From Actinopolyspora xinjiangensis (GTDB lineage Bacteria > Actinomycetota > Actinomycetes > Mycobacteriales > Pseudonocardiaceae), in contig NZ_FNJR01000003.1 of assembly GCF_900104475.1 (NCBI RefSeq), positions 412,917 to 476,916 of the forward strand: 64,000 bases of DNA, written 5' to 3'. The notes beneath the pieces are model-generated. The model saw only the letters and a list, made by a program, of their open reading frames with translations. It was not told the DNA's origin and ran no database searches. Shown here piece after piece: positions 1-64,000 of this stretch. Both the position numbers and the translations under genes were made by a program. Each line of letters starts with the position of its first letter. Position 1 is the first letter of the stretch.

Positions 1-494
1 TTACCCGGGCCCGCGTGCGGCGCAGCCTGCGCCAACAGCTGCGCCGGACGACGAACTGGACCACCACGGTCGACGTGCGCTTCGAGGAGGTCGCCACCCG
101 GTCCCGCGAGGGCCGTGAACGGCAGTGGCTGACCGACGAGCTGCTGAACGGCCTGTGCCGACTCCACGAGGACGGACACGCCCACAGCGTCGAGGTCTGG
201 GACGGGGCCGAGCTCATCGGCGGCACGTTCGGCGTACGGGTCGGAGCGGTGTTCAGCGCGGACTCGCAGTTCACCCGCCGCAGCGGCGCCGGAAAGGTCG
301 CCGTCACCGACCTGACGCGTCGCTTCGCCGAGGCGGGGGGAACCGCTGTCGACGTTCAGTACGACAGCGAGCACGCCAGACTCCTCGGCGCCCGCCCCAC
401 TCCCCGTCCGCGCTACCTCGAACTACTCCGCTCCACCACCGAAGGCGCGGCTGTCCCGACCGGAGCGCTGCCCGCTCATCGCCTGGCCGACTGA
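1..494 (+). CDS. Leucyl/phenylalanyl-tRNA-protein transferase (Aat)-like protein, 5' partial
   Basis: The frame is open from the window edge, so the N-terminus is missing. What remains matches the C-terminal catalytic half of Aat, a GNAT-fold enzyme that takes an amino acid from aminoacyl-tRNA and joins it to an amine. The visible family pattern is LHEDGHAHSVEVW, then ELIGGTFGV, then AVDVQ (the DxQ motif) and LGARPTPRPRYLELL. The usual ESMF segment is altered to DSQF, so this is a divergent homologue rather than a standard N-end-rule enzyme. It is followed 41 bases later by a GNAT-like gene and then by biosynthetic genes. I infer a possible tRNA-dependent acyl transfer in that pathway; a housekeeping Aat role cannot be excluded. 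Confidence 0.7.
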   Translation, partial: TRARVRRSLRQQLRRTTNWTTTVDVRFEEVATRSREGRERQWLTDELLNGLCRLHEDGHAHSVEVWDGAELIGGTFGVRVGAVFSADSQFTRRSGAGKVAVTDLTRRFAEAGGTAVDVQYDSEHARLLGARPTPRPRYLELLRSTTEGAAVPTGALPAHRLAD

Positions 495-535
495 CCCCGA
501 AGAGGTTCTCCCCGACACCGCCGTAGGAGAAGCCC

Positions 536-1312
536 ATGCCCACCGATCTCGCCGACACGGCACCACGCGTCGCCAGCCTGGCCGAGCGCCCCGACCTGGA
601 GCCGGCCGTGCTGGCCATGGACTCGTCCTGGCCGGACTACATCCGCCCCGACCCCGTTCTCGTCCACTGGGCGTTCGAACGTCACGCACGACATCAGCTC
701 GTGGCGCTCGACGACGAGACGGACGAGGTCGTGGCCCGCGCGGCCAGCGTCCCCCTGCGCTGGAGCGGCGCCACGGACGACCTCCCCGACACCGGATGGG
801 ACGAGGCGCTGCGCCAGTGCTTGGCCGACACCCACTCCGGCCGGGAACCCAACACCCTGTGCGCGTTGGAAGTCGCCGTGGCGCCCGACCACAAGGAGCG
901 GAAGCTGTCGGGACGACTCCTCGAAGCGCTCAAGGAGCACGCTCGCGGCTCGGCCCATCACAGCGTGGTGGTGCCGGTCCGTCCCAGCCGCAAGCACACT
1001 CGCCCGGACCTCTCGATGAGCGAGTACCTCGCCCTCACCCGTCCGGACGGCCTGCCCGAGGACCCCTGGCTGCGCGTGCACGTACGCCTGGGCGGTGAGC
1101 CGCTCAAGATCTGCCCGGTGTCGATGACGATCTCCGGGAGCCTGGCGCAGTGGCGGGAGTGGACCGGTCTGCCGTTCGACACCAGCGGTCCCGTCGAAGT
1201 CCCCGGCGCACTCGCTCCGGTCGCCGTGGATGTCGAACACGATCACGCGATCTACGTCGAACCCAACGTCTGGGTGCGCCACGCGCTCTCCGAAGCGCCA
1301 CGACGCGCCTGA
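536..1312 (+). CDS. GNAT-like acyltransferase, substrate unknown
   Basis: 258 aa, with an AGGAGA ribosome-binding site just before the ATG. The central part (about residues 100-135, LCALEVAVAPDHKERKLSG followed by RLLEALKEHA) resembles the acetyl-CoA-binding strand and helix of GNAT N-acetyltransferases, where beta4 is followed by the pyrophosphate-binding loop. The loop here is less glycine-rich than the classic Q/RxxGxG/A. The C-terminal half has no recognised motif. It lies between the Aat-like gene and the O-methyltransferase and is probably co-transcribed with both (gaps of 41 and 75 bases). The biological substrate cannot be read from the sequence. Confidence 0.6.
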   Translation: MPTDLADTAPRVASLAERPDLEPAVLAMDSSWPDYIRPDPVLVHWAFERHARHQLVALDDETDEVVARAASVPLRWSGATDDLPDTGWDEALRQCLADTHSGREPNTLCALEVAVAPDHKERKLSGRLLEALKEHARGSAHHSVVVPVRPSRKHTRPDLSMSEYLALTRPDGLPEDPWLRVHVRLGGEPLKICPVSMTISGSLAQWREWTGLPFDTSGPVEVPGALAPVAVDVEHDHAIYVEPNVWVRHALSEAPRRA

Positions 1313-1387
1313 ACCGCCCGAACCCCCGAACCACGCGGGCCCGGCCGAGCCGGTCGCCGCGATCACCGAACCCGGAGGAAGACAACG

Positions 1388-2440
1388 ATGACCACGACCG
1401 AAACGGGCAGCACCGAGAAGATGGACCTGCGCGCCGCGCTGATCGAGCGGATCGGCGGCTACATGACCAGTCACTCGATCGGGGTGGCAGCCGAACTCGG
1501 CCTCGCCGACCTGCTCGGGGACGGGGTTCGCGGCAGCGAGGAGCTGGCCGCGGCGAGCGGGACCCACGAGCCCTCGCTGCGGCGGTTGCTGCGCACCCTG
1601 ACGGCGGTCGGGATCACCGTCGAGCCGGAAGCCGGCCGTTTCGCCCTGACCGAGGTCGGAAGCCAGCTGCGCTCGGACTCGCCCGACTCGCTGCGCGCCT
1701 TCTCCCGAATGTTCTGCCACCCCGTGGTGCTCCGGGCCTGGCTGGGCCTGGAGCACTCGGTCACCACGGGCGAACGGGCTTTCGACCACGTTTACGGCAA
1801 GGATTTCTACAGCTACCTCGCCGAGGACGGGAGAACCAGCGAGCTGTTCAACGAGGCGATGAGCGAGGAGTCGAGGATCGCCGCCGAACGACTGGCAGCG
1901 GGCTACGACTTCTCGGGCTTCGAGAAGGTGGTGGACCTCGGCGGTGGTGACGGCACCCTGCTGGCGGCGGTCCTGCCCGACCGGCCGCGGCTGCGGGGCG
2001 TCGTCTTCGACAGCCCCAGCGGCGTCGCCGAGGCACCGGCCACTCTGGAGCGAGCGGGCATCGCGGACCGCTGCGAGGCGCGGGCTGGCGACTTCTTCCG
2101 GGACATCCCCGCCGACGGTGATCTCTACGTCATCAAGAGCGTCTTCCAGGACTGGGGCGACGAGGCCTCCCGGGCGCTGCTGCGCTCCTGCCGGGCGCGG
2201 ATCCCGGACACCGCCACCCTGCTGATCGTGGGCTCGGTGCTCCCGGAGACCGCCTCCACCGACGAGCCGATCATGTTCTTCACCGATCTGAACATGCTCG
2301 TCAACTCCGGAGGACGGGAGCGGACGGAGCGCGAGTTCCGGGCGATGCTCGAGGAGACCGGCTTCACCGTGCGGTCCGTGCGGCTCGGTGCCGCCGGCCC
2401 GCTGTCGGTCATCGAGGCCGTTCCGGGAGCACCCCGATGA
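1388..2440 (+). CDS. SAM-dependent O-methyltransferase (plant-type family 2)
   Basis: 350 aa, typical length for the family. It has an N-terminal winged-helix dimerisation region (residues about 15-95) and a C-terminal Rossmann domain with motif I DLGGGDGT at residues 183-190. These enzymes methylate hydroxyl groups on aromatic or polyketide scaffolds; DnrK and acetylserotonin O-methyltransferase are family members. A GGAGGAAG ribosome-binding site precedes the ATG. The stop overlaps the next start by 4 bases (ATGA), so translation is coupled to the acyl-CoA-dehydrogenase-like gene. Role inferred: tailoring of a small molecule made by this cluster. Confidence 0.85.
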   Translation: MTTTETGSTEKMDLRAALIERIGGYMTSHSIGVAAELGLADLLGDGVRGSEELAAASGTHEPSLRRLLRTLTAVGITVEPEAGRFALTEVGSQLRSDSPDSLRAFSRMFCHPVVLRAWLGLEHSVTTGERAFDHVYGKDFYSYLAEDGRTSELFNEAMSEESRIAAERLAAGYDFSGFEKVVDLGGGDGTLLAAVLPDRPRLRGVVFDSPSGVAEAPATLERAGIADRCEARAGDFFRDIPADGDLYVIKSVFQDWGDEASRALLRSCRARIPDTATLLIVGSVLPETASTDEPIMFFTDLNMLVNSGGRERTEREFRAMLEETGFTVRSVRLGAAGPLSVIEAVPGAPR

Positions 2441-4233
2441 AGGCGGCGGGCTTCGGCGACGAACTGTTCCTGGGGCGGCTCCGCACCGACCTCCTCGCGC
2501 TGACGGGCGGGGATCCGAGACGCCTGACCACTGCGGAGGAGGACTTCCTCGCCCGGTTGCGGGAGTTCTGCGACACCCGCGTCGACGGTCCCCGGATCGA
2601 ACGCGAGGACCGGATACCGGACGAGGTGATCAACGGGCTCAGAGACATCGGCGCGCTGTGCATCAGGATTCCCCGGGAGTACGGCGGGCTCGGCCTCTCC
2701 GGTGTCTGCTACTACCGGGCGCTGATGATCGTGACCAGTGTCCACTCCGCACTGGGCGAACTGCTCGCCGCTCACCAGAGCATCGGGTTGCCGCAACCGC
2801 TCCTGCTGTTCGGCACGGAACGGCAGAAGCGCGTCCTCCTCCCGAGGTGCGCCCACGAGATCTCCGCGTTCGCGCTCACCGAAGCGGAGATCGGGAACGA
2901 TCCCGAGCCGATGAGCACCACCGCCGTTCCCGACCCCGAGTCGGGCCACTACAGGCTCAACGGCGTGAAGCTCTGGACGACCAACGGGGTCGTCGCGGAC
3001 CTGCTCGTGGTGATGGCCGTGGTGCCGCCCTCGGAGAGGAACGCGGGCGGTATGAGCGTGTTCGTGGTGGAGGCCGACTCGCCCGGTGTCACGGTCGAGC
3101 ACCGGAGCTCCTTCCTCGGACTGCGCGGCCTCGAGAACGGCGTCATCCGGCTGCGCGACGTCATCGTTCCGACGGAGCACCGGATCGGTGAGGAGGGCTC
3201 GGGCCTGGCTGTGGCTCTCGGAGCTCAGGACACCGGCAGGCTCTCCCTGCCCGCCGTCTGCGCCGCGGCCGCGAAGTGGAGCCTGAAGATCGCTCGCGAG
3301 TGGGCCGGGACGCGTGTGCAGTGGGGCAGGCCGATCGGTGAGCAGGAGGCGGTCGCGGGCAAACTGGCGTTCATCTCGGGCACGGCGTTCGCCCTGGAAG
3401 CGATGGTGGAGGTCACCGGACGCCACGCGGAGACGGACCACGTCGAGACCGGGCTGGACGCCGAGCTGGCCAAGCTCTTCGCCTCGGAAAAGGGGTGGCT
3501 GGTCGCGGACGAGCTCGTACAGCTCCGCGGCGGCCGCGGCTACGAGACCGCCGACTCCGCGGCCGCGCGGGGAGAGCGGGGAGTTCCCGCCGAGCAGCGG
3601 TTGCGGGACCTGCGCGTCGGGCGCATCTTCGACGGCTCCAGCGAAGCGCTGCGAACGTTCATCTCCTCGGCCGTGCTGGACCGCCGCGGCTCCGCGCCCA
3701 CGACCGGTGACAGCGGCGGCCGACGCGCCGCTCCGGCCGTCGAGGACGGCCCACTGCGGGCTCACCTGAACTTCGCCGACGAGGCCGCTCACCGACTGTT
3801 CCAGCTGGTCGAGGACATCACGGCCCGGATCGACACCTCGGCCGAGCCCCACCAGCGCGACCTCGGAAGGATCGTCGACATCGCCGCCGAGCTGTACGCG
3901 ATGAGCGCGAGCTGCGCCTACGCGGCCGCGCTGGACACCGGCGACGACACACCGATCCAACTCGCCGATGCCTTCTGCGCGCAGGCGACTCACCGGATCA
4001 CGGGGCTCTTCGAGGAACTGGCGGACAACACCGACTCCCACGACCGGCTGATCGCCCGCCGGGTGCTCGACAGCCACTACACGTGGCTGGAGGACGGCGT
4101 CCCGGACCCCTCCACCGAGGGCCCCTGGATATCCGAACCGGTCCCGGGGATGGACGAGCCGGATCTCCGCCGAACGGTCCGCCACGGCGGCCACACCGAC
4201 AGCACGCCCGGCGAGGGGGTTCCCCATGCATGA
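2437..4233 (+). CDS. Acyl-CoA-dehydrogenase-like flavoprotein with C-terminal extension
   Basis: 598 aa. It carries the N-terminal helical, middle beta (FALTEAEIGNDPEPMSTTA) and C-terminal helical domains of acyl-CoA dehydrogenases, then about 190 extra residues, as in VLCAD/ACAD9-type members. The place where medium- and very-long-chain enzymes carry their catalytic Glu (I-Y/F-E-G-T) reads IFDGSS, with Asp at residue 399. This suggests altered proton abstraction or a non-dehydrogenase role; some family members in antibiotic clusters are N-hydroxylases. It overlaps the genes on both sides (4 and 8 bases), so it sits in a tightly coupled operon. Substrate unknown. Confidence 0.85.
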   Translation: MKAAGFGDELFLGRLRTDLLALTGGDPRRLTTAEEDFLARLREFCDTRVDGPRIEREDRIPDEVINGLRDIGALCIRIPREYGGLGLSGVCYYRALMIVTSVHSALGELLAAHQSIGLPQPLLLFGTERQKRVLLPRCAHEISAFALTEAEIGNDPEPMSTTAVPDPESGHYRLNGVKLWTTNGVVADLLVVMAVVPPSERNAGGMSVFVVEADSPGVTVEHRSSFLGLRGLENGVIRLRDVIVPTEHRIGEEGSGLAVALGAQDTGRLSLPAVCAAAAKWSLKIAREWAGTRVQWGRPIGEQEAVAGKLAFISGTAFALEAMVEVTGRHAETDHVETGLDAELAKLFASEKGWLVADELVQLRGGRGYETADSAAARGERGVPAEQRLRDLRVGRIFDGSSEALRTFISSAVLDRRGSAPTTGDSGGRRAAPAVEDGPLRAHLNFADEAAHRLFQLVEDITARIDTSAEPHQRDLGRIVDIAAELYAMSASCAYAAALDTGDDTPIQLADAFCAQATHRITGLFEELADNTDSHDRLIARRVLDSHYTWLEDGVPDPSTEGPWISEPVPGMDEPDLRRTVRHGGHTDSTPGEGVPHA

Positions 4234-4891
4234 CGACATCGACACGTTGATCGGCGCGGCTCGAAGGCAGATGGGCGATCGGCCCGCGGACGACAGGTTC
4301 ATCCAGCTGCTGGAAGCGGGGCTGGTTCCCACCGAGCGTCTCGTCCGGTTGGCCTGCGAGCTGTACCACCTCGTGAGCAGCGACGAACGCAGCTTCACCC
4401 TGCTCGCCTCCCGCTTCTCGTCCACTTCGGCCGGTGAGGTTTTCGCCGAACTGGCCCAGGGGGAAACGCAGGCCCGTGAACTCCTGCTCCGGTTCGCCGC
4501 AGAGCTGGACACCGACGAGGAACGGTTGGCGGCCCACGAACCGGCACCGTTGGCCCATGCCTACCCCTCCTACCTCGCGCGGACGGCGGCGTTCGGCACA
4601 CGCAGCGACATGCTGCTCGCGCTGCTCGCCAACGTCGGGGAATCGGGAACGAACTACGCCCGCACGGCCGACGCACTGCACGGCCGGTACGGATTCACCG
4701 AGAGGGCGATCGAGCACTTCCGATTCTTCGCCGACACGCCTCGGGAACTTCTGGACCGGGCGGCGGCAGCGCTCCGGTCGGGGCTCGCCGAGGGCGACGA
4801 CCCGACGAGCGCGGTACGCACGGCGCGGCTGGTACACGCCTACGAGAACACCTTCTGGGCCTGCCTGTCCGAGAACCTCGAACCCCACTGA
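4226..4891 (+). CDS. TenA/haem-oxygenase-like all-helical protein
   Basis: 221 aa, predicted almost entirely helical. The pattern RLACELYHLVSSDERSF near residue 42, a central YPSYLARTAAFG and a C-terminal GFTERAIEHFRFF resemble the TenA/PqqC/haem-oxygenase-like superfamily. That superfamily includes thiaminase II and newer di-iron oxidases. I cannot identify a complete metal-ligand set by eye, so enzyme versus accessory protein is open. The start overlaps the previous gene by 8 bases and has a GAGGGGG ribosome-binding site. The operon context implies a role in the same pathway as the flavoprotein and the methyltransferase. Confidence 0.65.
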   Translation: MHDDIDTLIGAARRQMGDRPADDRFIQLLEAGLVPTERLVRLACELYHLVSSDERSFTLLASRFSSTSAGEVFAELAQGETQARELLLRFAAELDTDEERLAAHEPAPLAHAYPSYLARTAAFGTRSDMLLALLANVGESGTNYARTADALHGRYGFTERAIEHFRFFADTPRELLDRAAAALRSGLAEGDDPTSAVRTARLVHAYENTFWACLSENLEPH

Positions 4892-5134
4892 TCCGCCGGA
4901 ACCTCGCGCACGAGGTTCACCGGCACCAGCCCCCTGGTTCCGCCGCCAGGAATGGGGAGGTCAACGCCCCGGAACCGCCGGGCACGTCGGACTTCCACCC
5001 GCGCGTTCCGCCGCCTCCGCCGCTTCCGGGCCGATCACGGCACCCCGTCCTCACCGAAGGAACGGGCGACCGAATTCGCGAACCCCGGATTCCGAGAGTC
5101 CCTCGGACCGGTTCTCACACGGAAGGAGTACGAC

Positions 5135-6364
5135 ATGATCGCTTTCAGCGCATCGCCCACCACCACCCTCGACAGCTCGGGCGGCAAGTGCATGTACGAA
5201 CAGGTGGACAGTCTCCGCGAAATGGGGCCCGCCGTCCCCGTCCAGTTACCCGAGGGGGTCTCGGCGTGGTCGGTCACGCGGGGCGACATCGCCCGACTGC
5301 TACTGACTCACCCGGGGGTGTCCCGGAATCTCAAGAAGAACGTGCCGAGCTATCAGCCCGGCTCGGTCCCCTGGTTGTCCCCGTGGGTGGACGTGGACTC
5401 CATGGCCACCGCCGAGGGCAAGGAGCACGCACGGCTCCGGAAACTGATCACACCGGCCTTCACTCCCCGACGGGTGGAGGCGATGCGGCCGCGGGTCGAG
5501 GCGATCGTGACCAGACTGCTCGACGAGCTGGAGTCACAACCCGGTGACGAGCCGTCCGACCTCCACGCCGCCTTCTCCTACCGCCTTCCGACCGAAATGA
5601 TCTGCGAGCTGTTCGGGGTACCGGACGAACAGCGCCCCCGGGTCCTCGACCTCTTCGTGGCCGTGGGTAAGACCGATGTCAGCGAGGAGGAGTCGCTCGC
5701 CGTCAACGAGGAACTCGTCGCCGCCATGCGCACGCTCATCGAGACCAAGCGCCACGATCCCGGTGACGACCTGACCAGCTTCCTGCTCGCCGCGCACGAG
5801 GAAGGGGACGATCCGCTCACCGAGCACGAGCTGATATCGACGCTGCTGCTGATGATCGGGGGAGGGAGCACCACCACCATCAACCTGATCGACCACACGG
5901 TGCGCGAACTGCTCGCCCATCCGGAACAGTTGAACACCGTACGAGCGGCCCCCGAACGCTTCCGCGACGCGATCGAGGAGTCGCTGCGTGCCCACTGCCC
6001 CGTCATGCACCTGCCGATGCGCTGGGCGATCGAGGACATCGACCTCGGCGAGGGAGTCACCATCCGAGCGGGGGACGCCATTCTGATCTGCTACGGCGCG
6101 CACGGCCGCGATCCCGGGGTGCACGAGGACCCGGCGAGCTTCGACATCGAGCGGTCCGACAAGGAGCACCTGGCCTTCGGCCTGGGCGCTCACTTCTGCC
6201 CCGGCTCGCACCTGGCACGCCTCGAGGCCGAGGTCGCGCTGCCCGCGCTGTTCGACCGCTTCCCCCGGCTCGAACTGGCTGTCGCACCCGACGAGACCGA
6301 ACCCGAGCACACCTTCATCGGCAATGGACTCACCTCGCTGCCGGTGTTCCTGCACCACGAGTAG
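5135..6364 (+). CDS. Cytochrome P450
   Basis: 409 aa, the usual size of a soluble bacterial class I P450. The haem loop FGLGAHFCPG places the cysteine ligand at residue 355. The K-helix ExxR motif is in IEESLRAHCP. In the I helix the normal A-G-x-E/D-T-T reads GGGSTT (residues 242-247), so the acidic member of the acid-alcohol pair is a Ser. Codon 38 is TTA, a very rare codon in high-GC actinomycetes. I chose the ATG after GGAAGGAG at 5121; the same frame is open upstream but lacks a better site. It lies 243 bases after the TenA-like gene, perhaps with its own promoter. Redox partners are not encoded nearby. Confidence 0.92.
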   Translation: MIAFSASPTTTLDSSGGKCMYEQVDSLREMGPAVPVQLPEGVSAWSVTRGDIARLLLTHPGVSRNLKKNVPSYQPGSVPWLSPWVDVDSMATAEGKEHARLRKLITPAFTPRRVEAMRPRVEAIVTRLLDELESQPGDEPSDLHAAFSYRLPTEMICELFGVPDEQRPRVLDLFVAVGKTDVSEEESLAVNEELVAAMRTLIETKRHDPGDDLTSFLLAAHEEGDDPLTEHELISTLLLMIGGGSTTTINLIDHTVRELLAHPEQLNTVRAAPERFRDAIEESLRAHCPVMHLPMRWAIEDIDLGEGVTIRAGDAILICYGAHGRDPGVHEDPASFDIERSDKEHLAFGLGAHFCPGSHLARLEAEVALPALFDRFPRLELAVAPDETEPEHTFIGNGLTSLPVFLHHE

Positions 6365-6551
6365 TCGGCAGGAGCGATCACCGCGGCGCGGCGTGCTCGC
6401 GCCTACGGGCACACCCCCACGGGGTTCGTCCGACGCGGGGCACGCCGCACCGGCCGAACGACACCGACCGGGTCCGAACGGCACGGCCGCGGGCCCGGAC
6501 AGCGCGGGACAGGTCCACACCCCACGAAAGCCGCGACCATGGGAGCACCGG

Positions 6552-7115
6552 ATGAGTGACACCGCTTCGCCGACACCGCAGCCGAGCACCACGAACGAGC
6601 CGGCGAGCCTGGCGGGCAGGACCCGACGACTGCTGGAGCGGGCCCGCTACCTGAACCTGGCCACGGTCTCGGCGACGGGACTGCCCTGGGTGGCGACCCT
6701 GGAATACGCCTGGTTCCGCGACCCGCTGCGCCTGGTCTACGGCTCGACCACCGGTGCCCGGCACAGTCGGGACATCGCCTTCCGGGACCGGGTCAGTGGA
6801 TCGCTCTTCCTCGGGGGAGGTGACAACGGCACGGAGATCTCGGCGATCGACGGTGCCCAGTTCACCGGCAGGTGCTCGGAGATACCTCCCGGAGAGCTCG
6901 ACCGGTACCACGAGGCCTTCTACGAGAGCGTTTTCCCGGACGAGGAACAACGCGCGGAATGGATGCTGCCGCGCTCCTCGCTGCGGGCTCCCGCCGAACA
7001 CCGGCTCTACCTGATCGAGGTGGAACGGTGGTGGTTGATCGACACCCGGACCTGGCAGCAGGACCGGGTGGACAGACGCGTGGAGCTACCGCTGGACACC
7101 CGGTTGCCGTGCTGA
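6552..7115 (+). CDS. Pyridoxamine-5'-phosphate-oxidase-like flavin protein
   Basis: 187 aa with the split-barrel FMN-binding pattern of the PPOX superfamily: ARYLNLATVSATGLPWVATLEY near the N-terminus, then LRLVYGSTTGARHSRDI, and a C-terminal LYLIEVERWWLIDTRTWQ. Members bind FMN, F420 or haem and act as oxidases, reductases or binding proteins; the true PdxH substrate-binding residues are not evident. It is the last gene of the + strand biosynthetic-looking set and is followed at once by a strong hairpin terminator. Confidence 0.75.
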   Translation: MSDTASPTPQPSTTNEPASLAGRTRRLLERARYLNLATVSATGLPWVATLEYAWFRDPLRLVYGSTTGARHSRDIAFRDRVSGSLFLGGGDNGTEISAIDGAQFTGRCSEIPPGELDRYHEAFYESVFPDEEQRAEWMLPRSSLRAPAEHRLYLIEVERWWLIDTRTWQQDRVDRRVELPLDTRLPC

Positions 7116-7133
7116 ATCCGTCCGCGACGCAAC

Positions 7134-7171
7134 AGAGCCGTGCGAATCCCCGAGGGAACTCGCACGGCTCT
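7134..7171. terminator. Hairpin terminator between the PPOX-like gene and copA
   Basis: A perfect 12-bp stem (AGAGCCGTGCGA paired with TCGCACGGCTCT) encloses a 14-base loop. It sits between two convergent genes and probably stops transcription from both sides. There is no U-run, as is common in high-GC actinomycetes. Confidence 0.8.
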
Positions 7172-7261
7172 CGCGCTTCCGGACGTGGTCGGGGCGCGCG
7201 GTTCCAGCGACCTGTACGGGGTGTGGAGCGAGCTCGCCCACCCCACACCCCGCGCACGGGA

Positions 7262-9613
7262 TCAGTTCCCGGCCCGGGCACTGCCCACCAGCGCGGAACC
7301 GTCACCGCCGGGGCGCAGCCCGGGGTCGATCGACGAGTCCCGCACCGTGCTGCGGAATCCCTTGAGCCGGAGGCTGTTGCTGACCACGAACACGGAGCTG
7401 AACGCCATGGCGGCTCCGGCGATCATCGGGTTCAGCATCCCGGCGGCCGCCAGCGGCAGCGCGGCGACGTTGTAGGCGAAGGCCCAGAACAGGTTGCCCT
7501 TGATGGTGCCGAGCGTCCGCCGCGACAACCGGATGGCGTCCACGGCGGCCCGCAGGTCACCGCGTACCAGGGTGAGGTCACCGGCCTCGATCGCGACGTC
7601 GGTGCCCGTCCCCATGGCCAGCCCCAGGTCCGCCTGGGCCAGTGCCGCGGCGTCGTTGACCCCGTCGCCGACCATGGCCACGACCCGTTTCTCGGACTGC
7701 AACCGCCGCACCACCGCGACCTTGTCCTGCGGGACGACCTCGGCGATGACCTCCTCGATACCCACCTCGGCGGCTATCGCGCGTGCCACGGCCTCGTTGT
7801 CACCCGTCAGCAGCACCGGGCGCAGCCCCAGGTCGCGCAACCCGCGAACAGCCTCCCGCGAAGTCGGCTTGACGGTGTCCGCGACGACCAGCACCGCCTG
7901 CGCCCGTCCGTCGACCGCGACCACGACGGCCGTGCTTCCGTCCCGCTCGGCGACCTGCTTGGCCGTCTCCAACTCTTGGGGTATCCGGACGCTCCACTGC
8001 TCCAGCAGTCGTGGGCGGCCGACGAGAACGGCGTGGCCGTCGACCGCGCCCCGCACACCGAGCCCCTCGACGTTGGCGAACTCGTCGATCTCCGGCAGCG
8101 CGTCCCCGGTGCGTTCCCGGGCCCCCTTGGCGATGGCCTGGGCGATGGGGTGTTCCGATCCGCTCTCCAGCGCACCGGCCAGCGCCAGCACGTTCTTCTC
8201 GTCGGCCTCCTCGGTGAACCGCGCGTCCACGAGCGTCATCCGCCCGGTGGTGACGGTGCCGGTCTTGTCCAGCACCACGGTGTCGATGCGCCGGGTGGAC
8301 TCCAGAACCTCGGGGCCCTTGATCAGGATGCCCATCTGAGCACCACGACCGGTGCCGACCAACAGGGCCGTGGGCGTGGCCAGCCCGAGGGCGCAGGGGC
8401 AGGCGATGATCAGCACCGCCACCGCGGCCGTGAAGGCCGCCGTGGCCCCCACACCGCTGCCCAACCAGAACCCGAGTGTCCCCACCGCCAGTGCGATCAC
8501 GATCGGGACGAACACCCCGGATACCCGATCGGCGAGTCGCTGAACCTGGGCCTTGCCCGTCTGGGCTTCCTCGACGAGCTTGGCCATCTGGGACAGCTGG
8601 GTGTCCGACCCGATGCGGGTGGCGCGGACCACCATGCGTCCGCCCGCGTTGACGGTGGCCCCGACGACGTTGTCGCCGGGCTGAACCTCGACCGGTACGG
8701 ACTCGCCGGTGAGCATGCTCGCGTCCACCGCCGACGAGCCCTCTTCGATCACGCCGTCGGTGGCGATCTTCTCACCCGGGCGAACGACGAACCTGTCGTC
8801 GACGCGGAGCTGGTCGGTGGGGATGCGCTGCTCCCGGCCGTCACGCAGCACCGCGACGTCCTTGGCTCCCAGTTCCAACAGCGCCCGCAGGGCCGCTCCC
8901 GAACGGCGCTTGGATCGGGCCTCGAAGTACCGGCCGGCGAGAATGAACGTGGTCACTCCGGCGGCCACCTCGAGGTAGATGGCACCGGCGCCGCTGGATC
9001 GTTCGACGGTGAACTCGAAGGCGTGGGTCATGCCGGGCACACCCGCGGTGCCGAACAGCAGCGCGTACAGCGACCAGCCGAAGGCCGCTACGGTTCCCAT
9101 CGAGATCAGGGTGTCCATCGTGGCGGCCCCGTGGCGGAGATTCGTCCACGCCGCGCGGTGGAACGGCAGCGCACCCCAGACCAGGACCGGGGAGGCCAGG
9201 GTCAGCGAGATCCACTGCCAGTAGGTGAACTGCAGTGCGGGGATCATGGCCATGGCGATGACCGGCACCGACAGCAACGTGGAGACGAGCAGGCGCTGCC
9301 GCAGCGCCAGCAGGTCCGCGTCCTCGGTCTCGGTGTCGGCCCCCTCACCCTCGCCGGTACCGGAGCTCGCGGGGAGCGTGGCGCCGTAACCCGCCGCCTC
9401 CACTGTCCTGACGAGTTCGTCCGTGTCGACGTCAGCGGGGTGGGCGACCTTGGCCTTCTCCGTGGCGTAGTTGACGGTAGCGGAGACTCCGTCCATCTTG
9501 TTGAGCTTGCGCTCGATCCGGGAAGCACACGAAGCGCAGGTCATCCCCGAAATGGCCAATTCCACTTCGCTCGTCCCCCCGGACGATCGAACTTCCGGAG
9601 AATCTGTATCCAT
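7262..9613 (-). CDS. copA: Copper-exporting P1B-type ATPase
   Basis: 783 aa. One N-terminal heavy-metal-associated domain with GMTCASC (about residues 23-29) precedes the transmembrane core. The metal-binding CPC lies at residues 405-407, the phosphorylated Asp of DKTGT is residue 449, and TGES, SEHP and GDGVND motifs are present. This is the Cu(I)-exporting P1B-1 signature. It removes cytoplasmic copper across the membrane. An AGGAGG site lies 8 bases before the ATG. It is preceded by a 60-aa membrane-protein gene, and both lie downstream of a CsoR/RicR-type operator at 9995-10009. Confidence 0.96.
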
Positions 9614-9703
9614 CCTGAATTCCTCCTACCGTCCACAACTCCGTGTCCGCTCGCGAACCGGAGCCTGACGAAGACTTTCGGCGATGAAGACCGGTCGTGC
9701 GCC

Positions 9704-9886
9704 TCAGAGGGCACCCCGCTCCGAAGGACCGCCGGGCGAGCTCGTCAGCCGCTGGCTCATCCCGTGCCGCTGTCCGCCGGGGTGTTCCCCTTCCGGCACG
9801 TCGACCAAACTGCCCACTCCCCAGCCGGCGAGCCCGACCAGAACGAGAACGCCGCAGTAGACGCCGAGTCGCGTCGCGTTGTTCAT
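9704..9886 (-). CDS. Small single-pass membrane or secreted protein in the copper operon
   Basis: 60 aa. Residues 5-27 (RLGVYCGVLVLVGLAGWGVGSLV) form one hydrophobic segment; the tail is polar, with two His residues. A GGAGA site stands 4 bases before the ATG. Actinobacterial copper loci often encode a longer secreted protein that starts with a similar hydrophobic stretch, so this may be a shortened version; that is inference. It is the first gene after the copper operator and lies 90 bases upstream of copA. Confidence 0.55.
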   Translation of the reverse strand: MNNATRLGVYCGVLVLVGLAGWGVGSLVDVPEGEHPGGQRHGMSQRLTSSPGGPSERGAL

Positions 9887-9994
9887 GAGCTCTCCTCACC
9901 GTGCTCGTCCCGCCCGGTCTCCGCGACCGGGGCGAGGGGTAGCGCTCGTAGCAGCTCGGAAGCGACGAATCTTGCTTCCACACCCAGAAAAATA

Positions 9995-10009
9995 TACCCT
10001 ACGGGGGTA
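9995..10009. promoter_or_regulatory. CsoR/RicR-type copper operator upstream of the copA operon
   Basis: TACCC-TACGG-GGGTA, an exact fit to the palindromic TACCC-N5-GGGTA pattern of actinobacterial copper-sensing CsoR/RicR repressors. It stands about 110 bases before the 60-aa gene and copA. CsoR is encoded at 13739-14023. Confidence 0.75.
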
Positions 10010-10252
10010 CCGTGTCAACGAAGCGGAGTCGAGAGGCGGCAGGTCCGGTAAGCGCCGGATCGACCACCTCGGCCCACTCGCCGCCCGCCGGCCGGCACGC
10101 ATCGGGACATGGACTACCGGGACGTATCCACCGGAAGGGGCTCGTGGGGCCGCCTGGCCGGCCATCGCCACGGCGAACCGGCGAAGCGAGGGGGAACCTG
10201 CCGCCGGGCCACACACCCCCCAGAGGCAGCGGAAGCAGCCTGCGGGCCACAA

Positions 10253-10267
10253 CACCCCCTGGGGGTA
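10253..10267. promoter_or_regulatory. Probable CsoR/RicR-type operator
   Basis: CACCC-CCTGG-GGGTA, one mismatch to TACCC-N5-GGGTA. It lies 50 bases before a GTG-started small frame at 10317 on the + strand and could control it. Confidence 0.5.
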
Positions 10268-10316
10268 GGTGGTGCCCCGGCGGACAACGAGAGAACCGGA
10301 CGAGAGGAGTCACACC

Positions 10317-10517
10317 GTGCGCAACCAACTCAGCTTCCACAGGAACCACCGGTTCGGCCGCGTACTGACCACGGCCGAAGTACTCGTCCGGCTTTGCTGC
10401 CGAACCGTGGTGGCCTCGGGCTCACTGGAGGCACGCGGAAACGGCGGCCTCGGCGAATGGATCATCCGTGCCGGGGCCTCGTCCAAGGCCCCGTGCTCGA
10501 GCCGCCGCCACGGCTGA
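10317..10517 (+). CDS. Possible small protein under copper control
   Basis: 66 aa, GTG start after a well-placed GAGAGGAG. It contains a CC pair and a further Cys near the C-terminus, and many Arg residues. I recognise no family, and it is not the known mycobacterial metallothionein. The case for it rests only on the ribosome-binding site, the operator-like palindrome upstream and its place in the copper island. It could equally be non-coding. Confidence 0.3.
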   Translation: MRNQLSFHRNHRFGRVLTTAEVLVRLCCRTVVASGSLEARGNGGLGEWIIRAGASSKAPCSSRRHG

Positions 10518-10622
10518 CCCCCACGCACCCGCTCTGCCGGGCGGGACTCGGCGCGGGAACGGCGTCACGCCCGGCGAGGCGGGTTCCCGGCGGAGAGCGA
10601 GTCACCGTGGCTGACGAGCAAA

Positions 10623-10669
10623 ACGGGCCATGAGGGCGGGGCGCTCAGCCCCACGACCTCATGGCCCGT
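10623..10669. terminator. Hairpin terminator
   Basis: A perfect 12-bp stem (ACGGGCCATGAG with CTCATGGCCCGT) around a 23-base loop, just after the stop of the CDGSH gene (minus strand). It serves that transcript and possibly the + strand small frame. Confidence 0.75.
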
Positions 10670-10684
10670 CGTCGCGTGCGGGGA

Positions 10685-10924
10685 TCATTCCCCTATCTCG
10701 GCGGAAGACCGCTCTTCCGCGACGAATCCCTCCCGGGCGTGACTGCCGTCGCAGAGGGGCTTGTTCGCGGAGAGACCACAACGACACAGCACCCGCGTCT
10801 TCCCCGGGCCGAGGTCGTACTCGTTGTTGTCGTGGTCGACCACGCGAACCGGACCCTTGATCTGGTAGGGACCGTTCTCGATCGCCTTGACGACGACCGG
10901 GTCCCGCTGTTGCTGATCACTCAT
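10685..10924 (-). CDS. CDGSH iron-sulfur domain protein
   Basis: 79 aa. The signature CRCGLSANKPLCDGSH (about residues 47-62) supplies the three Cys and one His that hold a redox-active [2Fe-2S] cluster in the mitoNEET/CDGSH family. These small proteins act in redox sensing or cluster and electron transfer. It is the last gene of the copZ operon. Placement in a copper island fits the vulnerability of iron-sulfur clusters to Cu(I), but a direct role is inference. Confidence 0.9.
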   Translation of the reverse strand: MSDQQQRDPVVVKAIENGPYQIKGPVRVVDHDNNEYDLGPGKTRVLCRCGLSANKPLCDGSHAREGFVAEERSSAEIGE

Positions 10925-10959
10925 GAGAGCGCACTCCCCGAACCGGTTCGGTGCCGTCC

Positions 10960-11166
10960 TCAGCTCACCACCTCGTAACCGGCGTTCTGGACGGCCTGCC
11001 GGACCGAACCGGCGTCGAGCGAGTCACGACCGGTCACGGTGAGCTGCCCGGTGCTGATGTCGATGTCGACGTCCTCGACCCCCTCGACGCCGTTCACCGC
11101 GGTGCTCACCTTGTTCATGCATCCCGAGCAGGTCATTCCCTTGACCGTGTAGACACTGGTGCTCAT
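10960..11166 (-). CDS. copZ: Copper chaperone CopZ (heavy-metal-associated domain)
   Basis: 68 aa, a single heavy-metal-associated domain: VKGMTCSGC at residues 8-16 provides the CxxC copper site, and the chain ends NAGYEVV, standard for CopZ. It carries Cu(I) to the CopA ATPase or to CsoR. The start was set at the ATG after GACGAGGAGAC. It is the second of two CopZ paralogues in a row and is followed by the CDGSH gene. Confidence 0.93.
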   Translation of the reverse strand: MSTSVYTVKGMTCSGCMNKVSTAVNGVEGVEDVDIDISTGQLTVTGRDSLDAGSVRQAVQNAGYEVVS

Positions 11167-11352
11167 GTACGTCTCCTCGTCCCTGTCGTTGTTCCCTTGA
11201 ACCTCACGAACGCGACGGCCACCGTCGGCAGCGCACGACGGAACCGCTCGAAAACCACCCACCGGCACCCGCCGCGAAAAGCCACCCGCGAAGCGGGGGC
11301 GAGGTGCTGTCCCGACCACTCTCCCGCTCCGCGGCGGCAGGACCATCCCGTG

Positions 11353-11559
11353 TCAGGTGGCCAGTTCGTACCCGGCCTCGTCGACCGCCGCCCGAACGTC
11401 GCCCTCGCTGACGGGGGCCGTGCTCGTCACCGTCAGCGCTCCGGTGGCGAGATCGACGTCCACCCCCGAAACGCCGGCCAGCTCTCCCACCTCTTCGGTG
11501 ACCGAACGCACGCAGTGCTCACACGTCATCCCGACCACGGTGTAAGTGGCAGTGGACAT
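11353..11559 (-). CDS. Copper chaperone CopZ paralogue
   Basis: 68 aa heavy-metal-associated domain with VVGMTCEHC (CxxC at residues 13-16) and the closing DEAGYEL. An AAGGAGG site precedes the ATG. It is the first gene after the operator at 11692-11706, 186 bases upstream of the other CopZ. The two paralogues differ around the metal loop (EHC versus SGC), so they may serve different partners. Confidence 0.92.
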   Translation of the reverse strand: MSTATYTVVGMTCEHCVRSVTEEVGELAGVSGVDVDLATGALTVTSTAPVSEGDVRAAVDEAGYELAT

Positions 11560-11691
11560 CAGAACCTCCTTCGCGTCTCCCCGTCCTCGGGCCCGGACGA
11601 CGGTCTCCCCGAGCCCGAGAACCGGCGAGCGGCCCTCGCCCGGAGGGAGTGTCCCTTCCGTCGTGGCCGCGTCCATCAACGATCACGACAA

Positions 11692-11706
11692 TACCCTAGG
11701 GGGGTA
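11692..11706. promoter_or_regulatory. CsoR/RicR-type copper operator upstream of the copZ operon
   Basis: TACCC-TAGGG-GGGTA, an exact fit to TACCC-N5-GGGTA, 133 bases before the first CopZ start. Confidence 0.75.
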
Positions 11707-11841
11707 GGGTAATCAAGTGGTGCGGCGGACGCCCTGTCGATTCCCGACCACCGCCCCACCCCGGCGTGGCACACCCCGCTCAACTCCCCAACGATGAGGC
11801 GTCGGTCCTGGCCGGGAACGACCGGACGAGCGCGGAACGGC

Positions 11842-13425
11842 TCAAGCGGTGTAGGAGAGCACGGTCATCATCCCCGACTCGCCGTGGTAGACGTTGTGGC
11901 AGTGCACCAACCACTGCCCCGGATTGTCGGCGTGGAAGTCCACCTCGAGGGTTTCCTTCGGCAGCACCATGACGGTGTCCTTGCGGGGCCCCGGCCGAGC
12001 CCCGCCGACGAGCTGGAAGGTGTGTCCGTGCAGGTGCATCGGGTGGAACATCATCGTCGTGTTGACGAAGCGGAGCCGCACGCGCTCGCCACGACGCAGT
12101 GGCATCGGGGTGCGCTCGTCGAACGTTTGCCCGTTGATGGTCCACCGGTACGTCCCGGACGGCTCCAGCCCCAACCGCAGCGTATGAGTGCGGTCGGGCT
12201 TCCCCGTCTGCAACCGGACACGTTCGCTCGCGTGCAGGTCCCGGGCCAACAGCGGTCGCCCCGCCAGTTCCCGGGGACGCACCGAAGCGACGGGCGCGGT
12301 TCCGGCCCCGGTGCGGAGCAGAGACATGGCCTGGCCACCCTTGCCCTCGGCGACGGCGACCACGGGAAACACCCCCTCACCGAGGGTGACCTCGACGTCG
12401 TAGCGCTCCCCCATGCCCAGCAGGACCGAGTCCACCCGGTGTGATTCGACCGGAAAACCGTCGGTGTGCGTGACGGTCATGCGGTGCCCGCCCACCGCCA
12501 CCCGGAACGCGGTGTCCGCCCCCGCGTTGATCAGACGCAGTCGCAGCCGCTGCCCCGGCCTGGCCCGGTTCACCACCGGCGCCGCGGGCACTCTCCCGTT
12601 GATCAGGTAGTGCGGATGGCTGACATCGCCGGTGTCCGCGCCCAACGGGCCGGGTTGCGCCCCCTCCGGCTCCGCCCCGCCCGAATGGGCGTGCCCGCCA
12701 CCGTCCATGGACATGCCCTCACGCCGTAGCTCGGCGAGCCGAGCGTCGGGGCCGGCGGAGAGGCCGTCGAGCCAGTCGTCGAGGACGAGCACCAGCTCGT
12801 CGTCGTAGCGTCCCGGCTCGTCCCGCTCTTCCACGATCAGCGGGGCGTACAACCCACGGTCGAGCTGCGTGCCCACGTGCGGGTGGAAGAAGTGAGTGCC
12901 CGCGTCCGGGACGGTGAACTCGTACGAGAACTCACCGCCCGGGGCTACTCCCTCCTGGGTCACCCCCGGCACGCCGTCCATGTCGTTGCGCAGCGCGATC
13001 CCGTGCCAGTGAACGGTCGTCGCCTCGGGAGTGTCGTTACGCAACCTGGCACGGAGCACGTCCCCGCGACGTACCCGGATCTCCGGCCCCGGCAGGCTGG
13101 CGTTGAACATCCAGGTTGGAGCGGACGGTCCACCGAGATCCGCTTCGCCGGGCCGCGCCCGCAGCTCGATGTCCACGCGTCGCGCGTTCGCCGGGCGTCG
13201 TGCGCGTTCGGCCAGTCGCACCATCCGGCTGTCGGGACCGACCGGTTCACGCCCGGGCGCACCGCAAGCCTGCACGGCCGCCACGGCCGTTCCTGCCGAG
13301 AGGCCGAGGAAACGCCGCCTTCCGAACACCGTCGACCGCTCTTCCGTGTCGTCATCGGCGCCACGGGCCCACCGCGAGGATTCGTCGTTCGTTCCGGAAC
13401 GGAAAGTGTTCACGAAGATCAACAT
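11842..13425 (-). CDS. Tat-exported multicopper oxidase
   Basis: 527 aa in the longest frame. A twin-arginine signal RRRFLGLSAG lies near residue 36, then three cupredoxin domains. All four copper motifs are present: HWHG and HFFHPHVG in the first domain, HPMHLHGH and HCHNVYHGESGM at the C-terminus. It resembles CueO/CopA-type laccases that oxidise Cu(I) outside the membrane. A Met/His-rich stretch (MSMDGGGHAHSGG) in the middle could bind copper. The ATG at 13425 has no clear ribosome-binding site, so the true start may be a later GTG nearer the Tat motif. Confidence 0.92.
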   Translation of the reverse strand: MLIFVNTFRSGTNDESSRWARGADDDTEERSTVFGRRRFLGLSAGTAVAAVQACGAPGREPVGPDSRMVRLAERARRPANARRVDIELRARPGEADLGGPSAPTWMFNASLPGPEIRVRRGDVLRARLRNDTPEATTVHWHGIALRNDMDGVPGVTQEGVAPGGEFSYEFTVPDAGTHFFHPHVGTQLDRGLYAPLIVEERDEPGRYDDELVLVLDDWLDGLSAGPDARLAELRREGMSMDGGGHAHSGGAEPEGAQPGPLGADTGDVSHPHYLINGRVPAAPVVNRARPGQRLRLRLINAGADTAFRVAVGGHRMTVTHTDGFPVESHRVDSVLLGMGERYDVEVTLGEGVFPVVAVAEGKGGQAMSLLRTGAGTAPVASVRPRELAGRPLLARDLHASERVRLQTGKPDRTHTLRLGLEPSGTYRWTINGQTFDERTPMPLRRGERVRLRFVNTTMMFHPMHLHGHTFQLVGGARPGPRKDTVMVLPKETLEVDFHADNPGQWLVHCHNVYHGESGMMTVLSYTA

Positions 13426-13738
13426 ACGGGGTACGGGTGGGGGGATCCCAAACGGGGCAATCCGATATCCCCCGAAAAGGTGATAGCGATGCCGGGCGAT
13501 ACCACCAAGACCGGATCTACCGGAAGCCGCCTCCGTCCCTCAGCCAGGAACGCACGTGCCACGCCCTCCGGACAGCACCGGAAAACCGGGCAGGAGAGGA
13601 ACTCCGCTCGCCACACGAATCAGCCCCCTGGGAGCACCAGCGGGCAGAAGCCCCCCCCCGAGGGCCGATGGAACGAGCATGCCCCGCGCCGAGCACCGCA
13701 CGGGTGAGCGAGGGGCGGCACCCGACGGTGGAATCCCG

Positions 13739-14023
13739 TCAGGAGCGGACCAACCGCGCGATCGCCTCGCTGGCCTCGCGCACCTTCTCCTCGGCGTTCT
13801 CCCCACCGGAAGCCATCGCTTCGGCGACGCAGTGCTTGAGGTGCTCGTCCAACAGCGCCACCGAGACGGACTGCAGCCCCTTGGTCGTCGCGGCCACCTG
13901 AGTGAGGACGTCTATGCAGTACTTGTCTTCCTCGATCATCCGGGCCAGACCACGCACCTGCCCCTCGATGCGCCGCAAGCGCTTGAGGTACTCCTCTTTG
14001 TCCTGGGTGTATCCACGCGCCAC
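13739..14023 (-). CDS. csoR: Copper-sensing repressor CsoR
   Basis: 94 aa, all-helical DUF156/CsoR family: RLRRIEGQVRGLARMIEEDKYC, then LDEHLKHC. Cys36, His61 and Cys65 form the Cu(I) site. Apo-CsoR represses; Cu(I) releases it. I chose the GTG at 14023 because GAGAGGGGA lies about six bases upstream. Its probable targets are the TACCC-N5-GGGTA sites at 9995, 10253 and 11692; none is visible directly in front of csoR. Confidence 0.93.
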   Translation of the reverse strand: MARGYTQDKEEYLKRLRRIEGQVRGLARMIEEDKYCIDVLTQVAATTKGLQSVSVALLDEHLKHCVAEAMASGGENAEEKVREASEAIARLVRS

Positions 14024-14367
14024 TTGAAGTCCCCTCTCCGGATGCCACCCGCGATGGTACGTGTTCTCGCCCGGAACCGAGTACGGGACCGCTGCAGCCG
14101 GAACGGACGAGCCGTGAAGGCACCCCGGTGACCGTCGAACGCCACTTCGACGGAACCGAACGGTTCCACGGTGTGGCCGCACGCTACACCGACCGCACAG
14201 CCTGCCACCCGCCGACTTCCTCACCATCAGCACCGTCCCGCCTCGCACCGGAAACTCCTCACTCCACAACGGATCCTCGTGCTCACCATCGACCCCGATA
14301 CGGCTGAGAACTCCCCGAGCGTTCGCCGCGAGCTCACCGAGAACCGGCGTGACACGAGGTCGCTCCC
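14024..14367. other. Gene-free interval between csoR and the spermidine-synthase-like gene
   Basis: 344 bases in which I see no convincing gene, hairpin or operator. It must hold the csoR promoter. Confidence 0.5.
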
Positions 14368-15129
14368 TCAAGCGGTAGGCGGTTCGGTGCTTTCTCCGAC
14401 CGGCCGCCCAGGGTGTCCGAGTACGGCCGTGTAGACGGTGTTGCCGGACTCGCCCCCGGTGTAGGGGTTGTCGAAGGTGACGACGTGCGCCCGAACCGTG
14501 TCGAACACCTCCGACAGGGCCGCGGTGAACTCCTCGCTCGGGGGATCGTCCGACCACAGCGCGAAGACACCGCCCGGTTCGAGGTGCTCCGCCAGCCGCC
14601 GGAGCCCTTCGACCTCGTAGAGCCAGGCGTGGCCCGGGTCCAGCACGTGGTTCGGCGAGTGGTCGATGTCGAGCAGCACGGCGTGGAAACGACGCCGCGA
14701 CGTCCCGGTGTCGAAACCGACCTCGGAGGCGGCCATGTCGAAGAAGTCCCCGTGCACCAGCCGGGTCCGCGAGTCCGAGGTCAACTCCGATCCCAGCGGC
14801 AGCAGGCCACGGCGGTGCCACTCGATGACCTCGCCGAGGGATTCCACCACGCGCAACGAGCGCACCCTCGGGTCCCCGAGGACGGCACGGGCGGTGTAGC
14901 CGAGACCGAGCCCGCCCACGACGACGTCGAGCTCGGCGGCGGACGAAGCGGCGAGCCCCAGCCGCGCGAGTTCGACCTCCGCCACGGTGAACAGACTGGA
15001 CATCAGGAACTCCTCGTCCAGCTTGATCTCGTGCACGTCCCGCTCCAGCGCTCTGTCCCAGCGACGACGCAGACTGATCAGACCGATCGGCGTCTCCCGC
15101 CAGTCGAGTTCCTCGAAACGAGCACTCAC
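14368..15129 (-). CDS. Spermidine-synthase-like methyltransferase-fold protein
   Basis: 253 aa with a Rossmann fold of the spermidine synthase type: VVVGGLGLGYTA as the nucleotide-binding loop, RVVESLGEVIEWHR for the ribose-binding acid, then HAVLLDIDHSP and FDNPYTGG. In true spermidine synthases two Asp residues hold the diamine; here only part of that pattern is kept, so the substrate is uncertain. I chose the GTG at 15129, which has GGAAGGG nine bases upstream, over the ATG at 15138, which sits directly against that site. It is a stand-alone gene. Confidence 0.75.
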   Translation of the reverse strand: MSARFEELDWRETPIGLISLRRRWDRALERDVHEIKLDEEFLMSSLFTVAEVELARLGLAASSAAELDVVVGGLGLGYTARAVLGDPRVRSLRVVESLGEVIEWHRRGLLPLGSELTSDSRTRLVHGDFFDMAASEVGFDTGTSRRRFHAVLLDIDHSPNHVLDPGHAWLYEVEGLRRLAEHLEPGGVFALWSDDPPSEEFTAALSEVFDTVRAHVVTFDNPYTGGESGNTVYTAVLGHPGRPVGESTEPPTA

Positions 15130-15610
15130 CAGTGGCATCCCTTCCGCGCTGTCGCACCACGGTGTCGATGACGTGCCGCGACGCACGCTACTCGAAACAG
15201 CGTCACCCGCGGGCGATCCGGCACCGGCGAAGCCGATGCGGACCTCCACGAACACCGCTTTTCCGGTCCACTACCGGCACTTCCCGCGCTCCCGACCGAC
15301 GGCGCGGGCACGCCCAGAAGTCGGCGTGGGGCCGCGAGAGCGTTACGGCGTACGGCGTGAAGACCTCGGCAGCAGCATACGCGCGAGCCCTCGTATCCGA
15401 CCTCCCCGGGCACGAGCACGAACGCACCGGGAGTTCGCCGACCGACTTCCGCGGCGACGTCAGCGCCGCGAACCCCACCAGCCCCCGTAGGGTCCAGCCG
15501 TCGAAGGCCGGCGCGACCAAGGGAACGCGGATCGACCCACATGGTCGACCGGACCATCAGCTCCCACCCAGCTGACACTCGGAACACGGCCAGACACAAA
15601 TCGCACAGTG
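15130..15610. other. Gene-free interval
   Basis: About 480 bases between divergent genes. Open frames here have no family resemblance or ribosome-binding sites. I see no clear regulatory element. Confidence 0.45.
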
Positions 15611-16436
15611 GTGAGCAGGAACGAACCCGAACCGACCTACCAGGGACACGAGCTGCCCCGGCCGCAGGACGAGCTCGTCGACCAGGGGCCGGGCTTCGAC
15701 CTCGACACACTTCTCGACCGCAGGAGCACCTTGCGGTTGTTGGGGCTCGGCGCGGCGGGCGCGGCGCTGACCGCCTGCGGTACCTGATCCGGTGGTTCCG
15801 CCAGCTCGACAGCCACCCCGAGCTCCACCACATCGACCTCGACCGACTCGGGCGAGATCCCGGAGGAGACGGCCGAGCCCTATCCCGGCGACGGCTCGAA
15901 CCGGCCGGACGTGCTCGAACGCAGCGGCATCCGGCCCAGCTTCGGCGAAGCGAGCGGTACCGCCGAGGCCGTTCCGATGGCGCTGGAGCTGGTCGTCTCG
16001 GAGCTCGCCGACGGCGGCACGCCGTTCTCGTGGGCGGTCTACGTCTGGCACTGCGATCGCACGGGCAGGTACTCGATGTACTCGCGGGAGACCGAGAGCG
16101 AGGACTACCTGCGTGGCGTGCAGATCGCCGAGGAGGACGACCGCGTGAAGTTCACGAGCGTCTTTCCCGCCTGCTACTTCGGTGTCGAACCTCTCGCGGG
16201 TGACGCTGCGCAGCGACAACGTGTTCGGCGACGACGGCGGTGCCTCGCAGCTGGCCACCGTGCCCGGCGACGTGCGGAACGGCTACCGGGTGTCCCTCGC
16301 GGTCGGCGTGGACACCACGACCGACCTCGGCGGAGGTGGCCAACCGTCCGGCGATGGAGGACAACCGCCGAGCGGGGGCCAACCACCCGACGGTGAGGAT
16401 TCGGTCCGACCAAGCGGTGCTCCCCCGTCCAGTTAG
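15611..16436 (+). pseudogene. Decayed Tat lipoprotein intradiol ring-cleavage dioxygenase
   Basis: The reading starts at a GTG and gives a Tat/lipoprotein signal (RRSTLRLLGLGAAGAALTAC), then an in-frame TGA at 15785-15787. The same frame continues with a Ser/Thr linker and the dioxygenase start: GTPFSWAVYVWHCDRTGRYS, then DRVKFTSVFPACYFG. At about 16182 the frame shifts to VSNLSRVTLRSDNVFGDDGG, which belongs near the end of the fold. The segment that should lie between, with the HxHFE iron ligands, is absent. A stop, an internal deletion and a frameshift make this inactive. Its loss next to an intact extradiol operon suggests replacement of function, which is inference. Confidence 0.8.
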
Positions 16437-16497
16437 TCGGTTGGATGAACCGAGACTGTTTCGAGGAGCCGGGGGCGAACGCTCGAAGGGAAACGCT

Positions 16498-17466
16498 TCA
16501 GGGACGCTGTCTGTCCCTCCGACGCGCGCTCGGCACCGGCGGGGCATCCGCACTGGCGACCCCGTCGACCACGGCGTTGGCGATGGCGCCGATGCCCTCC
16601 ACCCACATCTCCACCACGTCCCCGGAGCGCAGCGGTGGTGGTTGCCGAGCACCGCTCCTGCCCCACAGCTCGGCCAGACAGCCACCGTTGCCGCAGGTTC
16701 CCGAACCGAGCACGTCACCGGGAAGCACGCGGCTCCCGCGCGCGGCGTGTGAGAGCAGCTCCTCGAACGGCCACCCCATGTTGGACAGCAGGTCGCGTCC
16801 GACCTCGGTGCCGTTGACCGAAACCGTCATGGCCAGTCGCAGGAAACCGTCCGCGTCCCGGTACGGCTCCAGTTCGTCGGCGGTGACCAGCACGGGCCCC
16901 AGGGTTCCCGCGAAGTCCTTGCCCTTGGCGGGTCCGAGTCCCACCCGCATCTCCCGTCCCTGCAGATCACGGGCGGACCAGTCGTTGAAGACCGTGTACC
17001 CGGCGATGTGCGAACGGGCCTGTTCCGAGGTGAGGTCCGCGCCCTCCCGGCCGACGATCGCGGCCACTTCGAGTTCGAAGTCCAGCACCGCACAGCCCGG
17101 AGGTGGCGCGACATCGTCGTGCGCGCCGAGCAACGAGTGGGGGTTGGTGAAGTAGAAGGCCGGTGCCTCGTACCACTCCGACACCACACCCGACTGCCCC
17201 TCCACACTGCGGCGCACGCCCTCGACGTGCTCCTCGAAGGCCACGAAGTCCCGCACGGAGGGCACTTCCAGCGGCGGCAGCAGCCGAACCCCGGCCAGGG
17301 GAACGGTGTCCCCCTCGGACAGCGCGGCGTCACCCGACTCGGAAAGTGTGCCCGCCCGCAACAGATCCAGCACGTTCGTACCGGGCGGCAACCGGTGCAG
17401 CACGTCGTCGACGACCACGCCGCACCGCACGGAGCCGTCGGATTCCTCCACAGTGGCGAAGCGCAA
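16498..17466 (-). CDS. Fumarylacetoacetate-hydrolase family protein (FAH 1)
   Basis: 322 aa. The FAH core is clear: DFELEVAAIVGREG carries the acidic metal ligands, FNDWSARDLQ the following Asp, and GTCGNGG the C-terminal loop. Family members hydrolyse, hydrate or decarboxylate open-chain dienoates made by ring cleavage. It is the last gene of the six-gene minus-strand operon that starts at 22568 and lies 39 bases after the extradiol dioxygenase gene, so its substrate is probably the ring-cleavage product. Confidence 0.88.
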   Translation of the reverse strand: MRFATVEESDGSVRCGVVVDDVLHRLPPGTNVLDLLRAGTLSESGDAALSEGDTVPLAGVRLLPPLEVPSVRDFVAFEEHVEGVRRSVEGQSGVVSEWYEAPAFYFTNPHSLLGAHDDVAPPPGCAVLDFELEVAAIVGREGADLTSEQARSHIAGYTVFNDWSARDLQGREMRVGLGPAKGKDFAGTLGPVLVTADELEPYRDADGFLRLAMTVSVNGTEVGRDLLSNMGWPFEELLSHAARGSRVLPGDVLGSGTCGNGGCLAELWGRSGARQPPPLRSGDVVEMWVEGIGAIANAVVDGVASADAPPVPSARRRDRQRP

Positions 17467-17505
17467 TGCCAGCCCCTCCTGGTTCCCGTCGTGGTTTCGG
17501 TGGAA

Positions 17506-18441
17506 TCACACCGGCGGTGCCTGGAACAGCCCCTTGTCGGGATCGTTGAACGACTTGCGGGCGACGAACTCGTCCATCGGGTTCGCCGTGCCCCACTGGT
17601 CGGAGACCATCGGATCGGTGAAGTCGTGCAGCCCCGGGTGCCAGGTGTCCTCGTCGAGCCGGTCCAGTTCGGTGGTGTACTCGACGGTATTGCCCTGCGG
17701 ATCGAGGAAGTACGAGAAGGTGTTGTTGCCCGCCCGGTGCCGCCCCGGTCCCCACACCTTCTCCACTCCGGCACGCATCAACCTGCCGGAACCACGCATG
17801 TATTCGTCGATGCCGCGCATCTCGAAGCTGGCGTGGTGCAGTGAGGCGTGCGGGCAACGTGCCACGGCGAAGCTGTGGTGCCAGTCGTTGCACCGCAGGA
17901 ACCACATCATGCGGCCGTTCTCCGGATGCATCAACACGTCTGACAGCGCGAAGTCCAGGTGTCGCTGGTAGAACTCGACGGTGGCCTCCGGCTGCGCGGA
18001 GTTGACCACGACGTGGGAGAGCCGGACCGGCACCGACTCGGCCTCCTCGATCCTGCGGTGGGGACGCAGCGCCACGTCGGTGGAGATCTCGACGGTGCGG
18101 CCCTCGTTGTCGAAGAACCGGAAGCCGTAGCCGCCACCCGGTGTGCCGACGGGTCCCGGTTCGGAGATCAACCGCACCCCCTGCTGTCCCAGCCGTACCG
18201 CCAAGGTGTCGACATCCGCCGCGTCGGCCGCGCCGAAGGAGATGAGGTCGATCCGCTTGTCGGCCGCCTTGCGCAGCCGCACCACGTACTGCTCCGGCGA
18301 TCCCTCCGCCGCCAGGAAGCTCACCCCCGTGTCGGAGGCGACCTCGGTCAGCCCCCACAGGTTGCGGTAGAACTCCAGCTCCCGGTCGAAGTCGGGGACG
18401 GCGATGGCGACGTGCCGCAGATGTGTGATCAGGCGATCCAT
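17506..18441 (-). CDS. Type I extradiol (catechol 2,3-) dioxygenase, VOC family
   Basis: 311 aa with two vicinal-oxygen-chelate modules. The Fe(II) ligands fit His143 (LSHVVV), His203 (HHASFEM) and Glu254 (NTVEYTT). It opens a catechol-type ring next to the two hydroxyls. Length and two-module layout match 2,3-dihydroxybiphenyl/catechol dioxygenases. It lies between the amidohydrolase and the FAH 1 gene. The exact catechol is unknown. Confidence 0.88.
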   Translation of the reverse strand: MDRLITHLRHVAIAVPDFDRELEFYRNLWGLTEVASDTGVSFLAAEGSPEQYVVRLRKAADKRIDLISFGAADAADVDTLAVRLGQQGVRLISEPGPVGTPGGGYGFRFFDNEGRTVEISTDVALRPHRRIEEAESVPVRLSHVVVNSAQPEATVEFYQRHLDFALSDVLMHPENGRMMWFLRCNDWHHSFAVARCPHASLHHASFEMRGIDEYMRGSGRLMRAGVEKVWGPGRHRAGNNTFSYFLDPQGNTVEYTTELDRLDEDTWHPGLHDFTDPMVSDQWGTANPMDEFVARKSFNDPDKGLFQAPPV

Positions 18442-18486
18442 GGGAATCCCTCCCGCGTTGTACGAGCGTTGTCGTGTCTCCCGGGC

Positions 18487-19518
18487 TCACTCGACGCGCC
18501 GAGCGAGACCGAGCAGTTCGGCGTTGCCGGTGCGGATGGCGTGCTGGTCCGTCGCGGACAACTCGGCATCGGTGAGGCGGGCGACCGGATCGGGCACCCC
18601 CATGTCGAAGGGGTGGTCCGAGCCGAGCAGTATCCGGTCGGGGCCGACCTCGGCGACCAGCGCGCGCAGCGCCCCGGGGGTGTGCACCAGCGAGTCGAAC
18701 CAGAGGTCGCGCAGGTAGCTGCTCGGGAGCCGTTCACAACCCCGTGCGTCGGGGCGCACCCGCCAGGCGTGGTCGGAACGGCCGAGGTAGGTGGGCAGGT
18801 AGCCGCCGCCGTGGGCGGCCAGCACCCGCAGTCCGGGATGCCGGTCCAACACTCCCGAGAAGATCAGGTGCGAGAGGGCGACGGCGTTCTCCACCGGCTG
18901 ACCGACGGTGTTGGCCAGGTTGAAGCGGTCGAGCCGGTCACCGAGCGTGCAGCCGAACGGGTGCAGGAAGACCAGCGCGCCACGCCGCGCCGCACGAGCC
19001 CAGAACGGTTCCAGGCCGGGGTCGGAGAGCTCGACGGTGCTGCCGTCGGCTCGTGGGGCGTGCGAGGAGATCTCCACGCCCACCAGCCCAAGGTCCAGCG
19101 CCTCGTCCAGCGCCGGGACCGTCATCTCGGGGTGTTGCAGGGGCACCAGGCCGAGACCGCGGAACCGTGCCGTGTCCTGGGCGACCGTGGCGGCCATAGC
19201 ATGATTGGCCGTCGAGACCACCGTCCACGCCAGATCCGGTTCGGCCCAGTAGTGGTACTGCGACGGCGACGGCGACAGCAGCCGCACGTCCACCCCGACG
19301 GCGTCCATGTCGGACCGTCGCACGTCGGGGTCGGTCAGCTGGGGGATCCGCTCGGCGACCATGCGCGCGGAGATCTCGCTCGACTCGGTGCCCTGGCGGG
19401 TCCGCTCCAGCCGCTGCTGGGCGCGCAGTCCGGACTCTCCGGCCACTGCCTCCTCGACCTCGCCGAGAAGCACGTGCGCGTGCACGTCGACGACGGGGTG
19501 CTGTGCCACCCCGCTCAT
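18487..19518 (-). CDS. Amidohydrolase-2 (ACMSD-like decarboxylase) family protein
   Basis: 343 aa TIM-barrel metal enzyme. The HxH pair is in VDVHAHVLL near the N-terminus, later metal ligands are FLHPFG and AAHGGG, and the catalytic Asp is in LLGSDHPFDMG. This subgroup contains aminocarboxymuconate-semialdehyde decarboxylase and aromatic acid (resorcylate, dihydroxybenzoate) decarboxylases. The start overlaps the stop of the monooxygenase gene by four bases. In this operon it most likely decarboxylates an aromatic acid or a ring-cleavage product. Confidence 0.85.
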   Translation of the reverse strand: MSGVAQHPVVDVHAHVLLGEVEEAVAGESGLRAQQRLERTRQGTESSEISARMVAERIPQLTDPDVRRSDMDAVGVDVRLLSPSPSQYHYWAEPDLAWTVVSTANHAMAATVAQDTARFRGLGLVPLQHPEMTVPALDEALDLGLVGVEISSHAPRADGSTVELSDPGLEPFWARAARRGALVFLHPFGCTLGDRLDRFNLANTVGQPVENAVALSHLIFSGVLDRHPGLRVLAAHGGGYLPTYLGRSDHAWRVRPDARGCERLPSSYLRDLWFDSLVHTPGALRALVAEVGPDRILLGSDHPFDMGVPDPVARLTDAELSATDQHAIRTGNAELLGLARRVE

Positions 19519-20639
19519 GCCGGTTCCCCCACGACGCGCGCCACCCGGTCCATCAGTGCGGGGACGTCGCCCTGTTCACCGTCGAGCAGCCACTGCCCCA
19601 ACCGGACGGAGGCGTCCACCACGGTGCGGGACCGTTCGAGCCTGCGTGCGGTGAAGGCCGTCCACAGTTCCTCGTCGATCCGGTCAGCCCCGGTCAGCAA
19701 CTCGGCGAGCACGGCCGCGTCCTCCAGCGCCAGGGCCGCGCCCTGGGCCAGCGTGGGTGGGCAGACGTGCACGGCGTCGCCGATGAGCACCACCCGGCCG
19801 CGGTGCCACGGCCCGTCCAGCAGGTGTGTCTCGAACCACGTGTAGTTGATCCGGGAGGGATCGTCGAGGTGGGGCCGGATCTCGTCCCACGGCCCGTGGT
19901 AGTGCTCGGCCAGCCCTCGCATCACCGCGAGGCGTTCTTCAGGGGTGAGACCGCCGCGGTCCCGGGCGTCCTCGACCAGGTAGGCGTAGAGGCTGTCCTC
20001 GGTGACCGGGCAGTACCCGGCGATGTAGGCCGCCCCGTCGTAGTAGAGGTCAGTGTGGGTGACGCTGGCCGGTCGGGGGGTGAACGCGCGCCAGATGCCC
20101 ATGCCGGTGGGGCGGGTCTCCAGCTCGATCCCCAGCATCCGCCGGACCGACGAACGCACCCCGTCGGCACCGATCACGAGGTCGTAGCGGCCCGAGACCT
20201 CGCCGTCGAAGCGGACCAGCACGCCGTCGTCATCCTGCTCGATCCCGGTGCAGCTGGTGCCGAGCCGGACGTTCACCCCCGCTTCGATCGCCCGGTCGGT
20301 GAGGACGCGCGCCAGGTCGGGGCGGTACATACCGACCGTGGCAGGCAGGTCGTCACCACCGGTGCGGGCATCGGTGATCTCCTCCAGCAGCTCCCCCGAC
20401 GGGGCACGCAGCCCCAGCGAGGCGAAGGGGTAACCGCGGCGTCGGACCTCCTCCCACACACCGAGCCGCCGCAGCACGCGCAGCGCGTTCCCCTGCAGGG
20501 TGATTCCCGAGCCGAGTGCGGTGATCTCGCGATTGGTCTCGACGAGTTCGACGTCGACGCCCTGCTCGGCGAGCAGGACGGCGGTGGCGGTCCCAGCGGA
20601 ACCACCGCCGACGACGAGTACGGAACGAACGGCGGGCAT
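19515..20639 (-). CDS. FAD-dependent aromatic monooxygenase (PHBH type)
   Basis: 374 aa. It has the N-terminal FAD loop VVGGGSAGTATAVLLAEQGV, the DG motif LVIGADGVRSSVR near residue 160, and GDAVHVCPPTLAQGAALALEDA for the FAD ribityl contact. This is the class A flavin monooxygenase plan, which hydroxylates phenolic acids with NAD(P)H and O2. Two ATGs stand in a row; the second (20639) is better spaced from AGGAG. It overlaps the amidohydrolase gene, so hydroxylation and decarboxylation are probably successive steps. Confidence 0.88.
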   Translation of the reverse strand: MPAVRSVLVVGGGSAGTATAVLLAEQGVDVELVETNREITALGSGITLQGNALRVLRRLGVWEEVRRRGYPFASLGLRAPSGELLEEITDARTGGDDLPATVGMYRPDLARVLTDRAIEAGVNVRLGTSCTGIEQDDDGVLVRFDGEVSGRYDLVIGADGVRSSVRRMLGIELETRPTGMGIWRAFTPRPASVTHTDLYYDGAAYIAGYCPVTEDSLYAYLVEDARDRGGLTPEERLAVMRGLAEHYHGPWDEIRPHLDDPSRINYTWFETHLLDGPWHRGRVVLIGDAVHVCPPTLAQGAALALEDAAVLAELLTGADRIDEELWTAFTARRLERSRTVVDASVRLGQWLLDGEQGDVPALMDRVARVVGEPA

Positions 20640-20649
20640 CATGTTACTC

Positions 20650-21603
20650 CTACTTGACGGCCAACGGGTTGACGGGGGAGCCGACGGCTCCGGTCACGGG
20701 CAACGGCGCGGCGGTGAGCCAGAACGCGAAGCGGCCGTCCGCGGCGCAGTCGGCGGCCAACTCGTCGAGGTCCCACATCTCGCCGATGAACAGCCCGATG
20801 TGCGGGATCGCCACCTGGTGCAGCGGCTGGAAGGCCTCGTCGAACTCGTTGGGCCGCACCTCGAAACCCCACGTGTCGGTGGCGATCGCGGCGATCTCCG
20901 TGTCGTGCAACCACTCGGCGGTGGTGAACGACAGACCGGGTGCTGGTCCACCCGCGTAGCTTCCCCACCCCTCGCGGCGAGCGCGGGTGAGCCGGCCGGT
21001 TCGTACGCACAGCAGGTCGCCCCGTCCGACGGTCACGCCGTGCGCCGCGGCGGTGCGCTCCAGCAGCTCGGTGGTGACGGCGAACCCGTCGGGCAGCTCG
21101 CCCTCGTCACCGAAGACGCGGCCCACGTCGAGCAGCACTCCCCGGCCCGCGATGTGGGCGGCGGCCGTCTCCATCCCGGTGACCTGGTCGCCCTCGCTGG
21201 TGACGACCTCCTCGGCACGGCGGCGGTTGTAGGCCGTTCCGTGGTCGAAGATGTGCCCCAGGCCGTCCCACTGGGTCGAGCACTGCAACGGCATGAACAC
21301 GACGTCGTCGGCGCCACCGAGCCCGTGCGGGAATCCCTGACCACGTGCGGCGTCGAGGCCGGTGTCGAGCATGGTGTGGACCGGGTTGGTGCGGCGCCGC
21401 CACCCGTGCTGCGGGCCGTGCGTGTCGAACCGCTGGGACAGCGAGAACACCGTGCCGCGACGCACCTGCCGGGCCCCTTCGACGCGGTTGTCCTCGGAGA
21501 GGAAGTTGAGGGTTCCCAGCACGTCGTCGGCTCCCCATCGGCCGGCGTTCGAGCAACGCGCCGCCGCGGCGGCGATGGCGCTCTCCGGATCGGCCCGGTC
21601 CAT
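20650..21603 (-). CDS. Cyclase/kynurenine-formamidase-like metal hydrolase
   Basis: 317 aa of the cyclase (PF04199) family. The metal region usually written HGTHxDxPxH appears as STQWDGLGHIFDHG, as in the longer subgroup that includes isatin-hydrolase-like enzymes. Members hydrolyse cyclic amides or N-formyl compounds, hinting that the pathway substrate may contain nitrogen. The ATG at 21603 overlaps the stop of the preceding FAH gene (TGATG). Confidence 0.82.
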   Translation of the reverse strand: MDRADPESAIAAAAARCSNAGRWGADDVLGTLNFLSEDNRVEGARQVRRGTVFSLSQRFDTHGPQHGWRRRTNPVHTMLDTGLDAARGQGFPHGLGGADDVVFMPLQCSTQWDGLGHIFDHGTAYNRRRAEEVVTSEGDQVTGMETAAAHIAGRGVLLDVGRVFGDEGELPDGFAVTTELLERTAAAHGVTVGRGDLLCVRTGRLTRARREGWGSYAGGPAPGLSFTTAEWLHDTEIAAIATDTWGFEVRPNEFDEAFQPLHQVAIPHIGLFIGEMWDLDELAADCAADGRFAFWLTAAPLPVTGAVGSPVNPLAVK

Positions 21604-22568
21604 CACGCCTCCTCCACGACGCAGGGGGTGCGTTGGGTCCCCAGCCCGGTGATCGTGCTCGTCATGACGTCGCCCGGGCGCAGCAGCCGACCGTGGTGCA
21701 GCCCGTTTCCGGCCGGGCTGCCGGTGAGGACCAGGTCGCCGGGAAGCAGTTCGACCGTCCGGGAGGCGGCGGAGACGAGCGCGGCCACATCGAAGATCAT
21801 GTCCTCGGTGGATTCGTCCTGCATGACCTCGTCGTTGAGCTCCAGCGTCAACCGCAGGTCACCGGGGTCCACGAACTCCGACGGCACCAACCACGGACCG
21901 GTCGGCAGGAATCCCGGGGCGTTCTTGGCGCGCAGCCAGTCGGTGCCGATCTCGGGCATGTCACCTCGGAACACCAGGTCCCGCGTGGTCAGGTCGTTGG
22001 CGATCGTGTAGGCGGCTACGTGGCGCGGAGCCGATTCGCGATCGACCCGGAAGGTCCTGCGGCCGATGACGGCGGCCAGTTCCAGCTCCCAGTCGTGCTG
22101 CTCGGAGTAACCCGGCAGCACCACCTCGTCATAGGGACCGGTGACCGCACCGGGCAGTCCGGCGAACAGGTACGGTTCCCCCTCCATGGCACGGCGGTCC
22201 ATCATCGCGGTGGTCTCCGCCCGGACCTGCTGTTCCGTGCGCTCGGGACCGAGCTCGGCGTGCTTGACGGCCAGGTCGATGACGTGGGTGCGGTAGTTGG
22301 CTCCGGCCTGCACGATCTGCCTGGGGCGCAGCGGGGCGCGCACCGACAGCTCAGCCAGCGGGCACCAGCGGGAGCTGTCCGAGTCCGCGGCCAACTCCGC
22401 GAGTCGCGGCGAAACCGCGTCCCAAGCTTCCACGATGGACAGCACGTTGCCCGGGATTGCCGGGGTGTGCGACAGGTTCAGGGTCCGGTCACCGACCACG
22501 AGCCCGGGGAACTCCTCGTTCCCCGCGGCGAACGTGCCGAGCGCGAACGGACTGCCGGCCTCAGCCAA
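21603..22568 (-). CDS. Fumarylacetoacetate-hydrolase family protein (FAH 2)
   Basis: 321 aa. The FAH core is seen in DWELELAAVIGRRTFRV (metal acids), ANDLTTRDLVFRGD and the late GDLVLTGSPAGNG. The frame is open to 22628, but I prefer the TTG at 22568: AAAGGA lies seven bases upstream, and the extension is AT-rich with a TTA codon and a dyad that looks regulatory. It is the first gene of the catabolic operon and diverges from the LysR gene. It is only distantly similar to FAH 1, so the two probably act on different intermediates. Confidence 0.86.
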   Translation of the reverse strand: MAEAGSPFALGTFAAGNEEFPGLVVGDRTLNLSHTPAIPGNVLSIVEAWDAVSPRLAELAADSDSSRWCPLAELSVRAPLRPRQIVQAGANYRTHVIDLAVKHAELGPERTEQQVRAETTAMMDRRAMEGEPYLFAGLPGAVTGPYDEVVLPGYSEQHDWELELAAVIGRRTFRVDRESAPRHVAAYTIANDLTTRDLVFRGDMPEIGTDWLRAKNAPGFLPTGPWLVPSEFVDPGDLRLTLELNDEVMQDESTEDMIFDVAALVSAASRTVELLPGDLVLTGSPAGNGLHHGRLLRPGDVMTSTITGLGTQRTPCVVEEA

Positions 22569-22589
22569 GACTGCGTCCTTTCGTCTTCG

Positions 22590-22603
22590 TAACGACACGT
22601 TTA
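22590..22603. promoter_or_regulatory. Possible LysR operator in the divergent promoter
   Basis: TAACG-ACA-CGTTTA, a short AT-richer dyad between the LysR gene and the FAH 2 start, where LysR regulators usually bind to activate the divergent operon and repress themselves. Confidence 0.35.
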
Positions 22604-22633
22604 CTCTGAAACGCCACCAAGGCATCACGGAAG

Positions 22634-23593
22634 ATGAATCCGCGTATACGGGAGATCGACGCCATCGATAGGAAAGCCCTGGCGAACCTGGATCTGAACC
22701 TGCTGGTGTCGCTGCACCACCTGCTGCGGGAACGCAGCGTCACGCGGGCCGCCCAGCGCATGAGCCTCGGACAGCCCGCGTTGAGCGCCGCCCTGGCACG
22801 GCTGCGGCGGCACTTCGGTGACGAGCTGCTGACCAGGGTGGGCAACCACTACGAGCTCACCCCGCTGGCAGTGCGGTTGAGGTCGCGCACCGAAACAGCG
22901 CTGGCCGGAGTGGAGCGCGTTTTCACCAGCGAACCCGTCTTCGACCCAGCCACCTCGCAGGCGACCTTCCGGGTGCTGGGATCCGACTACGCCATGTCGC
23001 TGCTCGGCGGGCGTGTCGGTCGGTTGCTGGCCGAGCGGGCTCCGAACGTGCGGCTGCGGTTCGAGCTGCACACCCCGAGCGTGATCGACCGGGCGGACGA
23101 GGTGCTGCGCGACGTCGACGCGCTGCTGCTGCCGCACGGTTTTCTCAACGACCTGCCGAACCTGGACGTCTTCTCGGACAGCTGGGTCTGTCTGGTGGCC
23201 GAGGACAACCCCCACGTGGACGAGGAGCTGACGATGGAGCAGCTCGCCGAGCTGCCGTGGGTGCTGACCTACCACTCCCCCTCGGCGTTCACCCCGGCGG
23301 CGCGCCAGTTGCAGATGCTCGGCGTCGAACCGGACGTGCGGGTGGTGGTGGAGAGTTTCCTGGCGCTGCCGTCGTTCATCGCGGGCACGAACCGCATCAC
23401 CCTCACACAGGCCAAACTGGCTCCGCTGCTCACCGCGGCGGGTGAGGTCCGCGCGGTGCCCTGCCCCTACGAGACCGTGCCGCTGGTCGAAGCCCTGTGG
23501 TGGCACCCCACGCACGACAGCGATCCCGAGCACGTCTGGCTGCGTTCGGTCTTCGCCGAAGCGGGTGAACAACTCTTCGGGGCCACCGGTTGA
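22634..23593 (+). CDS. LysR-family transcriptional regulator
   Basis: 319 aa. The N-terminal winged helix-turn-helix (LDLNLLVSLHHLLRERSVTR, then AAQRMSLGQPALSAALARLR) is followed by a periplasmic-binding-like effector domain. It resembles the NodD/NahR branch, which senses aromatic compounds. It is transcribed away from the six-gene ring-cleavage operon and very probably controls it, with a pathway substrate or intermediate as inducer. Confidence 0.92.
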   Translation: MNPRIREIDAIDRKALANLDLNLLVSLHHLLRERSVTRAAQRMSLGQPALSAALARLRRHFGDELLTRVGNHYELTPLAVRLRSRTETALAGVERVFTSEPVFDPATSQATFRVLGSDYAMSLLGGRVGRLLAERAPNVRLRFELHTPSVIDRADEVLRDVDALLLPHGFLNDLPNLDVFSDSWVCLVAEDNPHVDEELTMEQLAELPWVLTYHSPSAFTPAARQLQMLGVEPDVRVVVESFLALPSFIAGTNRITLTQAKLAPLLTAAGEVRAVPCPYETVPLVEALWWHPTHDSDPEHVWLRSVFAEAGEQLFGATG

Positions 23594-24063
23594 GCGGACC
23601 GGCGGACTCGGGGCGGGGTACTCGCCGGTGATGAGTGCAGCGTCGAGGACGTGCTCGACGGTCATCGGGCCCTCAGCCGGGATCGGCTCCCGGTGTGGGG
23701 GCGACATCGAACTCGTCCAGCCGCCAGCGGAGGGCGACAGGGCTTGCTCGTGGATGTGACGACGCGCGTATTCGATGATCGGCCCATGGGTGCGAACCGC
23801 ACGTTCAGACTACCGGAATCCTCACGTACGGGACGACCCCGATTCCGGGGCCACGACCCGCTGGCCACTTCGACAGTGGAGGTACGCAAAGGACTGCGCT
23901 CGCTTGCTCCGGCCAGAATCCGTCGCGGACGCGTCCGACCGGGCTCGGCCAACGATACACCACGGAGATCGTGTCCCCCGATACGGCACGACCGTGGACA
24001 GCGGCTTCGGAATGGGGGTCGGGCCCGAGCGGTGCGCCCTCCTCGGGCCCGAACCGGTCGCTC
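23594..24063. other. Gene-free interval between convergent genes
   Basis: 470 bases. I see no supported gene; frames here lack ribosome-binding sites and family resemblance. Confidence 0.45.
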
Positions 24064-25356
24064 CTACCGCTCGCCGTGCAGGCTGGTCGTGTAGTAGGTG
24101 GTGGTCGTGGGGCTGGTCAGGACCGCGTCGAACGCTTGGGATACGGGAGTGGACAGGCTGGAGCTCTGGGTCCGGATGCTGTCCAGTCCTTCCGAGGGAG
24201 CGCCACGGAGGTCGGTGAGGCTGATGTCGGCGCCGTACCCTGCGTCGATGACGGCGGCCTCGACACTTCCGGGCTCTGGGGTATCGAGGCGTTCCTCGGT
24301 GACGGTGAAGCCTCCTTCGGCCCCCTCGGTCGGATGCATCTCGGCGACGTGCTCGGCGGTGTGGGTCTGAGCCAGCGCCCGGTAGTCGTCACCGAGCGCG
24401 CGATGGAGATAGTAACCCATGGGCAGGACGGCGAGTTCGCCGTCGAAGTACACGGGAGTCTTCTGGATGTGATTGTTGTGGGCGGCCAGCACGATGCGCG
24501 TGCCGGGGTCGGCACGGTCGAGGTGCCAGTGCAGCGATTCGGCCATGTAGTGTTCCCTGACCGCGGCGTCCCCTTCCCGCCCCCGGCCCGCGAAGAGGTC
24601 GCTCATGGCGGTGAACATGTAGTCGGCGTGCAGAGCCGCCTCGAGGTGACGCAACGCGAGGTCGTAGCCGGCCTGGTCGCTGCGTGAGACGTACAGCGGT
24701 TCCAGCGAGCGGAACCGCAGCAGCAGCCGTGTCAGCGAGGCGGTCAGCGCGTCCTGGTCGGCGCCGTCCAGTTGTGCCCATTTCGGGGCGGCCACGGCCA
24801 CCGAGGTTCCGGTGAACCGGTCGGCGACGGCCAACGCCCGCTCGACCAGGCCGAGGACCTCGGGGTCCACCTCGCGCAGGTAGTCGGCCAGCGGTTCCAA
24901 CGCCGGGCGCAACCGGCCGCCGGCCGTGGGAGTGTCCACGCCGACGAAACGCAACGGGTGTGCGCTGGTGCGGTTGTGTCGGCGCAGCCAGTGCACCAGC
25001 TGTGGGTTCACCCCGGCGTTCGTGGTGCCACCCACCTCGGCCAGATCAGCGTCGTCACCGTGGCCCCGCAGCCAGCGGTCCAGGGCCGCGGCTTCGCTGA
25101 ATCCGAACTCGAAGGCCACGACAGTGAATCCACAGCGTTCGGCCAAAAAGCGCAGCACCCGCTGTCGGGCGCGGGTGAACTCGCCGACGAAGTGGGCACC
25201 CTCGCCCAGAGCCACCACTCGTGCGTCGCCGACGATGTCGCGCAACGGTTCGAGATCGTCCAGCGGCGCGTCCACATCGAGACCACGCAGGGTGCTGGTG
25301 TGCTCGCCGAACCAGTCGGACAGCGAGGCAGCGGAACGAGACATACGGTCAGTCAT
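24064..25356 (-). CDS. Erythromycin-esterase family protein
   Basis: 430 aa. The pattern VVALGEGAHFVGEFTRARQRVLRFL near residue 47 and VLAAHNNHIQK near residue 285 match the EreA/EreB family, whose conserved His and Glu residues open macrolide lactones. Actinomycete homologues are common and mostly lack a proven substrate, so macrolide inactivation is possible but not shown. It is a lone gene with no resistance or macrolide genes beside it. Confidence 0.85.
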   Translation of the reverse strand: MTDRMSRSAASLSDWFGEHTSTLRGLDVDAPLDDLEPLRDIVGDARVVALGEGAHFVGEFTRARQRVLRFLAERCGFTVVAFEFGFSEAAALDRWLRGHGDDADLAEVGGTTNAGVNPQLVHWLRRHNRTSAHPLRFVGVDTPTAGGRLRPALEPLADYLREVDPEVLGLVERALAVADRFTGTSVAVAAPKWAQLDGADQDALTASLTRLLLRFRSLEPLYVSRSDQAGYDLALRHLEAALHADYMFTAMSDLFAGRGREGDAAVREHYMAESLHWHLDRADPGTRIVLAAHNNHIQKTPVYFDGELAVLPMGYYLHRALGDDYRALAQTHTAEHVAEMHPTEGAEGGFTVTEERLDTPEPGSVEAAVIDAGYGADISLTDLRGAPSEGLDSIRTQSSSLSTPVSQAFDAVLTSPTTTTYYTTSLHGER

Positions 25357-25683
25357 CAGTCACTCAACTCTCGGTGCGAAGACGAAACACGATCACCGAA
25401 CGGGGAGGAGGACTCGACCCAATTGGCCACGAAAAACGAGTGGCGGGGCCACGGCCCGGCGCCACCGAACCGGAGGGGACATCACTCCGGCCGTCCGCAC
25501 TCCCCGAGAGGAGTGCCTCAGAGGAACAGACTTCCCGTAGGCATGGCACAACTCTAGCAGTCGCTGATCGTCCCGCCCCGACCACCACCCGTGCTCGTCC
25601 CTGGAACACACCACCACCCGCGCGGGAGTTCCCCTCCGGCAGGGGCATGTCGGCGAATTTTCGTGATCAGTAGGATTCGAGAC

Positions 25684-26403
25684 GTGGAGGGCAGGACGGC
25701 AGTGGTGACCGGCGCCGGCAGCGGGATCGGGCGCGCACTGGCCCGGAGACTGGCCGAGCGGGGAGCGCACCTCGTGCTCGCCGACACGGATTCCAGCGCA
25801 TTGAGCGATGTCTCGAAGTCGCTGGGGGCGCGAGCGGTTCCCACCGACGTCGCCGTGCCGGAAGCGGTCGAGGCGCTCGCCCAGGCCGCCGGTGACGCTC
25901 GGTTGGTGTGCCTCAACGCGGGCATCGTGGGTCGTGACCTCGGCGCGCCTTGGGAGGTGACCGCCGACGACTGGGACCGGGTGTTCGCGGTGAACGTCGG
26001 CGGCGTCGTCAACGGGTTGCGCGCGTTCGTACCCCGGTTGCTGGCCGCGGATCAGCCGGCGCACATCCTGATCACCGGCTCGTTGGCCGGGGCCACGACA
26101 TTTCCCGGCGGTGGTGCCTACGGTCCTTCCAAGCACGCTGTCCACGCCGTCGCCGAACACGCCGCGATGGTGCTGGCCGGCACCCCGGTCGGGGTGAGCA
26201 TGGTCTGCCCCGCTCTCGTCTCGACCGGCATGTCCGGCGAAGGTACCGATCCATCGACGGTCGCCGCGCGGGCCCTGGCCACGATCGACGACGGGACGTT
26301 CGCCGTGCTCCCGGCCGAGTGGCACGACGCCGTCGTCGACGCCGCCACACGCCTCACCTCCGGTCAGTACCCCGAACCACCTCACCCCGGCGCCGCACGA
26401 TGA
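25684..26403 (+). CDS. Short-chain dehydrogenase/reductase (SDR)
   Basis: 239 aa classical SDR: VTGAGSGIGRALARRLAERG for NAD(P) binding, NAG, then the catalytic Ser in ITGSLAG and the YxxxK in AYGPSKHA. Starts are ambiguous. I use the GTG at 25684, which follows TAGGAT; a GTG at 25663 and an ATG further upstream are also in frame. Substrate unknown; no partner gene beside it. Confidence 0.85.
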   Translation: MEGRTAVVTGAGSGIGRALARRLAERGAHLVLADTDSSALSDVSKSLGARAVPTDVAVPEAVEALAQAAGDARLVCLNAGIVGRDLGAPWEVTADDWDRVFAVNVGGVVNGLRAFVPRLLAADQPAHILITGSLAGATTFPGGGAYGPSKHAVHAVAEHAAMVLAGTPVGVSMVCPALVSTGMSGEGTDPSTVAARALATIDDGTFAVLPAEWHDAVVDAATRLTSGQYPEPPHPGAAR

Positions 26404-26791
26404 CCACCTCGTCGCACTGAAACGGTGGGTCACGTACGCAGTGCTCGCAGGCCGGTGGTGCCGCCGCCCCACCGGGATCGCTGCGCTCCGCCGCTCAGGA
26501 CAGCTTCAGCGGTAGGGAGCGCTTCGAGCGAGCTCCGCACGAAATCCCTTCGGACCACGCGGCGCGACGCCCGGGACGAAAGCAGCGTCCCGGGGACGGG
26601 ACGGCAGACCGTCGCGACGTGACTTCCGGCAGCTCGACGGACGGGCACGGGGAACTGGTGCGAGGACTCCCGGCACGGACGGCTCGACAGCGGCGATCCG
26701 GTCGTCGAGGAACGTCGAACCCGAGCACGAGCTCACCCAGAACGCCCTCGCCTGCGGGGCTCGGCCACGGCGGCCGTTATGCTGCCCGGCG
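26404..26791. other. Gene-free interval
   Basis: About 390 bases with no supported gene. The end (TTATGCT at 26774) could be a -10 element for a leaderless transcript of the next gene, whose ATG lacks a ribosome-binding site. Confidence 0.35.
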
Positions 26792-27391
26792 ATGACCACT
26801 TCGGCCTCCTCCTCGGAAGCAGATCAGCCGGCCTCGGTCGGCCGACTGGCCACCGCGCTGCAAGCGCTGGACCACTACCGCGGGACGAACACCCCGGACG
26901 AACACACGGCGGCGGCCGAGCGGCTCGGCGGCGAAGCGGTCTACCGCGCCTACCTGGCCAACGCGCTGCTCGGCGCGGCCCAGCTCGAAGCGCTCCTGAA
27001 CGAATCCGTCGAGTTCGACGCCGAACAACGCAGCGCCATCTACCTCCAGCAGCAGCAGACCGCCGGCGTCACCGGCGACCAGACCAGCATGCTGGAATTC
27101 CTGCGGTGGCAGTTGCTGCGGATCGCCTCCCCGCTGCGGGAGAACGCCCGAACCGAGCAGGCCGGACCCGTCCCGGTGGCCGCCGCCCAGACCGCCGAAG
27201 GGCTGGATCGGCTGCTGGCCGTGAGCGCGGCGAGCCACACCCTCACCGACCAGGCCGACATCGACTCGGTCGCCGAACAGCTCGACACGGCGCACCAGGC
27301 ACTGAGCAGCGCTGTCGAGAACATCGATCGACTGCGCGCGCTGACCGAGCGGGCCCGCTCCGGGACGGAGACCGAGGATTCCGAGTCCTGA
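26792..27391 (+). CDS. Hypothetical helical protein
   Basis: 199 aa, mostly helical and acidic, with no motif I recognise and no signal peptide or membrane segment. The chain starts with a Ser/Ala-rich linker, has a central QQQQ-containing helix, and ends in a charged helix. There is no ribosome-binding site before the ATG, which suggests leaderless translation. Codon use looks like that of real genes here (GC-rich third positions). Confidence 0.6.
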   Translation: MTTSASSSEADQPASVGRLATALQALDHYRGTNTPDEHTAAAERLGGEAVYRAYLANALLGAAQLEALLNESVEFDAEQRSAIYLQQQQTAGVTGDQTSMLEFLRWQLLRIASPLRENARTEQAGPVPVAAAQTAEGLDRLLAVSAASHTLTDQADIDSVAEQLDTAHQALSSAVENIDRLRALTERARSGTETEDSES

Positions 27392-27658
27392 ACCGGCCGA
27401 GCGGACCCGACGCGGCTGCGGCGACTCGAAGCACACCACCCGAGCGGTCGGCACCACCGTCGAGCCGCCCACGCGCGTCCCCGTGGGCGGGACCCGGATT
27501 CGTGGTGCCCGGTCACGGATGAGCTCCGGTCGAACGAGCACCTCACATCGGACGGGCTCGGAGCACACCGGGAAACGGTCGAGTACGTAGGGACACGGCC
27601 GGGAATCTGAGTATTCGTACTGTTCCCGCACCGACGCCTCGCACACCATGTTGAGGAC

Positions 27659-29473
27659 ATGTCCGAGCCGGAGCACCCCACCCTGGAAGCGGTCGCCGAA
27701 GAACTCACCGAGATGAGCCGACGGCTGGATCGCCTCGCCGGTGCCGTGCGGCTCCAGACGAACCCGCCCGCACAACACTTCCCCGGGGAACAACGGCTCT
27801 CGGAACCACCCGCCGCTGCCCCACCTCCACCACCGACCATCGCCCCCTCCTCTGTCGGGGCGGTATGGCACGCACCGCCGGTGCCCGACCAAGGCGCCGT
27901 CCCGGACGAGGAGCGGCGAGTCCCGGAATCCCGGCCGGTGGGACACGGATGGACCCCGAGCAGGCTGCTGGCCTGGACCGGCGGGGCGGTGACGCTGCTC
28001 GGCGTGGTGTTCCTGCTGGTGCTCGCGGTCCAACGTGGTTGGCTCGGCCCCGTCACGCGGGTGCTCGGTGGTGCCGGTCTGGGAGCGGTGCTGCTGGCGG
28101 CCGCTTTCCGCGTGCGCGGCGGACCAGGCGGCACGTCCGGCGGTTACGCGCTGGCCGCGACGGGCTTCGCGGTGTTGTACCTGGACGCGGTGGCGGCGAC
28201 CGTCCTGTACGACTACCTGCCGGTATTCGGTGGTCTCACGGCGGGCTTCGTCATCGCAGGCGGCGGGTTGCTGTTGTCCGACCGGTGGCGGGCCCAGCCG
28301 GTGGCCGTGGGAGTGGTGGCGGGCTGCGCGGTGTGCGCGCCGCTGGTCACCGGCGAGCCGAACGCGGTGCTGGTCGGCTTTCTGGCGCTGTTGCACCTGG
28401 TGGCCACTCCGGTGCAGCTCCGGCACGGGTGGAGGCAGCTGGCCGGAGTCGCCGCGTTGCCCGTGGTGATCGCCGCCGTCCTCGCCGACGTCTGGGCGAT
28501 GCTGACCGGGACCGACCACCTCGCCGTGGTGTTCGTGGTGAGCGCCGCCTCCCTGCTGGGGGTGGTGGTCGCCACGTTCACCTCCGTCCTCCGGCCGGAG
28601 GACAACACCGCGACCGCCGCGCTGGTGGCCGCACCGGTACCGGTCCTGCTGACCACCCCGCTGCTGCAACGTCCGTTCGCGGCCGCGCTCGCCGCTGGCG
28701 TGGCCGCGGCGCTGGCCGTCCTGTGGGGCTCGCGTTTCCTCCTGAACTGGCATGACCGGCTGCCCGCGCAGTTCACCACCGCGGCGGGCGGAATCGCGGC
28801 GGTTGCCGCCGTACAGTCCACGATGACCTCGCTCGACGCCTCGGCTTGGGCCACTGCGCTGCTGTGCGAGGCGCTGCTGCTGACCCTCGGGGCGTTGTGG
28901 CTGCGCGGCCCCGGTGTGCTGCTCGGGGCGTTGTGCTACGCGACGCTCGGTACGGTGATGGCGCTGTACCACGACGTCCCGCCACGGCACCTGGTGCTGG
29001 TGTCGCACTCGGCGGGCGCCGCCGGAGTTCTGGTGGGCGCGCTGACCGCACTGGTCGCGGTGGCGATTCCGATCACGGGGGTTCGCCTCGGTGTGCTGTC
29101 CCGCCCGCCGGCGGCGAAGACCTTGTGGAGCCTGGCGGGAGTCCTGGTGCTGTACGGCACGGCCAGCGCGACGATGGCGCTGGTGTCGCTGTTCCAGCCG
29201 GATCGTTCCGGATTCCTGCTCGGACACGTGTCGATCACGTTGAGCTGGGTGGTGGTAGCGATCGCGCTGCTGCTGCGGGGGATCAGGCTGACTTCGCTTC
29301 GCGTCGCGGGCATGGTGCTGCTTTCCGTGGCGCTGACCAAGCTGTTCCTGTTCGATCTGGCCACGCTGGACGGCTTCGCGCGAGTGGTGGCGTTCCTGTG
29401 CACCGGTCTGGTGTTGCTGGCGGCCGGGGTACGTTACGCGCGTTCGGTGAGCACGGACTCGACTGCCGGATGA
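27659..29473 (+). CDS. DUF2339 multi-spanning membrane protein
   Basis: 604 aa. An N-terminal cytoplasmic stretch with a short coiled coil (VAEELTEMSRRLDRLAGAV) and a Pro-rich linker is followed from about residue 100 by many hydrophobic helices. This layout and the segment KLFLFDLATLDGFARVVAFL near the C-terminus are typical of DUF2339 proteins, whose function is unknown. It stands alone. Confidence 0.75.
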   Translation: MSEPEHPTLEAVAEELTEMSRRLDRLAGAVRLQTNPPAQHFPGEQRLSEPPAAAPPPPPTIAPSSVGAVWHAPPVPDQGAVPDEERRVPESRPVGHGWTPSRLLAWTGGAVTLLGVVFLLVLAVQRGWLGPVTRVLGGAGLGAVLLAAAFRVRGGPGGTSGGYALAATGFAVLYLDAVAATVLYDYLPVFGGLTAGFVIAGGGLLLSDRWRAQPVAVGVVAGCAVCAPLVTGEPNAVLVGFLALLHLVATPVQLRHGWRQLAGVAALPVVIAAVLADVWAMLTGTDHLAVVFVVSAASLLGVVVATFTSVLRPEDNTATAALVAAPVPVLLTTPLLQRPFAAALAAGVAAALAVLWGSRFLLNWHDRLPAQFTTAAGGIAAVAAVQSTMTSLDASAWATALLCEALLLTLGALWLRGPGVLLGALCYATLGTVMALYHDVPPRHLVLVSHSAGAAGVLVGALTALVAVAIPITGVRLGVLSRPPAAKTLWSLAGVLVLYGTASATMALVSLFQPDRSGFLLGHVSITLSWVVVAIALLLRGIRLTSLRVAGMVLLSVALTKLFLFDLATLDGFARVVAFLCTGLVLLAAGVRYARSVSTDSTAG

Positions 29474-29710
29474 GCTCGTACCTCGGGGCTCGCGGTCGGC
29501 TCTCGGCCATGTTCTCCCCGCTGGAAGGGTGGGCGTGGTGGTGCCGGGAGGGCAGGACCCCGACCGTGGGAGCCGCGGTCCGTCCTGGCCGGACCGCCGG
29601 ACGAGCCGTTCGCGGTGCGCGCCCCGAAAGTACTCGTGACGGCCCGTTCCCCGCGCGGCGCGCGTTGCCCGGCGCGACGTCCGACCCGCGTGGCGGGATA
29701 GGCTGTCGGC

Positions 29711-30532
29711 ATGTCGCACGACGCGGAGTTGGCCGCCCAGGTGGGAAACGTGAACTTCGACCAGCCCAACATCGCGCGGATGTACGACTACCACCTCGGC
29801 GGCTCCGCCAACTTCGCCATCGACCGGACCGTGGCCGAACAAGCGCTGCGGCTCGTGCCCACGGAGCGGGACTACTGCTGGGCCAACCGCGCGTTCCTGG
29901 GCCGCGCGGTGCGCACCCTCGTCACCGAGCACGGGATCGACCAGTTCCTCGACCTCGGCTCCGGCGTGCCGACGGTGGGAAACGTGCACGAGATCGCCCA
30001 CCAGCACGACCCCCGCGCACGTGTGGCCTATGTGGACTGGGAACCCGTCGCCTGCCACCACGCCCGTCACCTGCTCGGCCCCGACGAGCACCGGGTGACG
30101 GTGACCGAGGCGGACGTGTGCGAACCCGAGACCGTGCTCGACTCCGCCGGAGTGGCGGGGCTGCTGGACTTCGCTCGCCCGGTAGCGGTACTGGCGTTCG
30201 GAATCCTGGACATCCTGCCCACCACCGACGGGGCGGGACTCGTCTCCCGGTACCGCGAGGCGTGCACATCGGGCAGTGCGCTGGCGCTGTCCAACAACGC
30301 CCAGCTCAGCCGGACCGACCAGGAGGTCGCGGCCCTGCGCTCCCTGTTGGCCGACACCTCCACGCCGAACCTGTACATGCGCGACAGTGAGGAAGTCGCC
30401 GCGCTGCTGCCCGGCTACACGCTGCTTCCCCCCGGCGTGGTACCCGCGTCGCTGTGGCGGCCCGACCAGCCCGTCACCGAGCAGGAGGCCCGGCGCGGCA
30501 ACGTCTACGGCGCCGTCGGAATCCTGCCGTAG
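29711..30532 (+). CDS. DUF574-type SAM-dependent methyltransferase
   Basis: 273 aa, actinomycete DUF574/Methyltransf_19 family. Diagnostic blocks are NIARMYDYHLGGSANFAIDR, the SAM loop QFLDLGSGVPTVGNVHEIA, then VAYVDWEPVA. These proteins occur in many copies in actinomycetes, usually with unknown substrates; a second copy lies at 42625. It has no operon partner. Confidence 0.9.
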   Translation: MSHDAELAAQVGNVNFDQPNIARMYDYHLGGSANFAIDRTVAEQALRLVPTERDYCWANRAFLGRAVRTLVTEHGIDQFLDLGSGVPTVGNVHEIAHQHDPRARVAYVDWEPVACHHARHLLGPDEHRVTVTEADVCEPETVLDSAGVAGLLDFARPVAVLAFGILDILPTTDGAGLVSRYREACTSGSALALSNNAQLSRTDQEVAALRSLLADTSTPNLYMRDSEEVAALLPGYTLLPPGVVPASLWRPDQPVTEQEARRGNVYGAVGILP

Positions 30533-30662
30533 TGCCCGGGCCGGGCCCCGAATCCCCGCGCCGGAGCTACGGCGGTGGGAGTCGCGACTTCCACGAACAA
30601 CGCCCCTGCGCGCCCAGCCGTTCGGATCGGATCCGGCCACGGAAGCGTCGATCCGTGCGATC

Positions 30663-31289
30663 ATGGTGATCATGAGAGCCCGTGGGATCGTGGCACTGCT
30701 TCCCCTCGTCACAGTCGTGGCCATGACCGGCTGTGGCGCACGCCCGGCGCACCCCGGCGAGGGGACATCATCGCCGGCCACGACCACGGTCCGGCCGACT
30801 CCGACGACTGCCTCAGCGGCCGCGGACTGCCCCGAGACGGGGGTGCGTCTCACGACCGACTCGGTGGACGTGGCCATGGGACTGCGGGTGATGCGAGTCG
30901 AGCTGGCCAACTGCGGTGACCGGCCCTACGCACTGGACGGCTATCCACGCGTGCGCGTGCTGGACGAGGATCGGGAACCATTGGACGTCCGGGCCGAGCG
31001 GGGTTCGGCGGACATCGCCACTGTCGACGGTTTCGACGATCCCCCGGAGGCGATCACGCTGCGGCCGGGAGAGCACGCCGAGACCCTGCTGATGTGGCGC
31101 AACACCAATGCCAGTATGAACGCTCCGGTGGTCGGCGAGTACCTGCGGATCGCTCCGGCCCGAGGGCGGCCCTGGCAACCGGTGGTACCGGTCGGCCGGG
31201 AACGGGGATCGTCCCGGCAGGACCGCGACGCGATCACCATGAACCTCGGAAGCACCGCGAAGCTCGGTGTCCGCGCCTGGTACCGCTAG
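30663..31289 (+). CDS. DUF4232-like secreted lipoprotein
   Basis: 208 aa. The N-terminus is a lipoprotein signal (VALLPLVTVVAMTGC; lipid on the Cys), followed by a Thr/Pro/Ser-rich linker and a domain with paired Cys that resembles DUF4232 (DCPETGVRLTTDSVDVAMG, then ELANCGDRPYALDGYPRV). Two ATGs (30663, 30672) are possible. Its stop overlaps the stop of the convergent Rrf2 gene by four bases. Function unknown. Confidence 0.75.
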   Translation: MVIMRARGIVALLPLVTVVAMTGCGARPAHPGEGTSSPATTTVRPTPTTASAAADCPETGVRLTTDSVDVAMGLRVMRVELANCGDRPYALDGYPRVRVLDEDREPLDVRAERGSADIATVDGFDDPPEAITLRPGEHAETLLMWRNTNASMNAPVVGEYLRIAPARGRPWQPVVPVGRERGSSRQDRDAITMNLGSTAKLGVRAWYR

Positions 31290-31777
31290 CGCCGGTCGGG
31301 CGAAGCGACCTCGCGAAGTCCGGCGTCGTCCCCGCTCGGGTTTCCCTCGCGGTCGAGACGCCGGAGCTCGCGGACTCCGTCGGCGAGCGTGCGATCGCCG
31401 AGCGCGTCGAGCACGGCCCGTTCCGCCTCCCTGGTCAGCTCGGCGAAATAGGCCTGCGTGTTCGCGGCGACCCGGCAGTCGTGCTCGTCACCGGAGCGGC
31501 AGTTCCAGAGCGGCTTGTCCCCCGACGAGCAGCGGTAGACCTCGGCGAGGGTGATCTCCTCCGGGGACCGCGCCAGCCGGGTCCCGCCCGTGCGCCCCTT
31601 GGAGCAGACCACGAGCTCGGCCCGCGCCAGCGGGAGGACCAGTTTGCGCACCAGGCTCGCGTTGGTGCCCATCCGCTCGGCGAGCTGTGCGGAGCTCAGC
31701 GTCGGGTTTCCCTCCTCCTCGGCGAGGGCGAGGATCAACATCGCCATGAGAGCGCTGGAGAAGCGGATGTCCAGCAC
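31286..31777 (-). CDS. Rrf2-family transcriptional regulator
   Basis: 163 aa. An N-terminal winged helix (SSAQLAERMGTNASLVRKLVLPL) and the wing KGRTGGTRLARSPEEITLAEVYR are typical of Rrf2. Three Cys (C-x8-C-x7-C, in YRCSSGDKPLWNC and the following EHDC) could bind a [2Fe-2S] cluster or act as thiol sensors. I chose the GTG at 31777, nine bases after GGAGG. It diverges from an ene-reductase gene, the likely target. Confidence 0.88.
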   Translation of the reverse strand: MLDIRFSSALMAMLILALAEEEGNPTLSSAQLAERMGTNASLVRKLVLPLARAELVVCSKGRTGGTRLARSPEEITLAEVYRCSSGDKPLWNCRSGDEHDCRVAANTQAYFAELTREAERAVLDALGDRTLADGVRELRRLDREGNPSGDDAGLREVASPDRR

Positions 31778-31871
31778 GCTGGCAGCACCTCCCTCCGTCG
31801 GCCGAACCGGTGGCTGCCACCTGGTGTTCTCCCAGGCTAACAGGGCCGCCGTGGCCACCCGAACCCGAAAG

Positions 31872-31890
31872 TGTATTTTTAAAAAGAACA
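31872..31890. promoter_or_regulatory. AT-rich dyad, probable Rrf2 operator
   Basis: TGTATTTTTAAAAAGAACA is an imperfect palindrome in an AT-rich island between the divergent Rrf2 and Old Yellow Enzyme genes, 34 bases before the latter's ATG. Confidence 0.55.
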
Positions 31891-31923
31891 TTTTGTTTTC
31901 GCGTGCCCCAGGAGGACGCCCAC

Positions 31924-33045
31924 ATGTCCGCTCGCGCAGCGCAGGCGCTGTCCCGACCGCTCACCCTCGGCTCTCTGGAACTGCCGAACCGGCTGGTCAT
32001 GGCCCCGATGACCCGCGCCCAGTCCCCCGGCGGGGTTCCCGACGAGAACGTCGCCGCCTACTACGCCCGGCGTGCCGCCGCCGGTACCGGTCTGATCATC
32101 ACCGAGGGCACCTACGTCGACCACCCCTCGGCCGGTGACCAGGAGAACGTGCCGCGCTTCCACGGTGAGCGGGCACTGGCGGGCTGGAGCGAGGTCGTCT
32201 CCGCCGTCCACGCGCACGACGCGAAGATCATGCCGCAGCTGTGGCATGTCGGCATCCAGCGACGGGCGGGCAAACCGCCGGTCCCCGAGGCCCCCTCGGT
32301 CGGCCCCTCCGGCATCGCGCTGGACGGGACCCCGGAAGCCGGCGAGGAACTCTCGCTGGCCGACGTCGAACGCCTCATCGAGGCCTTCGCCGAAGCCGCG
32401 CGGCAGGCAGAGCGCATCGGCTTCGACGGCGTGGAGCTCCACGGCGCGCACGGCTACCTGATCGACCAGTTCCTCTGGGGACGCACCAACCGGCGCACCG
32501 ACGCCTACGGCGGTTCCCCGCTGGAGCGCACCAGATTCGCCGCCGACATCGTCACGGCGGTGCGCGAGCGGGTCTCGGCCGAGTTCCCCGTCGTGCTGCG
32601 GTTCTCGCAGTGGAAGGCCGACAACTACGACGCCAAACTCGCCGAGACCCCGGACGAGCTGCGGACGATGCTCGCCCCGCTGAGCGAGGCCGGGGTGGAC
32701 GCCTTCCACGCTTCGGGGCGCCGCTACTGGGAACCCGAGTTCCCCGAGTCCGACCCGAACCTCAACATCGGCGGTTGGACCCGCAAGCTCACCGGCAAGC
32801 CGGTCATCACCGTGGGCTCGGTCGGCTTGGACGCGGTGTTCGACCCCGCCACCCTCGGCGACGGCGCGGGCACCAACGTGGCCAGCGTCGAAGGGCTCGC
32901 CGAACGTCTGGAGCGGGAGGAGTTCGACCTCGTCGCCGTCGGCCGCGCGCTGCTGGCCGACCCGGAGTGGAGCCGGAAGGTACTGAACGGCCGCGAGGGC
33001 GAACTCGTGCCGTTCACCCGCGAGGCGATCGCCACGCTGTACTGA
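31924..33045 (+). CDS. Old Yellow Enzyme-type FMN ene-reductase
   Basis: 373 aa, FMN TIM barrel. LVMAPMTRAQS near the N-terminus, the substrate-binding block GFDGVELHGAHGYLIDQFL (H-G-A-H) and RTDAYGGS are diagnostic of the NemA/12-oxophytodienoate reductase family. It reduces activated C=C or nitro groups with NAD(P)H. AGGAGG precedes the ATG at 31924. Pairing with a divergent Cys-rich Rrf2 regulator suggests induction by electrophiles, as in other OYE systems. Confidence 0.92.
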   Translation: MSARAAQALSRPLTLGSLELPNRLVMAPMTRAQSPGGVPDENVAAYYARRAAAGTGLIITEGTYVDHPSAGDQENVPRFHGERALAGWSEVVSAVHAHDAKIMPQLWHVGIQRRAGKPPVPEAPSVGPSGIALDGTPEAGEELSLADVERLIEAFAEAARQAERIGFDGVELHGAHGYLIDQFLWGRTNRRTDAYGGSPLERTRFAADIVTAVRERVSAEFPVVLRFSQWKADNYDAKLAETPDELRTMLAPLSEAGVDAFHASGRRYWEPEFPESDPNLNIGGWTRKLTGKPVITVGSVGLDAVFDPATLGDGAGTNVASVEGLAERLEREEFDLVAVGRALLADPEWSRKVLNGREGELVPFTREAIATLY

Positions 33046-33098
33046 GCGACGCGGGCCGGACGACCACCTCCGTCCGGCCCCGTCCTTCCGCCACGTCG

Positions 33099-34157
33099 TC
33101 ATCCGGCCCCACCGAGCGGCGTCGTCACCCGTTCCCGCTCACCGCGGGCGCCGGGTGGGGCGCACGCGCGGTCCCAGCGCATGCGCGACCACGGCATCGT
33201 GAGCTCCGTGGTGCTGTCCACCGGACGCGGTGCGAGCTCGGCGATGTCCTCGGCCGCCTCGGCACGGGAGAACACCGCTTCGTTGTAGCGGTGCCCCGTG
33301 TCGGCCGCGATGAACAGCACCGGGCCGGACGCCCCCTCGTACCGTTCCCAGCGCGCGGCCAGATACGCCGCACCGCTGGACAGCCCCGCGAACACGGCGT
33401 GCCTACGGAGCAGGTCAGTGCTGCCCGAGAGCGCGGTGTCGAAGGAGATCCAGTGCAACGTGTCGTAGGCGGTGTGATCGACGTTGCCGAACGGGATGGA
33501 GCTGCCGATCCCGGCGATGATCATTTCACTGTCGGAGACGTGCTCGCTGCCGAAGGTGACGCTGCCGAACGGCTGAACCCCCACCAGGGTGACCGCCGTG
33601 TCGACGCCGCGCAGGTACTTCGCCAGCGCTCCCGTGGAAGCGCCGGACCCGACGCCGCCGACGATGGTGAGCGAGTCGCTGTCCAGTTCGGCGCGGATGC
33701 GATCCGCGATCGTGCGATACCCGAGGTAGTGAATGTCGTCGTGGTACTGCCGCATCCAGTGGTAGTCCGGATTCTCGTGCAGCAGCTGCCGCACCCGACG
33801 CACCCGCAGGCTCTGGTCGAGCTTGAGGTCCGCCGACGGTTCGACCCGCTCCAGGCGGCACCCCAGCAGGACGAGTTGGTTGTGCAGAGCGGAGTCGATC
33901 GTCGTCGAACCCACGATGTGGCAGCCGAGGCCGTACCTGTGGCAGGCCACCGCGAGCGCGTACGCGTAGATGCCGCTGGAGCTGTCCAACAGGGTGTCGC
34001 CGGGACGCACCCTTCCCCGTTCGAGTAATCGCTCGACCGCGGCCAGGGCGGACACGACCTTCATCGTCTCAAACCGAAGGCATACGAGTCCCCTTTCGAG
34101 GCGGATCAGGTCGGGGCGTGCGATCGCGTCCGCGATGTGTTCGTCCATGATCACCAT
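33099..34157 (-). CDS. PLP fold-II enzyme, cysteine-synthase/SbnA-like
   Basis: About 352 aa. The lysine that should hold PLP lies in RFETMKVVSALAA (about residue 33). The substrate loop is SSSGIYAYALA in place of the usual SGNTG, and GGVGSGASTG cradles the phosphate. The N-terminal 30 residues of ordinary cysteine synthases are missing, and the substrate loop is changed, so a beta-replacement on an unusual phosphorylated amino acid is likely. Starts at 34160 (GTG), 34157 or 34148 (ATG) are all possible. It overlaps the end of the kinase gene by about 90 bases. I infer it uses the kinase product to build a diamino-acid-like chelator. Confidence 0.8.
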   Translation of the reverse strand: MVIMDEHIADAIARPDLIRLERGLVCLRFETMKVVSALAAVERLLERGRVRPGDTLLDSSSGIYAYALAVACHRYGLGCHIVGSTTIDSALHNQLVLLGCRLERVEPSADLKLDQSLRVRRVRQLLHENPDYHWMRQYHDDIHYLGYRTIADRIRAELDSDSLTIVGGVGSGASTGALAKYLRGVDTAVTLVGVQPFGSVTFGSEHVSDSEMIIAGIGSSIPFGNVDHTAYDTLHWISFDTALSGSTDLLRRHAVFAGLSSGAAYLAARWERYEGASGPVLFIAADTGHRYNEAVFSRAEAAEDIAELAPRPVDSTTELTMPWSRMRWDRACAPPGARGERERVTTPLGGAG

Positions 34158-35106
34158 CACCGTTCCGGGAACGAGAGCGAGTGCTGAACACTCGTGTGCT
34201 GGGAATGTCGTCGCGGGCCAGTTCGAGAAGACATGCCCGTATCCGGGCCCCCACTCCGGGGGAGCTCGGGTCGAAGATCAGCCCGGCGACATTGCCGCTG
34301 TGCGCGACCTGCAGACCGACCGCTCCGACCCGCTCGGCGATGTCCAGGAGCGAGTTCAGCTGGGTCTTGTCGAGGACACGCTGGTTGTTCCGGGCGCTCT
34401 CGGTACTGACCCGACCGAGCAGGGCGGTGTCCGAGCGGGCCACGGCTCGCCGCAGCAGTACGCGCAGCCGTTCGCCTGCCCGTACATCCGCCTCGCGAAC
34501 GGGGGCGGCACCCAGCTTCAGGGTGTCGACGCCGGTCGCACCCTCGGTGAGGCATCCCACCACCAGTGCCGGGGGAAGCCGGGCACCGAGCTCTTCGAGG
34601 ACTCTGCCCTGCCGTTGCGCGAACAGCAGGGGGCGGTCGCCGAACATCAGCGGGTCGCAGGCGTGTTCGGCCGACACGGCGATTCCCGAGGCGGTCTCCA
34701 CGGACAGGTGCGTACCGTAGGCGTCCGCCACGGCGCGAATGGCGGCCAGGACGTCGGCGCTCGACGAGCCCATCCCGAGTCCGTCGGGAATCTCGCTGCT
34801 CAGGGACAGTTGTCCGCCGCACGGTGCCCGAGCCGTGATGTTTCCGCAGAGTTGGCAGGTCAGGGTGGCCGCTCGTCGCGCTTTGTCCCGGCCGTCCGGA
34901 GTGGTGGTGATGGCCTCGGGGGCGGTGTCCGGCTCGGGCACGAAGACGGCTCTGCTGCGGGGGCCGGGCAGGGGCAGCGTGACCAGGCCTCGGCAGCCGC
35001 GTCCCCGTTCGTCGAGGAAGGCTCCCTGCAGGATCTCACCGTGGTGGCAGCTGGACCGGCCCGTCCCGGTCCTCGGTGGAGCTTTCCGGTCGGTGGATGC
35101 GTTCAT
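34069..35106 (-). CDS. PduX-like GHMP kinase (threonine/serine-type kinase)
   Basis: 345 aa. GHMP motifs: SSCHHGEILQG (residues 18-28) as in PduX, the ATP loop IPDGLGMGSSSADVLAAIRA from residue 106, and the late VAHSGNVAGLIFD. PduX phosphorylates L-threonine for cobalamin synthesis, but no cobalamin genes or riboswitch are present. Here it precedes a cysteine-synthase-like enzyme that would act on an O-phospho amino acid. The start overlaps the DUF364 stop by four bases (ATGA). The Arg-rich last 40 residues overlap the next gene and are probably disordered. Confidence 0.82.
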   Translation of the reverse strand: MNASTDRKAPPRTGTGRSSCHHGEILQGAFLDERGRGCRGLVTLPLPGPRSRAVFVPEPDTAPEAITTTPDGRDKARRAATLTCQLCGNITARAPCGGQLSLSSEIPDGLGMGSSSADVLAAIRAVADAYGTHLSVETASGIAVSAEHACDPLMFGDRPLLFAQRQGRVLEELGARLPPALVVGCLTEGATGVDTLKLGAAPVREADVRAGERLRVLLRRAVARSDTALLGRVSTESARNNQRVLDKTQLNSLLDIAERVGAVGLQVAHSGNVAGLIFDPSSPGVGARIRACLLELARDDIPSTRVFSTRSRSRNGDGDHGRTHRGRDRTPRPDPPRKGTRMPSV

Positions 35107-35921
35107 GAGGAGTGACCGGCCCGGTAGCGGTACAGAGTGGTCGGTCCCGAGTCGAACTGGGAGAACGGGAAAGGCTCGGCGGAAAGCGCGGTGACGCCGG
35201 AGCCGAGGAAGGCCCGTGCGACGGCGGCCCCCGACTGGGCGTAGATGGTCAGCGGCACGTCCCGCTGCCCGCAGTGCCGCAGTATCTCCTCGAAGGTCCC
35301 GTTGCCCAGAGTCATACCGGTGGCCACGACGGCCTCGGCGGGTTCGAGCACTTCGCTCATGACCGAGGTGACAGGCCCACCGTCCACGGTGGTGTCGAGG
35401 TTGTAGTCACAGGGCAGGCAGACGCACCCTCGCTCGTGCAGGGCCGCCACGAGCGGGGAGACGACGCCGATGAGCGCCACCCTGGTTCCCGGGGCGGCGT
35501 CGAGAAGCCCCGTGATCGCTTCGTCCCGTGCCCGGGCACGTTGCTCGGGAGTGCCCGACGGTAGTGCGACGGCTTCCGCGTCGGCCCGGTCGCGGTGGTG
35601 CTCGACCTCGGTGAGGTAGGCGTCGAGCGCGGCGACGCGCAGCGCGAGCGGTGCGTCGCGCATCAGAGCGTCGAGTCGGCTGCCCGAAGCCTCCGAGCAG
35701 ACGTTCGTAGCGAGTTCGCCCGCCTCGAAGGCGCAGGCGCCGTAGGAGCGTCCGACTCGGACGAGGACGTACCGGCTGCGGGACGTGGTGTTCGATCCTG
35801 CCAGCCGGGTGCCGTGCTGGAGCCAGAACACGCTGGTGGCGACCAGTTCACTCGGATGTGGCCCCCTGGAGCCACCGAGCGCCTCGGCGAAGAGAGCGTC
35901 GAGCGTCGCTGTTTCGGTCAT
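35103..35921 (-). CDS. DUF364 (putative heavy-metal chelation domain) protein
   Basis: 272 aa. The C-terminal Rossmann-like part shows the DUF364 pattern: TRVALIGVVSPLVAALHERG, then EPAEAVVATGMTLGNGTFEE, YAQSGAAVARAFLGSGVTAL and FPFSQFD. The N-terminal part corresponds to the DUF4213 region. The family has been proposed to handle heavy metals and often sits beside FecCD-type importers. Here it lies 46 bases after the binding-protein gene and is translationally coupled to the kinase. It could release metal from, or modify, the imported chelate; that is inference. Confidence 0.78.
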   Translation of the reverse strand: MTETATLDALFAEALGGSRGPHPSELVATSVFWLQHGTRLAGSNTTSRSRYVLVRVGRSYGACAFEAGELATNVCSEASGSRLDALMRDAPLALRVAALDAYLTEVEHHRDRADAEAVALPSGTPEQRARARDEAITGLLDAAPGTRVALIGVVSPLVAALHERGCVCLPCDYNLDTTVDGGPVTSVMSEVLEPAEAVVATGMTLGNGTFEEILRHCGQRDVPLTIYAQSGAAVARAFLGSGVTALSAEPFPFSQFDSGPTTLYRYRAGHSS

Positions 35922-35967
35922 GCTGCTGCCTTTCCGGAGCGGTTGGCCGGGAGAGCGGAATCGTGGG

Positions 35968-36957
35968 CTAGCGCCCGATGGAACGCAGGTAGTCCGCGAG
36001 CCTCTCGGCGGCGGCGATATTGCGGGGGCCGCTGACGGCGGCTCCGTAGTCGATGACGTGGAACCGGTCGTTCCTGACCGCGGGGGTCCGCGCCAGCGGG
36101 GGGAACGACTTCAGGAACTCGATCTTGTCCTCGACGGGTTCGTCCCCGTAGTCGACGACGGTGATGACTTCCGGATCGGCCCGCACGACGGATTCCCAGC
36201 CGACCGTGGTCCAGCGCTTGGCGAGGTCGTGCAGGATGTTGCGACCTCCCGCCAGGGAGACGATGGAGTCGGGGGCCGCTTGGGCCCCGGATGTGAACGG
36301 TTTGTCGGTTCCGGAGTCGTAGATGAAGACCCGAGGTGGCGTGCCTTCCGGTTGTCGCTCGCGAAGATCCCGGGCACGCCGCTTCAGATCCGCGACCACC
36401 CGTTGGGCGCGCTCCTCGACGCGGAAGATCTTCCCGAGCTGGCGCAGATCGGTGTAGAGCGCTTCCAGTGGGGGGACGCGCACGAGGTCGGAGCCGTAGT
36501 TGAAGCAGCTCTCGGTGTGCTGGTAGCTGCGTATGCCCAGGGAGTCGAGCTTGCTCGGGGTGATCCCCCGGGACTGGCTGAAACCGGACTCCCAACCGGC
36601 CAGGACCCAGTCCGCTTTCGCGTCGAGGACGACCTCGAGGCTGAGCACGTCGGTGCTCAGCGTTTCGACGGAGCGGTAGTCCTCCCGCCACGGGGAACGT
36701 TTCACCGACGGGTCGGCGGTACTGGGCATGACGATGCCCCGCATGCGATCGGCCAGTCCGAGGGCGAACATCTTCTCGGTGCTGCTCATGTCATAGGCCA
36801 CCGGGCGCCGTGGTTCGGGATATTCGATCGTCCGCCCGCAGTTTTCGATGGTGACCGTGCCGGACTCCCCGTTCGAGGCCGGCGTGATGTCGGCTCCGCA
36901 GGCGGTGGCGAGTAACGAGGTGGTCAGCAGGATCGGGACGGCCAGGCGTGATGCCAT
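35968..36957 (-). CDS. FecB/BtuF-type substrate-binding lipoprotein
   Basis: 329 aa. A lipoprotein signal ends LLATAC, then a helical-backbone binding fold: RPVAYDMSSTEKMFALGLADRM, RVFIYDSGTDKPFTSG, SIVSLAGGRNILHDL and the closing YGAAVSGPRNIAAAERLADYL. This class III periplasmic-binding type serves iron-siderophore, haem, B12 or other metal-chelate import. AAGGAGGAG precedes the ATG. It is grouped with the ATPase and permease genes upstream. Confidence 0.9.
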   Translation of the reverse strand: MASRLAVPILLTTSLLATACGADITPASNGESGTVTIENCGRTIEYPEPRRPVAYDMSSTEKMFALGLADRMRGIVMPSTADPSVKRSPWREDYRSVETLSTDVLSLEVVLDAKADWVLAGWESGFSQSRGITPSKLDSLGIRSYQHTESCFNYGSDLVRVPPLEALYTDLRQLGKIFRVEERAQRVVADLKRRARDLRERQPEGTPPRVFIYDSGTDKPFTSGAQAAPDSIVSLAGGRNILHDLAKRWTTVGWESVVRADPEVITVVDYGDEPVEDKIEFLKSFPPLARTPAVRNDRFHVIDYGAAVSGPRNIAAAERLADYLRSIGR

Positions 36958-36988
36958 CGCGGGTACTCCTCCTTGTTCACAGCGGTGG

Positions 36989-37750
36989 TCAGATGTCGTA
37001 GTGCAACTGAGGGACGCCGGTGCGCGGGTGGTGAACGACCGAGGGGGTCACGCCGAACGCCTCGTTGATCACCTCGGGGGTGAGGACCTCGGCGGGTGGG
37101 CCCAGGTGCAGCACTGTTCCGCGGGCGAGCACGGCCAGCCGGTCGCACGTGGCCGCCGCGAGGTTGAGGTCGTGCATGGCGATCAGCACGGTGAGCGACT
37201 CCGCGCGTAGCTGGCGGAGCAGCTGGAGCTGGTGGTGTATGTCGAGGTGGTTGGTCGGTTCGTCGAGGACCAGCACACGGGGTCGCTGCGCGAAGGCGCG
37301 GGCGAGCACCACTCGCTGTCGCTCGCCACCGGACAACGACAGCACTCCCCGGTCGGCCAGGTGAGCGACGTCGGCACGCAGCATCGCCTCGTCGCGGACG
37401 GCGCGCTCCTCGGCGGTCATCGGCCGGTTCCCACGGTGGTGTGGAAAACGGCCGAGCTCGACGACTTCGGCGACGGTGAAGTCGAGGTCGTTGCCGCTTT
37501 CCTGGGGGACGGCGGCGATGGACCGCGCGGACGTACGCGGGTCGAGGACGGCGAGGTCGGTGCCGTCGAGCAGCACGGCTCCCCCGCTCGGTCGCAGCGC
37601 CCGGTAGACGCACCGCAACGCGGTGGACTTGCCGCTCCCGTTGGGCCCCACGAACCCGAGCACTTCCCCTTCCTCCGCTTTGACGTTCAGGTCGTGGACG
37701 AGCTCGGCCCCGGCGAGACGCACGGACACGGCATCGAAAGCGATCGACAT
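36989..37750 (-). CDS. FecE-type ABC transporter ATPase
   Basis: 253 aa. Walker A GPNGSGKST at residues 35-43, signature LSGGERQRVVLARA near residue 138, Walker B VLVLDEPTNHLD. Members power metal-chelate uptake through FecCD-type permeases. Its ATG follows the permease stop directly, and the binding-protein gene starts 32 bases after its own stop. Confidence 0.94.
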   Translation of the reverse strand: MSIAFDAVSVRLAGAELVHDLNVKAEEGEVLGFVGPNGSGKSTALRCVYRALRPSGGAVLLDGTDLAVLDPRTSARSIAAVPQESGNDLDFTVAEVVELGRFPHHRGNRPMTAEERAVRDEAMLRADVAHLADRGVLSLSGGERQRVVLARAFAQRPRVLVLDEPTNHLDIHHQLQLLRQLRAESLTVLIAMHDLNLAAATCDRLAVLARGTVLHLGPPAEVLTPEVINEAFGVTPSVVHHPRTGVPQLHYDI

Positions 37751-38827
37751 TCACCGACCTCCGAACAGGTAGCCACGACGTCGCAGCAGCGTGATGAACA
37801 CCGGAACTCCGATCAGAGCGGTGATCACGCCGAGGGGCAGCTCACGGGGTGCGAACAACGTCCGTGAGGCGAGATCGACCCAGACGAGGAAGATCGCGCC
37901 GATCAGCGGGGCGAGGGTCAGAACCCGGCGATGGTTCGCACCGACCAGCAGGCGCACGAGGTGCGGGATGACGAGACCGACGAAACCGACCGCGCCGCTG
38001 ACCGCGACCAGGCAGCCGGTCACGATCGCCGTGAACAGGAAGAGTCTCTTGCGAACGGCGGTGGCGTCCATGCCCAGGCCCGCGGCGGTTTCGTCGCCGA
38101 GCGCCAGCACGTCGAGGGCACGGCAGTTCCGCAGGAGCAGCACCGTGGCGAGGGCGACCGTGGCAGCGGCCAACGGGAGGCTGGACCACGTGGCGCTGCC
38201 CAGGCTGCCCATCAGCCAGAACAGGACCGTGCGGGCGGAATCGCTGAAGGGGGCGAAGAACACGATCGCGCTCATCAACGCCTGGAATCCGTAGGCGAGG
38301 GCGACGCCCGTGAGCACGAGGCGAAGCGGGGTGAGCCCGGACTTGCCGCGTGCGGCGAGGTAAACGAGTGCCGAGGCCCCCAGCGCCCCCAGCAGCGCGG
38401 CGGTGGACAGCGCGTACACCCCGAGTCCGGCGAACAGCCCGAAGGAGACCACGGCGCTGGCGCCGACCGAGGCTCCGGACGAGACGCCGAGGATGAAGGG
38501 GTCGGCGAGCGCGTTGCGCACCGTGGCCTGTATCGCCACGCCGACGACACTGAGTCCCGCCCCCACCACCGCCGCGAGCAGCACTCGCGGGGTGCGTACC
38601 TGCCAGATGATCGCGTACCCGCTGGCCTCCCCCGCGTCGACGCTCCCACCGGTGATCGCTGCCACCAGGTAGCGCACGGTCTCGGGCAGCGGCACGGGGG
38701 TGGGGCCGAGAGCGATGCCGATCAGGATCGAACCCGCCAGAACCACCACCAACGGCAGAACCGCCGTGATCAGGCCTCTTTCCCTTCCGCTCACCGGGAG
38801 GGCCGACTGTGTCTCCGAAGTGGTCAC
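37751..38827 (-). CDS. FecCD-type ABC transporter permease
   Basis: 358 aa with about ten hydrophobic helices. RTPRVLLAAVVGAGLSVVGV with ALADPFILGVSSGASVGA, and GFVGLVIPHLVRLLVG with PRELPLGVITALIGVPVFI, are hallmark FecCD/BtuC blocks. I set the start at the GTG 38827, with GGAG eight bases upstream; the frame remains open to 38908. It is the first gene of the minus-strand operon and begins 86 bases from the Fur/Zur-like palindrome. Only one permease gene is present, so it should form a homodimer. Confidence 0.92.
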   Translation of the reverse strand: MTTSETQSALPVSGRERGLITAVLPLVVVLAGSILIGIALGPTPVPLPETVRYLVAAITGGSVDAGEASGYAIIWQVRTPRVLLAAVVGAGLSVVGVAIQATVRNALADPFILGVSSGASVGASAVVSFGLFAGLGVYALSTAALLGALGASALVYLAARGKSGLTPLRLVLTGVALAYGFQALMSAIVFFAPFSDSARTVLFWLMGSLGSATWSSLPLAAATVALATVLLLRNCRALDVLALGDETAAGLGMDATAVRKRLFLFTAIVTGCLVAVSGAVGFVGLVIPHLVRLLVGANHRRVLTLAPLIGAIFLVWVDLASRTLFAPRELPLGVITALIGVPVFITLLRRRGYLFGGR

Positions 38828-38898
38828 TGTTCGCGCTCCGTGTTCGAAGCTCCGCGGTGGTCGGACGAAGGGGGTCGAGGACGGATGCCGCGGTCGCT

Positions 38899-38912
38899 TA
38901 CGATGCATCGTA
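38899..38912. promoter_or_regulatory. Perfect 14-bp palindrome in the divergent promoter
   Basis: TACGATGCATCGTA, perfectly self-complementary, directly next to the Fur/Zur-like box. It could be a second operator or part of an extended one. Confidence 0.45.
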
Positions 38913-38931
38913 GAAAACGATAATCATTTTC
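38913..38931. promoter_or_regulatory. Fur/Zur-type metal-responsive operator
   Basis: GAAAACGATAATCATTTTC is a 9-1-9 inverted repeat with one mismatch, closely resembling actinobacterial Zur boxes (TGAAAATGATTTTCA-like) and Fur boxes. It does not resemble the DtxR/IdeR consensus. It lies between the divergent importer operon and the MFS exporter and could control both. Confidence 0.65.
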
Positions 38932-39067
38932 GTCTACGGTTGATGTTCATTGGGAGAACCGTCACAGCGAGGACACGTCGCGCGGCCGCCGTGGTATCCG
39001 AAATGGTCGGTCAGGTTCGTTCTCCAGTGCGGCACCGCCGTGGACACGTGTGACGGGAGCAGATCCA

Positions 39068-40396
39068 GTGACATCCGCACCTACCGGACCAGAGGAAACC
39101 CCGCCGCGAAGGTCGCTGTTCCGCGAGCCGAGCTTCCTGCGGTTCTGGGCCGGAACGACCGCTTCCGGGCTCGCCACGTGGGCACTGCCCTTCGTGCTCG
39201 GCCTGGCCGTGCTCGACCGCACCATCGGCGCCGCGGCGCTGGGGGTGCTGCTCGCGACGCGGACAGCTGGCTTCCTGCTCGCCGTCCCTCTCGGCGGAGT
39301 ACTGGCCGACCGCTACTCCAGCCGGAGGGTGGTGGCGCTGTCGGGAGTCACCGCCGCTGTAGCCACCGTGGTCCTCACGATCGGCTCGGGCACCTCGCAA
39401 CCGTTGATGGCGGCGGCAGCCGCCGCGGTCGGAGCCGGACAGGGAGCCTGCAGGCCGGCGTTCCAGGCCCTGACCGCCGAGGTCGTCGACCCCGCCCGAC
39501 GGCAACGGGCCAACGCGGCGCGCACCCTGTCGGTACGGGTGACCACACTGGTCGCGCCCGGTCTGACGGCACTGGCGGCCACCGCCGTCGACACCGACGC
39601 GCTGTTGCTGCTCACCGGGGTCCTCTGGTTGATGGCGGCCTGGCTTCCACCGGCCGGGCGAAAGAACACCGGTGCCCCCACGCGTGACGGCGGCATGCCG
39701 TTCGTCTCCGAGTTCACCGAGGGACTGCGCGAAGCACGCAGGCACCCCTGGTTCCTGGCCGGTCTGGCCGCGTTGGCCACCGTCATCACCACCGGCTATT
39801 CCGCCACCGGGGTCCTCCTACCGCTGATCAGCCGCGATCGCTACGACACCGAAGCGGTGCTGGCGGCCGCGCTGACCGCTTACACGGCGGGGGCGCTGCT
39901 CGGGGCGCTGCTCGTAGGACGGTGGCGGCCCCGTTCACAGGGCTTCTGGGCGCTGGCCGGGCTGGCCTGTTACGGCTTCGCCCCGCTCGGATTGCTACTG
40001 CCGCTTCCGGCCGCACTGCTGGTGGCGGGTTACGTGCTCGCTGGGATCGGGATCGAGCTGTTCAACGTCCCGTGGTTCACCGCGACCCAACGCGAGGTCG
40101 CCCCGGACAAGCTGGCTCGCGTGTCCGCCCTGGACTTCCTGGTCTCCTACGGACTGGCACCGTTGGGACTGGCGCTGATCGCGCCCGCCATGACGCTCGT
40201 CGGGAACTTCTGGGTGCTGGTGGTGTGCGCCGTGGCGTGCTTCGCGGCCCCCGCCCTGGCCGCTCTGGCCCCCGGAGCACGGCACTTCGCCCAGCCCACC
40301 AGGGTCGAGGAGGCGGCGGGGCGGACGCCGACCGTCCGGGAGGTGAGCTCGGCGAGAAGCCGGCCCGAGGGTACCGGGGAGTCGCACGAGGGGTGA
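39068..40396 (+). CDS. MFS exporter (EntS-like)
   Basis: 442 aa with about twelve hydrophobic helices and the MFS loop GGVLADRYSSRRVV between helices 2 and 3. It resembles the EntS/drug-proton antiporter branch that exports siderophores. I chose the GTG at 39068 after GGGAGC rather than the GTG at 39050. It diverges from the importer-biosynthesis operon across the Fur/Zur-like box. This arrangement suggests export of the molecule that the FecBCD system later recovers. Confidence 0.85.
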   Translation: MTSAPTGPEETPPRRSLFREPSFLRFWAGTTASGLATWALPFVLGLAVLDRTIGAAALGVLLATRTAGFLLAVPLGGVLADRYSSRRVVALSGVTAAVATVVLTIGSGTSQPLMAAAAAAVGAGQGACRPAFQALTAEVVDPARRQRANAARTLSVRVTTLVAPGLTALAATAVDTDALLLLTGVLWLMAAWLPPAGRKNTGAPTRDGGMPFVSEFTEGLREARRHPWFLAGLAALATVITTGYSATGVLLPLISRDRYDTEAVLAAALTAYTAGALLGALLVGRWRPRSQGFWALAGLACYGFAPLGLLLPLPAALLVAGYVLAGIGIELFNVPWFTATQREVAPDKLARVSALDFLVSYGLAPLGLALIAPAMTLVGNFWVLVVCAVACFAAPALAALAPGARHFAQPTRVEEAAGRTPTVREVSSARSRPEGTGESHEG

Positions 40397-40656
40397 TCCC
40401 CTCCGCCGGTTCCGCACGACCAGCTCCCGCGCGGTGATCGGAGCCGGGGCCAGCGTTCGCCGCATGGCGAGTCCCACCGACCGGAATGACGGCCGGTCCG
40501 CCGACTCAGCTCGACAGGCCGACAGCGGTGGTGATCCACTACCCCTGTCCGCGCCGAACCGCTGAACACGGTCGGGCCACGAACAACCGACATCCGAACG
40601 GCGAGGGCTGAGCGGCGGAACCCTTCGAAAGGAGCGAGACGATACCGACGGGGTGG

Positions 40657-41365
40657 TCAGTTCGCGGAAGTGGTCGGCCGCGCCGCCCGCTTCCACGGCC
40701 AGGTGATCAACGCCCAGGCGGCGACGCCCCACCGCGAACTCCACGGCGAGGTACCACGGCCCCATGACATCCAGCAGTGACGGATTGTTCGGTTCGGCGT
40801 TGCGGAAGCCGTAGTTCGTGCCGGTGACGCTGTTGCCCCCGAACACGACCACACCTCAGGCGACCGTGACGAGGACGGTGGTCGCCAGAGCGCGCCGCCC
40901 GGAGTGGAGCCCCGGTCCTCAGGCCAGGTAGATGGCCGCCCACACCACGAGGGTGCGCTGGCCCCAGAAATCGACGAAGTCGGCGTGGGGAAACCCCGGC
41001 GCGTCCAGGGCAGGAGTGAGCATGGCCCGGGGATCGAGCGTGAGTCCCCAGTAGTGCGTCAGCGAGTGCGCCCACCACCGACGCGTCCACAACGCGCAGA
41101 TGGCCACGATCCAGGCGAGGTCGGACAGGTGCGGCGGCGAGACTCCGATGTCCCACTGCGGGGGCAGCACCCGGTAGATCCGCATCGCGAGCGCGAACAG
41201 CCCCAGCGGCAGCGCGAACGTCCTGGTGAACAGCACCTCCGAGCGCGTTCCGCGCTGTCGGCGTCCGGCCCGGACGAGCAGCACCGCCCCTACTGCCGCC
41301 ACCCCGAGGTCCCAGCGTGAGACGCCGTGGGGAATGGAGGTTTCCTGCGCCCACGACGGGTCCAC
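40657..41365 (-). pseudogene. Decayed TMEM164/TIGR02206-family membrane protein
   Basis: The first frame gives a multi-helix protein with LSDLAWIVAICALW and the later SLTHYWGLTLDPRAMLTPAL block, then PHADFVDFWGQRTLVVWAAIYLA. TGA codons follow at 40921-40919 and 40858-40856. Between and after them the same frame continues as family sequence (GTNYGFRNAEPNNPSLLDVM, then GPWYLAVEF). A one-base insertion near 40720 then shifts to WGVAAWALITWPWKRAAR. From my knowledge of the family, both TGA codons sit where Trp is expected. Two stops and a frameshift mean no normal product. Confidence 0.75.
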
Positions 41366-41645
41366 ACCGGAAGACCAGTAGAGGGGTCGTCCTCATCACC
41401 CGCCGAACCGCACCGCACGTACCGCGCCGGGCGATCGGCGCCGTTGTCTCCGATGCGAGCGGTTCCCCGGGACACCGCCGCACGGTCGCGGGCGGTCGTG
41501 GTCGGCCACTTGTGGCGGTCGCGGCCCCCTCCTAAACTGTTCCCACAAAGTGACAACAAGTGTCCACATTGCGAGAATAATGACGCGGCGGGTCGCCACT
41601 GCCCGAACCAGCGGCACCACCACGGCGCGGAGGAGAGAATCAACG

Positions 41646-42461
41646 GTGACGGCTTCCGAACAGGTCTACGGCCAGGGCTACGCCGAAAGCGTGGTGCGCT
41701 CGCATCGCCGGCGGACGGTGGACGATTCCGCGGCTTACCTGGCCGACCGGCTCCGGCCGGGACAGCACGTGCTCGACGTGGGCTGCGGCCCCGGAACGAT
41801 CACCGTCGATCTCGCGGAACGGGTGGCGCCGGGCCGCGTGGTCGGGGTGGACCCCGGCGAGCCGGTGCTGGCACAAGCACGCGCCGCCGCCGCGACGGCC
41901 AGCGTCCACAACGTCGAGTTCCGGCGCGGCGACGTGTGGAACCTCGGCTTCGATGACGACACCTTCGACGTGGTGCACGCACACCAGGTGCTGCTGCACC
42001 TGACCGATCCGGTCGCGGCACTGCGGGAGATGCTTCGCGTCGTACGTCCGGAAGGAGTAGTCGCGGTCCGCGACACCGACTACGCCGGAGCGATCTGGTG
42101 GCCGGCCGACGAGAGACTGGACCGCTGGTTGGAGGTGTACCGGTCGGTGGCGCGGGCCAACGGCACCGAACCGGACGCCGGGCGACGACTGCTTTCCTGG
42201 GCTCACACCGCTGGGGCGGTCGGGGTGACGCCGAGCGCGTCGATCTGGTGCCACGCCACCCCAGAGGAGCGCGCGTGGTGGGGCGGGATGTGGGCGGACC
42301 GCATGCTGGGCTCGCGCATCACCGAACAAGCCGTGGCAGGCGGTCACGCCACCCGCGAGGAACTGTCCGCGATCTCGACGGCCTGGCGCGAGTGGGCGCG
42401 GCACCCCGACGGCTGGTTCGCCCTCCCGCACGGCGAGGTGCTCTGCCACACCCCCGCATGA
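41646..42461 (+). CDS. Class I SAM-dependent methyltransferase (UbiE-like)
   Basis: 271 aa. SAM motif I HVLDVGCGPGTITVDLAERV (residues about 39-58), then VVGVDPGEPVL and FDVVHAHQVLLHLTDPVAAL with REMLRVVRPEGVVAVRD. This is a generic Methyltransf_11/UbiE layout; the C-terminal Trp-rich half (RAWWGGMWADR) shapes an unknown substrate site. Start at the GTG 41646, after GGAGGAGAG. The upstream 100 bases are AT-richer and may hold its promoter. Confidence 0.85.
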   Translation: MTASEQVYGQGYAESVVRSHRRRTVDDSAAYLADRLRPGQHVLDVGCGPGTITVDLAERVAPGRVVGVDPGEPVLAQARAAAATASVHNVEFRRGDVWNLGFDDDTFDVVHAHQVLLHLTDPVAALREMLRVVRPEGVVAVRDTDYAGAIWWPADERLDRWLEVYRSVARANGTEPDAGRRLLSWAHTAGAVGVTPSASIWCHATPEERAWWGGMWADRMLGSRITEQAVAGGHATREELSAISTAWREWARHPDGWFALPHGEVLCHTPA

Positions 42462-42624
42462 GCGGCTCGACAAGAGCTCGAACATTCCCGGCGCTGAGCC
42501 CCACCCGTCACCACGTCCACCTCCACGACCGGCGCAGTACGGTGGCTCACCGTAGCGCGATGATCGCTCACTGTGGACAATACGGTCCCGGAGTGTGTCG
42601 AATCGCCCGAGAAGGGAGCCACCG

Positions 42625-43437
42625 TTGGAGACGGGAACCGGACAGCAACCACCACGGGTGGACGAGCGGACGCCCAACATCGCGCGGATGTACGACTACT
42701 TCCTCGGCGGATCGGCGCACTTCCACACCGACCGTGTCGCCGCGGAGGAGTTCCTGCGGGTCTACCCGGGCAACACGCTGTGGGCCCAGCACAACCGCTC
42801 GTTCCTCGGACGGGCGGTACGCGAGCTGTGCGAACTGGGCATCGACCAGTTCCTCGACCTGGGGTCGGGCATCCCCACCGTGGGCAACGTGCACGAGATC
42901 GCCCACCGGGTGAACCCCGACGCCAGGGTGGCCTACGTCGACATCGAGCCGGTCGCGGTCAGCCACGCGGAGTACATGCTGCGCGGGACCGAACTGGCGA
43001 CCATCACCAGGGCCGACATACGCCTGCCCGAGCAGGTGCTGAACGCTCCCGGGGTCGCGGGACTGCTGGACTTCACCCGCCCCGTGGCGGTGCTGGCCGT
43101 GGCTATTCTGGACATCATCTCGGTCCGGGACCCCCACGGGATGCTGGCCACCTACCGCGACGCCTGCGCTCCCGGAAGCGCGCTGGCCATCACCAACGGC
43201 GCGCAGCTGGCCATGACCGATGCCGAACGAGCGGGCATCGACCAGGTCATGTCGGGTACCACCACCCCGCACGTGACGTTCCGCGATCCCGCAGAGATCC
43301 GGGAGCTGTTCGCGGGATACACCCTGCTGGACCCCGGAATCGTCCCCAGCGCCGCCTGGCGACCCGCCGAGCCCATCACCGACGAGGCGGCCCGGCGCTC
43401 CAACGGCTACGCCGCCGTGGGAATCCGCCCCAGCTGA
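42625..43437 (+). CDS. DUF574-type SAM-dependent methyltransferase, second copy
   Basis: 270 aa, paralogue of the protein at 29711: NIARMYDYFLGGSAHFHTDR, then QFLDLGSGIPTVGNVHEIA and VAYVDIEPVAVSH. I chose the TTG at 42625 because GAAGGGAG lies seven bases upstream; a GTG at 42595 is an alternative. Substrate unknown. It follows another methyltransferase gene but is separated from it by 163 bases. Confidence 0.9.
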   Translation: METGTGQQPPRVDERTPNIARMYDYFLGGSAHFHTDRVAAEEFLRVYPGNTLWAQHNRSFLGRAVRELCELGIDQFLDLGSGIPTVGNVHEIAHRVNPDARVAYVDIEPVAVSHAEYMLRGTELATITRADIRLPEQVLNAPGVAGLLDFTRPVAVLAVAILDIISVRDPHGMLATYRDACAPGSALAITNGAQLAMTDAERAGIDQVMSGTTTPHVTFRDPAEIRELFAGYTLLDPGIVPSAAWRPAEPITDEAARRSNGYAAVGIRPS

Positions 43438-43576
43438 CCGGTGACGCACCGGCGGCAGCCCGTTCGCCGCGCTGGGCCCTCCGGAACGGTGCGGGAGAGC
43501 CCCCAACGGCCCAGGGGCCAGAGGGGCTCCGACAACCCTTCGGGAATGCCGCCGTCGGATTCGTCGTTTCCCAGCG

Positions 43577-43601
43577 GGCCACCGTGGAAACCCTGGTGGC
43601 C
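43577..43601. terminator. Hairpin, probable terminator
   Basis: A 7-bp stem (GGCCACC with GGTGGCC) and an 11-base loop, between the DUF574 gene and the DJ-1/PfpI gene. Confidence 0.45.
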
Positions 43602-43682
43602 TGATGACGAGAGCACGACTCACGGCTGTCCCGTCGAGCGGCCGACGACGAGCGAAGATCCCGGAACGGGGAGTGTTGCGGC

Positions 43683-44378
43683 ATGGCGAGAATCCTGTTC
43701 GTGATGACCGGCGCCGACCACTGGACGCTGGCAGACGGGACGCGGCATCCGACCGGATACTGGGCCGAGGAGTTCGCCGCCCCGTACCGGGTGTTCACCG
43801 GGGCGGGGCACCAGGTGGTCGTGGCCACTCCCGGCGGGGTCGTCCCAACGGTCGACCGCTCCAGCCTGGCCCCGGAGGCCAACGGCGGGCAGGAACGGGC
43901 CGACCAGGTCGCCGCGACCCTGGAGTCGGCCGAGGAGTTGCGGCGACCGTTGCGGCTGGAGGACGTACGGCCGGACGACTACGCGGCGGTGTTCTACCCC
44001 GGCGGTCACGGCCCCATGGAGGACCTGGCCGGCGACGCGGACTCCGCCCGGCTGCTGACCGAGATCCTGCGCTCGGGTAAGCCGCTGGGCGTGGTCTGCC
44101 ACGCCCCGGCCGCCCTGCTGGCCACCCAGGACGGAAGCGGAACCAGCCCGTTCTCCGGATACCGGCTCACCGGGTTCACCAACGCTGAGGAGAAGCAGGC
44201 CGGTCTGGCCGACAAGGCGACGTGGCTGCTGCAGGACAGACTGTTGGCCCTCGGGGCCGAGTTCTCCGAGGGAGCCCCGTGGGAGCCCAACGTGGTGGTC
44301 GACCGCAATCTGCACACCGGTCAGAATCCGGCCTCCTCGGAACCGCTGGCCGAAAGGATGCTTCCCTCACTGAACTGA
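43683..44378 (+). CDS. DJ-1/PfpI family protein (Hsp31-like)
   Basis: 231 aa flavodoxin-like fold. YAAVFYPGGHGPMEDLAGD and the nucleophile elbow VVCHAPAALLA (catalytic Cys) mark the type 1 glutamine-amidotransferase-like DJ-1/PfpI family, Hsp31/YhbO branch, many members of which are glyoxalase III or deglycase enzymes. It is followed by an NAD(P)-binding protein gene and lies near other redox genes and an Rrf2 regulator, in keeping with an aldehyde or electrophile response. Confidence 0.88.
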   Translation: MARILFVMTGADHWTLADGTRHPTGYWAEEFAAPYRVFTGAGHQVVVATPGGVVPTVDRSSLAPEANGGQERADQVAATLESAEELRRPLRLEDVRPDDYAAVFYPGGHGPMEDLAGDADSARLLTEILRSGKPLGVVCHAPAALLATQDGSGTSPFSGYRLTGFTNAEEKQAGLADKATWLLQDRLLALGAEFSEGAPWEPNVVVDRNLHTGQNPASSEPLAERMLPSLN

Positions 44379-44475
44379 GCGGGCCCAGGAACAGTGCGGG
44401 GAATCGGGCCCTGGAAACGACGTGGGTCCGGAACGCCTCCGGCCGCGTCCTTGGTACGGAAAGGAGCGCCACGAC

Positions 44476-45129
44476 GTGCGTGTCGTCATCGCGGGTGGAC
44501 ACGGGAAGATCGCGCTGCGGTTGACCGGTCTGCTCCACGAGCGGGGGACCGAAGTCCTCGGACTGGTCCGGAAACCGGAGCACGCCCCCGCCCTGGAAGC
44601 CGCGGGTGCCCACCCGATCGAGCTCGATCTGGAGCACAGCTCCCGCGCCGAGATCACGGAGGCCCTGCGGAGTTCCGAGGCGGTCGTGTTCGCCGCGGGC
44701 GCCGGTGCGGGCAGCGGAGTCGAACGGAAGTACACGGTGGACCGTGACGGTTCGGTGTCGTTGGCGGCGGCCGCCGAGGACGCGGGTGTGCCGCGTTTCC
44801 TGCAGATCTCGACGATGGGTGCCGGACGTTCGCCGGATCCGGATTCCGGAGAGGTCTGGAAGGCCTACATCGACGCCAAGACCAGCGCCGAGCAGGACCT
44901 TCGCTCCAGAGAGCTGGATTGGACCATCCTGCGCCCCGGGGCGTTGACCGACGCCCCGGGAAGCGGTCTGGTCGCCCTCTCCTCCCCGCCCGTTCCACGC
45001 GGCCGCGTGTCGCGTCAGGACGTGGCCGCCGTGCTCGCGGAACTGCTCGCCACCCACCGGGGAAGCGCTCGGACGCTCGAACTGACCGAGGGAGACACAC
45101 CGGTTCCGGAAGCGGTCGCCGCCCTGTGA
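44476..45129 (+). CDS. Atypical SDR, NAD(P)H-binding (YwnB/HSCARG-like)
   Basis: 217 aa. The N-terminal dinucleotide loop is VRVVIAGGHGKIALRL, with QISTMGAG and a DAKTSAEQDLRSRELDWTIL block typical of extended/atypical SDRs that use or sense NAD(P)H. Start is the GTG at 44476, after AAGGAG. It lies 97 bases after the DJ-1/PfpI gene and may be co-transcribed. Catalytic role unproven. Confidence 0.82.
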   Translation: MRVVIAGGHGKIALRLTGLLHERGTEVLGLVRKPEHAPALEAAGAHPIELDLEHSSRAEITEALRSSEAVVFAAGAGAGSGVERKYTVDRDGSVSLAAAAEDAGVPRFLQISTMGAGRSPDPDSGEVWKAYIDAKTSAEQDLRSRELDWTILRPGALTDAPGSGLVALSSPPVPRGRVSRQDVAAVLAELLATHRGSARTLELTEGDTPVPEAVAAL

Positions 45130-45472
45130 GCACCCGCAGCGGGTCGGTCGGTAGAGAGCAACGGGCTACCAAGCCGGCTGCGGGAACGCGACCGATTCGT
45201 AAGGAGTGGATGCGGCTCGCGGTATGGACGAGCGGCACCACTTCCACGTGGGGCTCCCGGCACCACCCGTGGAAGACACCGCGGGAAGTGGACGTTTCCG
45301 CCACCGACGCACTCACCAACGGAAGAGGCGGCAAAATCGACCGCCCCGCCGTGACGTTCCGCCCGAAACGTCACGCACTCGTCCTACCGCACCGAATCGG
45401 GACGGGGAGCACTGTCCGACGAGCCGTCCCGCTCGTGCTCCGGGAAGTCCCGGCGCACCTCCCCACCGGCGT

Positions 45473-46219
45473 TCACGCCAGCGTGGCCAACCACTCCTCG
45501 ACGTTCGGGCCGAGGACCTTCGCCTCCGCCGGGGCTCGCAGCACACCCTGGGCCAACTCCGGCAGGTACGGCTCGGTGGCGTGCACCGGACGCCGGTCCT
45601 CCAGTGCTTCCAGCCGACGTCTGGCCAACTCCGGCAGACGGATGCTCTCCGGCCCGGTGACGAGCACACGCTGGTTTCCGGACCGATCCAGCACTTCCCG
45701 GACGAGCACGTCGGCGACGGTGTCGGCCGCGATCGGCTGCACGAGCCAGTCCTGCACCTCGACGCGGTCGTCGTAGAAGGTCACCGCGGCCGGGTTGGTG
45801 GCGAACTCGTGCCACTGCGTGGTCTTGACGATCGTGGCGTCGAGGTCGCTCTCAGCGACGATTTTCTCCTGCTCACGTTTGGCGAGGTAGTACTCGAACT
45901 GATCGAAGGCGGGGTCCTCGACCCCCGAGATGGACAGAAACACCAGGTGCGCCACCCGCTGCTCGGCGCAGGCGGCGACCACGTTGCGGGTGGCGGTGGT
46001 CAGCGCCTCGCCCCACGCCATCGAGTCGTCGGACGGGAAGGAGTTCGAGGCGTCCACGACGGTGTGCACGCCCTCCAGGGCCGCTGCCAGCCCGTCGCCG
46101 GAAACCAGATCCACCCCGTTCCCACGGGAGACCTCGACCACCTGCGTTCCCTCGGCTCGCAGCCGCTCCACGACTCGCGAACCCGCCGTGCCGGTGGCGC
46201 CCAGGACAGCTGTTCTCAT
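45473..46219 (-). CDS. NmrA-like NAD(P)-binding protein
   Basis: 248 aa. MRTAVLGATGTAGSRVVERL at the N-terminus is the NmrA/atypical SDR dinucleotide loop; LVFLSISGVEDPAFDQFEYY and a KREQEKIVAES block follow. Members are quinone reductases (QorB-like) or redox sensors. It is transcribed in the same direction as the Rrf2 gene upstream (46519-46989) but is separated from it by an AT-rich 300-base gap. Confidence 0.82.
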   Translation of the reverse strand: MRTAVLGATGTAGSRVVERLRAEGTQVVEVSRGNGVDLVSGDGLAAALEGVHTVVDASNSFPSDDSMAWGEALTTATRNVVAACAEQRVAHLVFLSISGVEDPAFDQFEYYLAKREQEKIVAESDLDATIVKTTQWHEFATNPAAVTFYDDRVEVQDWLVQPIAADTVADVLVREVLDRSGNQRVLVTGPESIRLPELARRRLEALEDRRPVHATEPYLPELAQGVLRAPAEAKVLGPNVEEWLATLA

Positions 46220-46518
46220 CTTCTCGTCGATCCCCTTCTCCCGGTTTCGGACCCCGCTGGGAGCCCCTTGACTACCGCTTCCTCACTCGGACCACCGGAG
46301 GTGACCCCGGATCTCCACCTCGTGCCGCGCGGTGATGACGTCGACGAAGCGGACGTTCTCGGTGTCCACCACCGATAATCTAGACCTTATACATCCAGAT
46401 TTTGCCCTCGCAACAGCCACAAAAAGTAAAAACAGATCACTAAAGGTAGCCTTATCGGCTTCGTTGACCACGCGAACCGGGGAAGCCTCCCGGACGAGGA
46501 TTTCCCAACAGCGGGCGA
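46220..46518. other. AT-rich intergenic island
   Basis: About 300 bases. Positions 46370-46455 are much richer in A and T than the surroundings and probably contain the promoter of the NmrA-like gene. A short minus-strand frame (46283-46471) covers it but shows no family resemblance, so I do not call it a gene. Confidence 0.4.
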
Positions 46519-46989
46519 TCAGCGTTTCAAAGCTTCCCGGACGCGCTCCGGAGCTTCGGGACTGTGCCGGACGACGTCATCGCTGACGTCCGCGATGGTT
46601 CGACTGGCCAGCTCGCGCCGCCAGGCCAGTTCCGCCTGACGCATGCTCCGCGAGACCGCGCAGACGGAGCTGTAGTCCAGGTCCGGATCCCCACCTGGCC
46701 CCTTCCGGAGGATATGGGTGCAGCGAAAGGCCTCCTCGCGGCCTTCCACAGCGACCACGACGTCGAGCAGTGTGATCTCCGCGACGGGGCGGGCCAGGTG
46801 AAATCCCCCGCGCGGCCCGGGAACGGATTCGAGGACCCCGGCTTTCACCAGGGCCTGCAGTTGCTTGTTCAGGTAGGGCGCCGGTAGCTCGTAGATCCCG
46901 GCCAACCGCGCGGCGGACACCGGCTCACCCACCCAGGCGAGGTTCAGGCAGGAGTGCAAGGTCCATTCAACGGCTTGTCCCATCCGCAT
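46519..46989 (-). CDS. Rrf2-family transcriptional regulator
   Basis: 156 aa. Winged-helix pattern VSAARLAGIYELPAPYLNKQ and the wing GPRGGFHLARPVAEITLLDVV. Two Cys (RCTHILRKG, then SSVC) bracket the region where Rrf2 sensors hold a cluster or thiols. The ATG at 46989 is chosen because AGGG precedes it. It probably regulates itself and the neighbouring NmrA-like or alcohol dehydrogenase genes. Confidence 0.85.
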   Translation of the reverse strand: MRMGQAVEWTLHSCLNLAWVGEPVSAARLAGIYELPAPYLNKQLQALVKAGVLESVPGPRGGFHLARPVAEITLLDVVVAVEGREEAFRCTHILRKGPGGDPDLDYSSVCAVSRSMRQAELAWRRELASRTIADVSDDVVRHSPEAPERVREALKR

Positions 46990-47471
46990 GACCCGAACCC
47001 TACCTTTCGTGATGCGAAATAATCGGTTTCCGGTCGGAGCTCGCCGAACGAGCATGTGGCAACGGCACCGACGAGGCATCACCTCACGGAGAGATCGTCA
47101 CCTTTTCGGTGGAACGCCGAGCGGTGGGCGCGAGACGCCGTCCACACGGGCTCAGCAGGCGGCCACGGTCGGCGGAACACACGATCGGCCACCGCGGAAA
47201 CGAAATCCCCATCCCACCCACCGATCGGCGCTTTCGGTGTCCGAGCATACCTACGGGGGGCACTTCTCCCCGCGACGGCGCCCGAGTACACGGCACCGTT
47301 CTCGTTCCCACCAGTACGGCGACAACAGAGACCACGGACGTTCCTCGTTCGGATCGACCACCTCGTCGTTCCCGCCGCTGACCGCTCGAAGGAGTTCGAA
47401 GGACTCCGCCACGAGCCGGCACGGCACTACTAGGGTGATCACGGCAACGAGGTCGAGACGGAGGGACCGCG
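46990..47471. other. Gene-free interval between divergent genes
   Basis: About 480 bases. I see no supported gene. It holds the promoters of the Rrf2 gene (minus strand) and the alcohol dehydrogenase gene (plus strand). An AT-richer stretch at 47010-47030 is next to the Rrf2 start. Confidence 0.4.
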
Positions 47472-48518
47472 ATGCGCGCCGTTGTGTTCGACGGGTTCGG
47501 CTCCACCCCCGAGGTACGCACCGTGGCCGACCCCGCCGTTTCCCCGGACGGGGTGGTGGTGGCGGTCGAGGCCACCGGATTGTGCCGCAGCGACTGGCAC
47601 GCCTGGCAGGGGCACGAGCCCGACGTCACCCCGCCGCACGTGGCCGGTCACGAACTGGCCGGACGTCTCGTCGAGGTCGGCTCCTCGGTGCGCGGCTGGC
47701 ACCCCGGGGACCGGGTGACCGTTCCGTTCGTCTGCGCCTGCGGCACCTGCCACCAGTGCGCCGCGGGAAACCAGCAGGTCTGCGAACACCAATTCCAGCC
47801 GGGAGTCACCCACTGGGGCTCGTTCGCCGAACGGGTCGCCGTACCCCGCGCCGAGACGAACCTCGTGGCCCTGCCCGACGAGCTGCCCACCACTTCGGCC
47901 GCCGCGCTCGGCTGCCGGTTCGCCACCTCCTTCCGGGCGGTACTGCGGCAGGGGTCGGTGCGCGCGGACCAGTGGGTCGCGGTGCACGGCTGCGGGGGCG
48001 CGGGCATCTCGGCGGTGGCGATCGCAGCGGCGGCCGGTGCCCGGGTGGTGGCGGTGGACCTCTCCGATGAGGCACTGCGGCTCGCCGCCGAGCTGGGCGC
48101 GGAGCACACCGTGAACGGAAACCGGACCCCCGACACGGCCGAGGCGGTCCGGGAGCTCACCGGCGGAGGCGCCCACGTGTCGCTGGACTGCGTGGGACAC
48201 CCGGCCAGCTGCGCCGCCTCGATCTCCTCACTGCGCACGCGGGGCACTCATGTGCAGCTCGGCCTGATGCCGCCCCAACGGGGGCTGCCGCCCGTGCCGA
48301 TGCACGAGGTGATCGCTCGGGAGCTGCGCGTCCTCGGCACTCATGGCCTGCAGGCCCACGAGTATCCGGAGATGCTGCGGTTGGTCACCGGTTCCCGCAT
48401 CGACCTCGACCGGCTGATCGGTCGCAGAGTCGAGCTGGACGACATACCGGCCGCGCTGGTCGCGATGAACGAGACGACCCCGCCGAGCAGCGGGATCACT
48501 GTCGCCGAGATCGGCTGA
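47472..48518 (+). CDS. Zinc-dependent alcohol dehydrogenase (MDR family)
   Basis: 348 aa. Catalytic zinc ligands lie in TGLCRSDWHAW and the GHE motif (VAGHELAG). Structural zinc Cys residues are grouped in CACGTCHQCAAGNQQVC. The cofactor loop is VHGCGGAGISAVAIA. This is a complete medium-chain Zn-ADH for an alcohol or aldehyde. It stands downstream of the Rrf2 promoter region. Confidence 0.9.
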   Translation: MRAVVFDGFGSTPEVRTVADPAVSPDGVVVAVEATGLCRSDWHAWQGHEPDVTPPHVAGHELAGRLVEVGSSVRGWHPGDRVTVPFVCACGTCHQCAAGNQQVCEHQFQPGVTHWGSFAERVAVPRAETNLVALPDELPTTSAAALGCRFATSFRAVLRQGSVRADQWVAVHGCGGAGISAVAIAAAAGARVVAVDLSDEALRLAAELGAEHTVNGNRTPDTAEAVRELTGGGAHVSLDCVGHPASCAASISSLRTRGTHVQLGLMPPQRGLPPVPMHEVIARELRVLGTHGLQAHEYPEMLRLVTGSRIDLDRLIGRRVELDDIPAALVAMNETTPPSSGITVAEIG

Positions 48519-48768
48519 TCCCCTTCCGAGCACGTGCCTGGCGGGGTGCCAGCGATCGCACCGAACACGACAACGGCACCCGCGCGGCGTCGTGGGGCCG
48601 CCACACCCCGTCGGGAGGCTCTTCGGTTCCCGGCACTCACAAGTCGTTCCAGTCCGTCGAGGATCCGTTCGTGCTGCCTCCTCGGTGGTTCGTGCGGCTC
48701 TCCGGCGAACGCCGGGACGTATCCGCTCATTCGGTTCCCCCAACACCTTTTTGGGTGACCCCGCTTCG

Positions 48769-49017
48769 TCAACGCCCACCTTCCGAACTCCTGGTCCCGG
48801 AGAGCTCGGCGAGCAGCGTCTCGGTACAGTCCCGGCAGGTGGGAGCCTGGAACCAGTGCAGCTCGCTCGGTCGCGCCATCGCGCACGGCCTGCCGCACAC
48901 CGAGGTGTCGGCCGGACGACCGTCCCAGTGCTTGCCCCGGAAGGCGTGCCGGTGCCATCGAACCCCGATCCGTTCGGGGACCGGTAGCCAGTAGTGCTGT
49001 CGCTCGGTGGTTTCCAT
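48769..49017 (-). CDS. Small zinc-ribbon-like protein
   Basis: 82 aa. Paired Cys (SVCGRPC, then APTCRDC) with aromatic residues between them (ELHWFQ) resemble the small zinc-finger proteins common in Pseudonocardiales, often beside XRE regulators. It diverges from the truncated XRE gene at 49144. Function unknown. Confidence 0.6.
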   Translation of the reverse strand: METTERQHYWLPVPERIGVRWHRHAFRGKHWDGRPADTSVCGRPCAMARPSELHWFQAPTCRDCTETLLAELSGTRSSEGGR

Positions 49018-49143
49018 CGTTACGTCTCCCTCGTTGTCTCAATCAGTTTTACACGCAATGGATTTGAGTTATTACCGATTGAAGTTATCTGTCAGTATCG
49101 TCGGAGACGTCGATCATCGAGTGAAGTTCGGAGAGGTCTTCCA

Positions 49144-49299
49144 GTGTCTACAGCGGAAGATGTGGGGGCACTACTGCGGGCCGCTCGCGAGGCTGCTGGT
49201 CTAAGCCTCACCCGAATGGCGCAGCTGACGCACTACTCGAAGCCGTACCTCGGATTCGTCGAGACGGGTTTCCTGAAAGGATTTTTCTTTCAGGATTGA
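49144..49299 (+). pseudogene. Truncated XRE helix-turn-helix regulator
   Basis: 51 aa from a GTG with GAGAGG upstream. The chain VSTAEDVGALLRAAREAAGL, then SLTRMAQLTHYSKPYLGFVETG, is the helix-turn-helix of a larger XRE protein; it then runs into unrelated FLKGFFFQD and stops. The effector domain (normally 200 or more residues) is missing. It might be translated as a bare DNA-binding fragment. Confidence 0.65.
49272..49294. repeat. Inverted repeat at the truncation point of the XRE gene
   Basis: CCTGAAAG and CTTTCAGG form a perfect 8-bp stem around GATTTTT, exactly where XRE homology ends. It may mark the end of an inserted or deleted segment. Confidence 0.5.
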
Positions 49300-49303
49300 G
49301 AAC

Positions 49304-49335
49304 GAAGAAAAGCCCCTGATCGTGACCAGGGGGCT
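49304..49335 (-). terminator. Rho-independent terminator on the minus strand
   Basis: Read on the minus strand, AGCCCCCTG pairs with CAGGGGCT around an 8-base loop and is followed by TTTCTTC. It is a classic terminator, but no coding gene lies upstream of it on that strand within 700 bases. Confidence 0.65.
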
Positions 49336-50068
49336 CCGTGCTACTTCGTATCCGCCAAGAGTACAAATAGCAGTGCTGCGTCTAGCACGGAATACGCTTC
49401 CCGCCACATGCGGTCCAGGCAGCGTGTGGGTAGGGTTACAAGTCCTGGCCACGGTTCACAGCCGTGCGGGTCGCCGTCAGAGGGCGTGCAGCTCGCGCGT
49501 CAGGCAACGCACGATCCAGGCGAACCCGACCGTGTCCTTGGTAAGCCCTGGCGTTCATGTTCGGGCACTATCGGCCCATCATCGCCGCTCTGCCCGTAAC
49601 CCCCGGCTCGGCGCGGGCGTAACACCCCGCGCGGGGTGAAGCTCCGAAGTCACAATTCCGGTAGACCGAGACCTTCACCTCCCCCTCGATCCCGGGAGAA
49701 CCGTGCCCGTTTCACGGCTCACCCGAGATCGAGGGGGGCTTACAGCCTTACTGGTCCACACGGTTCCCGAACCCCCGAAAAACCCCACGAGCGACCCCGG
49801 AAAATTCCCGACCTCCCCCGAAAGAACGGACGGCGGCCTGACTCCGGAGTCGAGTGAGGCTGTCGAGGGTTGCCGTCCATAGTTCAACACCCGGGGTTGA
49901 GAACTCAGGCGCCGAAAACAACACGAGCGCGACAAAAACGGCATCCCGGACGCCGCACCGGAGATTCCGAGGGAAACAAGACATCTCACCGCTGTTCCGG
50001 CTTCGCCGGCCGGCGAGAGCGGGAGCGGCCGAGTTTCGTGATGGCACTACCGGATCTAGGCTCGGGAC
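49336..50068. other. Gene-free interval with several hairpins
   Basis: No supported gene. TCCGTGCTA (49335) and TAGCACGGA (49383) pair perfectly. CCCCCTCGATC (49681) pairs with GATCGAGGGGG (49727), with a nested CCGTG/CACGG stem inside. Together with the lone minus-strand terminator, this could be an untranslated RNA or the relic of a lost element. The hairpin at 49681-49737 is a good terminator candidate in either direction. Confidence 0.45.
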
Positions 50069-50689
50069 ATGGCGCAGTACTTCGAGGTGCATCCACGCAA
50101 TCCGCAGCGTCGCGCTCTCAGCCAGGCGGCCGAGATCCTGCGCTCGGACGGCCTGGTGGCCTACCCCACCGACTCCTGCTTCGCGCTCGGCTGCCGAGTG
50201 GGCAACAAGGACGGGCTGGAGCGCATCCGCACGATCCGCCGGCTGGACCAGCACCACCACTTCACCCTGGTGTGCCGGAACTTCTCCGAACTCGGCCAGC
50301 TGGTCGTCGTCAACAACGCGGTCTTCCGCGCCATCAAGGCCGCCACACCGGGCAGCTACACGTTCATCCTGCCCGCCACCAAGGAAGTCCCCCGCAGGCT
50401 GCTGCACCCCAAGAAGAAAACGGTCGGCGTCCGCATCCCCGACCACGTCACCGCCCAGGCGCTGCTGGACACGCTGGACGATCCCCTGCTGTCGAGCACC
50501 CTGCTGCTGCCGGAACAGCAGGAGCCGATGACCAACGGGTGGGACATCAAGCAGCGGCTCGACGACGAGGTGGACGCCGTGATCGACTCCGGTGACTGCG
50601 GCACCGAGCCCACCACCGTGGTCGACTTCTCCGACGACGAACCCGAGATCGTCCGCTACGGAGCGGGCGATCCCGAGCTGTTCGAGTAG
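50069..50689 (+). CDS. YciO/TsaC-family (Sua5/YrdC) protein
   Basis: 206 aa. The N-terminal block ALSQAAEILRSDGLVAYPTD, then SCFALGC, the KxR-like IRRLDQHHHFTLVC, and PGSYTFILPATKEVPRRLL match the YrdC fold. In YrdC this fold makes threonylcarbamoyl-AMP for tRNA t6A. The closing part and the missing SUA5 domain fit the YciO subgroup, whose activity is weaker or unclear. It stands alone after a hairpin-rich region. Confidence 0.88.
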   Translation: MAQYFEVHPRNPQRRALSQAAEILRSDGLVAYPTDSCFALGCRVGNKDGLERIRTIRRLDQHHHFTLVCRNFSELGQLVVVNNAVFRAIKAATPGSYTFILPATKEVPRRLLHPKKKTVGVRIPDHVTAQALLDTLDDPLLSSTLLLPEQQEPMTNGWDIKQRLDDEVDAVIDSGDCGTEPTTVVDFSDDEPEIVRYGAGDPELFE

Positions 50690-51326
50690 CGTCACCACCA
50701 CTGTGCGGGCAACGGTCGCGCGGGCGCGACCGGTCGTGTTCGCACATCCGCCACGCCGTCCGGTGCCCTCGGGAGCCCCGTTCTTCCCGGCTGGAGCCGG
50801 ACAGCGACGTCGGCACGCGAGAAGTCACCCGTCGGTTCATCGTCCTCCGAAAGAGCCACGACCGCGATAGGCGCGGGCGAGCCGAACCAGAGTTCGAGAC
50901 GATCCCGGCGCGTCGGTCGAGTCGCGTGATCGGTTCTCGTGAGTCACGGCGAGGCCCCTACCCCCAGCAGGGACCTCGCCAAGCCCGAATCGAGCAGGGC
51001 GCCACACCTCCGGCGCAGTCCGGCGGATCAGCCCTGTGTCGAAACAGGACTCCGCACGAAAGGCTCGGGCACCACTCCAGGACCTCCCCGAAATCCAGTG
51101 GCTTCGGGAGCGGACCGGGAACCGCCGTACGGAACGCGGCGGCAGGCGCACGCTCTGTTCCCCTCTCGTGCGATCATGCGATTGAGCATCCGGATGGCGT
51201 TAGCTACAGTTGACAAAATCAAGGAAATCGTAAACTCTGCTTGCCAGGATGTCAACCACAGAAGACAGTATGCGATTACTCGACAACGATAAGCGACATC
51301 CTGCTGACAGTGTTACGGAGGCGGCC
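50690..51326. other. Gene-free interval with a promoter-like element
   Basis: About 640 bases, no supported gene until the XRE gene. TTGACA at 51210 with TAAACT at 51231 (15-base spacing) is a plausible promoter. The AT-rich stretch 51195-51290 contrasts with its surroundings and may also hold the XRE binding sites. Confidence 0.4.
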
Positions 51327-51710
51327 ATGAGCAGCGAAGGCCCCGGCAGCCGGTCGTTCGGTGAACGACTACGGTGGCTCATGGAGACCTATCCGCAGCC
51401 CAACGGGCGAGCGTGGACACCGGGGGCGGTGGCGAAGGCACTCACTGCCTCGGGGCACCCCGTGTCGCGTCAGCACGTGTGGAAGCTGCTGCGGGACGGG
51501 GCGCAGCCGAGTTTCGCGCTCGTCGACGCGCTGGCGCACGTCTTCAACGTGGGGGTGGAGACCTTCAGCGAACGTTCCACCGAGCCCGAGCTCCCCGCGG
51601 CGCTGTACCGCGCGGGCGAGCTTCCCCAGGAGCAACTCACCCATCTCGCACAGTACATCCGATTCCTCGAATCACAGGTGGACAGCTCCCGGGAGGACCC
51701 GAACGAGTGA
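51327..51710 (+). CDS. XRE-family helix-turn-helix regulator
   Basis: 127 aa from the ATG at 51327, which follows GGAGG; the frame is open further upstream. RSFGERLRWLMETYPQPNGR, then AWTPGAVAKALTASGHPVSR and QHVWKLLRDG, form an XRE helix-turn-helix of the type found in front of ImmA/IrrE genes in actinomycetes. It is followed by the ImmA-like gene. In known systems the metalloprotease cleaves the XRE repressor. Confidence 0.85.
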   Translation: MSSEGPGSRSFGERLRWLMETYPQPNGRAWTPGAVAKALTASGHPVSRQHVWKLLRDGAQPSFALVDALAHVFNVGVETFSERSTEPELPAALYRAGELPQEQLTHLAQYIRFLESQVDSSREDPNE

Positions 51711-51783
51711 CTCGTCACCGTTGTCGCGCCGCGTGTCCACACCACACCGTGCGGGATGTCGAGCCAGAGACGGAGATCAGCCA

Positions 51784-52323
51784 GTGCTGAGTAGCGAGAA
51801 GTCGCGTGCGCGCCGCGCGCGGCGCGCACGCGAGAGACGGTTGCGGCGCAGCCTGCGGACGACACTGCGCGTGGCCGGAGTAGACCACCCGATGGACATG
51901 CTGGAGGTCTGCCACCGCCTCTCACGGAACCGGAGCCGTCCGATCTACCCCACGGAGTACCCGCTCGCGGCCAGCGGCCCCTTCGGGCTGTGGCTGCCGG
52001 GGCGCAAGGCCGAGTGGATCCTGTTCCAACCGCGGACCACCGCCCTGCACCAGCAGCACATCATCGCCCACGAGCTGGGACACATCCTCTGCGGTCACCG
52101 GCCGGACCCGATCCTGCCCAGCGACGGCGTGGATTCCGACTCCTTCGACTGGGGAGCTCTCCGCCGCACCGCCTACGACTCCGAACAGGAGCAGGACGCC
52201 GAGACCGTCGCCACGCTGCTGCTGGAGTCGGCGGCGGCCAGCGACGGCGTCGTCTCCCCCGGCTCCTCCGGAAGGGCCCAGCGGGCCCAGCACGCACTCG
52301 GCGACCTGGAGGGATGGCTGTGA
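51784..52323 (+). CDS. ImmA/IrrE-family metalloprotease-like protein
   Basis: 179 aa. An Arg-rich N-terminal stretch is followed by the zinc motif HELGH at residues 96-100 (IIAHELGHILCGH) and a third acidic helix, EQEQDAETVATLLLE. ImmA/IrrE proteins cleave partner repressors after a stress or mobile-element signal. The GTG start follows GGAG. It ends in a GTGA overlap with the membrane-protein gene. Confidence 0.82.
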   Translation: MLSSEKSRARRARRARERRLRRSLRTTLRVAGVDHPMDMLEVCHRLSRNRSRPIYPTEYPLAASGPFGLWLPGRKAEWILFQPRTTALHQQHIIAHELGHILCGHRPDPILPSDGVDSDSFDWGALRRTAYDSEQEQDAETVATLLLESAAASDGVVSPGSSGRAQRAQHALGDLEGWL

Positions 52324-53453
52324 CCCTGGCCGGCCAGAGCCCGATCCAGCTGGCGATCATCATCGCCTTCGTCTGGTTCGCCTACCGCCTGACTCGTTCC
52401 CCCCACAGCCTCGCGCTCTGGGCCGTGGTGTCCTGCCTCGCGTTCCGCTACTTCGCCTCCGGCGGGATCGCCGATCTGCGCGGCCACTTCGGCGGCGTGC
52501 TGTCCTCGGCCTCGGTGGCCAAGGTGGTCATGAACATCGCGCTGGCCGCCTCGTGGTGTTCCCTGCTGCTGTTCTTCCTGCTCGCCGCGACACCGCACCG
52601 GGCGGTGCGCACCGCGTTCCGGGAGATCGCGATCATGGTCGCGGCGATGCTGACGATGACCGTGATGGTCGCTGTCACCCCGAATGCCGACGAGGCATTC
52701 TCCTCCGGCGCCGGGGGCGCGCTACCCTCCGACGTCTCGATATCGGTGGTGGCCTTCTACATCGTCGGATCAGCCTACATCGCTTATGTCACCTGGCGTG
52801 CGGCGATCTGGGCGTGGAGCTACGCCGCCGAGAGCACGCAACGCACGCGGCTGGGGCTACGCATCGCCGCGGTGGCGTTGGGAACACTGGGCTCCGTGGC
52901 CGCGATCCGCGCCGGACAGATCCTGCTCATCTGGGGCGGCGGCACACTCCCGGAGTGGGCGACCCTCGTCAACCTGGGCGTGCCGCTGGGCACGCTGCTG
53001 TTCGTGTTCGGCGTGTGCCTGGCCGGGGCCGCCGCGCGGATCGAACGGTTCCGAATCTGGCTGCGGCACCGGCGCGCCCTGCGCGAACTGCGACCGCTGT
53101 GGTCCGTCCTCCACGACCTCTTCCCGGAGGACAGACTGGTTCCGGCCCACGAGCAGTCGCGGATCGACCGCTTCTCACCGCGCCGAGTTCATCAGCAGTT
53201 CTGGCGGGCCGTAGTGGAGATCCGCGACGGTCTGGTGCAGCTCAGCCCTCATCTGTCCGACCTGGGCTACGACCCGGACACCTCGTTGCACCAGCAGTCC
53301 GGTCTGCTCAATGAGGCCATCCGCCGCCAACGGTCCGGAACGGCCCCGAGCACCCGCGACGCCGTGCTGGTCGCGGCTCCGAGTTCGACCGGCGCCTTCG
53401 ACGTCGAAGCCGACGTGGAGCAACTCGTACTCCTTTCCCGCTCCCTCTCCTGA
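52320..53453 (+). CDS. MAB_1171c-type membrane protein
   Basis: 377 aa. About seven hydrophobic helices span residues 8-235, followed by a cytoplasmic tail with WLRHRRALRELRPLWSVLHD and the downstream ELSP-like block (REIRDGLVQLSPHL reads VEIRDGLVQLSPHL). This matches the MAB_1171c family, called a putative transporter but functionally uncharacterised. The GTG at 52320 has GGAGG seven bases upstream and overlaps the protease stop. The tight order XRE-ImmA-MAB_1171c recurs in actinomycetes. Confidence 0.78.
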   Translation: MTLAGQSPIQLAIIIAFVWFAYRLTRSPHSLALWAVVSCLAFRYFASGGIADLRGHFGGVLSSASVAKVVMNIALAASWCSLLLFFLLAATPHRAVRTAFREIAIMVAAMLTMTVMVAVTPNADEAFSSGAGGALPSDVSISVVAFYIVGSAYIAYVTWRAAIWAWSYAAESTQRTRLGLRIAAVALGTLGSVAAIRAGQILLIWGGGTLPEWATLVNLGVPLGTLLFVFGVCLAGAAARIERFRIWLRHRRALRELRPLWSVLHDLFPEDRLVPAHEQSRIDRFSPRRVHQQFWRAVVEIRDGLVQLSPHLSDLGYDPDTSLHQQSGLLNEAIRRQRSGTAPSTRDAVLVAAPSSTGAFDVEADVEQLVLLSRSLS

Positions 53454-53468
53454 CCCGTGGAGGTCCCC

Positions 53469-54659
53469 GTGCAGTTGATCACCGCCGCAACCGTGCTGCC
53501 CGGTCCGGCCGGCGAGAGCGTGCCCGACGGCGCGGTGCTCGTCGACGGCGGGACCATCCGGGCCGTCGGCCCGCGCAGCGAGGTGACACCACTCGCCGAG
53601 GACGCCGAACACGTGGACTTCCCGGGGCACACGGTGCTTCCCGGGCTGATCAACGCCCACGTGCACCTCGCGTTCGACACCACCGCCGAGTGGTACACCC
53701 ACCTCAACGACAGCGACGATCCCGATCTCCTCCTCGGTATGGCCGGACGAGCTCAGCAAGCGCTGGCCTCCGGCGTCACCACGCTCCGCGATCTGGGTGA
53801 CCGCGGTGGTCTCGCGATGCGCCTGCGCGACGCCGTCGACGACGGCGAACTCGCCGGTCCCCGCATCCTCAGCGCCGGATCGCCGATCACCGTGCCGGGC
53901 GGGCACTGCTGGTTCCTCGGTGGCGAGGTGTCGAACGAGAGCGAGATCCGTACCCGGGTGGAGGACCACGCCGCCGCGGGCGGCGACCTCGTCAAGGTGA
54001 TGGCATCCGGCGGATCGGTCACCCCGAACTCGCCCCCCATGTGGCAGTCGCAGTTCGGGTTGACCGAGCTGCGCGTCGTGGTCGAAGCGGCGCGGTCGGT
54101 GGGGCTGCCCGTGGCCGCCCACGCGCACGGGACGCAGTCGATCGTGGACGCCGTCGAAGCGGGTGTTGACACGATCGAGCACGCGACCTGGATCGCCGAG
54201 GGCGGCTCCGGCAGCGACCTCCGCGAGGACACCGCACGAGACATGGCCGAGCGGGGCATCGCCGTCTGCCCCGGCTGGCCCGCCGACTGGCGGCACTTCG
54301 CGGAACGGATCGGCCCCGAGCGGAGCAGGGCGGCCATCGAGCGGTTGCGGTGGATGGCCGAGCGCGGGGTACCCCTCATCCTGGGCACCGACGCCGGGCT
54401 GCGCGGTTCCGCTTTCCGGAACTTCCCGAACGCCCTCGGGCTCTACCGGGAGATCGGTTACAGCAACGCCGAGGTCATCGAACTCGCCACCACCACGACG
54501 GCGGACGCTCTCGGCCACGGCAAGGAAACCGGCCGCATCGCTGCCGGTTACGCCGCCGACCTGCTCGTCGTCGAGGGTGATCCTCTCGCCGACCTGGCGA
54601 ACCTCAACCGCCAGGCGCGCGTGCTTCGCGGCGGAGAACGAGCTGTCCACCCCGCGTGA
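53469..54659 (+). CDS. Amidohydrolase-family metal hydrolase (imidazolonepropionase/prolidase-like)
   Basis: 396 aa. HVH follows TVLPGLINA (metal a), the carbamylated Lys candidate is in LVKVMASGG, further ligands are HAHG and IEHA, and the catalytic Asp is in LGTDAG. This is the subtype I amidohydrolase plan seen in Xaa-Pro/Xaa-Arg dipeptidases and in enzymes that open cyclic amides. GTG start after GGAGG; only 15 bases separate it from the membrane-protein gene, so it joins that cassette. Confidence 0.86.
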   Translation: MQLITAATVLPGPAGESVPDGAVLVDGGTIRAVGPRSEVTPLAEDAEHVDFPGHTVLPGLINAHVHLAFDTTAEWYTHLNDSDDPDLLLGMAGRAQQALASGVTTLRDLGDRGGLAMRLRDAVDDGELAGPRILSAGSPITVPGGHCWFLGGEVSNESEIRTRVEDHAAAGGDLVKVMASGGSVTPNSPPMWQSQFGLTELRVVVEAARSVGLPVAAHAHGTQSIVDAVEAGVDTIEHATWIAEGGSGSDLREDTARDMAERGIAVCPGWPADWRHFAERIGPERSRAAIERLRWMAERGVPLILGTDAGLRGSAFRNFPNALGLYREIGYSNAEVIELATTTTADALGHGKETGRIAAGYAADLLVVEGDPLADLANLNRQARVLRGGERAVHPA

Positions 54660-54812
54660 ACCCGCTCGCCGCGACGGACCTCTCCACGTCCCCGCCGACC
54701 CCCGGTAGCGGTCGGGACGCCGGGCAGGAGCCACGCCTCGCGCGGCGGGAGCGGCCTTTCCGCGCCTTCCCGGCCGGAAGCCGTGCGCGGCGGGGCCGCT
54801 CGCGCCGGTCGT

Positions 54813-55298
54813 TCAGTCACGGCGGAGCGCGAAGCGCCGATGCAGTTCCCGCACCTCGTCGGCCAGGTCGGGGAGCGGGCCCTCCACCACGAGACCGGGC
54901 ACGACTTCCGTGACCGGCATCATCCGAACCGGCGGCGCGCCCGCCCCGAGCTCGGCCAGCCAACCTGCCAGCTGGGCGGCCGAGCTCACGTACACGATGC
55001 GGCCCAACCCCACCCAACCGTGGGCGGCCGCGCACATCGGACAGTGCTCTCCGGACGTGAACACCGTGGCGGCCGCCCGTTCTGCCGGAGTCATGTTCGC
55101 CGCCGCCCACCGTGCCAGGGCGAACTCCGGGTGCAGGGTCGCGTCACCGCCGCTGGAGACACGGTTGCGGTCCTCGGCGAGGCGGCTCCCGTCGGAAGCC
55201 ACCAGCACCGAGCCGAAGGGTTCGTCGCCCGTCCGCAATGCCTCGGCGGCCAGCTCCACGCACCGACGCGAGTGTCCCAGTTCGACATCGCTCGTCAT
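54813..55298 (-). CDS. Guanine/cytidine-deaminase-family nucleobase deaminase
   Basis: 161 aa. Zinc site: TLHPEFALARWA (HPE where most members have HAE; the Glu is kept) and GEHCPMCAAA (PCxxC). The length and the GSVLVASDG strand match guanine-deaminase-like enzymes. GGAG lies seven bases before the ATG. It lies near an (S)-ureidoglycine aminohydrolase gene, so a purine-catabolism role fits. Confidence 0.85.
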   Translation of the reverse strand: MTSDVELGHSRRCVELAAEALRTGDEPFGSVLVASDGSRLAEDRNRVSSGGDATLHPEFALARWAAANMTPAERAAATVFTSGEHCPMCAAAHGWVGLGRIVYVSSAAQLAGWLAELGAGAPPVRMMPVTEVVPGLVVEGPLPDLADEVRELHRRFALRRD

Positions 55299-55989
55299 GA
55301 CCCACTCCTCGATCGCAGCGTCACCACGCTTCAGGCCCGGAGGACACCGACCACCGATGCCACGTGTTCCGGCCCGTTCCCCTGAATCGTGGCTCACTGA
55401 CCAGTCGTGCTCGTCCAGCGGTGCTCGAACCGGGTCTCCGGTTCGGCCCGGGAGCACTCCGGTCTCGCGGCAACGGGATTTCCTCGCGTGCGGGAGCCTC
55501 TCCGGCCGGGACGCGGCCCGTCCGAGAAGCCGGTTTCGAGTGTGGTGCGCTGTGTGGCCGGCCGGCGGAGCGTTGACCCGGAGCACGGCACTCACTAGAG
55601 TATTCTAAATGTGAAATTATTATTCCGAATAACGGAATCAATCGTGGTGCGGATCACGGCCGCCGACTCGTCGGGCGAGCCGATCGCGGCCGACTCGACG
55701 TGCGTCCCGGCCCCCGGGGACACCTAGCGGGTCTTCCGCGGTCGCCGCCCCACCGGAACCTCACACGGGGCCCGGTGGGAACGCACCGGCACCGATCCCG
55801 GCCCGAGCCCCGGAAGACGGGCTCTTCCGGAAACCTCCCCGGCACCTCGGAAACCTCCCCGGCACCTCGGAAACGTCCACCAGCCCAGGGCCGTCCGGAG
55901 CGCTGCCCGTACCCGAACGGACAGGGTGGAGGACCACACCGGAAGCGCGGGCCGGGCACGCGAAGTCCGACCGAAACAGGAGTGGAACC
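55299..55989. other. Gene-free interval upstream of the ureidoglycine aminohydrolase gene
   Basis: About 690 bases, no supported gene. An AT-rich island at 55598-55645 holds the dyad ATTCCG-AATAA-CGGAAT (55622-55638), a likely operator. A GGAAGA/TCTTCC stem lies at 55812-55828. Confidence 0.45.
55829..55876. repeat. Tandem repeat, 20-bp unit
   Basis: The unit GGAAACCTCCCCGGCACCTC occurs twice in full and then in part, about 115 bases before the ureidoglycine aminohydrolase start. It could arise by slippage or be a regulatory repeat. Confidence 0.7.
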
Positions 55990-56811
55990 TTGAACGCACC
56001 GTCGTACCACGCCCCGCGAGGAGGGCTGCCGCCGCAGAGCACGCTGCTCACCGACCGGGCCGTGGTCAAGGAAGCCTACACCGTCATCCCCAGGGGGGTA
56101 CTGCGTGACATCGTCACCAGCAACCTGCCCGGCTGGAACCACACCCGGTCCTGGATCCTCGCCCGGCCCGTGGCCGGGTTCGCCACCACGTTCGCGCAGT
56201 ACGTCGTCGAGGTCTCCCCCGGCGGCGGTAGCACCGAGCCGGAGCCGGAACCGGGCGTCGAGTCGGTGCTGTTCCTGCTCGACGGGACGCTCACCGTCGC
56301 GATCGAAGGCGAGCCCCACGTCCTCACCCCCGGCGGTTACGCCTACCTCCCTCCGGACGCGGACTGGTCGGTGACCAACGACTCGGACGGGACGGCCAGC
56401 TTCCAATGGGTCCGCAAGGCTTACGAACCGCTGCGGGACCACCCGATTCCCAGCGGGTTCGCCGTGCAGGAGCAGGACATCACCCCCACCCCGATGCCGG
56501 ACACCGACGGCGCGTGGACGACCACCCGGTTCGTCGACCCCGACGACCTGTCCCACGACATGCACGTCAACATCGTCACGTTCGACCCCGGGGCCGTGAT
56601 CCCCTTCGCCGAGACGCACGTGATGGAACACGGCATCTACGTCCTGGAGGGCAAGGCGGTCTACCGCCTCAACGACGACTGGGTCGAAGTCGAAGCCGGT
56701 GACTTCATGTGGCTGCGCGCCTTCTGCCCGCAAGCCTGCTACGCGGGCGGCCCCGGCAAGTTCCGCTACCTGCTCTACAAGGACGTCAACCGCCAGATCA
56801 GGCTCACCTGA
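55990..56811 (+). CDS. allE: (S)-ureidoglycine aminohydrolase (bicupin)
   Basis: 273 aa with two cupin domains. The first covers ESVLFLLDGTLTVAIEGEPH; the second carries metal ligands in ETHVMEHGIYVLEGKAVYRL, and the chain ends FCPQACYAGGPGKFRYLLYK. This matches YlbA/AllE, which releases ammonia from ureidoglycine, late in purine and allantoin breakdown. TTG start with AGGAG seven bases upstream. No other allantoin genes are adjacent except the deaminase at 54813. Confidence 0.9.
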   Translation: MNAPSYHAPRGGLPPQSTLLTDRAVVKEAYTVIPRGVLRDIVTSNLPGWNHTRSWILARPVAGFATTFAQYVVEVSPGGGSTEPEPEPGVESVLFLLDGTLTVAIEGEPHVLTPGGYAYLPPDADWSVTNDSDGTASFQWVRKAYEPLRDHPIPSGFAVQEQDITPTPMPDTDGAWTTTRFVDPDDLSHDMHVNIVTFDPGAVIPFAETHVMEHGIYVLEGKAVYRLNDDWVEVEAGDFMWLRAFCPQACYAGGPGKFRYLLYKDVNRQIRLT

Positions 56812-57103
56812 GTTCCACGTCGCCCTGGCCGGAAAGGCACGTGGGGTGCGGCCCGGCCGCCACTGCCCTCACCCCTACCGGTCACTCGCACGGCTCCGGG
56901 ATCTCACCGCTCCCAGCAGCTGAGAAAGGCGCCCACCCGTGACAGCCCGTCGAGCCGCCACGGGTGGGCGGGTCGGACGAGTACGCCGGTCACCGGCAGG
57001 CACGACTCGGAGAGCGTCGCGAGAACTGTCGTCCCCCTCACGACCGGCACGGAGCGCTCCGGTGCCGTACGAGGCGCCTCGGCCAGGGACGCCGTGGGGC
57101 GTG

Positions 57104-57670
57104 TCACGGCGTGCCGAGCAGTGCCGCGGCGGCTGTGCGGGCGTGGCGGGCCGGGCTCGGGTCACCACTGATGCCCGCGGTGACGACGGCTCCCTCGACC
57201 AGCAGGAACACCGGTTCGACCACCGCCACTCCGGTGGCGCGGACCCACTCCGCGAGCTGGTCGTGGAACGCCTGCTTGTGCGAGCGGACCTCGGCCAGCA
57301 CCGCCGCCGACGCGGAACCGAGCTCACCGTGGGCGTTGATCCAGGCACACCCCCGGAAACCGGGCTCGGCGAACCACTCGGCGAGCCAGTCGAAAACCGC
57401 GAGCACGCGCTCGCGCGGATCCGATATCCGTTCCACGAACGTGGCCAGGCTGTCTCGCCACCGCTGGTCGCGACGCCGGAGCATCGCCACCACCAGGTCC
57501 TCCTTGCCGGGGAAGAACCGGTAGATCCGCTTCAACGACAGCGCCGAGGCCGCACGCACCTCATCCATCCCGACCGCCTGGATACCTCGCTCGTAGAACA
57601 GCCGCTCCGCCGCGTCGAGCAGCGCGGCACGGTCCAGGCGATCGCGTTCCTCGGTGAGCGGGGCTGGCAT
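57104..57670 (-). CDS. TetR-family transcriptional regulator
   Basis: 188 aa. Helix-turn-helix: [20 protein letters not shown], then [20 protein letters not shown]. The rest is a helical ligand-binding domain like that of YxaF/LmrA-type regulators. The ATG at 57670 follows GGAGG. It diverges from a DUF1348 gene, and two matching palindromes lie between them. Confidence 0.92.
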
Positions 57671-57688
57671 CCACACCTCCTTGACTTC

Positions 57689-57704
57689 GAGAACGATCGT
57701 TTTC
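57689..57704. promoter_or_regulatory. TetR operator, site 1
   Basis: GAGAACG-AT-CGTTTTC, an inverted repeat with one mismatch, 19 bases from the TetR start. Same consensus as site 2. Confidence 0.75.
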
Positions 57705-57725
57705 TACCTTAGATCACCATCGATG

Positions 57726-57741
57726 GAGAACGCACGTTCTC
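57726..57741. promoter_or_regulatory. TetR operator, site 2
   Basis: GAGAACG-CA-CGTTCTC, a perfect inverted repeat, 20 bases from the DUF1348 start. Centre-to-centre distance to site 1 is 37 bases. Confidence 0.78.
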
Positions 57742-57761
57742 AACACTTGAGGAGCCCCACC

Positions 57762-58223
57762 ATGCCGGAAGACCGCCCGCCGTACCCACCCTTCACCCGG
57801 GAAACGGCCCTGCTGAAGGTCCAGGCGGCCGAGGCCTCCTGGAACACCCGCGACCCACGACGGGTCGCCGCCGCCTACACACCGGACTCCACGTGGCGCA
57901 ACCGGGGCGCGTTCCTGCGAGGGCGGGAGGAGATCGTCGCCTTCCTGACCCGGAAGTGGGAGCGCGAACTCGACTACGCGCTCCGCAAGAACCTGTGGGG
58001 GTTCCACGAGAACCGGATCGCCGTCCGCTTCCAGTACGAGTGCCACGACGCGACAGGACAGTGGTGGCGCAGTTACGGCAACGAAATGTGGGAGTTCGAC
58101 GGGAACGGCCTCATGCGGCGCCGCGAAGCCAGTATCAACGACGTCGCCATCGCGGAAACCGACCGACGCGTCCACGGCCCCCGTCCCGGAGACGAACGCA
58201 GCACCGAGCTCCCCCTCCGGTAG
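57762..58223 (+). CDS. DUF1348 (NTF2-like) protein
   Basis: 153 aa. The family pattern is strong: [48 protein letters not shown], then [12 protein letters not shown] and [16 protein letters not shown]1348 has an NTF2/SnoaL-like fold and unknown function. GGAG precedes the ATG at 57762. It is divergently transcribed from TetR and very probably repressed by it. Confidence 0.9.
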
Positions 58224-58397
58224 CGCCGGGGAGGGCGTCGCGCGGGGCCGGTGGTGACACGGTTCCAGCACATTTCGGCCGTCCTCCCGGTCTTTCCGGC
58301 ACCGGGCGTGCCGAAGTGAATCCCGAACCGAGCGCCGATCCGGCCGGAGCGAACCAGTAGAGTTCACAAAAACCGCTTCAGCAACTAGGAGACATCG

Positions 58398-59423
58398 ATG
58401 CCGGGCAAACGACCGACCATCTCCGACATCGCCAGAGCGGCCGGGGTGTCGATCGGCGCGGTCTCCTATGCCCTCAACAACCGCCCCGGCGTATCGGACG
58501 AGACCCGGCGTCGCATCCTCGACATCGCCGAGCGCCTGGGATGGGCACCCAGCAGCGTCGCGCGCTCGCTGACCGGCGGCCAGACCAACGCGGTCGGTCT
58601 CGTGGTGGACCGCCCCGCGCGGGTCCTCGGGATCGAGCCCTACTTCATGCAGCTCATCTCCGGCATCCAGGAGGCCCTCTCCGGAAGCCCCACTTCACTG
58701 CTGCTGCAAGTCACCGACAACACCGACGCCGAACTCGCCACCTATCGGCAGTGGTCGGCGGAGCATCGGGTCGACGGTGTGCTGCTGGTGGACCTGCGGA
58801 TCGAGGACCCCCGGACGGAGCTGGTCCAACAACTCGGCCTCCCGGCCGTGGTGCTGGGCGAACCCTCCGATACGGACAACGTTGCCCGTGTGTGGACCGA
58901 CGACGAGGTGGCGATCGTCGAGGTGGTCAAGTACCTGGCCAAGCTCGGACACCGGCGCATCACCCGAGTGGCCGGACCGAGCGAGTTCCTGCACACCAGG
59001 ACGCGTTCCAGGGCGTTCTGCGAGGCCGCCGAACGCCTCGGCCTGGATCAGGCGCACATCGTCACGGCCGACTACTCCGACGAGAGCGGAGCACGTATGA
59101 CACGTCGAGCGCTCACCAGCGACGAACCGCCCAGCGCGCTGGTGTTCGACAACGACGTGATGGCCGTGGCGGCGTTGGGGGTCACCCAGGAGCTCGGCCT
59201 GTCGGTTCCCGAGGACGTGTCCCTGGTCGCCTGGGACGACTCGACGTTGTGCGAGCTGGTCCGGCCCGCGCTGTCCGCCGTTCGCCGCCCGATCGCCGAA
59301 CACGGCGCCACCGCCATCCGGATGTTGACGGACATCATCGCGGGCGAGACACCCCACGACGCCAAGACCTCGGATCCGGAGCTGATCCCCCGGGCGAGCA
59401 CCGGCCCGGCACAGCGCCACTGA
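58398..59423 (+). CDS. LacI-family transcriptional regulator
   Basis: 341 aa. The N-terminal helix-turn-helix and hinge (PTISDIARAAGVSIGAVSYA, then GWAPSSVARSLTGG) precede a sugar-binding-type effector domain (VDGVLLVDLRIEDPR, then VPEDVSLVAWDDS). The gene next downstream is convergent, so the regulated operon is probably elsewhere or upstream. Confidence 0.92.
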   Translation: MPGKRPTISDIARAAGVSIGAVSYALNNRPGVSDETRRRILDIAERLGWAPSSVARSLTGGQTNAVGLVVDRPARVLGIEPYFMQLISGIQEALSGSPTSLLLQVTDNTDAELATYRQWSAEHRVDGVLLVDLRIEDPRTELVQQLGLPAVVLGEPSDTDNVARVWTDDEVAIVEVVKYLAKLGHRRITRVAGPSEFLHTRTRSRAFCEAAERLGLDQAHIVTADYSDESGARMTRRALTSDEPPSALVFDNDVMAVAALGVTQELGLSVPEDVSLVAWDDSTLCELVRPALSAVRRPIAEHGATAIRMLTDIIAGETPHDAKTSDPELIPRASTGPAQRH

Positions 59424-59977
59424 CCTTCCGCACCCGGCGTCGAGCGACGACGTACCCACCAGGACGGTCGAATCAACGGATCGACAGGTCATCCACTCCA
59501 CACGAGCGTCCGACACCTCCAAACCCGTCGGACCGGCTCGTCGCTTCCGACGTCGATCACACCACCGATGCCAGCGAGACACACCGCCCGGCACACACCG
59601 TCCGCCGTGTGTTTCCGGAAGCAGCCGCAGAGAACAGGCCAATTAAGCGCCTAAGTGTCAAGTACTCACCGGGGCACTCGGGAAGTACAGACGTGCGTCG
59701 CCACGCGAACCACGGCACGGCCCCGACGCGCTTCACCGCAGGAGCGCACCGAGTGTCCGGACCGGAGGGGCTCGGTGGCGTTCCGCCGGACAATACGATC
59801 CGCCTCGACCACCCCCGCCACGCTCCGCTGACGGAAAGGCGCGTCGCGAGCCCCTCCGCCGAGCTCACCACCGGTGAACGTCCGCGGCTACCGGGAACGG
59901 TCGTTCCCCCACCTCACCCCGACCACGGGGGTGCCCGGAGCCGATCGCGCCCTGCCCGCGGGACCGCCCGGTCTCGG
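59424..59977. other. Gene-free interval between convergent genes
   Basis: About 550 bases. I see no supported gene or clear terminator stem. A short AT-richer patch lies at 59636-59665. Confidence 0.45.
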
Positions 59978-61021
59978 CTAGTGGTCGCGCCGGGTGACCA
60001 GATGAGCGAGCGCGGTCAACTCGTCAACTCGGGCAAGGGGATCGGCCGCGTCGAGGTGGCCCAGGGCGCTGGTGAGCAGCCGGTCGGCCTGCGCGTGGCT
60101 CCAGGTGCGCCCGCCCGCGGTGTCGACGAGATCGGCGGTGCCGGTCAGGTCGGCCTCCGAGGTCGGAGGCTGGTGGTAGTGCGCACCGAGTCGTCGCCCG
60201 GCCGGGGTGTCGGAGTTCAGCGCGAACACCACGGGCAGGCTCTTCTTGCGGGCGTGCAGGTCGGAATAGGCGGGTTTGCCGGTGATGCCGGGGTCGCCCC
60301 AGATTCCGAGCAGGTCGTCGACGTGCTGAAAGGCCAGCCCGAGGTCGTGTCCGAAGCGGCGCAGGTGCTCGGTTCGCCGCCGGTCGGCACCGGCGAACAG
60401 AGCCCCGAGCTCGCAGGAGGTCGCCAGCAGCGCGGCGGTTTTGGCTTCGGCCATGCGTTGGCACTCGGCGACGTCGACATCGCCGCGTTGTTCGAAGGCG
60501 AGGTCGGTGACCTGCCCCTGAATCAGCTCCTGAACGGTGGTGTTGAGCAGCCGTATGCCGGGCAGCGCGCCCGGGTGCCCACTACCCGCGAGCACTTCGT
60601 ACGCCAGCGAGAGCAGTGCGTCCCCGGCCAGGATCGCCGCGCTGGCCCCGAACACGGTCCAGGCCGTGGGACGGTGGCGACGGGTGGCGTCGGTGTCGAT
60701 GACGTCGTCGTGCAGCAGTGAGAAGTTGTGCACGAGCTCGGCGGCGACCGCGGCAGGCAGCGCCGCCTCGGCGGTACCACCGGCCGCCTCGGCGGCGAGG
60801 AGGACCAGGGCGGGGCGCAGTGCTTTGCCGCCGGAGGCGTCACTGGACTGCCCGTGCTCGTCGATCCAGCCGAACTGGTAACGAGCGATGTGGCGCATGT
60901 CCTCGGGCAGCGTGTCCAGAGCGGACCGCAGCGCGGGCTCGACGCGGCCGCGCGCGACGTCCAGGGCTCGATACGCCTCATGGTCAGCGGTGGCGTGGGG
61001 GAGCACATCGGAGGTGGCCAT
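59978..61021 (-). CDS. Polyprenyl (farnesyl/geranylgeranyl-type) diphosphate synthase
   Basis: 347 aa trans-isoprenyl synthase. The first Asp-rich motif is LLHDDVIDTDATRRHRPTAW and the second is FQHVDDLLGIWGD, followed by GKPAYSDLHARKKSLPVVFA, a wording shared by actinomycete enzymes that sit beside family 2 encapsulins. It makes the linear prenyl diphosphate for the cyclase. The ATG at 61021 follows AAAGGA and lies 13 bases after the encapsulin stop, so it is the third gene of the operon. Chain length of the product is not readable by eye. Confidence 0.9.
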   Translation of the reverse strand: MATSDVLPHATADHEAYRALDVARGRVEPALRSALDTLPEDMRHIARYQFGWIDEHGQSSDASGGKALRPALVLLAAEAAGGTAEAALPAAVAAELVHNFSLLHDDVIDTDATRRHRPTAWTVFGASAAILAGDALLSLAYEVLAGSGHPGALPGIRLLNTTVQELIQGQVTDLAFEQRGDVDVAECQRMAEAKTAALLATSCELGALFAGADRRRTEHLRRFGHDLGLAFQHVDDLLGIWGDPGITGKPAYSDLHARKKSLPVVFALNSDTPAGRRLGAHYHQPPTSEADLTGTADLVDTAGGRTWSHAQADRLLTSALGHLDAADPLARVDELTALAHLVTRRDH

Positions 61022-61034
61022 GTGAGCTTTCCTT

Positions 61035-62447
61035 TCACCGGCCGATCTCGACGTTCTCCAACACGCCGAGCGCGTCGGGGGTGAGCACGGCGGCGGAGTA
61101 GTACGCGCTGACCAGGTACGAGGTGACGGCCCTGTCGTCGATGCCCATGAACCGCACGTTGAGGCCGGGGGCGTACTCGTCGGGGATGCCGGTCTGGTGC
61201 AGCCCGACCACGCCCTGGTGCTCCGCTCCGATCCGCATGACCAGGACCGAGCTGGTGTTTCTCTCGCTGATGGGGATCTTGTCGCAGGGCAGCAGCGGCA
61301 CACCGCGCCAGGATGTCACCTGGGTTCCGCGCACGTCGACGGTCTCCGGGTAGAGACCCCGGCGGTTGCACTCGCGGCCGAACGCGGCGATGGTGCGCGG
61401 GTGCGCCAGGAAGAACTCGGACTTGCGACGCCGGGACAGCAGCTCGTCGATATCGCCCGGCGTGGGTGGACCTCCGGTGGTTTGGAGGCGCTGGCGCAGG
61501 TCGGCGTTGTGCAGCAGCCCGAACTCGCGGTTGTTGACCAGGTCCGCCTCCTGCTGTTCGCGCAGTTCTTCCACCGTGAGCCGCAGCTGCTGGTCGAGCT
61601 GGTTCATCGGCTCGCTGTAGAGGTCGTCGACCCGGGTGTGCACGCGCAGGATGGTCTGGGAGACGCTGAGCTCGTACTCGCGGGGCGCGAGGTCGTAATC
61701 GACGAACGTACCGGGCAGCTCGGACTCGCCCTCGTGCCCGGAGGCCAGCCGCACGGCGGCTTCACCGTGCTTGTTGTGCTCGGGCAGGGTTCGGCTTCGC
61801 ACCTGTTCGAGGTGGGTGCGCAACGGCTCGGAACGGCCGGTGAGCTCGTTCAGGGCACCGCGGGAGAGAGTCAGCACGGTGCACGGGGTCAGCGCGGTGG
61901 CCGTGACCTGCCAGGTGTCCCGGCTGCCGGTGAGGACGTGCTCGCCGAGGTGGTCGCCATCGGCGAGCACGTCCCGGGAGACCTCGTCTCCGTAGGGCCC
62001 CGGCGTGCTGGTGCTGACCTTGCCGTGGGCCAGCAGTACCAGCTCGTCGGCGGGCAGGCCCGCCGACGTGATGTTCTCACCCGGCGCGTAGTGGTGCTGG
62101 GCGAACCTGTCGGCCAGGGCGGTCAGCACCGTCTCGTCGTCGAGTTCGCGCAGGGACGGTATCTCGCGGAGTTCCGGCGGCAGCACGCGAACCTGGTCTC
62201 CGGTGTTGGAGAACGTCAGGCGGCCGTCGCCGAGCTGGTAGGTCAGCCGCCGGTTGACCCGGTAGGAACCGGCGGTGGTCTCGACCCAGGGCAGCATGCG
62301 CAGCAGCCACCTCGGGCTGATCGACCGCATCTGCGGCGGTGTTTTCGTGGTGGTGGCCAGGTTGCGGGCCGCGGCCGTGCCCAGGCTGAGCTGTCCCCGC
62401 CCCTGGGACCGGGAAGTGGCGGTCGCGTTCGATGCGGTCTCGGTCAT
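61035..62447 (-). CDS. Family 2B encapsulin shell protein with cyclic-nucleotide-binding-like domain
   Basis: 470 aa. The N-terminal arm [20 protein letters not shown] and [20 protein letters not shown] match family 2 encapsulins. Residues about 85-220 form an inserted cNMP-binding-like domain ([20 protein letters not shown], then [15 protein letters not shown]). The HK97-type remainder includes [20 protein letters not shown] and [20 protein letters not shown], and ends [20 protein letters not shown]. Such proteins assemble into nanocompartments that enclose terpene enzymes. It is encoded between the cyclase and the prenyl synthase, its likely cargo or partners. Confidence 0.9.
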
Positions 62448-62501
62448 GTACCTCTACCGTTCGCGTGTCGGATCAGGAAGAAGGCTGCGGTGGGCCAAGA
62501 G

Positions 62502-64000
62502 TCACCCGGCTTCGGGGGACCGAACTCCCGCAGTGCCCTTCGGAGCGGCGATGCGGGCCGCCGTACCCAGTCCGGTCGGACCGGCCAGGCGATGCCGGGG
62601 CGTGAGCCCTCCCTCCGGCCGCGGGGTCCCGGAGACGGCCCCGGGCTGTGACGTCTCCACCGAAGCGGTCGGCAGGGCGTGTCGACGTCGCAGTTCGGCC
62701 TCGGTGTAGCGCACGCATCTGCGGTGCCACTCCAGGATTCCCGACATCCAGTCCTTCAAGCCTTCGGCGTGACCGATGAGCACCCGGCGGGCGGACTCGT
62801 CGAGTCCGAACTCTTCGAACACCCGAGGCAGCTGATCGGTGAGGATCCGCTGGAACTGCCGCATCCGGGCGTTCATCACCTCGGCCACGACGTCACGGGC
62901 CTGCCAGCGGTCGACGTCGAGGAATCGCTCGACGACCAGGACGAGGTTGTGGACTTCGCCCTCGAACTCGATCTCCTTCTGGTAGGAGAACAGGTCGTTG
63001 GTCAGGCAGGCGTAGTCCTGCGCGGCGGTTTCCATCTCCCGGACCACCGTGCTCCGGTACACCTCGGCGGGCACGAGGTCCAGATTGGCCAGTCGGGACA
63101 GGCTCATCGTCATGTCCGAGCCGAACGTCTTGCGACGCATCTCGAGGTAGTCGACCGGGTCCGGCACGCGGTGCTGGGCCTGATTGGCCAGTTCCCACAA
63201 CCAGCTGGCGGTCATCTCCTCCACCGCGGTACGGAACTGACGCCGCGCGGCGGTGGGCATGGGCCCGGCGGTGCGGCGCCACAGATCGGCCAGACCTCGC
63301 TCGATCGGGTTGGTCGGCTCCGGGACGGACTCACCGTTCACGGGCATGAACGCCGACAAGCGATCGTTGCACGCCTTGGCGGCCGCCAGATTGCGGGACG
63401 CTCCGAACACCACGGGAAAGTAGTCGTCGCCGTAGGTTCCCCAGGCCAGCCAGTCCGCCGAGAGGTCGAGCTGCTCCGAACTCGCGTCGGCGTGGATCAT
63501 CGCCGCGCAGTGGGCGAAGTCGAAACCGATGAACCGGCGCTCGTCCCACACTCCGTGGGATTCCACTCCGGGCACCGAGTCGAACATCCCCATCCGCCGG
63601 GCCCAGTCGAGGCCGTGCTCGCGCGCGCTGTCCAGGTGTGGACTCATCCGCACCGGGTACGGCATGTACAACTCCGGCAGCGTCAGATGCCCCACCGGCT
63701 GGAACGGGGTGTGGGACTGCTGTTGGGCCCGGCGTCGGGCTCCGGGCCGCAGTCGGGTGAACGCCCGGGCCGCCGAGGTGCCCAGTCCGGTCGGACCGGT
63801 GAGGGCCGTGAAGGTGGGTGTCGTGGCGACGCCTTCGTTCATGTACCGGCTGGACCGGGTGTGCCACTCGTGACCACCGGCCTGCCAGTCCTGCAGCCCC
63901 TTGACGTAGGCCAGCACCCTGCCCCGCTCGTCCGGCCCCAGGGCGTGCTCGTCGCACAGCGCGGGCACCTCGGTCAGCGCGGTGTTGTCGAACTGCTCCA
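62502..64000 (-). CDS. Terpene cyclase, geosmin-synthase type (two-domain), 5' partial
   Basis: The frame continues past the window edge; 499 codons are visible. The start of the visible part (LAYVKGLQDWQAGGHEWHTR, then SSRYMN) is the end of the N-terminal cyclase domain. A linker GPTGLGTSAAR leads to the second domain, with metal motif GTYGDDYFP and the NSE motif NDLFSYQKEIEFEGE. Another GPTGLGT follows near the C-terminus. This two-domain layout is that of germacradienol/geosmin synthase. Product identity needs the missing N-terminal domain. It is the first gene of the encapsulin operon (54 bases before the shell gene). Confidence 0.87.
   Translation of the reverse strand, partial: EQFDNTALTEVPALCDEHALGPDERGRVLAYVKGLQDWQAGGHEWHTRSSRYMNEGVATTPTFTALTGPTGLGTSAARAFTRLRPGARRRAQQQSHTPFQPVGHLTLPELYMPYPVRMSPHLDSAREHGLDWARRMGMFDSVPGVESHGVWDERRFIGFDFAHCAAMIHADASSEQLDLSADWLAWGTYGDDYFPVVFGASRNLAAAKACNDRLSAFMPVNGESVPEPTNPIERGLADLWRRTAGPMPTAARRQFRTAVEEMTASWLWELANQAQHRVPDPVDYLEMRRKTFGSDMTMSLSRLANLDLVPAEVYRSTVVREMETAAQDYACLTNDLFSYQKEIEFEGEVHNLVLVVERFLDVDRWQARDVVAEVMNARMRQFQRILTDQLPRVFEEFGLDESARRVLIGHAEGLKDWMSGILEWHRRCVRYTEAELRRRHALPTASVETSQPGAVSGTPRPEGGLTPRHRLAGPTGLGTAARIAAPKGTAGVRSPEAG

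Follow-up and report, generated by a model that had tools for sequence, protein, structure and literature searches.

A putative Zur-repressed actinomycete gene cluster for the synthesis, export and re-uptake of a small metal chelator

To our knowledge, only a few chemistries are known by which secreted small molecules scavenge zinc. A cluster of seven genes in a stretch of 64,000 nucleotides from Actinopolyspora xinjiangensis (the window) raises the question of whether it encodes another such chemistry, and for which metal. Searches of an open-access library gave us no description of this cluster. Judging from sequence, we consider it quite probable that the cluster is a Zur-repressed, NRPS-independent system that makes, exports and re-imports a small metal chelator, most likely one for zinc.

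The initial annotation had described six tightly packed minus-strand genes and a divergent MFS exporter, and we found all seven at those positions with Pfam scores above the curated cut-offs (Table 1). The gaps along the minus-strand run are 0, 31, 46, -4 and -80 bases, the last being counted with the PLP gene starting at 34148, its likely start, although the open frame extends to 34160. For the permease, GTG 38827 is a more probable start than ATG 38908, because the GTG codon sits in a stretch conserved among three Actinopolyspora sequences. Furthermore, the importer carries PF01032 and PF01497, two of the three families (PF00593, PF01032, PF01497) in a siderophore-like transporter rule; having two of the three separates siderophore from other NRPS clusters (PMC12971057). 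Genes for an Old Yellow Enzyme and an Rrf2 protein adjoin the cluster; they are kept in only two of 80 loci, both from Actinopolyspora, and were dropped as cluster members for that reason.

Table 1. Genes and palindromes of the cluster, in window coordinates.
Feature	Position	Strand	Evidence or remark
SbnA-like fold-type-II PLP enzyme	33099..34148	-	PF00291 (PALP), 109 bits
GHMP-superfamily kinase	34069..35106	-	PF00288 (GHMP_kinases_N), 46 bits; 80-base overlap with PLP gene
DUF364 protein, probable enzyme	35103..35921	-	PF04016, 41.1 bits against a cut-off of 23
FecB-type binding protein, metal-chelate importer	35968..36957	-	PF01497 (Peripla_BP_2), 76 bits
Importer ATPase	36989..37750	-	PF00005 (ABC_tran), 108 bits
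FecCD-type importer permease	37751..38908	-	PF01032 (FecCD), 288 bits
Second perfect palindrome, TACGATGCATCGTA	38899..38912	.	abuts operator; ATGCATC core kept in two Actinopolyspora
Predicted Zur-type operator, palindrome GAAAACGATAATCATTTTC	38913..38931	.	between the divergent transcription units
MFS exporter, divergent	39050..40396	+	PF07690 (MFS_1), 114 bits

The gene-neighbourhood survey that the initial annotation had proposed found DUF364, kinase and SbnA-like enzyme kept together in 54 of the 59 actinomycete loci that have long flanks. The MFS and FecBCD genes stay with this core in 49 of the 59, which upholds the earlier suggestion of export followed by re-import, and no further gene family recurs in more than six of 80 loci. 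The carriers include many Streptomyces, Nocardiopsis, Amycolatopsis, Actinopolyspora and relatives, and outside Actinopolyspora the MFS exporter of these relatives is 60-70% identical. Kinase and PLP-enzyme pairs are also found beside ATP-grasp, argininosuccinate-lyase-like and NRPS genes, and one lies near LuxR/LuxI-type genes, as might be expected if the cluster made an exported antimetabolite or signal and FecBCD were a chance neighbour or an importer of foreign chelates. We regard this as distinctly improbable, given that 55 of the 59 full-flank loci include FecBCD, that binding proteins of two groups occur within the same cluster type, and that the boxes described below are Zur-type.

Within the 64 kb, GAAAACGATAATCATTTTC is the sole 9-1-9 palindrome in which 8 or more of the 9 pairs are complementary and 11 or more of the 19 bases are A/T, and 100 dinucleotide shuffles of the window yielded none comparable. 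The Zur motif defined by ChIP in Streptomyces coelicolor is tGaNNatSatNNtCa (PMC5472717); the window operator departs from it by two mismatches, and a copy of this operator preceding a methyltransferase gene about 420 kb from the cluster, outside the window, matches it without mismatch. Genome-wide, this 15-base motif gives 75 matches at up to one mismatch, whereas its reversed control gives 8, and because it is so unselective we relied on a 21-base pattern, on position and on upstream-region controls. We found a Zur-type box within 470 bases upstream of the MFS gene in 23 of 64 relatives at up to one mismatch and in 57 of 64 at up to two. The rest of the same DNA leads one to expect about 0.5 and 4.5 relatives, respectively, and ten dinucleotide shuffles gave 0-1 and 0-8 (mean 2.5).

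In its own genome, the 21-base pattern at up to two mismatches picks out three sites, namely this cluster, the methyltransferase gene and a ZnuA-family gene that is followed by an ATPase gene; the ZnuA-family protein and this ATPase both score best, below cut-off, with zinc-transporter models. The genome also encodes a Zur orthologue, scoring 192 bits to FurB (2o03) and 189 and 188 bits to 3mwm and 7vo0, whose chains we take to be S. coelicolor Zur, with the next score at 81. An ArsR-family gene lies directly upstream of the gene for this orthologue. The shared metal-type operator of the initial annotation is thus, as predicted from the motif match, a Zur-type box that also stands before a zinc-importer-type gene and the methyltransferase gene in trans, and the cluster genes are apparently switched on under zinc shortage. 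Since the box is Zur-type, zinc is our first guess for the metal.

The same machinery could instead carry iron, cobalt, nickel or copper, or the box could be read by another Fur-family protein: boxes of this family look alike, FecBCD systems are chiefly familiar as importers of ferric chelates, and the genome encodes two further Fur-family proteins, one of them close to 3eyy, whose PDB entry names it a putative iron uptake regulator. However, the matching operator before a zinc-type importer gene and the fit of the methyltransferase-gene site to the ChIP-defined Zur motif make these options unlikely. Furthermore, the window holds no DtxR/IdeR iron box at up to three mismatches to what we take to be the consensus, and iron control through DtxR was rejected on that ground.

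We assign the distant methyltransferase to the pathway and gene set that Zur would control, so the gene list of the initial annotation was incomplete. The gene is kept inside the cluster in 32 of 80 relatives, and of six cluster genomes five have a strong homologue, against 0 of 142 others; it is absent from the remaining cluster genome and from 10 of 14 PLP-enzyme genomes. Methyltransferase presence differs with importer type (19 of 27 against 2 of 28 loci, Fisher p ~1e-6). We do not claim this association, because the tree leaves few independent pairs (2 if only well-supported branches count, 6 if all do), and it is unsupported once relatedness is allowed for.

For the PLP enzyme, the best NCBIfam match is the SbnA model TIGR03945, at 133 bits under a cut-off of 350. 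A search with the predicted fold places SbnA (5d84) first, with cysteine synthases, cystathionine synthases and O-ureidoserine synthase close behind and only fold-type-II enzymes among the listed top matches. In a single-sequence search many entries of the cysteine, cystathionine and O-ureidoserine synthase types rank above SbnA, and in a family-profile search an uncharacterised PLP protein, 9k2p, stands just above it. The Schiff-base lysine K34 (numbered on the 353-residue open frame) is present in 73 of 73 PLP-enzyme sequences, and the enzyme has an SSSGIY loop. In SbnA, R132, Y152 and S185 are credited with selectivity for O-phosphoserine (PMC12414870). Their first two counterparts, R119 and Y139, are conserved in at least 97% of the 73 sequences, whereas Ser185 is replaced by Gly; furthermore, the loop asparagine of SbnA, N77, is replaced by Ile. 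These equivalences were counted by hand on the alignment, in which T74, S75, L78 and Q151 agree with the published numbering (PMC12414870).

Across 67 homologues, the residues of the kinase motifs HHGE..QG and G.G.GSS..D show at least 97% conservation. Matches in NCBIfam are all below cut-off, to mevalonate, homoserine and shikimate kinases, and neither NCBIfam nor PDB searches returned a close relative with a known substrate. The initial annotation had called the kinase PduX-like, a likeness that consists in a GE-x-x-QG-type motif of the kind present in PduX; the profiles lend it no support, as no PduX match was found in NCBIfam or the PDB, either of which may hold no PduX entry. The kinase is possibly one for L-serine or a related amino acid. 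Of 30 PLP-enzyme records, 10 plasmid regions were viewed, and in all 10 a GHMP-type kinase adjoins the PLP gene; of 98 kinase records, 6 regions were viewed, and in 3 of them the kinase has a cysteine-synthase-like neighbour. Kinase homologues lacking a PLP gene also exist (L150, L151, L153). With the pair recurring and two of the three SbnA selectivity residues kept, the earlier idea of a two-step amino-acid pathway, kinase then PLP enzyme, gains ground.

We know of no enzyme activity for DUF364, neither for the cluster protein nor for Dhaf4260 (PDB 3l5o), and of no reaction for the family. In the PDB, the predicted model of the cluster protein (pLDDT 90.9) is matched best by 3l5o and 3npg, the two DUF364 proteins with solved structures, at TM 0.55-0.65. 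It shares its Pfam family and overall fold with Dhaf4260, yet the two are only 13-14% identical in the fold alignment. The authors of the Dhaf4260 structure suggested that the protein is an enzyme linked to metal transporters (PMC2954201).

The same structure was compared with precorrin methyltransferases (PMC2954201), which would suit a cobalamin-related set in which the kinase supplies L-threonine phosphate and FecBCD imports corrinoids, as would one weak PDB match of the distant methyltransferase to a precorrin enzyme and sub-cut-off scores of the permease and ATPase with BtuC and corrinoid ATPase models. We find this hardly credible in view of the Zur-type box, and it was rejected because the 64-kb window contains no cobalamin riboswitch and the kinase has no PduX profile match in NCBIfam. 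Furthermore, an exporter and an SbnA-like enzyme have no role in B12 assembly that we are aware of.

For the zinc chelator system, we hypothesize that zinc shortage would release Zur from the box and that the GHMP kinase would phosphorylate the hydroxyl of L-serine, or of a close hydroxy-amino acid, giving O-phosphoserine. The SbnA-like enzyme would eliminate the phosphate, leaving an aminoacrylate to which an amine is added, and the product would be an N-substituted 2,3-diaminopropionate, an aminocarboxylate. DUF364, with the SAM methyltransferase where present, may complete the chelator, which would leave through the MFS exporter, bind Zn(II) outside and return as the zinc complex through FecBCD. 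The amine partner, the role of DUF364 and the metal are the least certain parts.

The [S,S]-EDDS (aes) genes of Amycolatopsis japonicum reportedly include an SbnA-like enzyme. That zincophore is likewise an NRPS- and NIS-independent actinomycete product, found through Zur-binding motifs (PMC4993170, PMC6103462); as described, it is set apart from this gene set by the kinase, DUF364 and the methyltransferase found here. SbnI, the staphyloferrin B kinase, is ParB-like, whereas the kinase in this cluster is GHMP-type. In that pathway the dedicated kinase makes O-phosphoserine besides primary metabolism, and SbnA depends on it (PMC12414870). The likeness lies in the order, kinase then SbnA, and in SbnA heading both the NCBIfam matches and the fold search here. 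In contrast, by Pfam the seven genes include no SbnB or siderophore synthetase, Ser185 is lost, and a Zur-type box replaces the Fur control described for staphyloferrin B (PMC12414870). Opine-like zincophores (staphylopine, pseudopaline and actinomycete relatives) come from zinc-linked clusters with MFS/EamA efflux and a FecCD or dipeptide-type importer, and the actinomycete clusters with FecCD alone also carry an extra methyltransferase (PMC7438024). This cluster resembles them in MFS efflux, FecCD importer and methyltransferase, but none of its seven genes has a CntL-like (nicotianamine-synthase-like) or CntM-like (opine dehydrogenase) Pfam domain; kinase, PLP enzyme and DUF364 stand in their place.

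A bolder reading, tentative and to our mind somewhat more apt to fail than to hold, is that DUF364 represents a new enzyme class that assembles metallophores and that together with the kinase, the SbnA-like enzyme and the PrmC-like methyltransferase builds an undescribed diaminopropionate-based zincophore. As part of the same reading, a related chelator would come from a sister pathway that has an amino-acid ligase and a dipeptide epimerase instead of the kinase, and a family-5 (SBP_bac_5) importer instead of FecBCD. With both pathways making related chelators, those pairing DUF364 with an SbnA-like enzyme would constitute a whole actinomycete zincophore class.

Detection rules based on NRPS genes would probably miss this cluster. 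If our reading is true, a compact zincophore pathway with no NRPS, NIS synthetase or opine enzymes would add a new chemistry, and DUF364, a family with two solved structures, would gain its first testable function.

We found that the seven genes claimed at this locus by the initial annotation are all present as described, each scoring above its Pfam cut-off. The six minus-strand genes would fit a single transcription unit, because the gaps between them are 0, 31, 46, -4 and -80 bases. The palindrome that separates this run from the divergent MFS exporter gene did not occur in any of 100 shuffles of the window. Among the matches listed, Actinopolyspora mzabensis and A. righensis stand closest of the named relatives at this locus, with PLP enzymes 86-87% identical.

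Coordinates of the cluster, its operator and other features (window positions, except where contig C32 of the organism's own 5.04 Mb genome is named)
Feature	Position	Strand	Remark
Window	C32:412917-476916
FecCD permease, ATPase, binding protein, DUF364, GHMP kinase, PLP enzyme	33099-38908	-	six genes
Zur-type operator palindrome	38913-38931
Palindrome TACGATGCATCGTA	38899-38912		perfect; abuts Zur-type box
MFS exporter	39050-40396	+
Methyltransferase	C32:28710-29456		about 420 kb away
Second operator site	C32:29460		directly upstream of methyltransferase
Rrf2-family regulator and Old Yellow Enzyme genes	31286-33045	divergent	retained beside the cluster only in the two Actinopolyspora loci of 80
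ORF with TMEM164-family domain	40919-41365	-	62 bits, cut-off 25
Rfam Sernc350 match (Saccharopolyspora sRNA)	61894-62405		82 bits, gathering score 50

The gene set is conserved. DUF364 matches were found in 9 of 148 same-class genomes, this one included. Five of the other eight (L012-L016) carry DUF364, GHMP kinase, PLP enzyme and MFS genes at 52-70% identity, with FecBCD inside the examined stretch in three (L012, L013 and L015); the PLP gene lies close to the contig start in L014 and is truncated by the contig end in L016. The remaining three (L017-L019) represent a second type of locus. Furthermore, a profile scan of genome contigs with the PLP-enzyme alignment gave at least 566 confirmed relatives, and the best 80 loci, some of them cut by contig ends and all from actinomycetes according to their titles, hold DUF364 (74), kinase (69), permease (69), binding protein (69), MFS (64) and methyltransferase (32); these loci may share some genomes with the 148-genome set. 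With presence scored by bit-score threshold, the 59 loci having at least 9 kb on both flanks contain all three core genes in 54 cases, the core plus MFS in 52, and the core plus MFS and FecBCD in 49. The binding protein is at least 45% identical in 27 loci and falls below that value in 28; by these two groups, as judged from sequence, the same cluster is served by two importer kinds. Clustering of 704 neighbouring non-core ORFs from the 80 loci, called by a simple codon-position method that may miss small genes, gave no further family recurring in more than six loci and no NRPS, lyase or synthetase family travelling with the set. One minor family (L089, L094, L101 and L104) begins with a GELFQG-type motif resembling that of the kinase, of which it is apparently a diverged form.

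Next we considered the operator, for which a shared metal-type site had been proposed; it proved to be Zur-type and to stand also before the methyltransferase and a ZnuA-family gene. The Streptomyces coelicolor Zur ChIP motif, tGaNNatSatNNtCa (PMC5472717), fits the methyltransferase site with 0 mismatches and the window site with 2. Of the 64 loci with MFS, 23 carry a site at up to one mismatch, and 57 one at up to two, in the 470 bases upstream of that gene. The remaining, more coding, part of the same DNA predicts about 0.5 and 4.5 loci, and ten dinucleotide shuffles gave 0-1 and 0-8 (means 0.1 and 2.5); the upstream stretch of one locus, L044, extends past its contig end, and the shuffles took this locus whole, a difference that could inflate their counts but not lower them. 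In the own genome, the 21-base pattern TGAWAAYGATWWTCRTTWTCA occurs at five places with up to three mismatches (reversed control, 0) and at three with up to two, namely the cluster, the methyltransferase and just upstream of the ZnuA-family protein gene. The latter protein matches PF01297 at 210 bits and, below cut-off, a zinc-transporter model as its best NCBIfam hit; the gene that follows encodes an ATPase scoring highest, also below cut-off, with AztA. One of the genome's three Fur-family proteins matches FurB 2o03 at 192 bits, 3mwm at 189 and 7vo0 at 188, the next match reaching 81; 2o03 is M. tuberculosis Zur (FurB) and the other two are S. coelicolor Zur. The operator box lies in a block conserved over three Actinopolyspora sequences. 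The adjoining palindrome, whose ATGCATC core is kept in two Actinopolyspora, is a possible site for a second regulator.

The 19-base operator has, at up to three mismatches, a single other site in the genome, that before the distant class-I methyltransferase gene. In L013-L016 such a gene lies between DUF364 and an operator. Its PF05175 match is weak, exceeding the cut-off in L015 only, falling below it in L013 and the own copy and being absent in L014; a resemblance to HemK/PrmC-type methyltransferases is below cut-off. Strong homologues (E <1e-35) occur in five of the six genomes with the kinase-type cluster versus none of the 142 others, with weak matches (E 1e-13 to 1e-5) in 14 further genomes of the 148. 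In a same-family sample of 40 genomes, the PLP enzyme is present in 14, of which 4 also have the methyltransferase; none of the 26 lacking the enzyme has it (Fisher p 0.011). Because the operator is shared and relatives hold the methyltransferase inside the cluster, we conclude that one predicted regulon is divided between two genome places.

The best NCBIfam profile for the PLP enzyme is SbnA, below cut-off, and its predicted fold (pLDDT 85) is nearest to SbnA 5d84, with O-ureidoserine, cysteine and cystathionine synthases close behind. Cystathionine and cysteine synthases rank first in a single-sequence search; in a family-profile search SbnA is second to 9k2p, an uncharacterised PLP protein. 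Counted by hand on the family-profile alignment, the enzyme has SbnA-like active-site residues: SbnA K47, R132, Q151 and Y152 correspond to K34, R119, Q138 and Y139 (at least 97% conserved, n = 73 sequences), with S185 replaced by Gly and N77 by Ile. The selectivity of SbnA for O-phosphoserine is attributed to R132, Y152 and S185, and staphyloferrin B synthesis has a serine kinase of its own, SbnI, which is redundant with primary metabolism (PMC12414870). SbnI's place would here go to the GHMP kinase, an inferred role that the pairing of kinase and PLP genes on plasmids supports. In all 10 viewed of 30 plasmid records with a PLP-enzyme match, a GHMP-type kinase adjoins the PLP gene (six by Pfam; four by annotation, these also being kinase-search matches), and eight have no DUF364 gene in view. 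When six of 98 kinase-matching records were picked by the kinase, three had a cysteine-synthase-like gene adjoining it and three did not. The settings of the pair extend from ATP-grasp and argininosuccinate-lyase-like genes on rhizobial plasmids to an NRPS locus in Streptomyces, which suggests a portable module.

Loci L139, L140, L141 and L146, on Sinorhizobium, Mesorhizobium, Azospirillum and Sulfuriferula plasmids, combine GHMP-type kinase, cysteine-synthase-like and lyase/ATP-grasp genes, the lyase and ATP-grasp domains being fused in Sinorhizobium L139. On a Mesorhizobium plasmid (L148) kinase and PLP enzyme adjoin transketolase, threonine-synthase-like and acyl-homoserine-lactone (AHL) synthase genes; on a Paracoccus plasmid (L150) the transketolase, kinase and AHL synthase genes occur and the PLP gene is absent.

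The DUF364 model (pLDDT 90.9) matches both solved DUF364 structures at 13-16% identity (TM 0.55-0.65). A published structure analysis places a proposed active site between the domains and suggests a link to metal transporters (PMC2954201); among open-access papers naming DUF364, that one and PMC4046660 included, no report of enzyme activity was found. The second type of locus, L017-L019 and plasmid loci L154 and L155, combines an ATP-grasp ligase with an enzyme resembling SbnA or cysteine synthase and with a DUF364 protein of 37-42% identity. MFS genes are present in L017 and L018 (Pfam) and L154 and L155 (annotation), a methyltransferase and a family-5 (SBP_bac_5) binding protein in L019 and L155 (Pfam), and an annotated dipeptide epimerase in L154 and L155. 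Zur-type boxes at up to two mismatches were found in L017 and L018 and not in L019. These loci possibly encode a related dipeptide-based metallophore. Opine-like zincophores are reported to have importers of two classes, FecCD and dipeptide-type, and their FecCD-only actinomycete clusters also have an extra methyltransferase (PMC7438024).

No description of the cluster was found in the open-access papers searched. The kinase would act on serine, the product would be an aminocarboxylate and its cargo zinc, with a presumed role for DUF364. Taken together, the cluster is quite probably a Zur-controlled metallophore system, with zinc as the first candidate metal.
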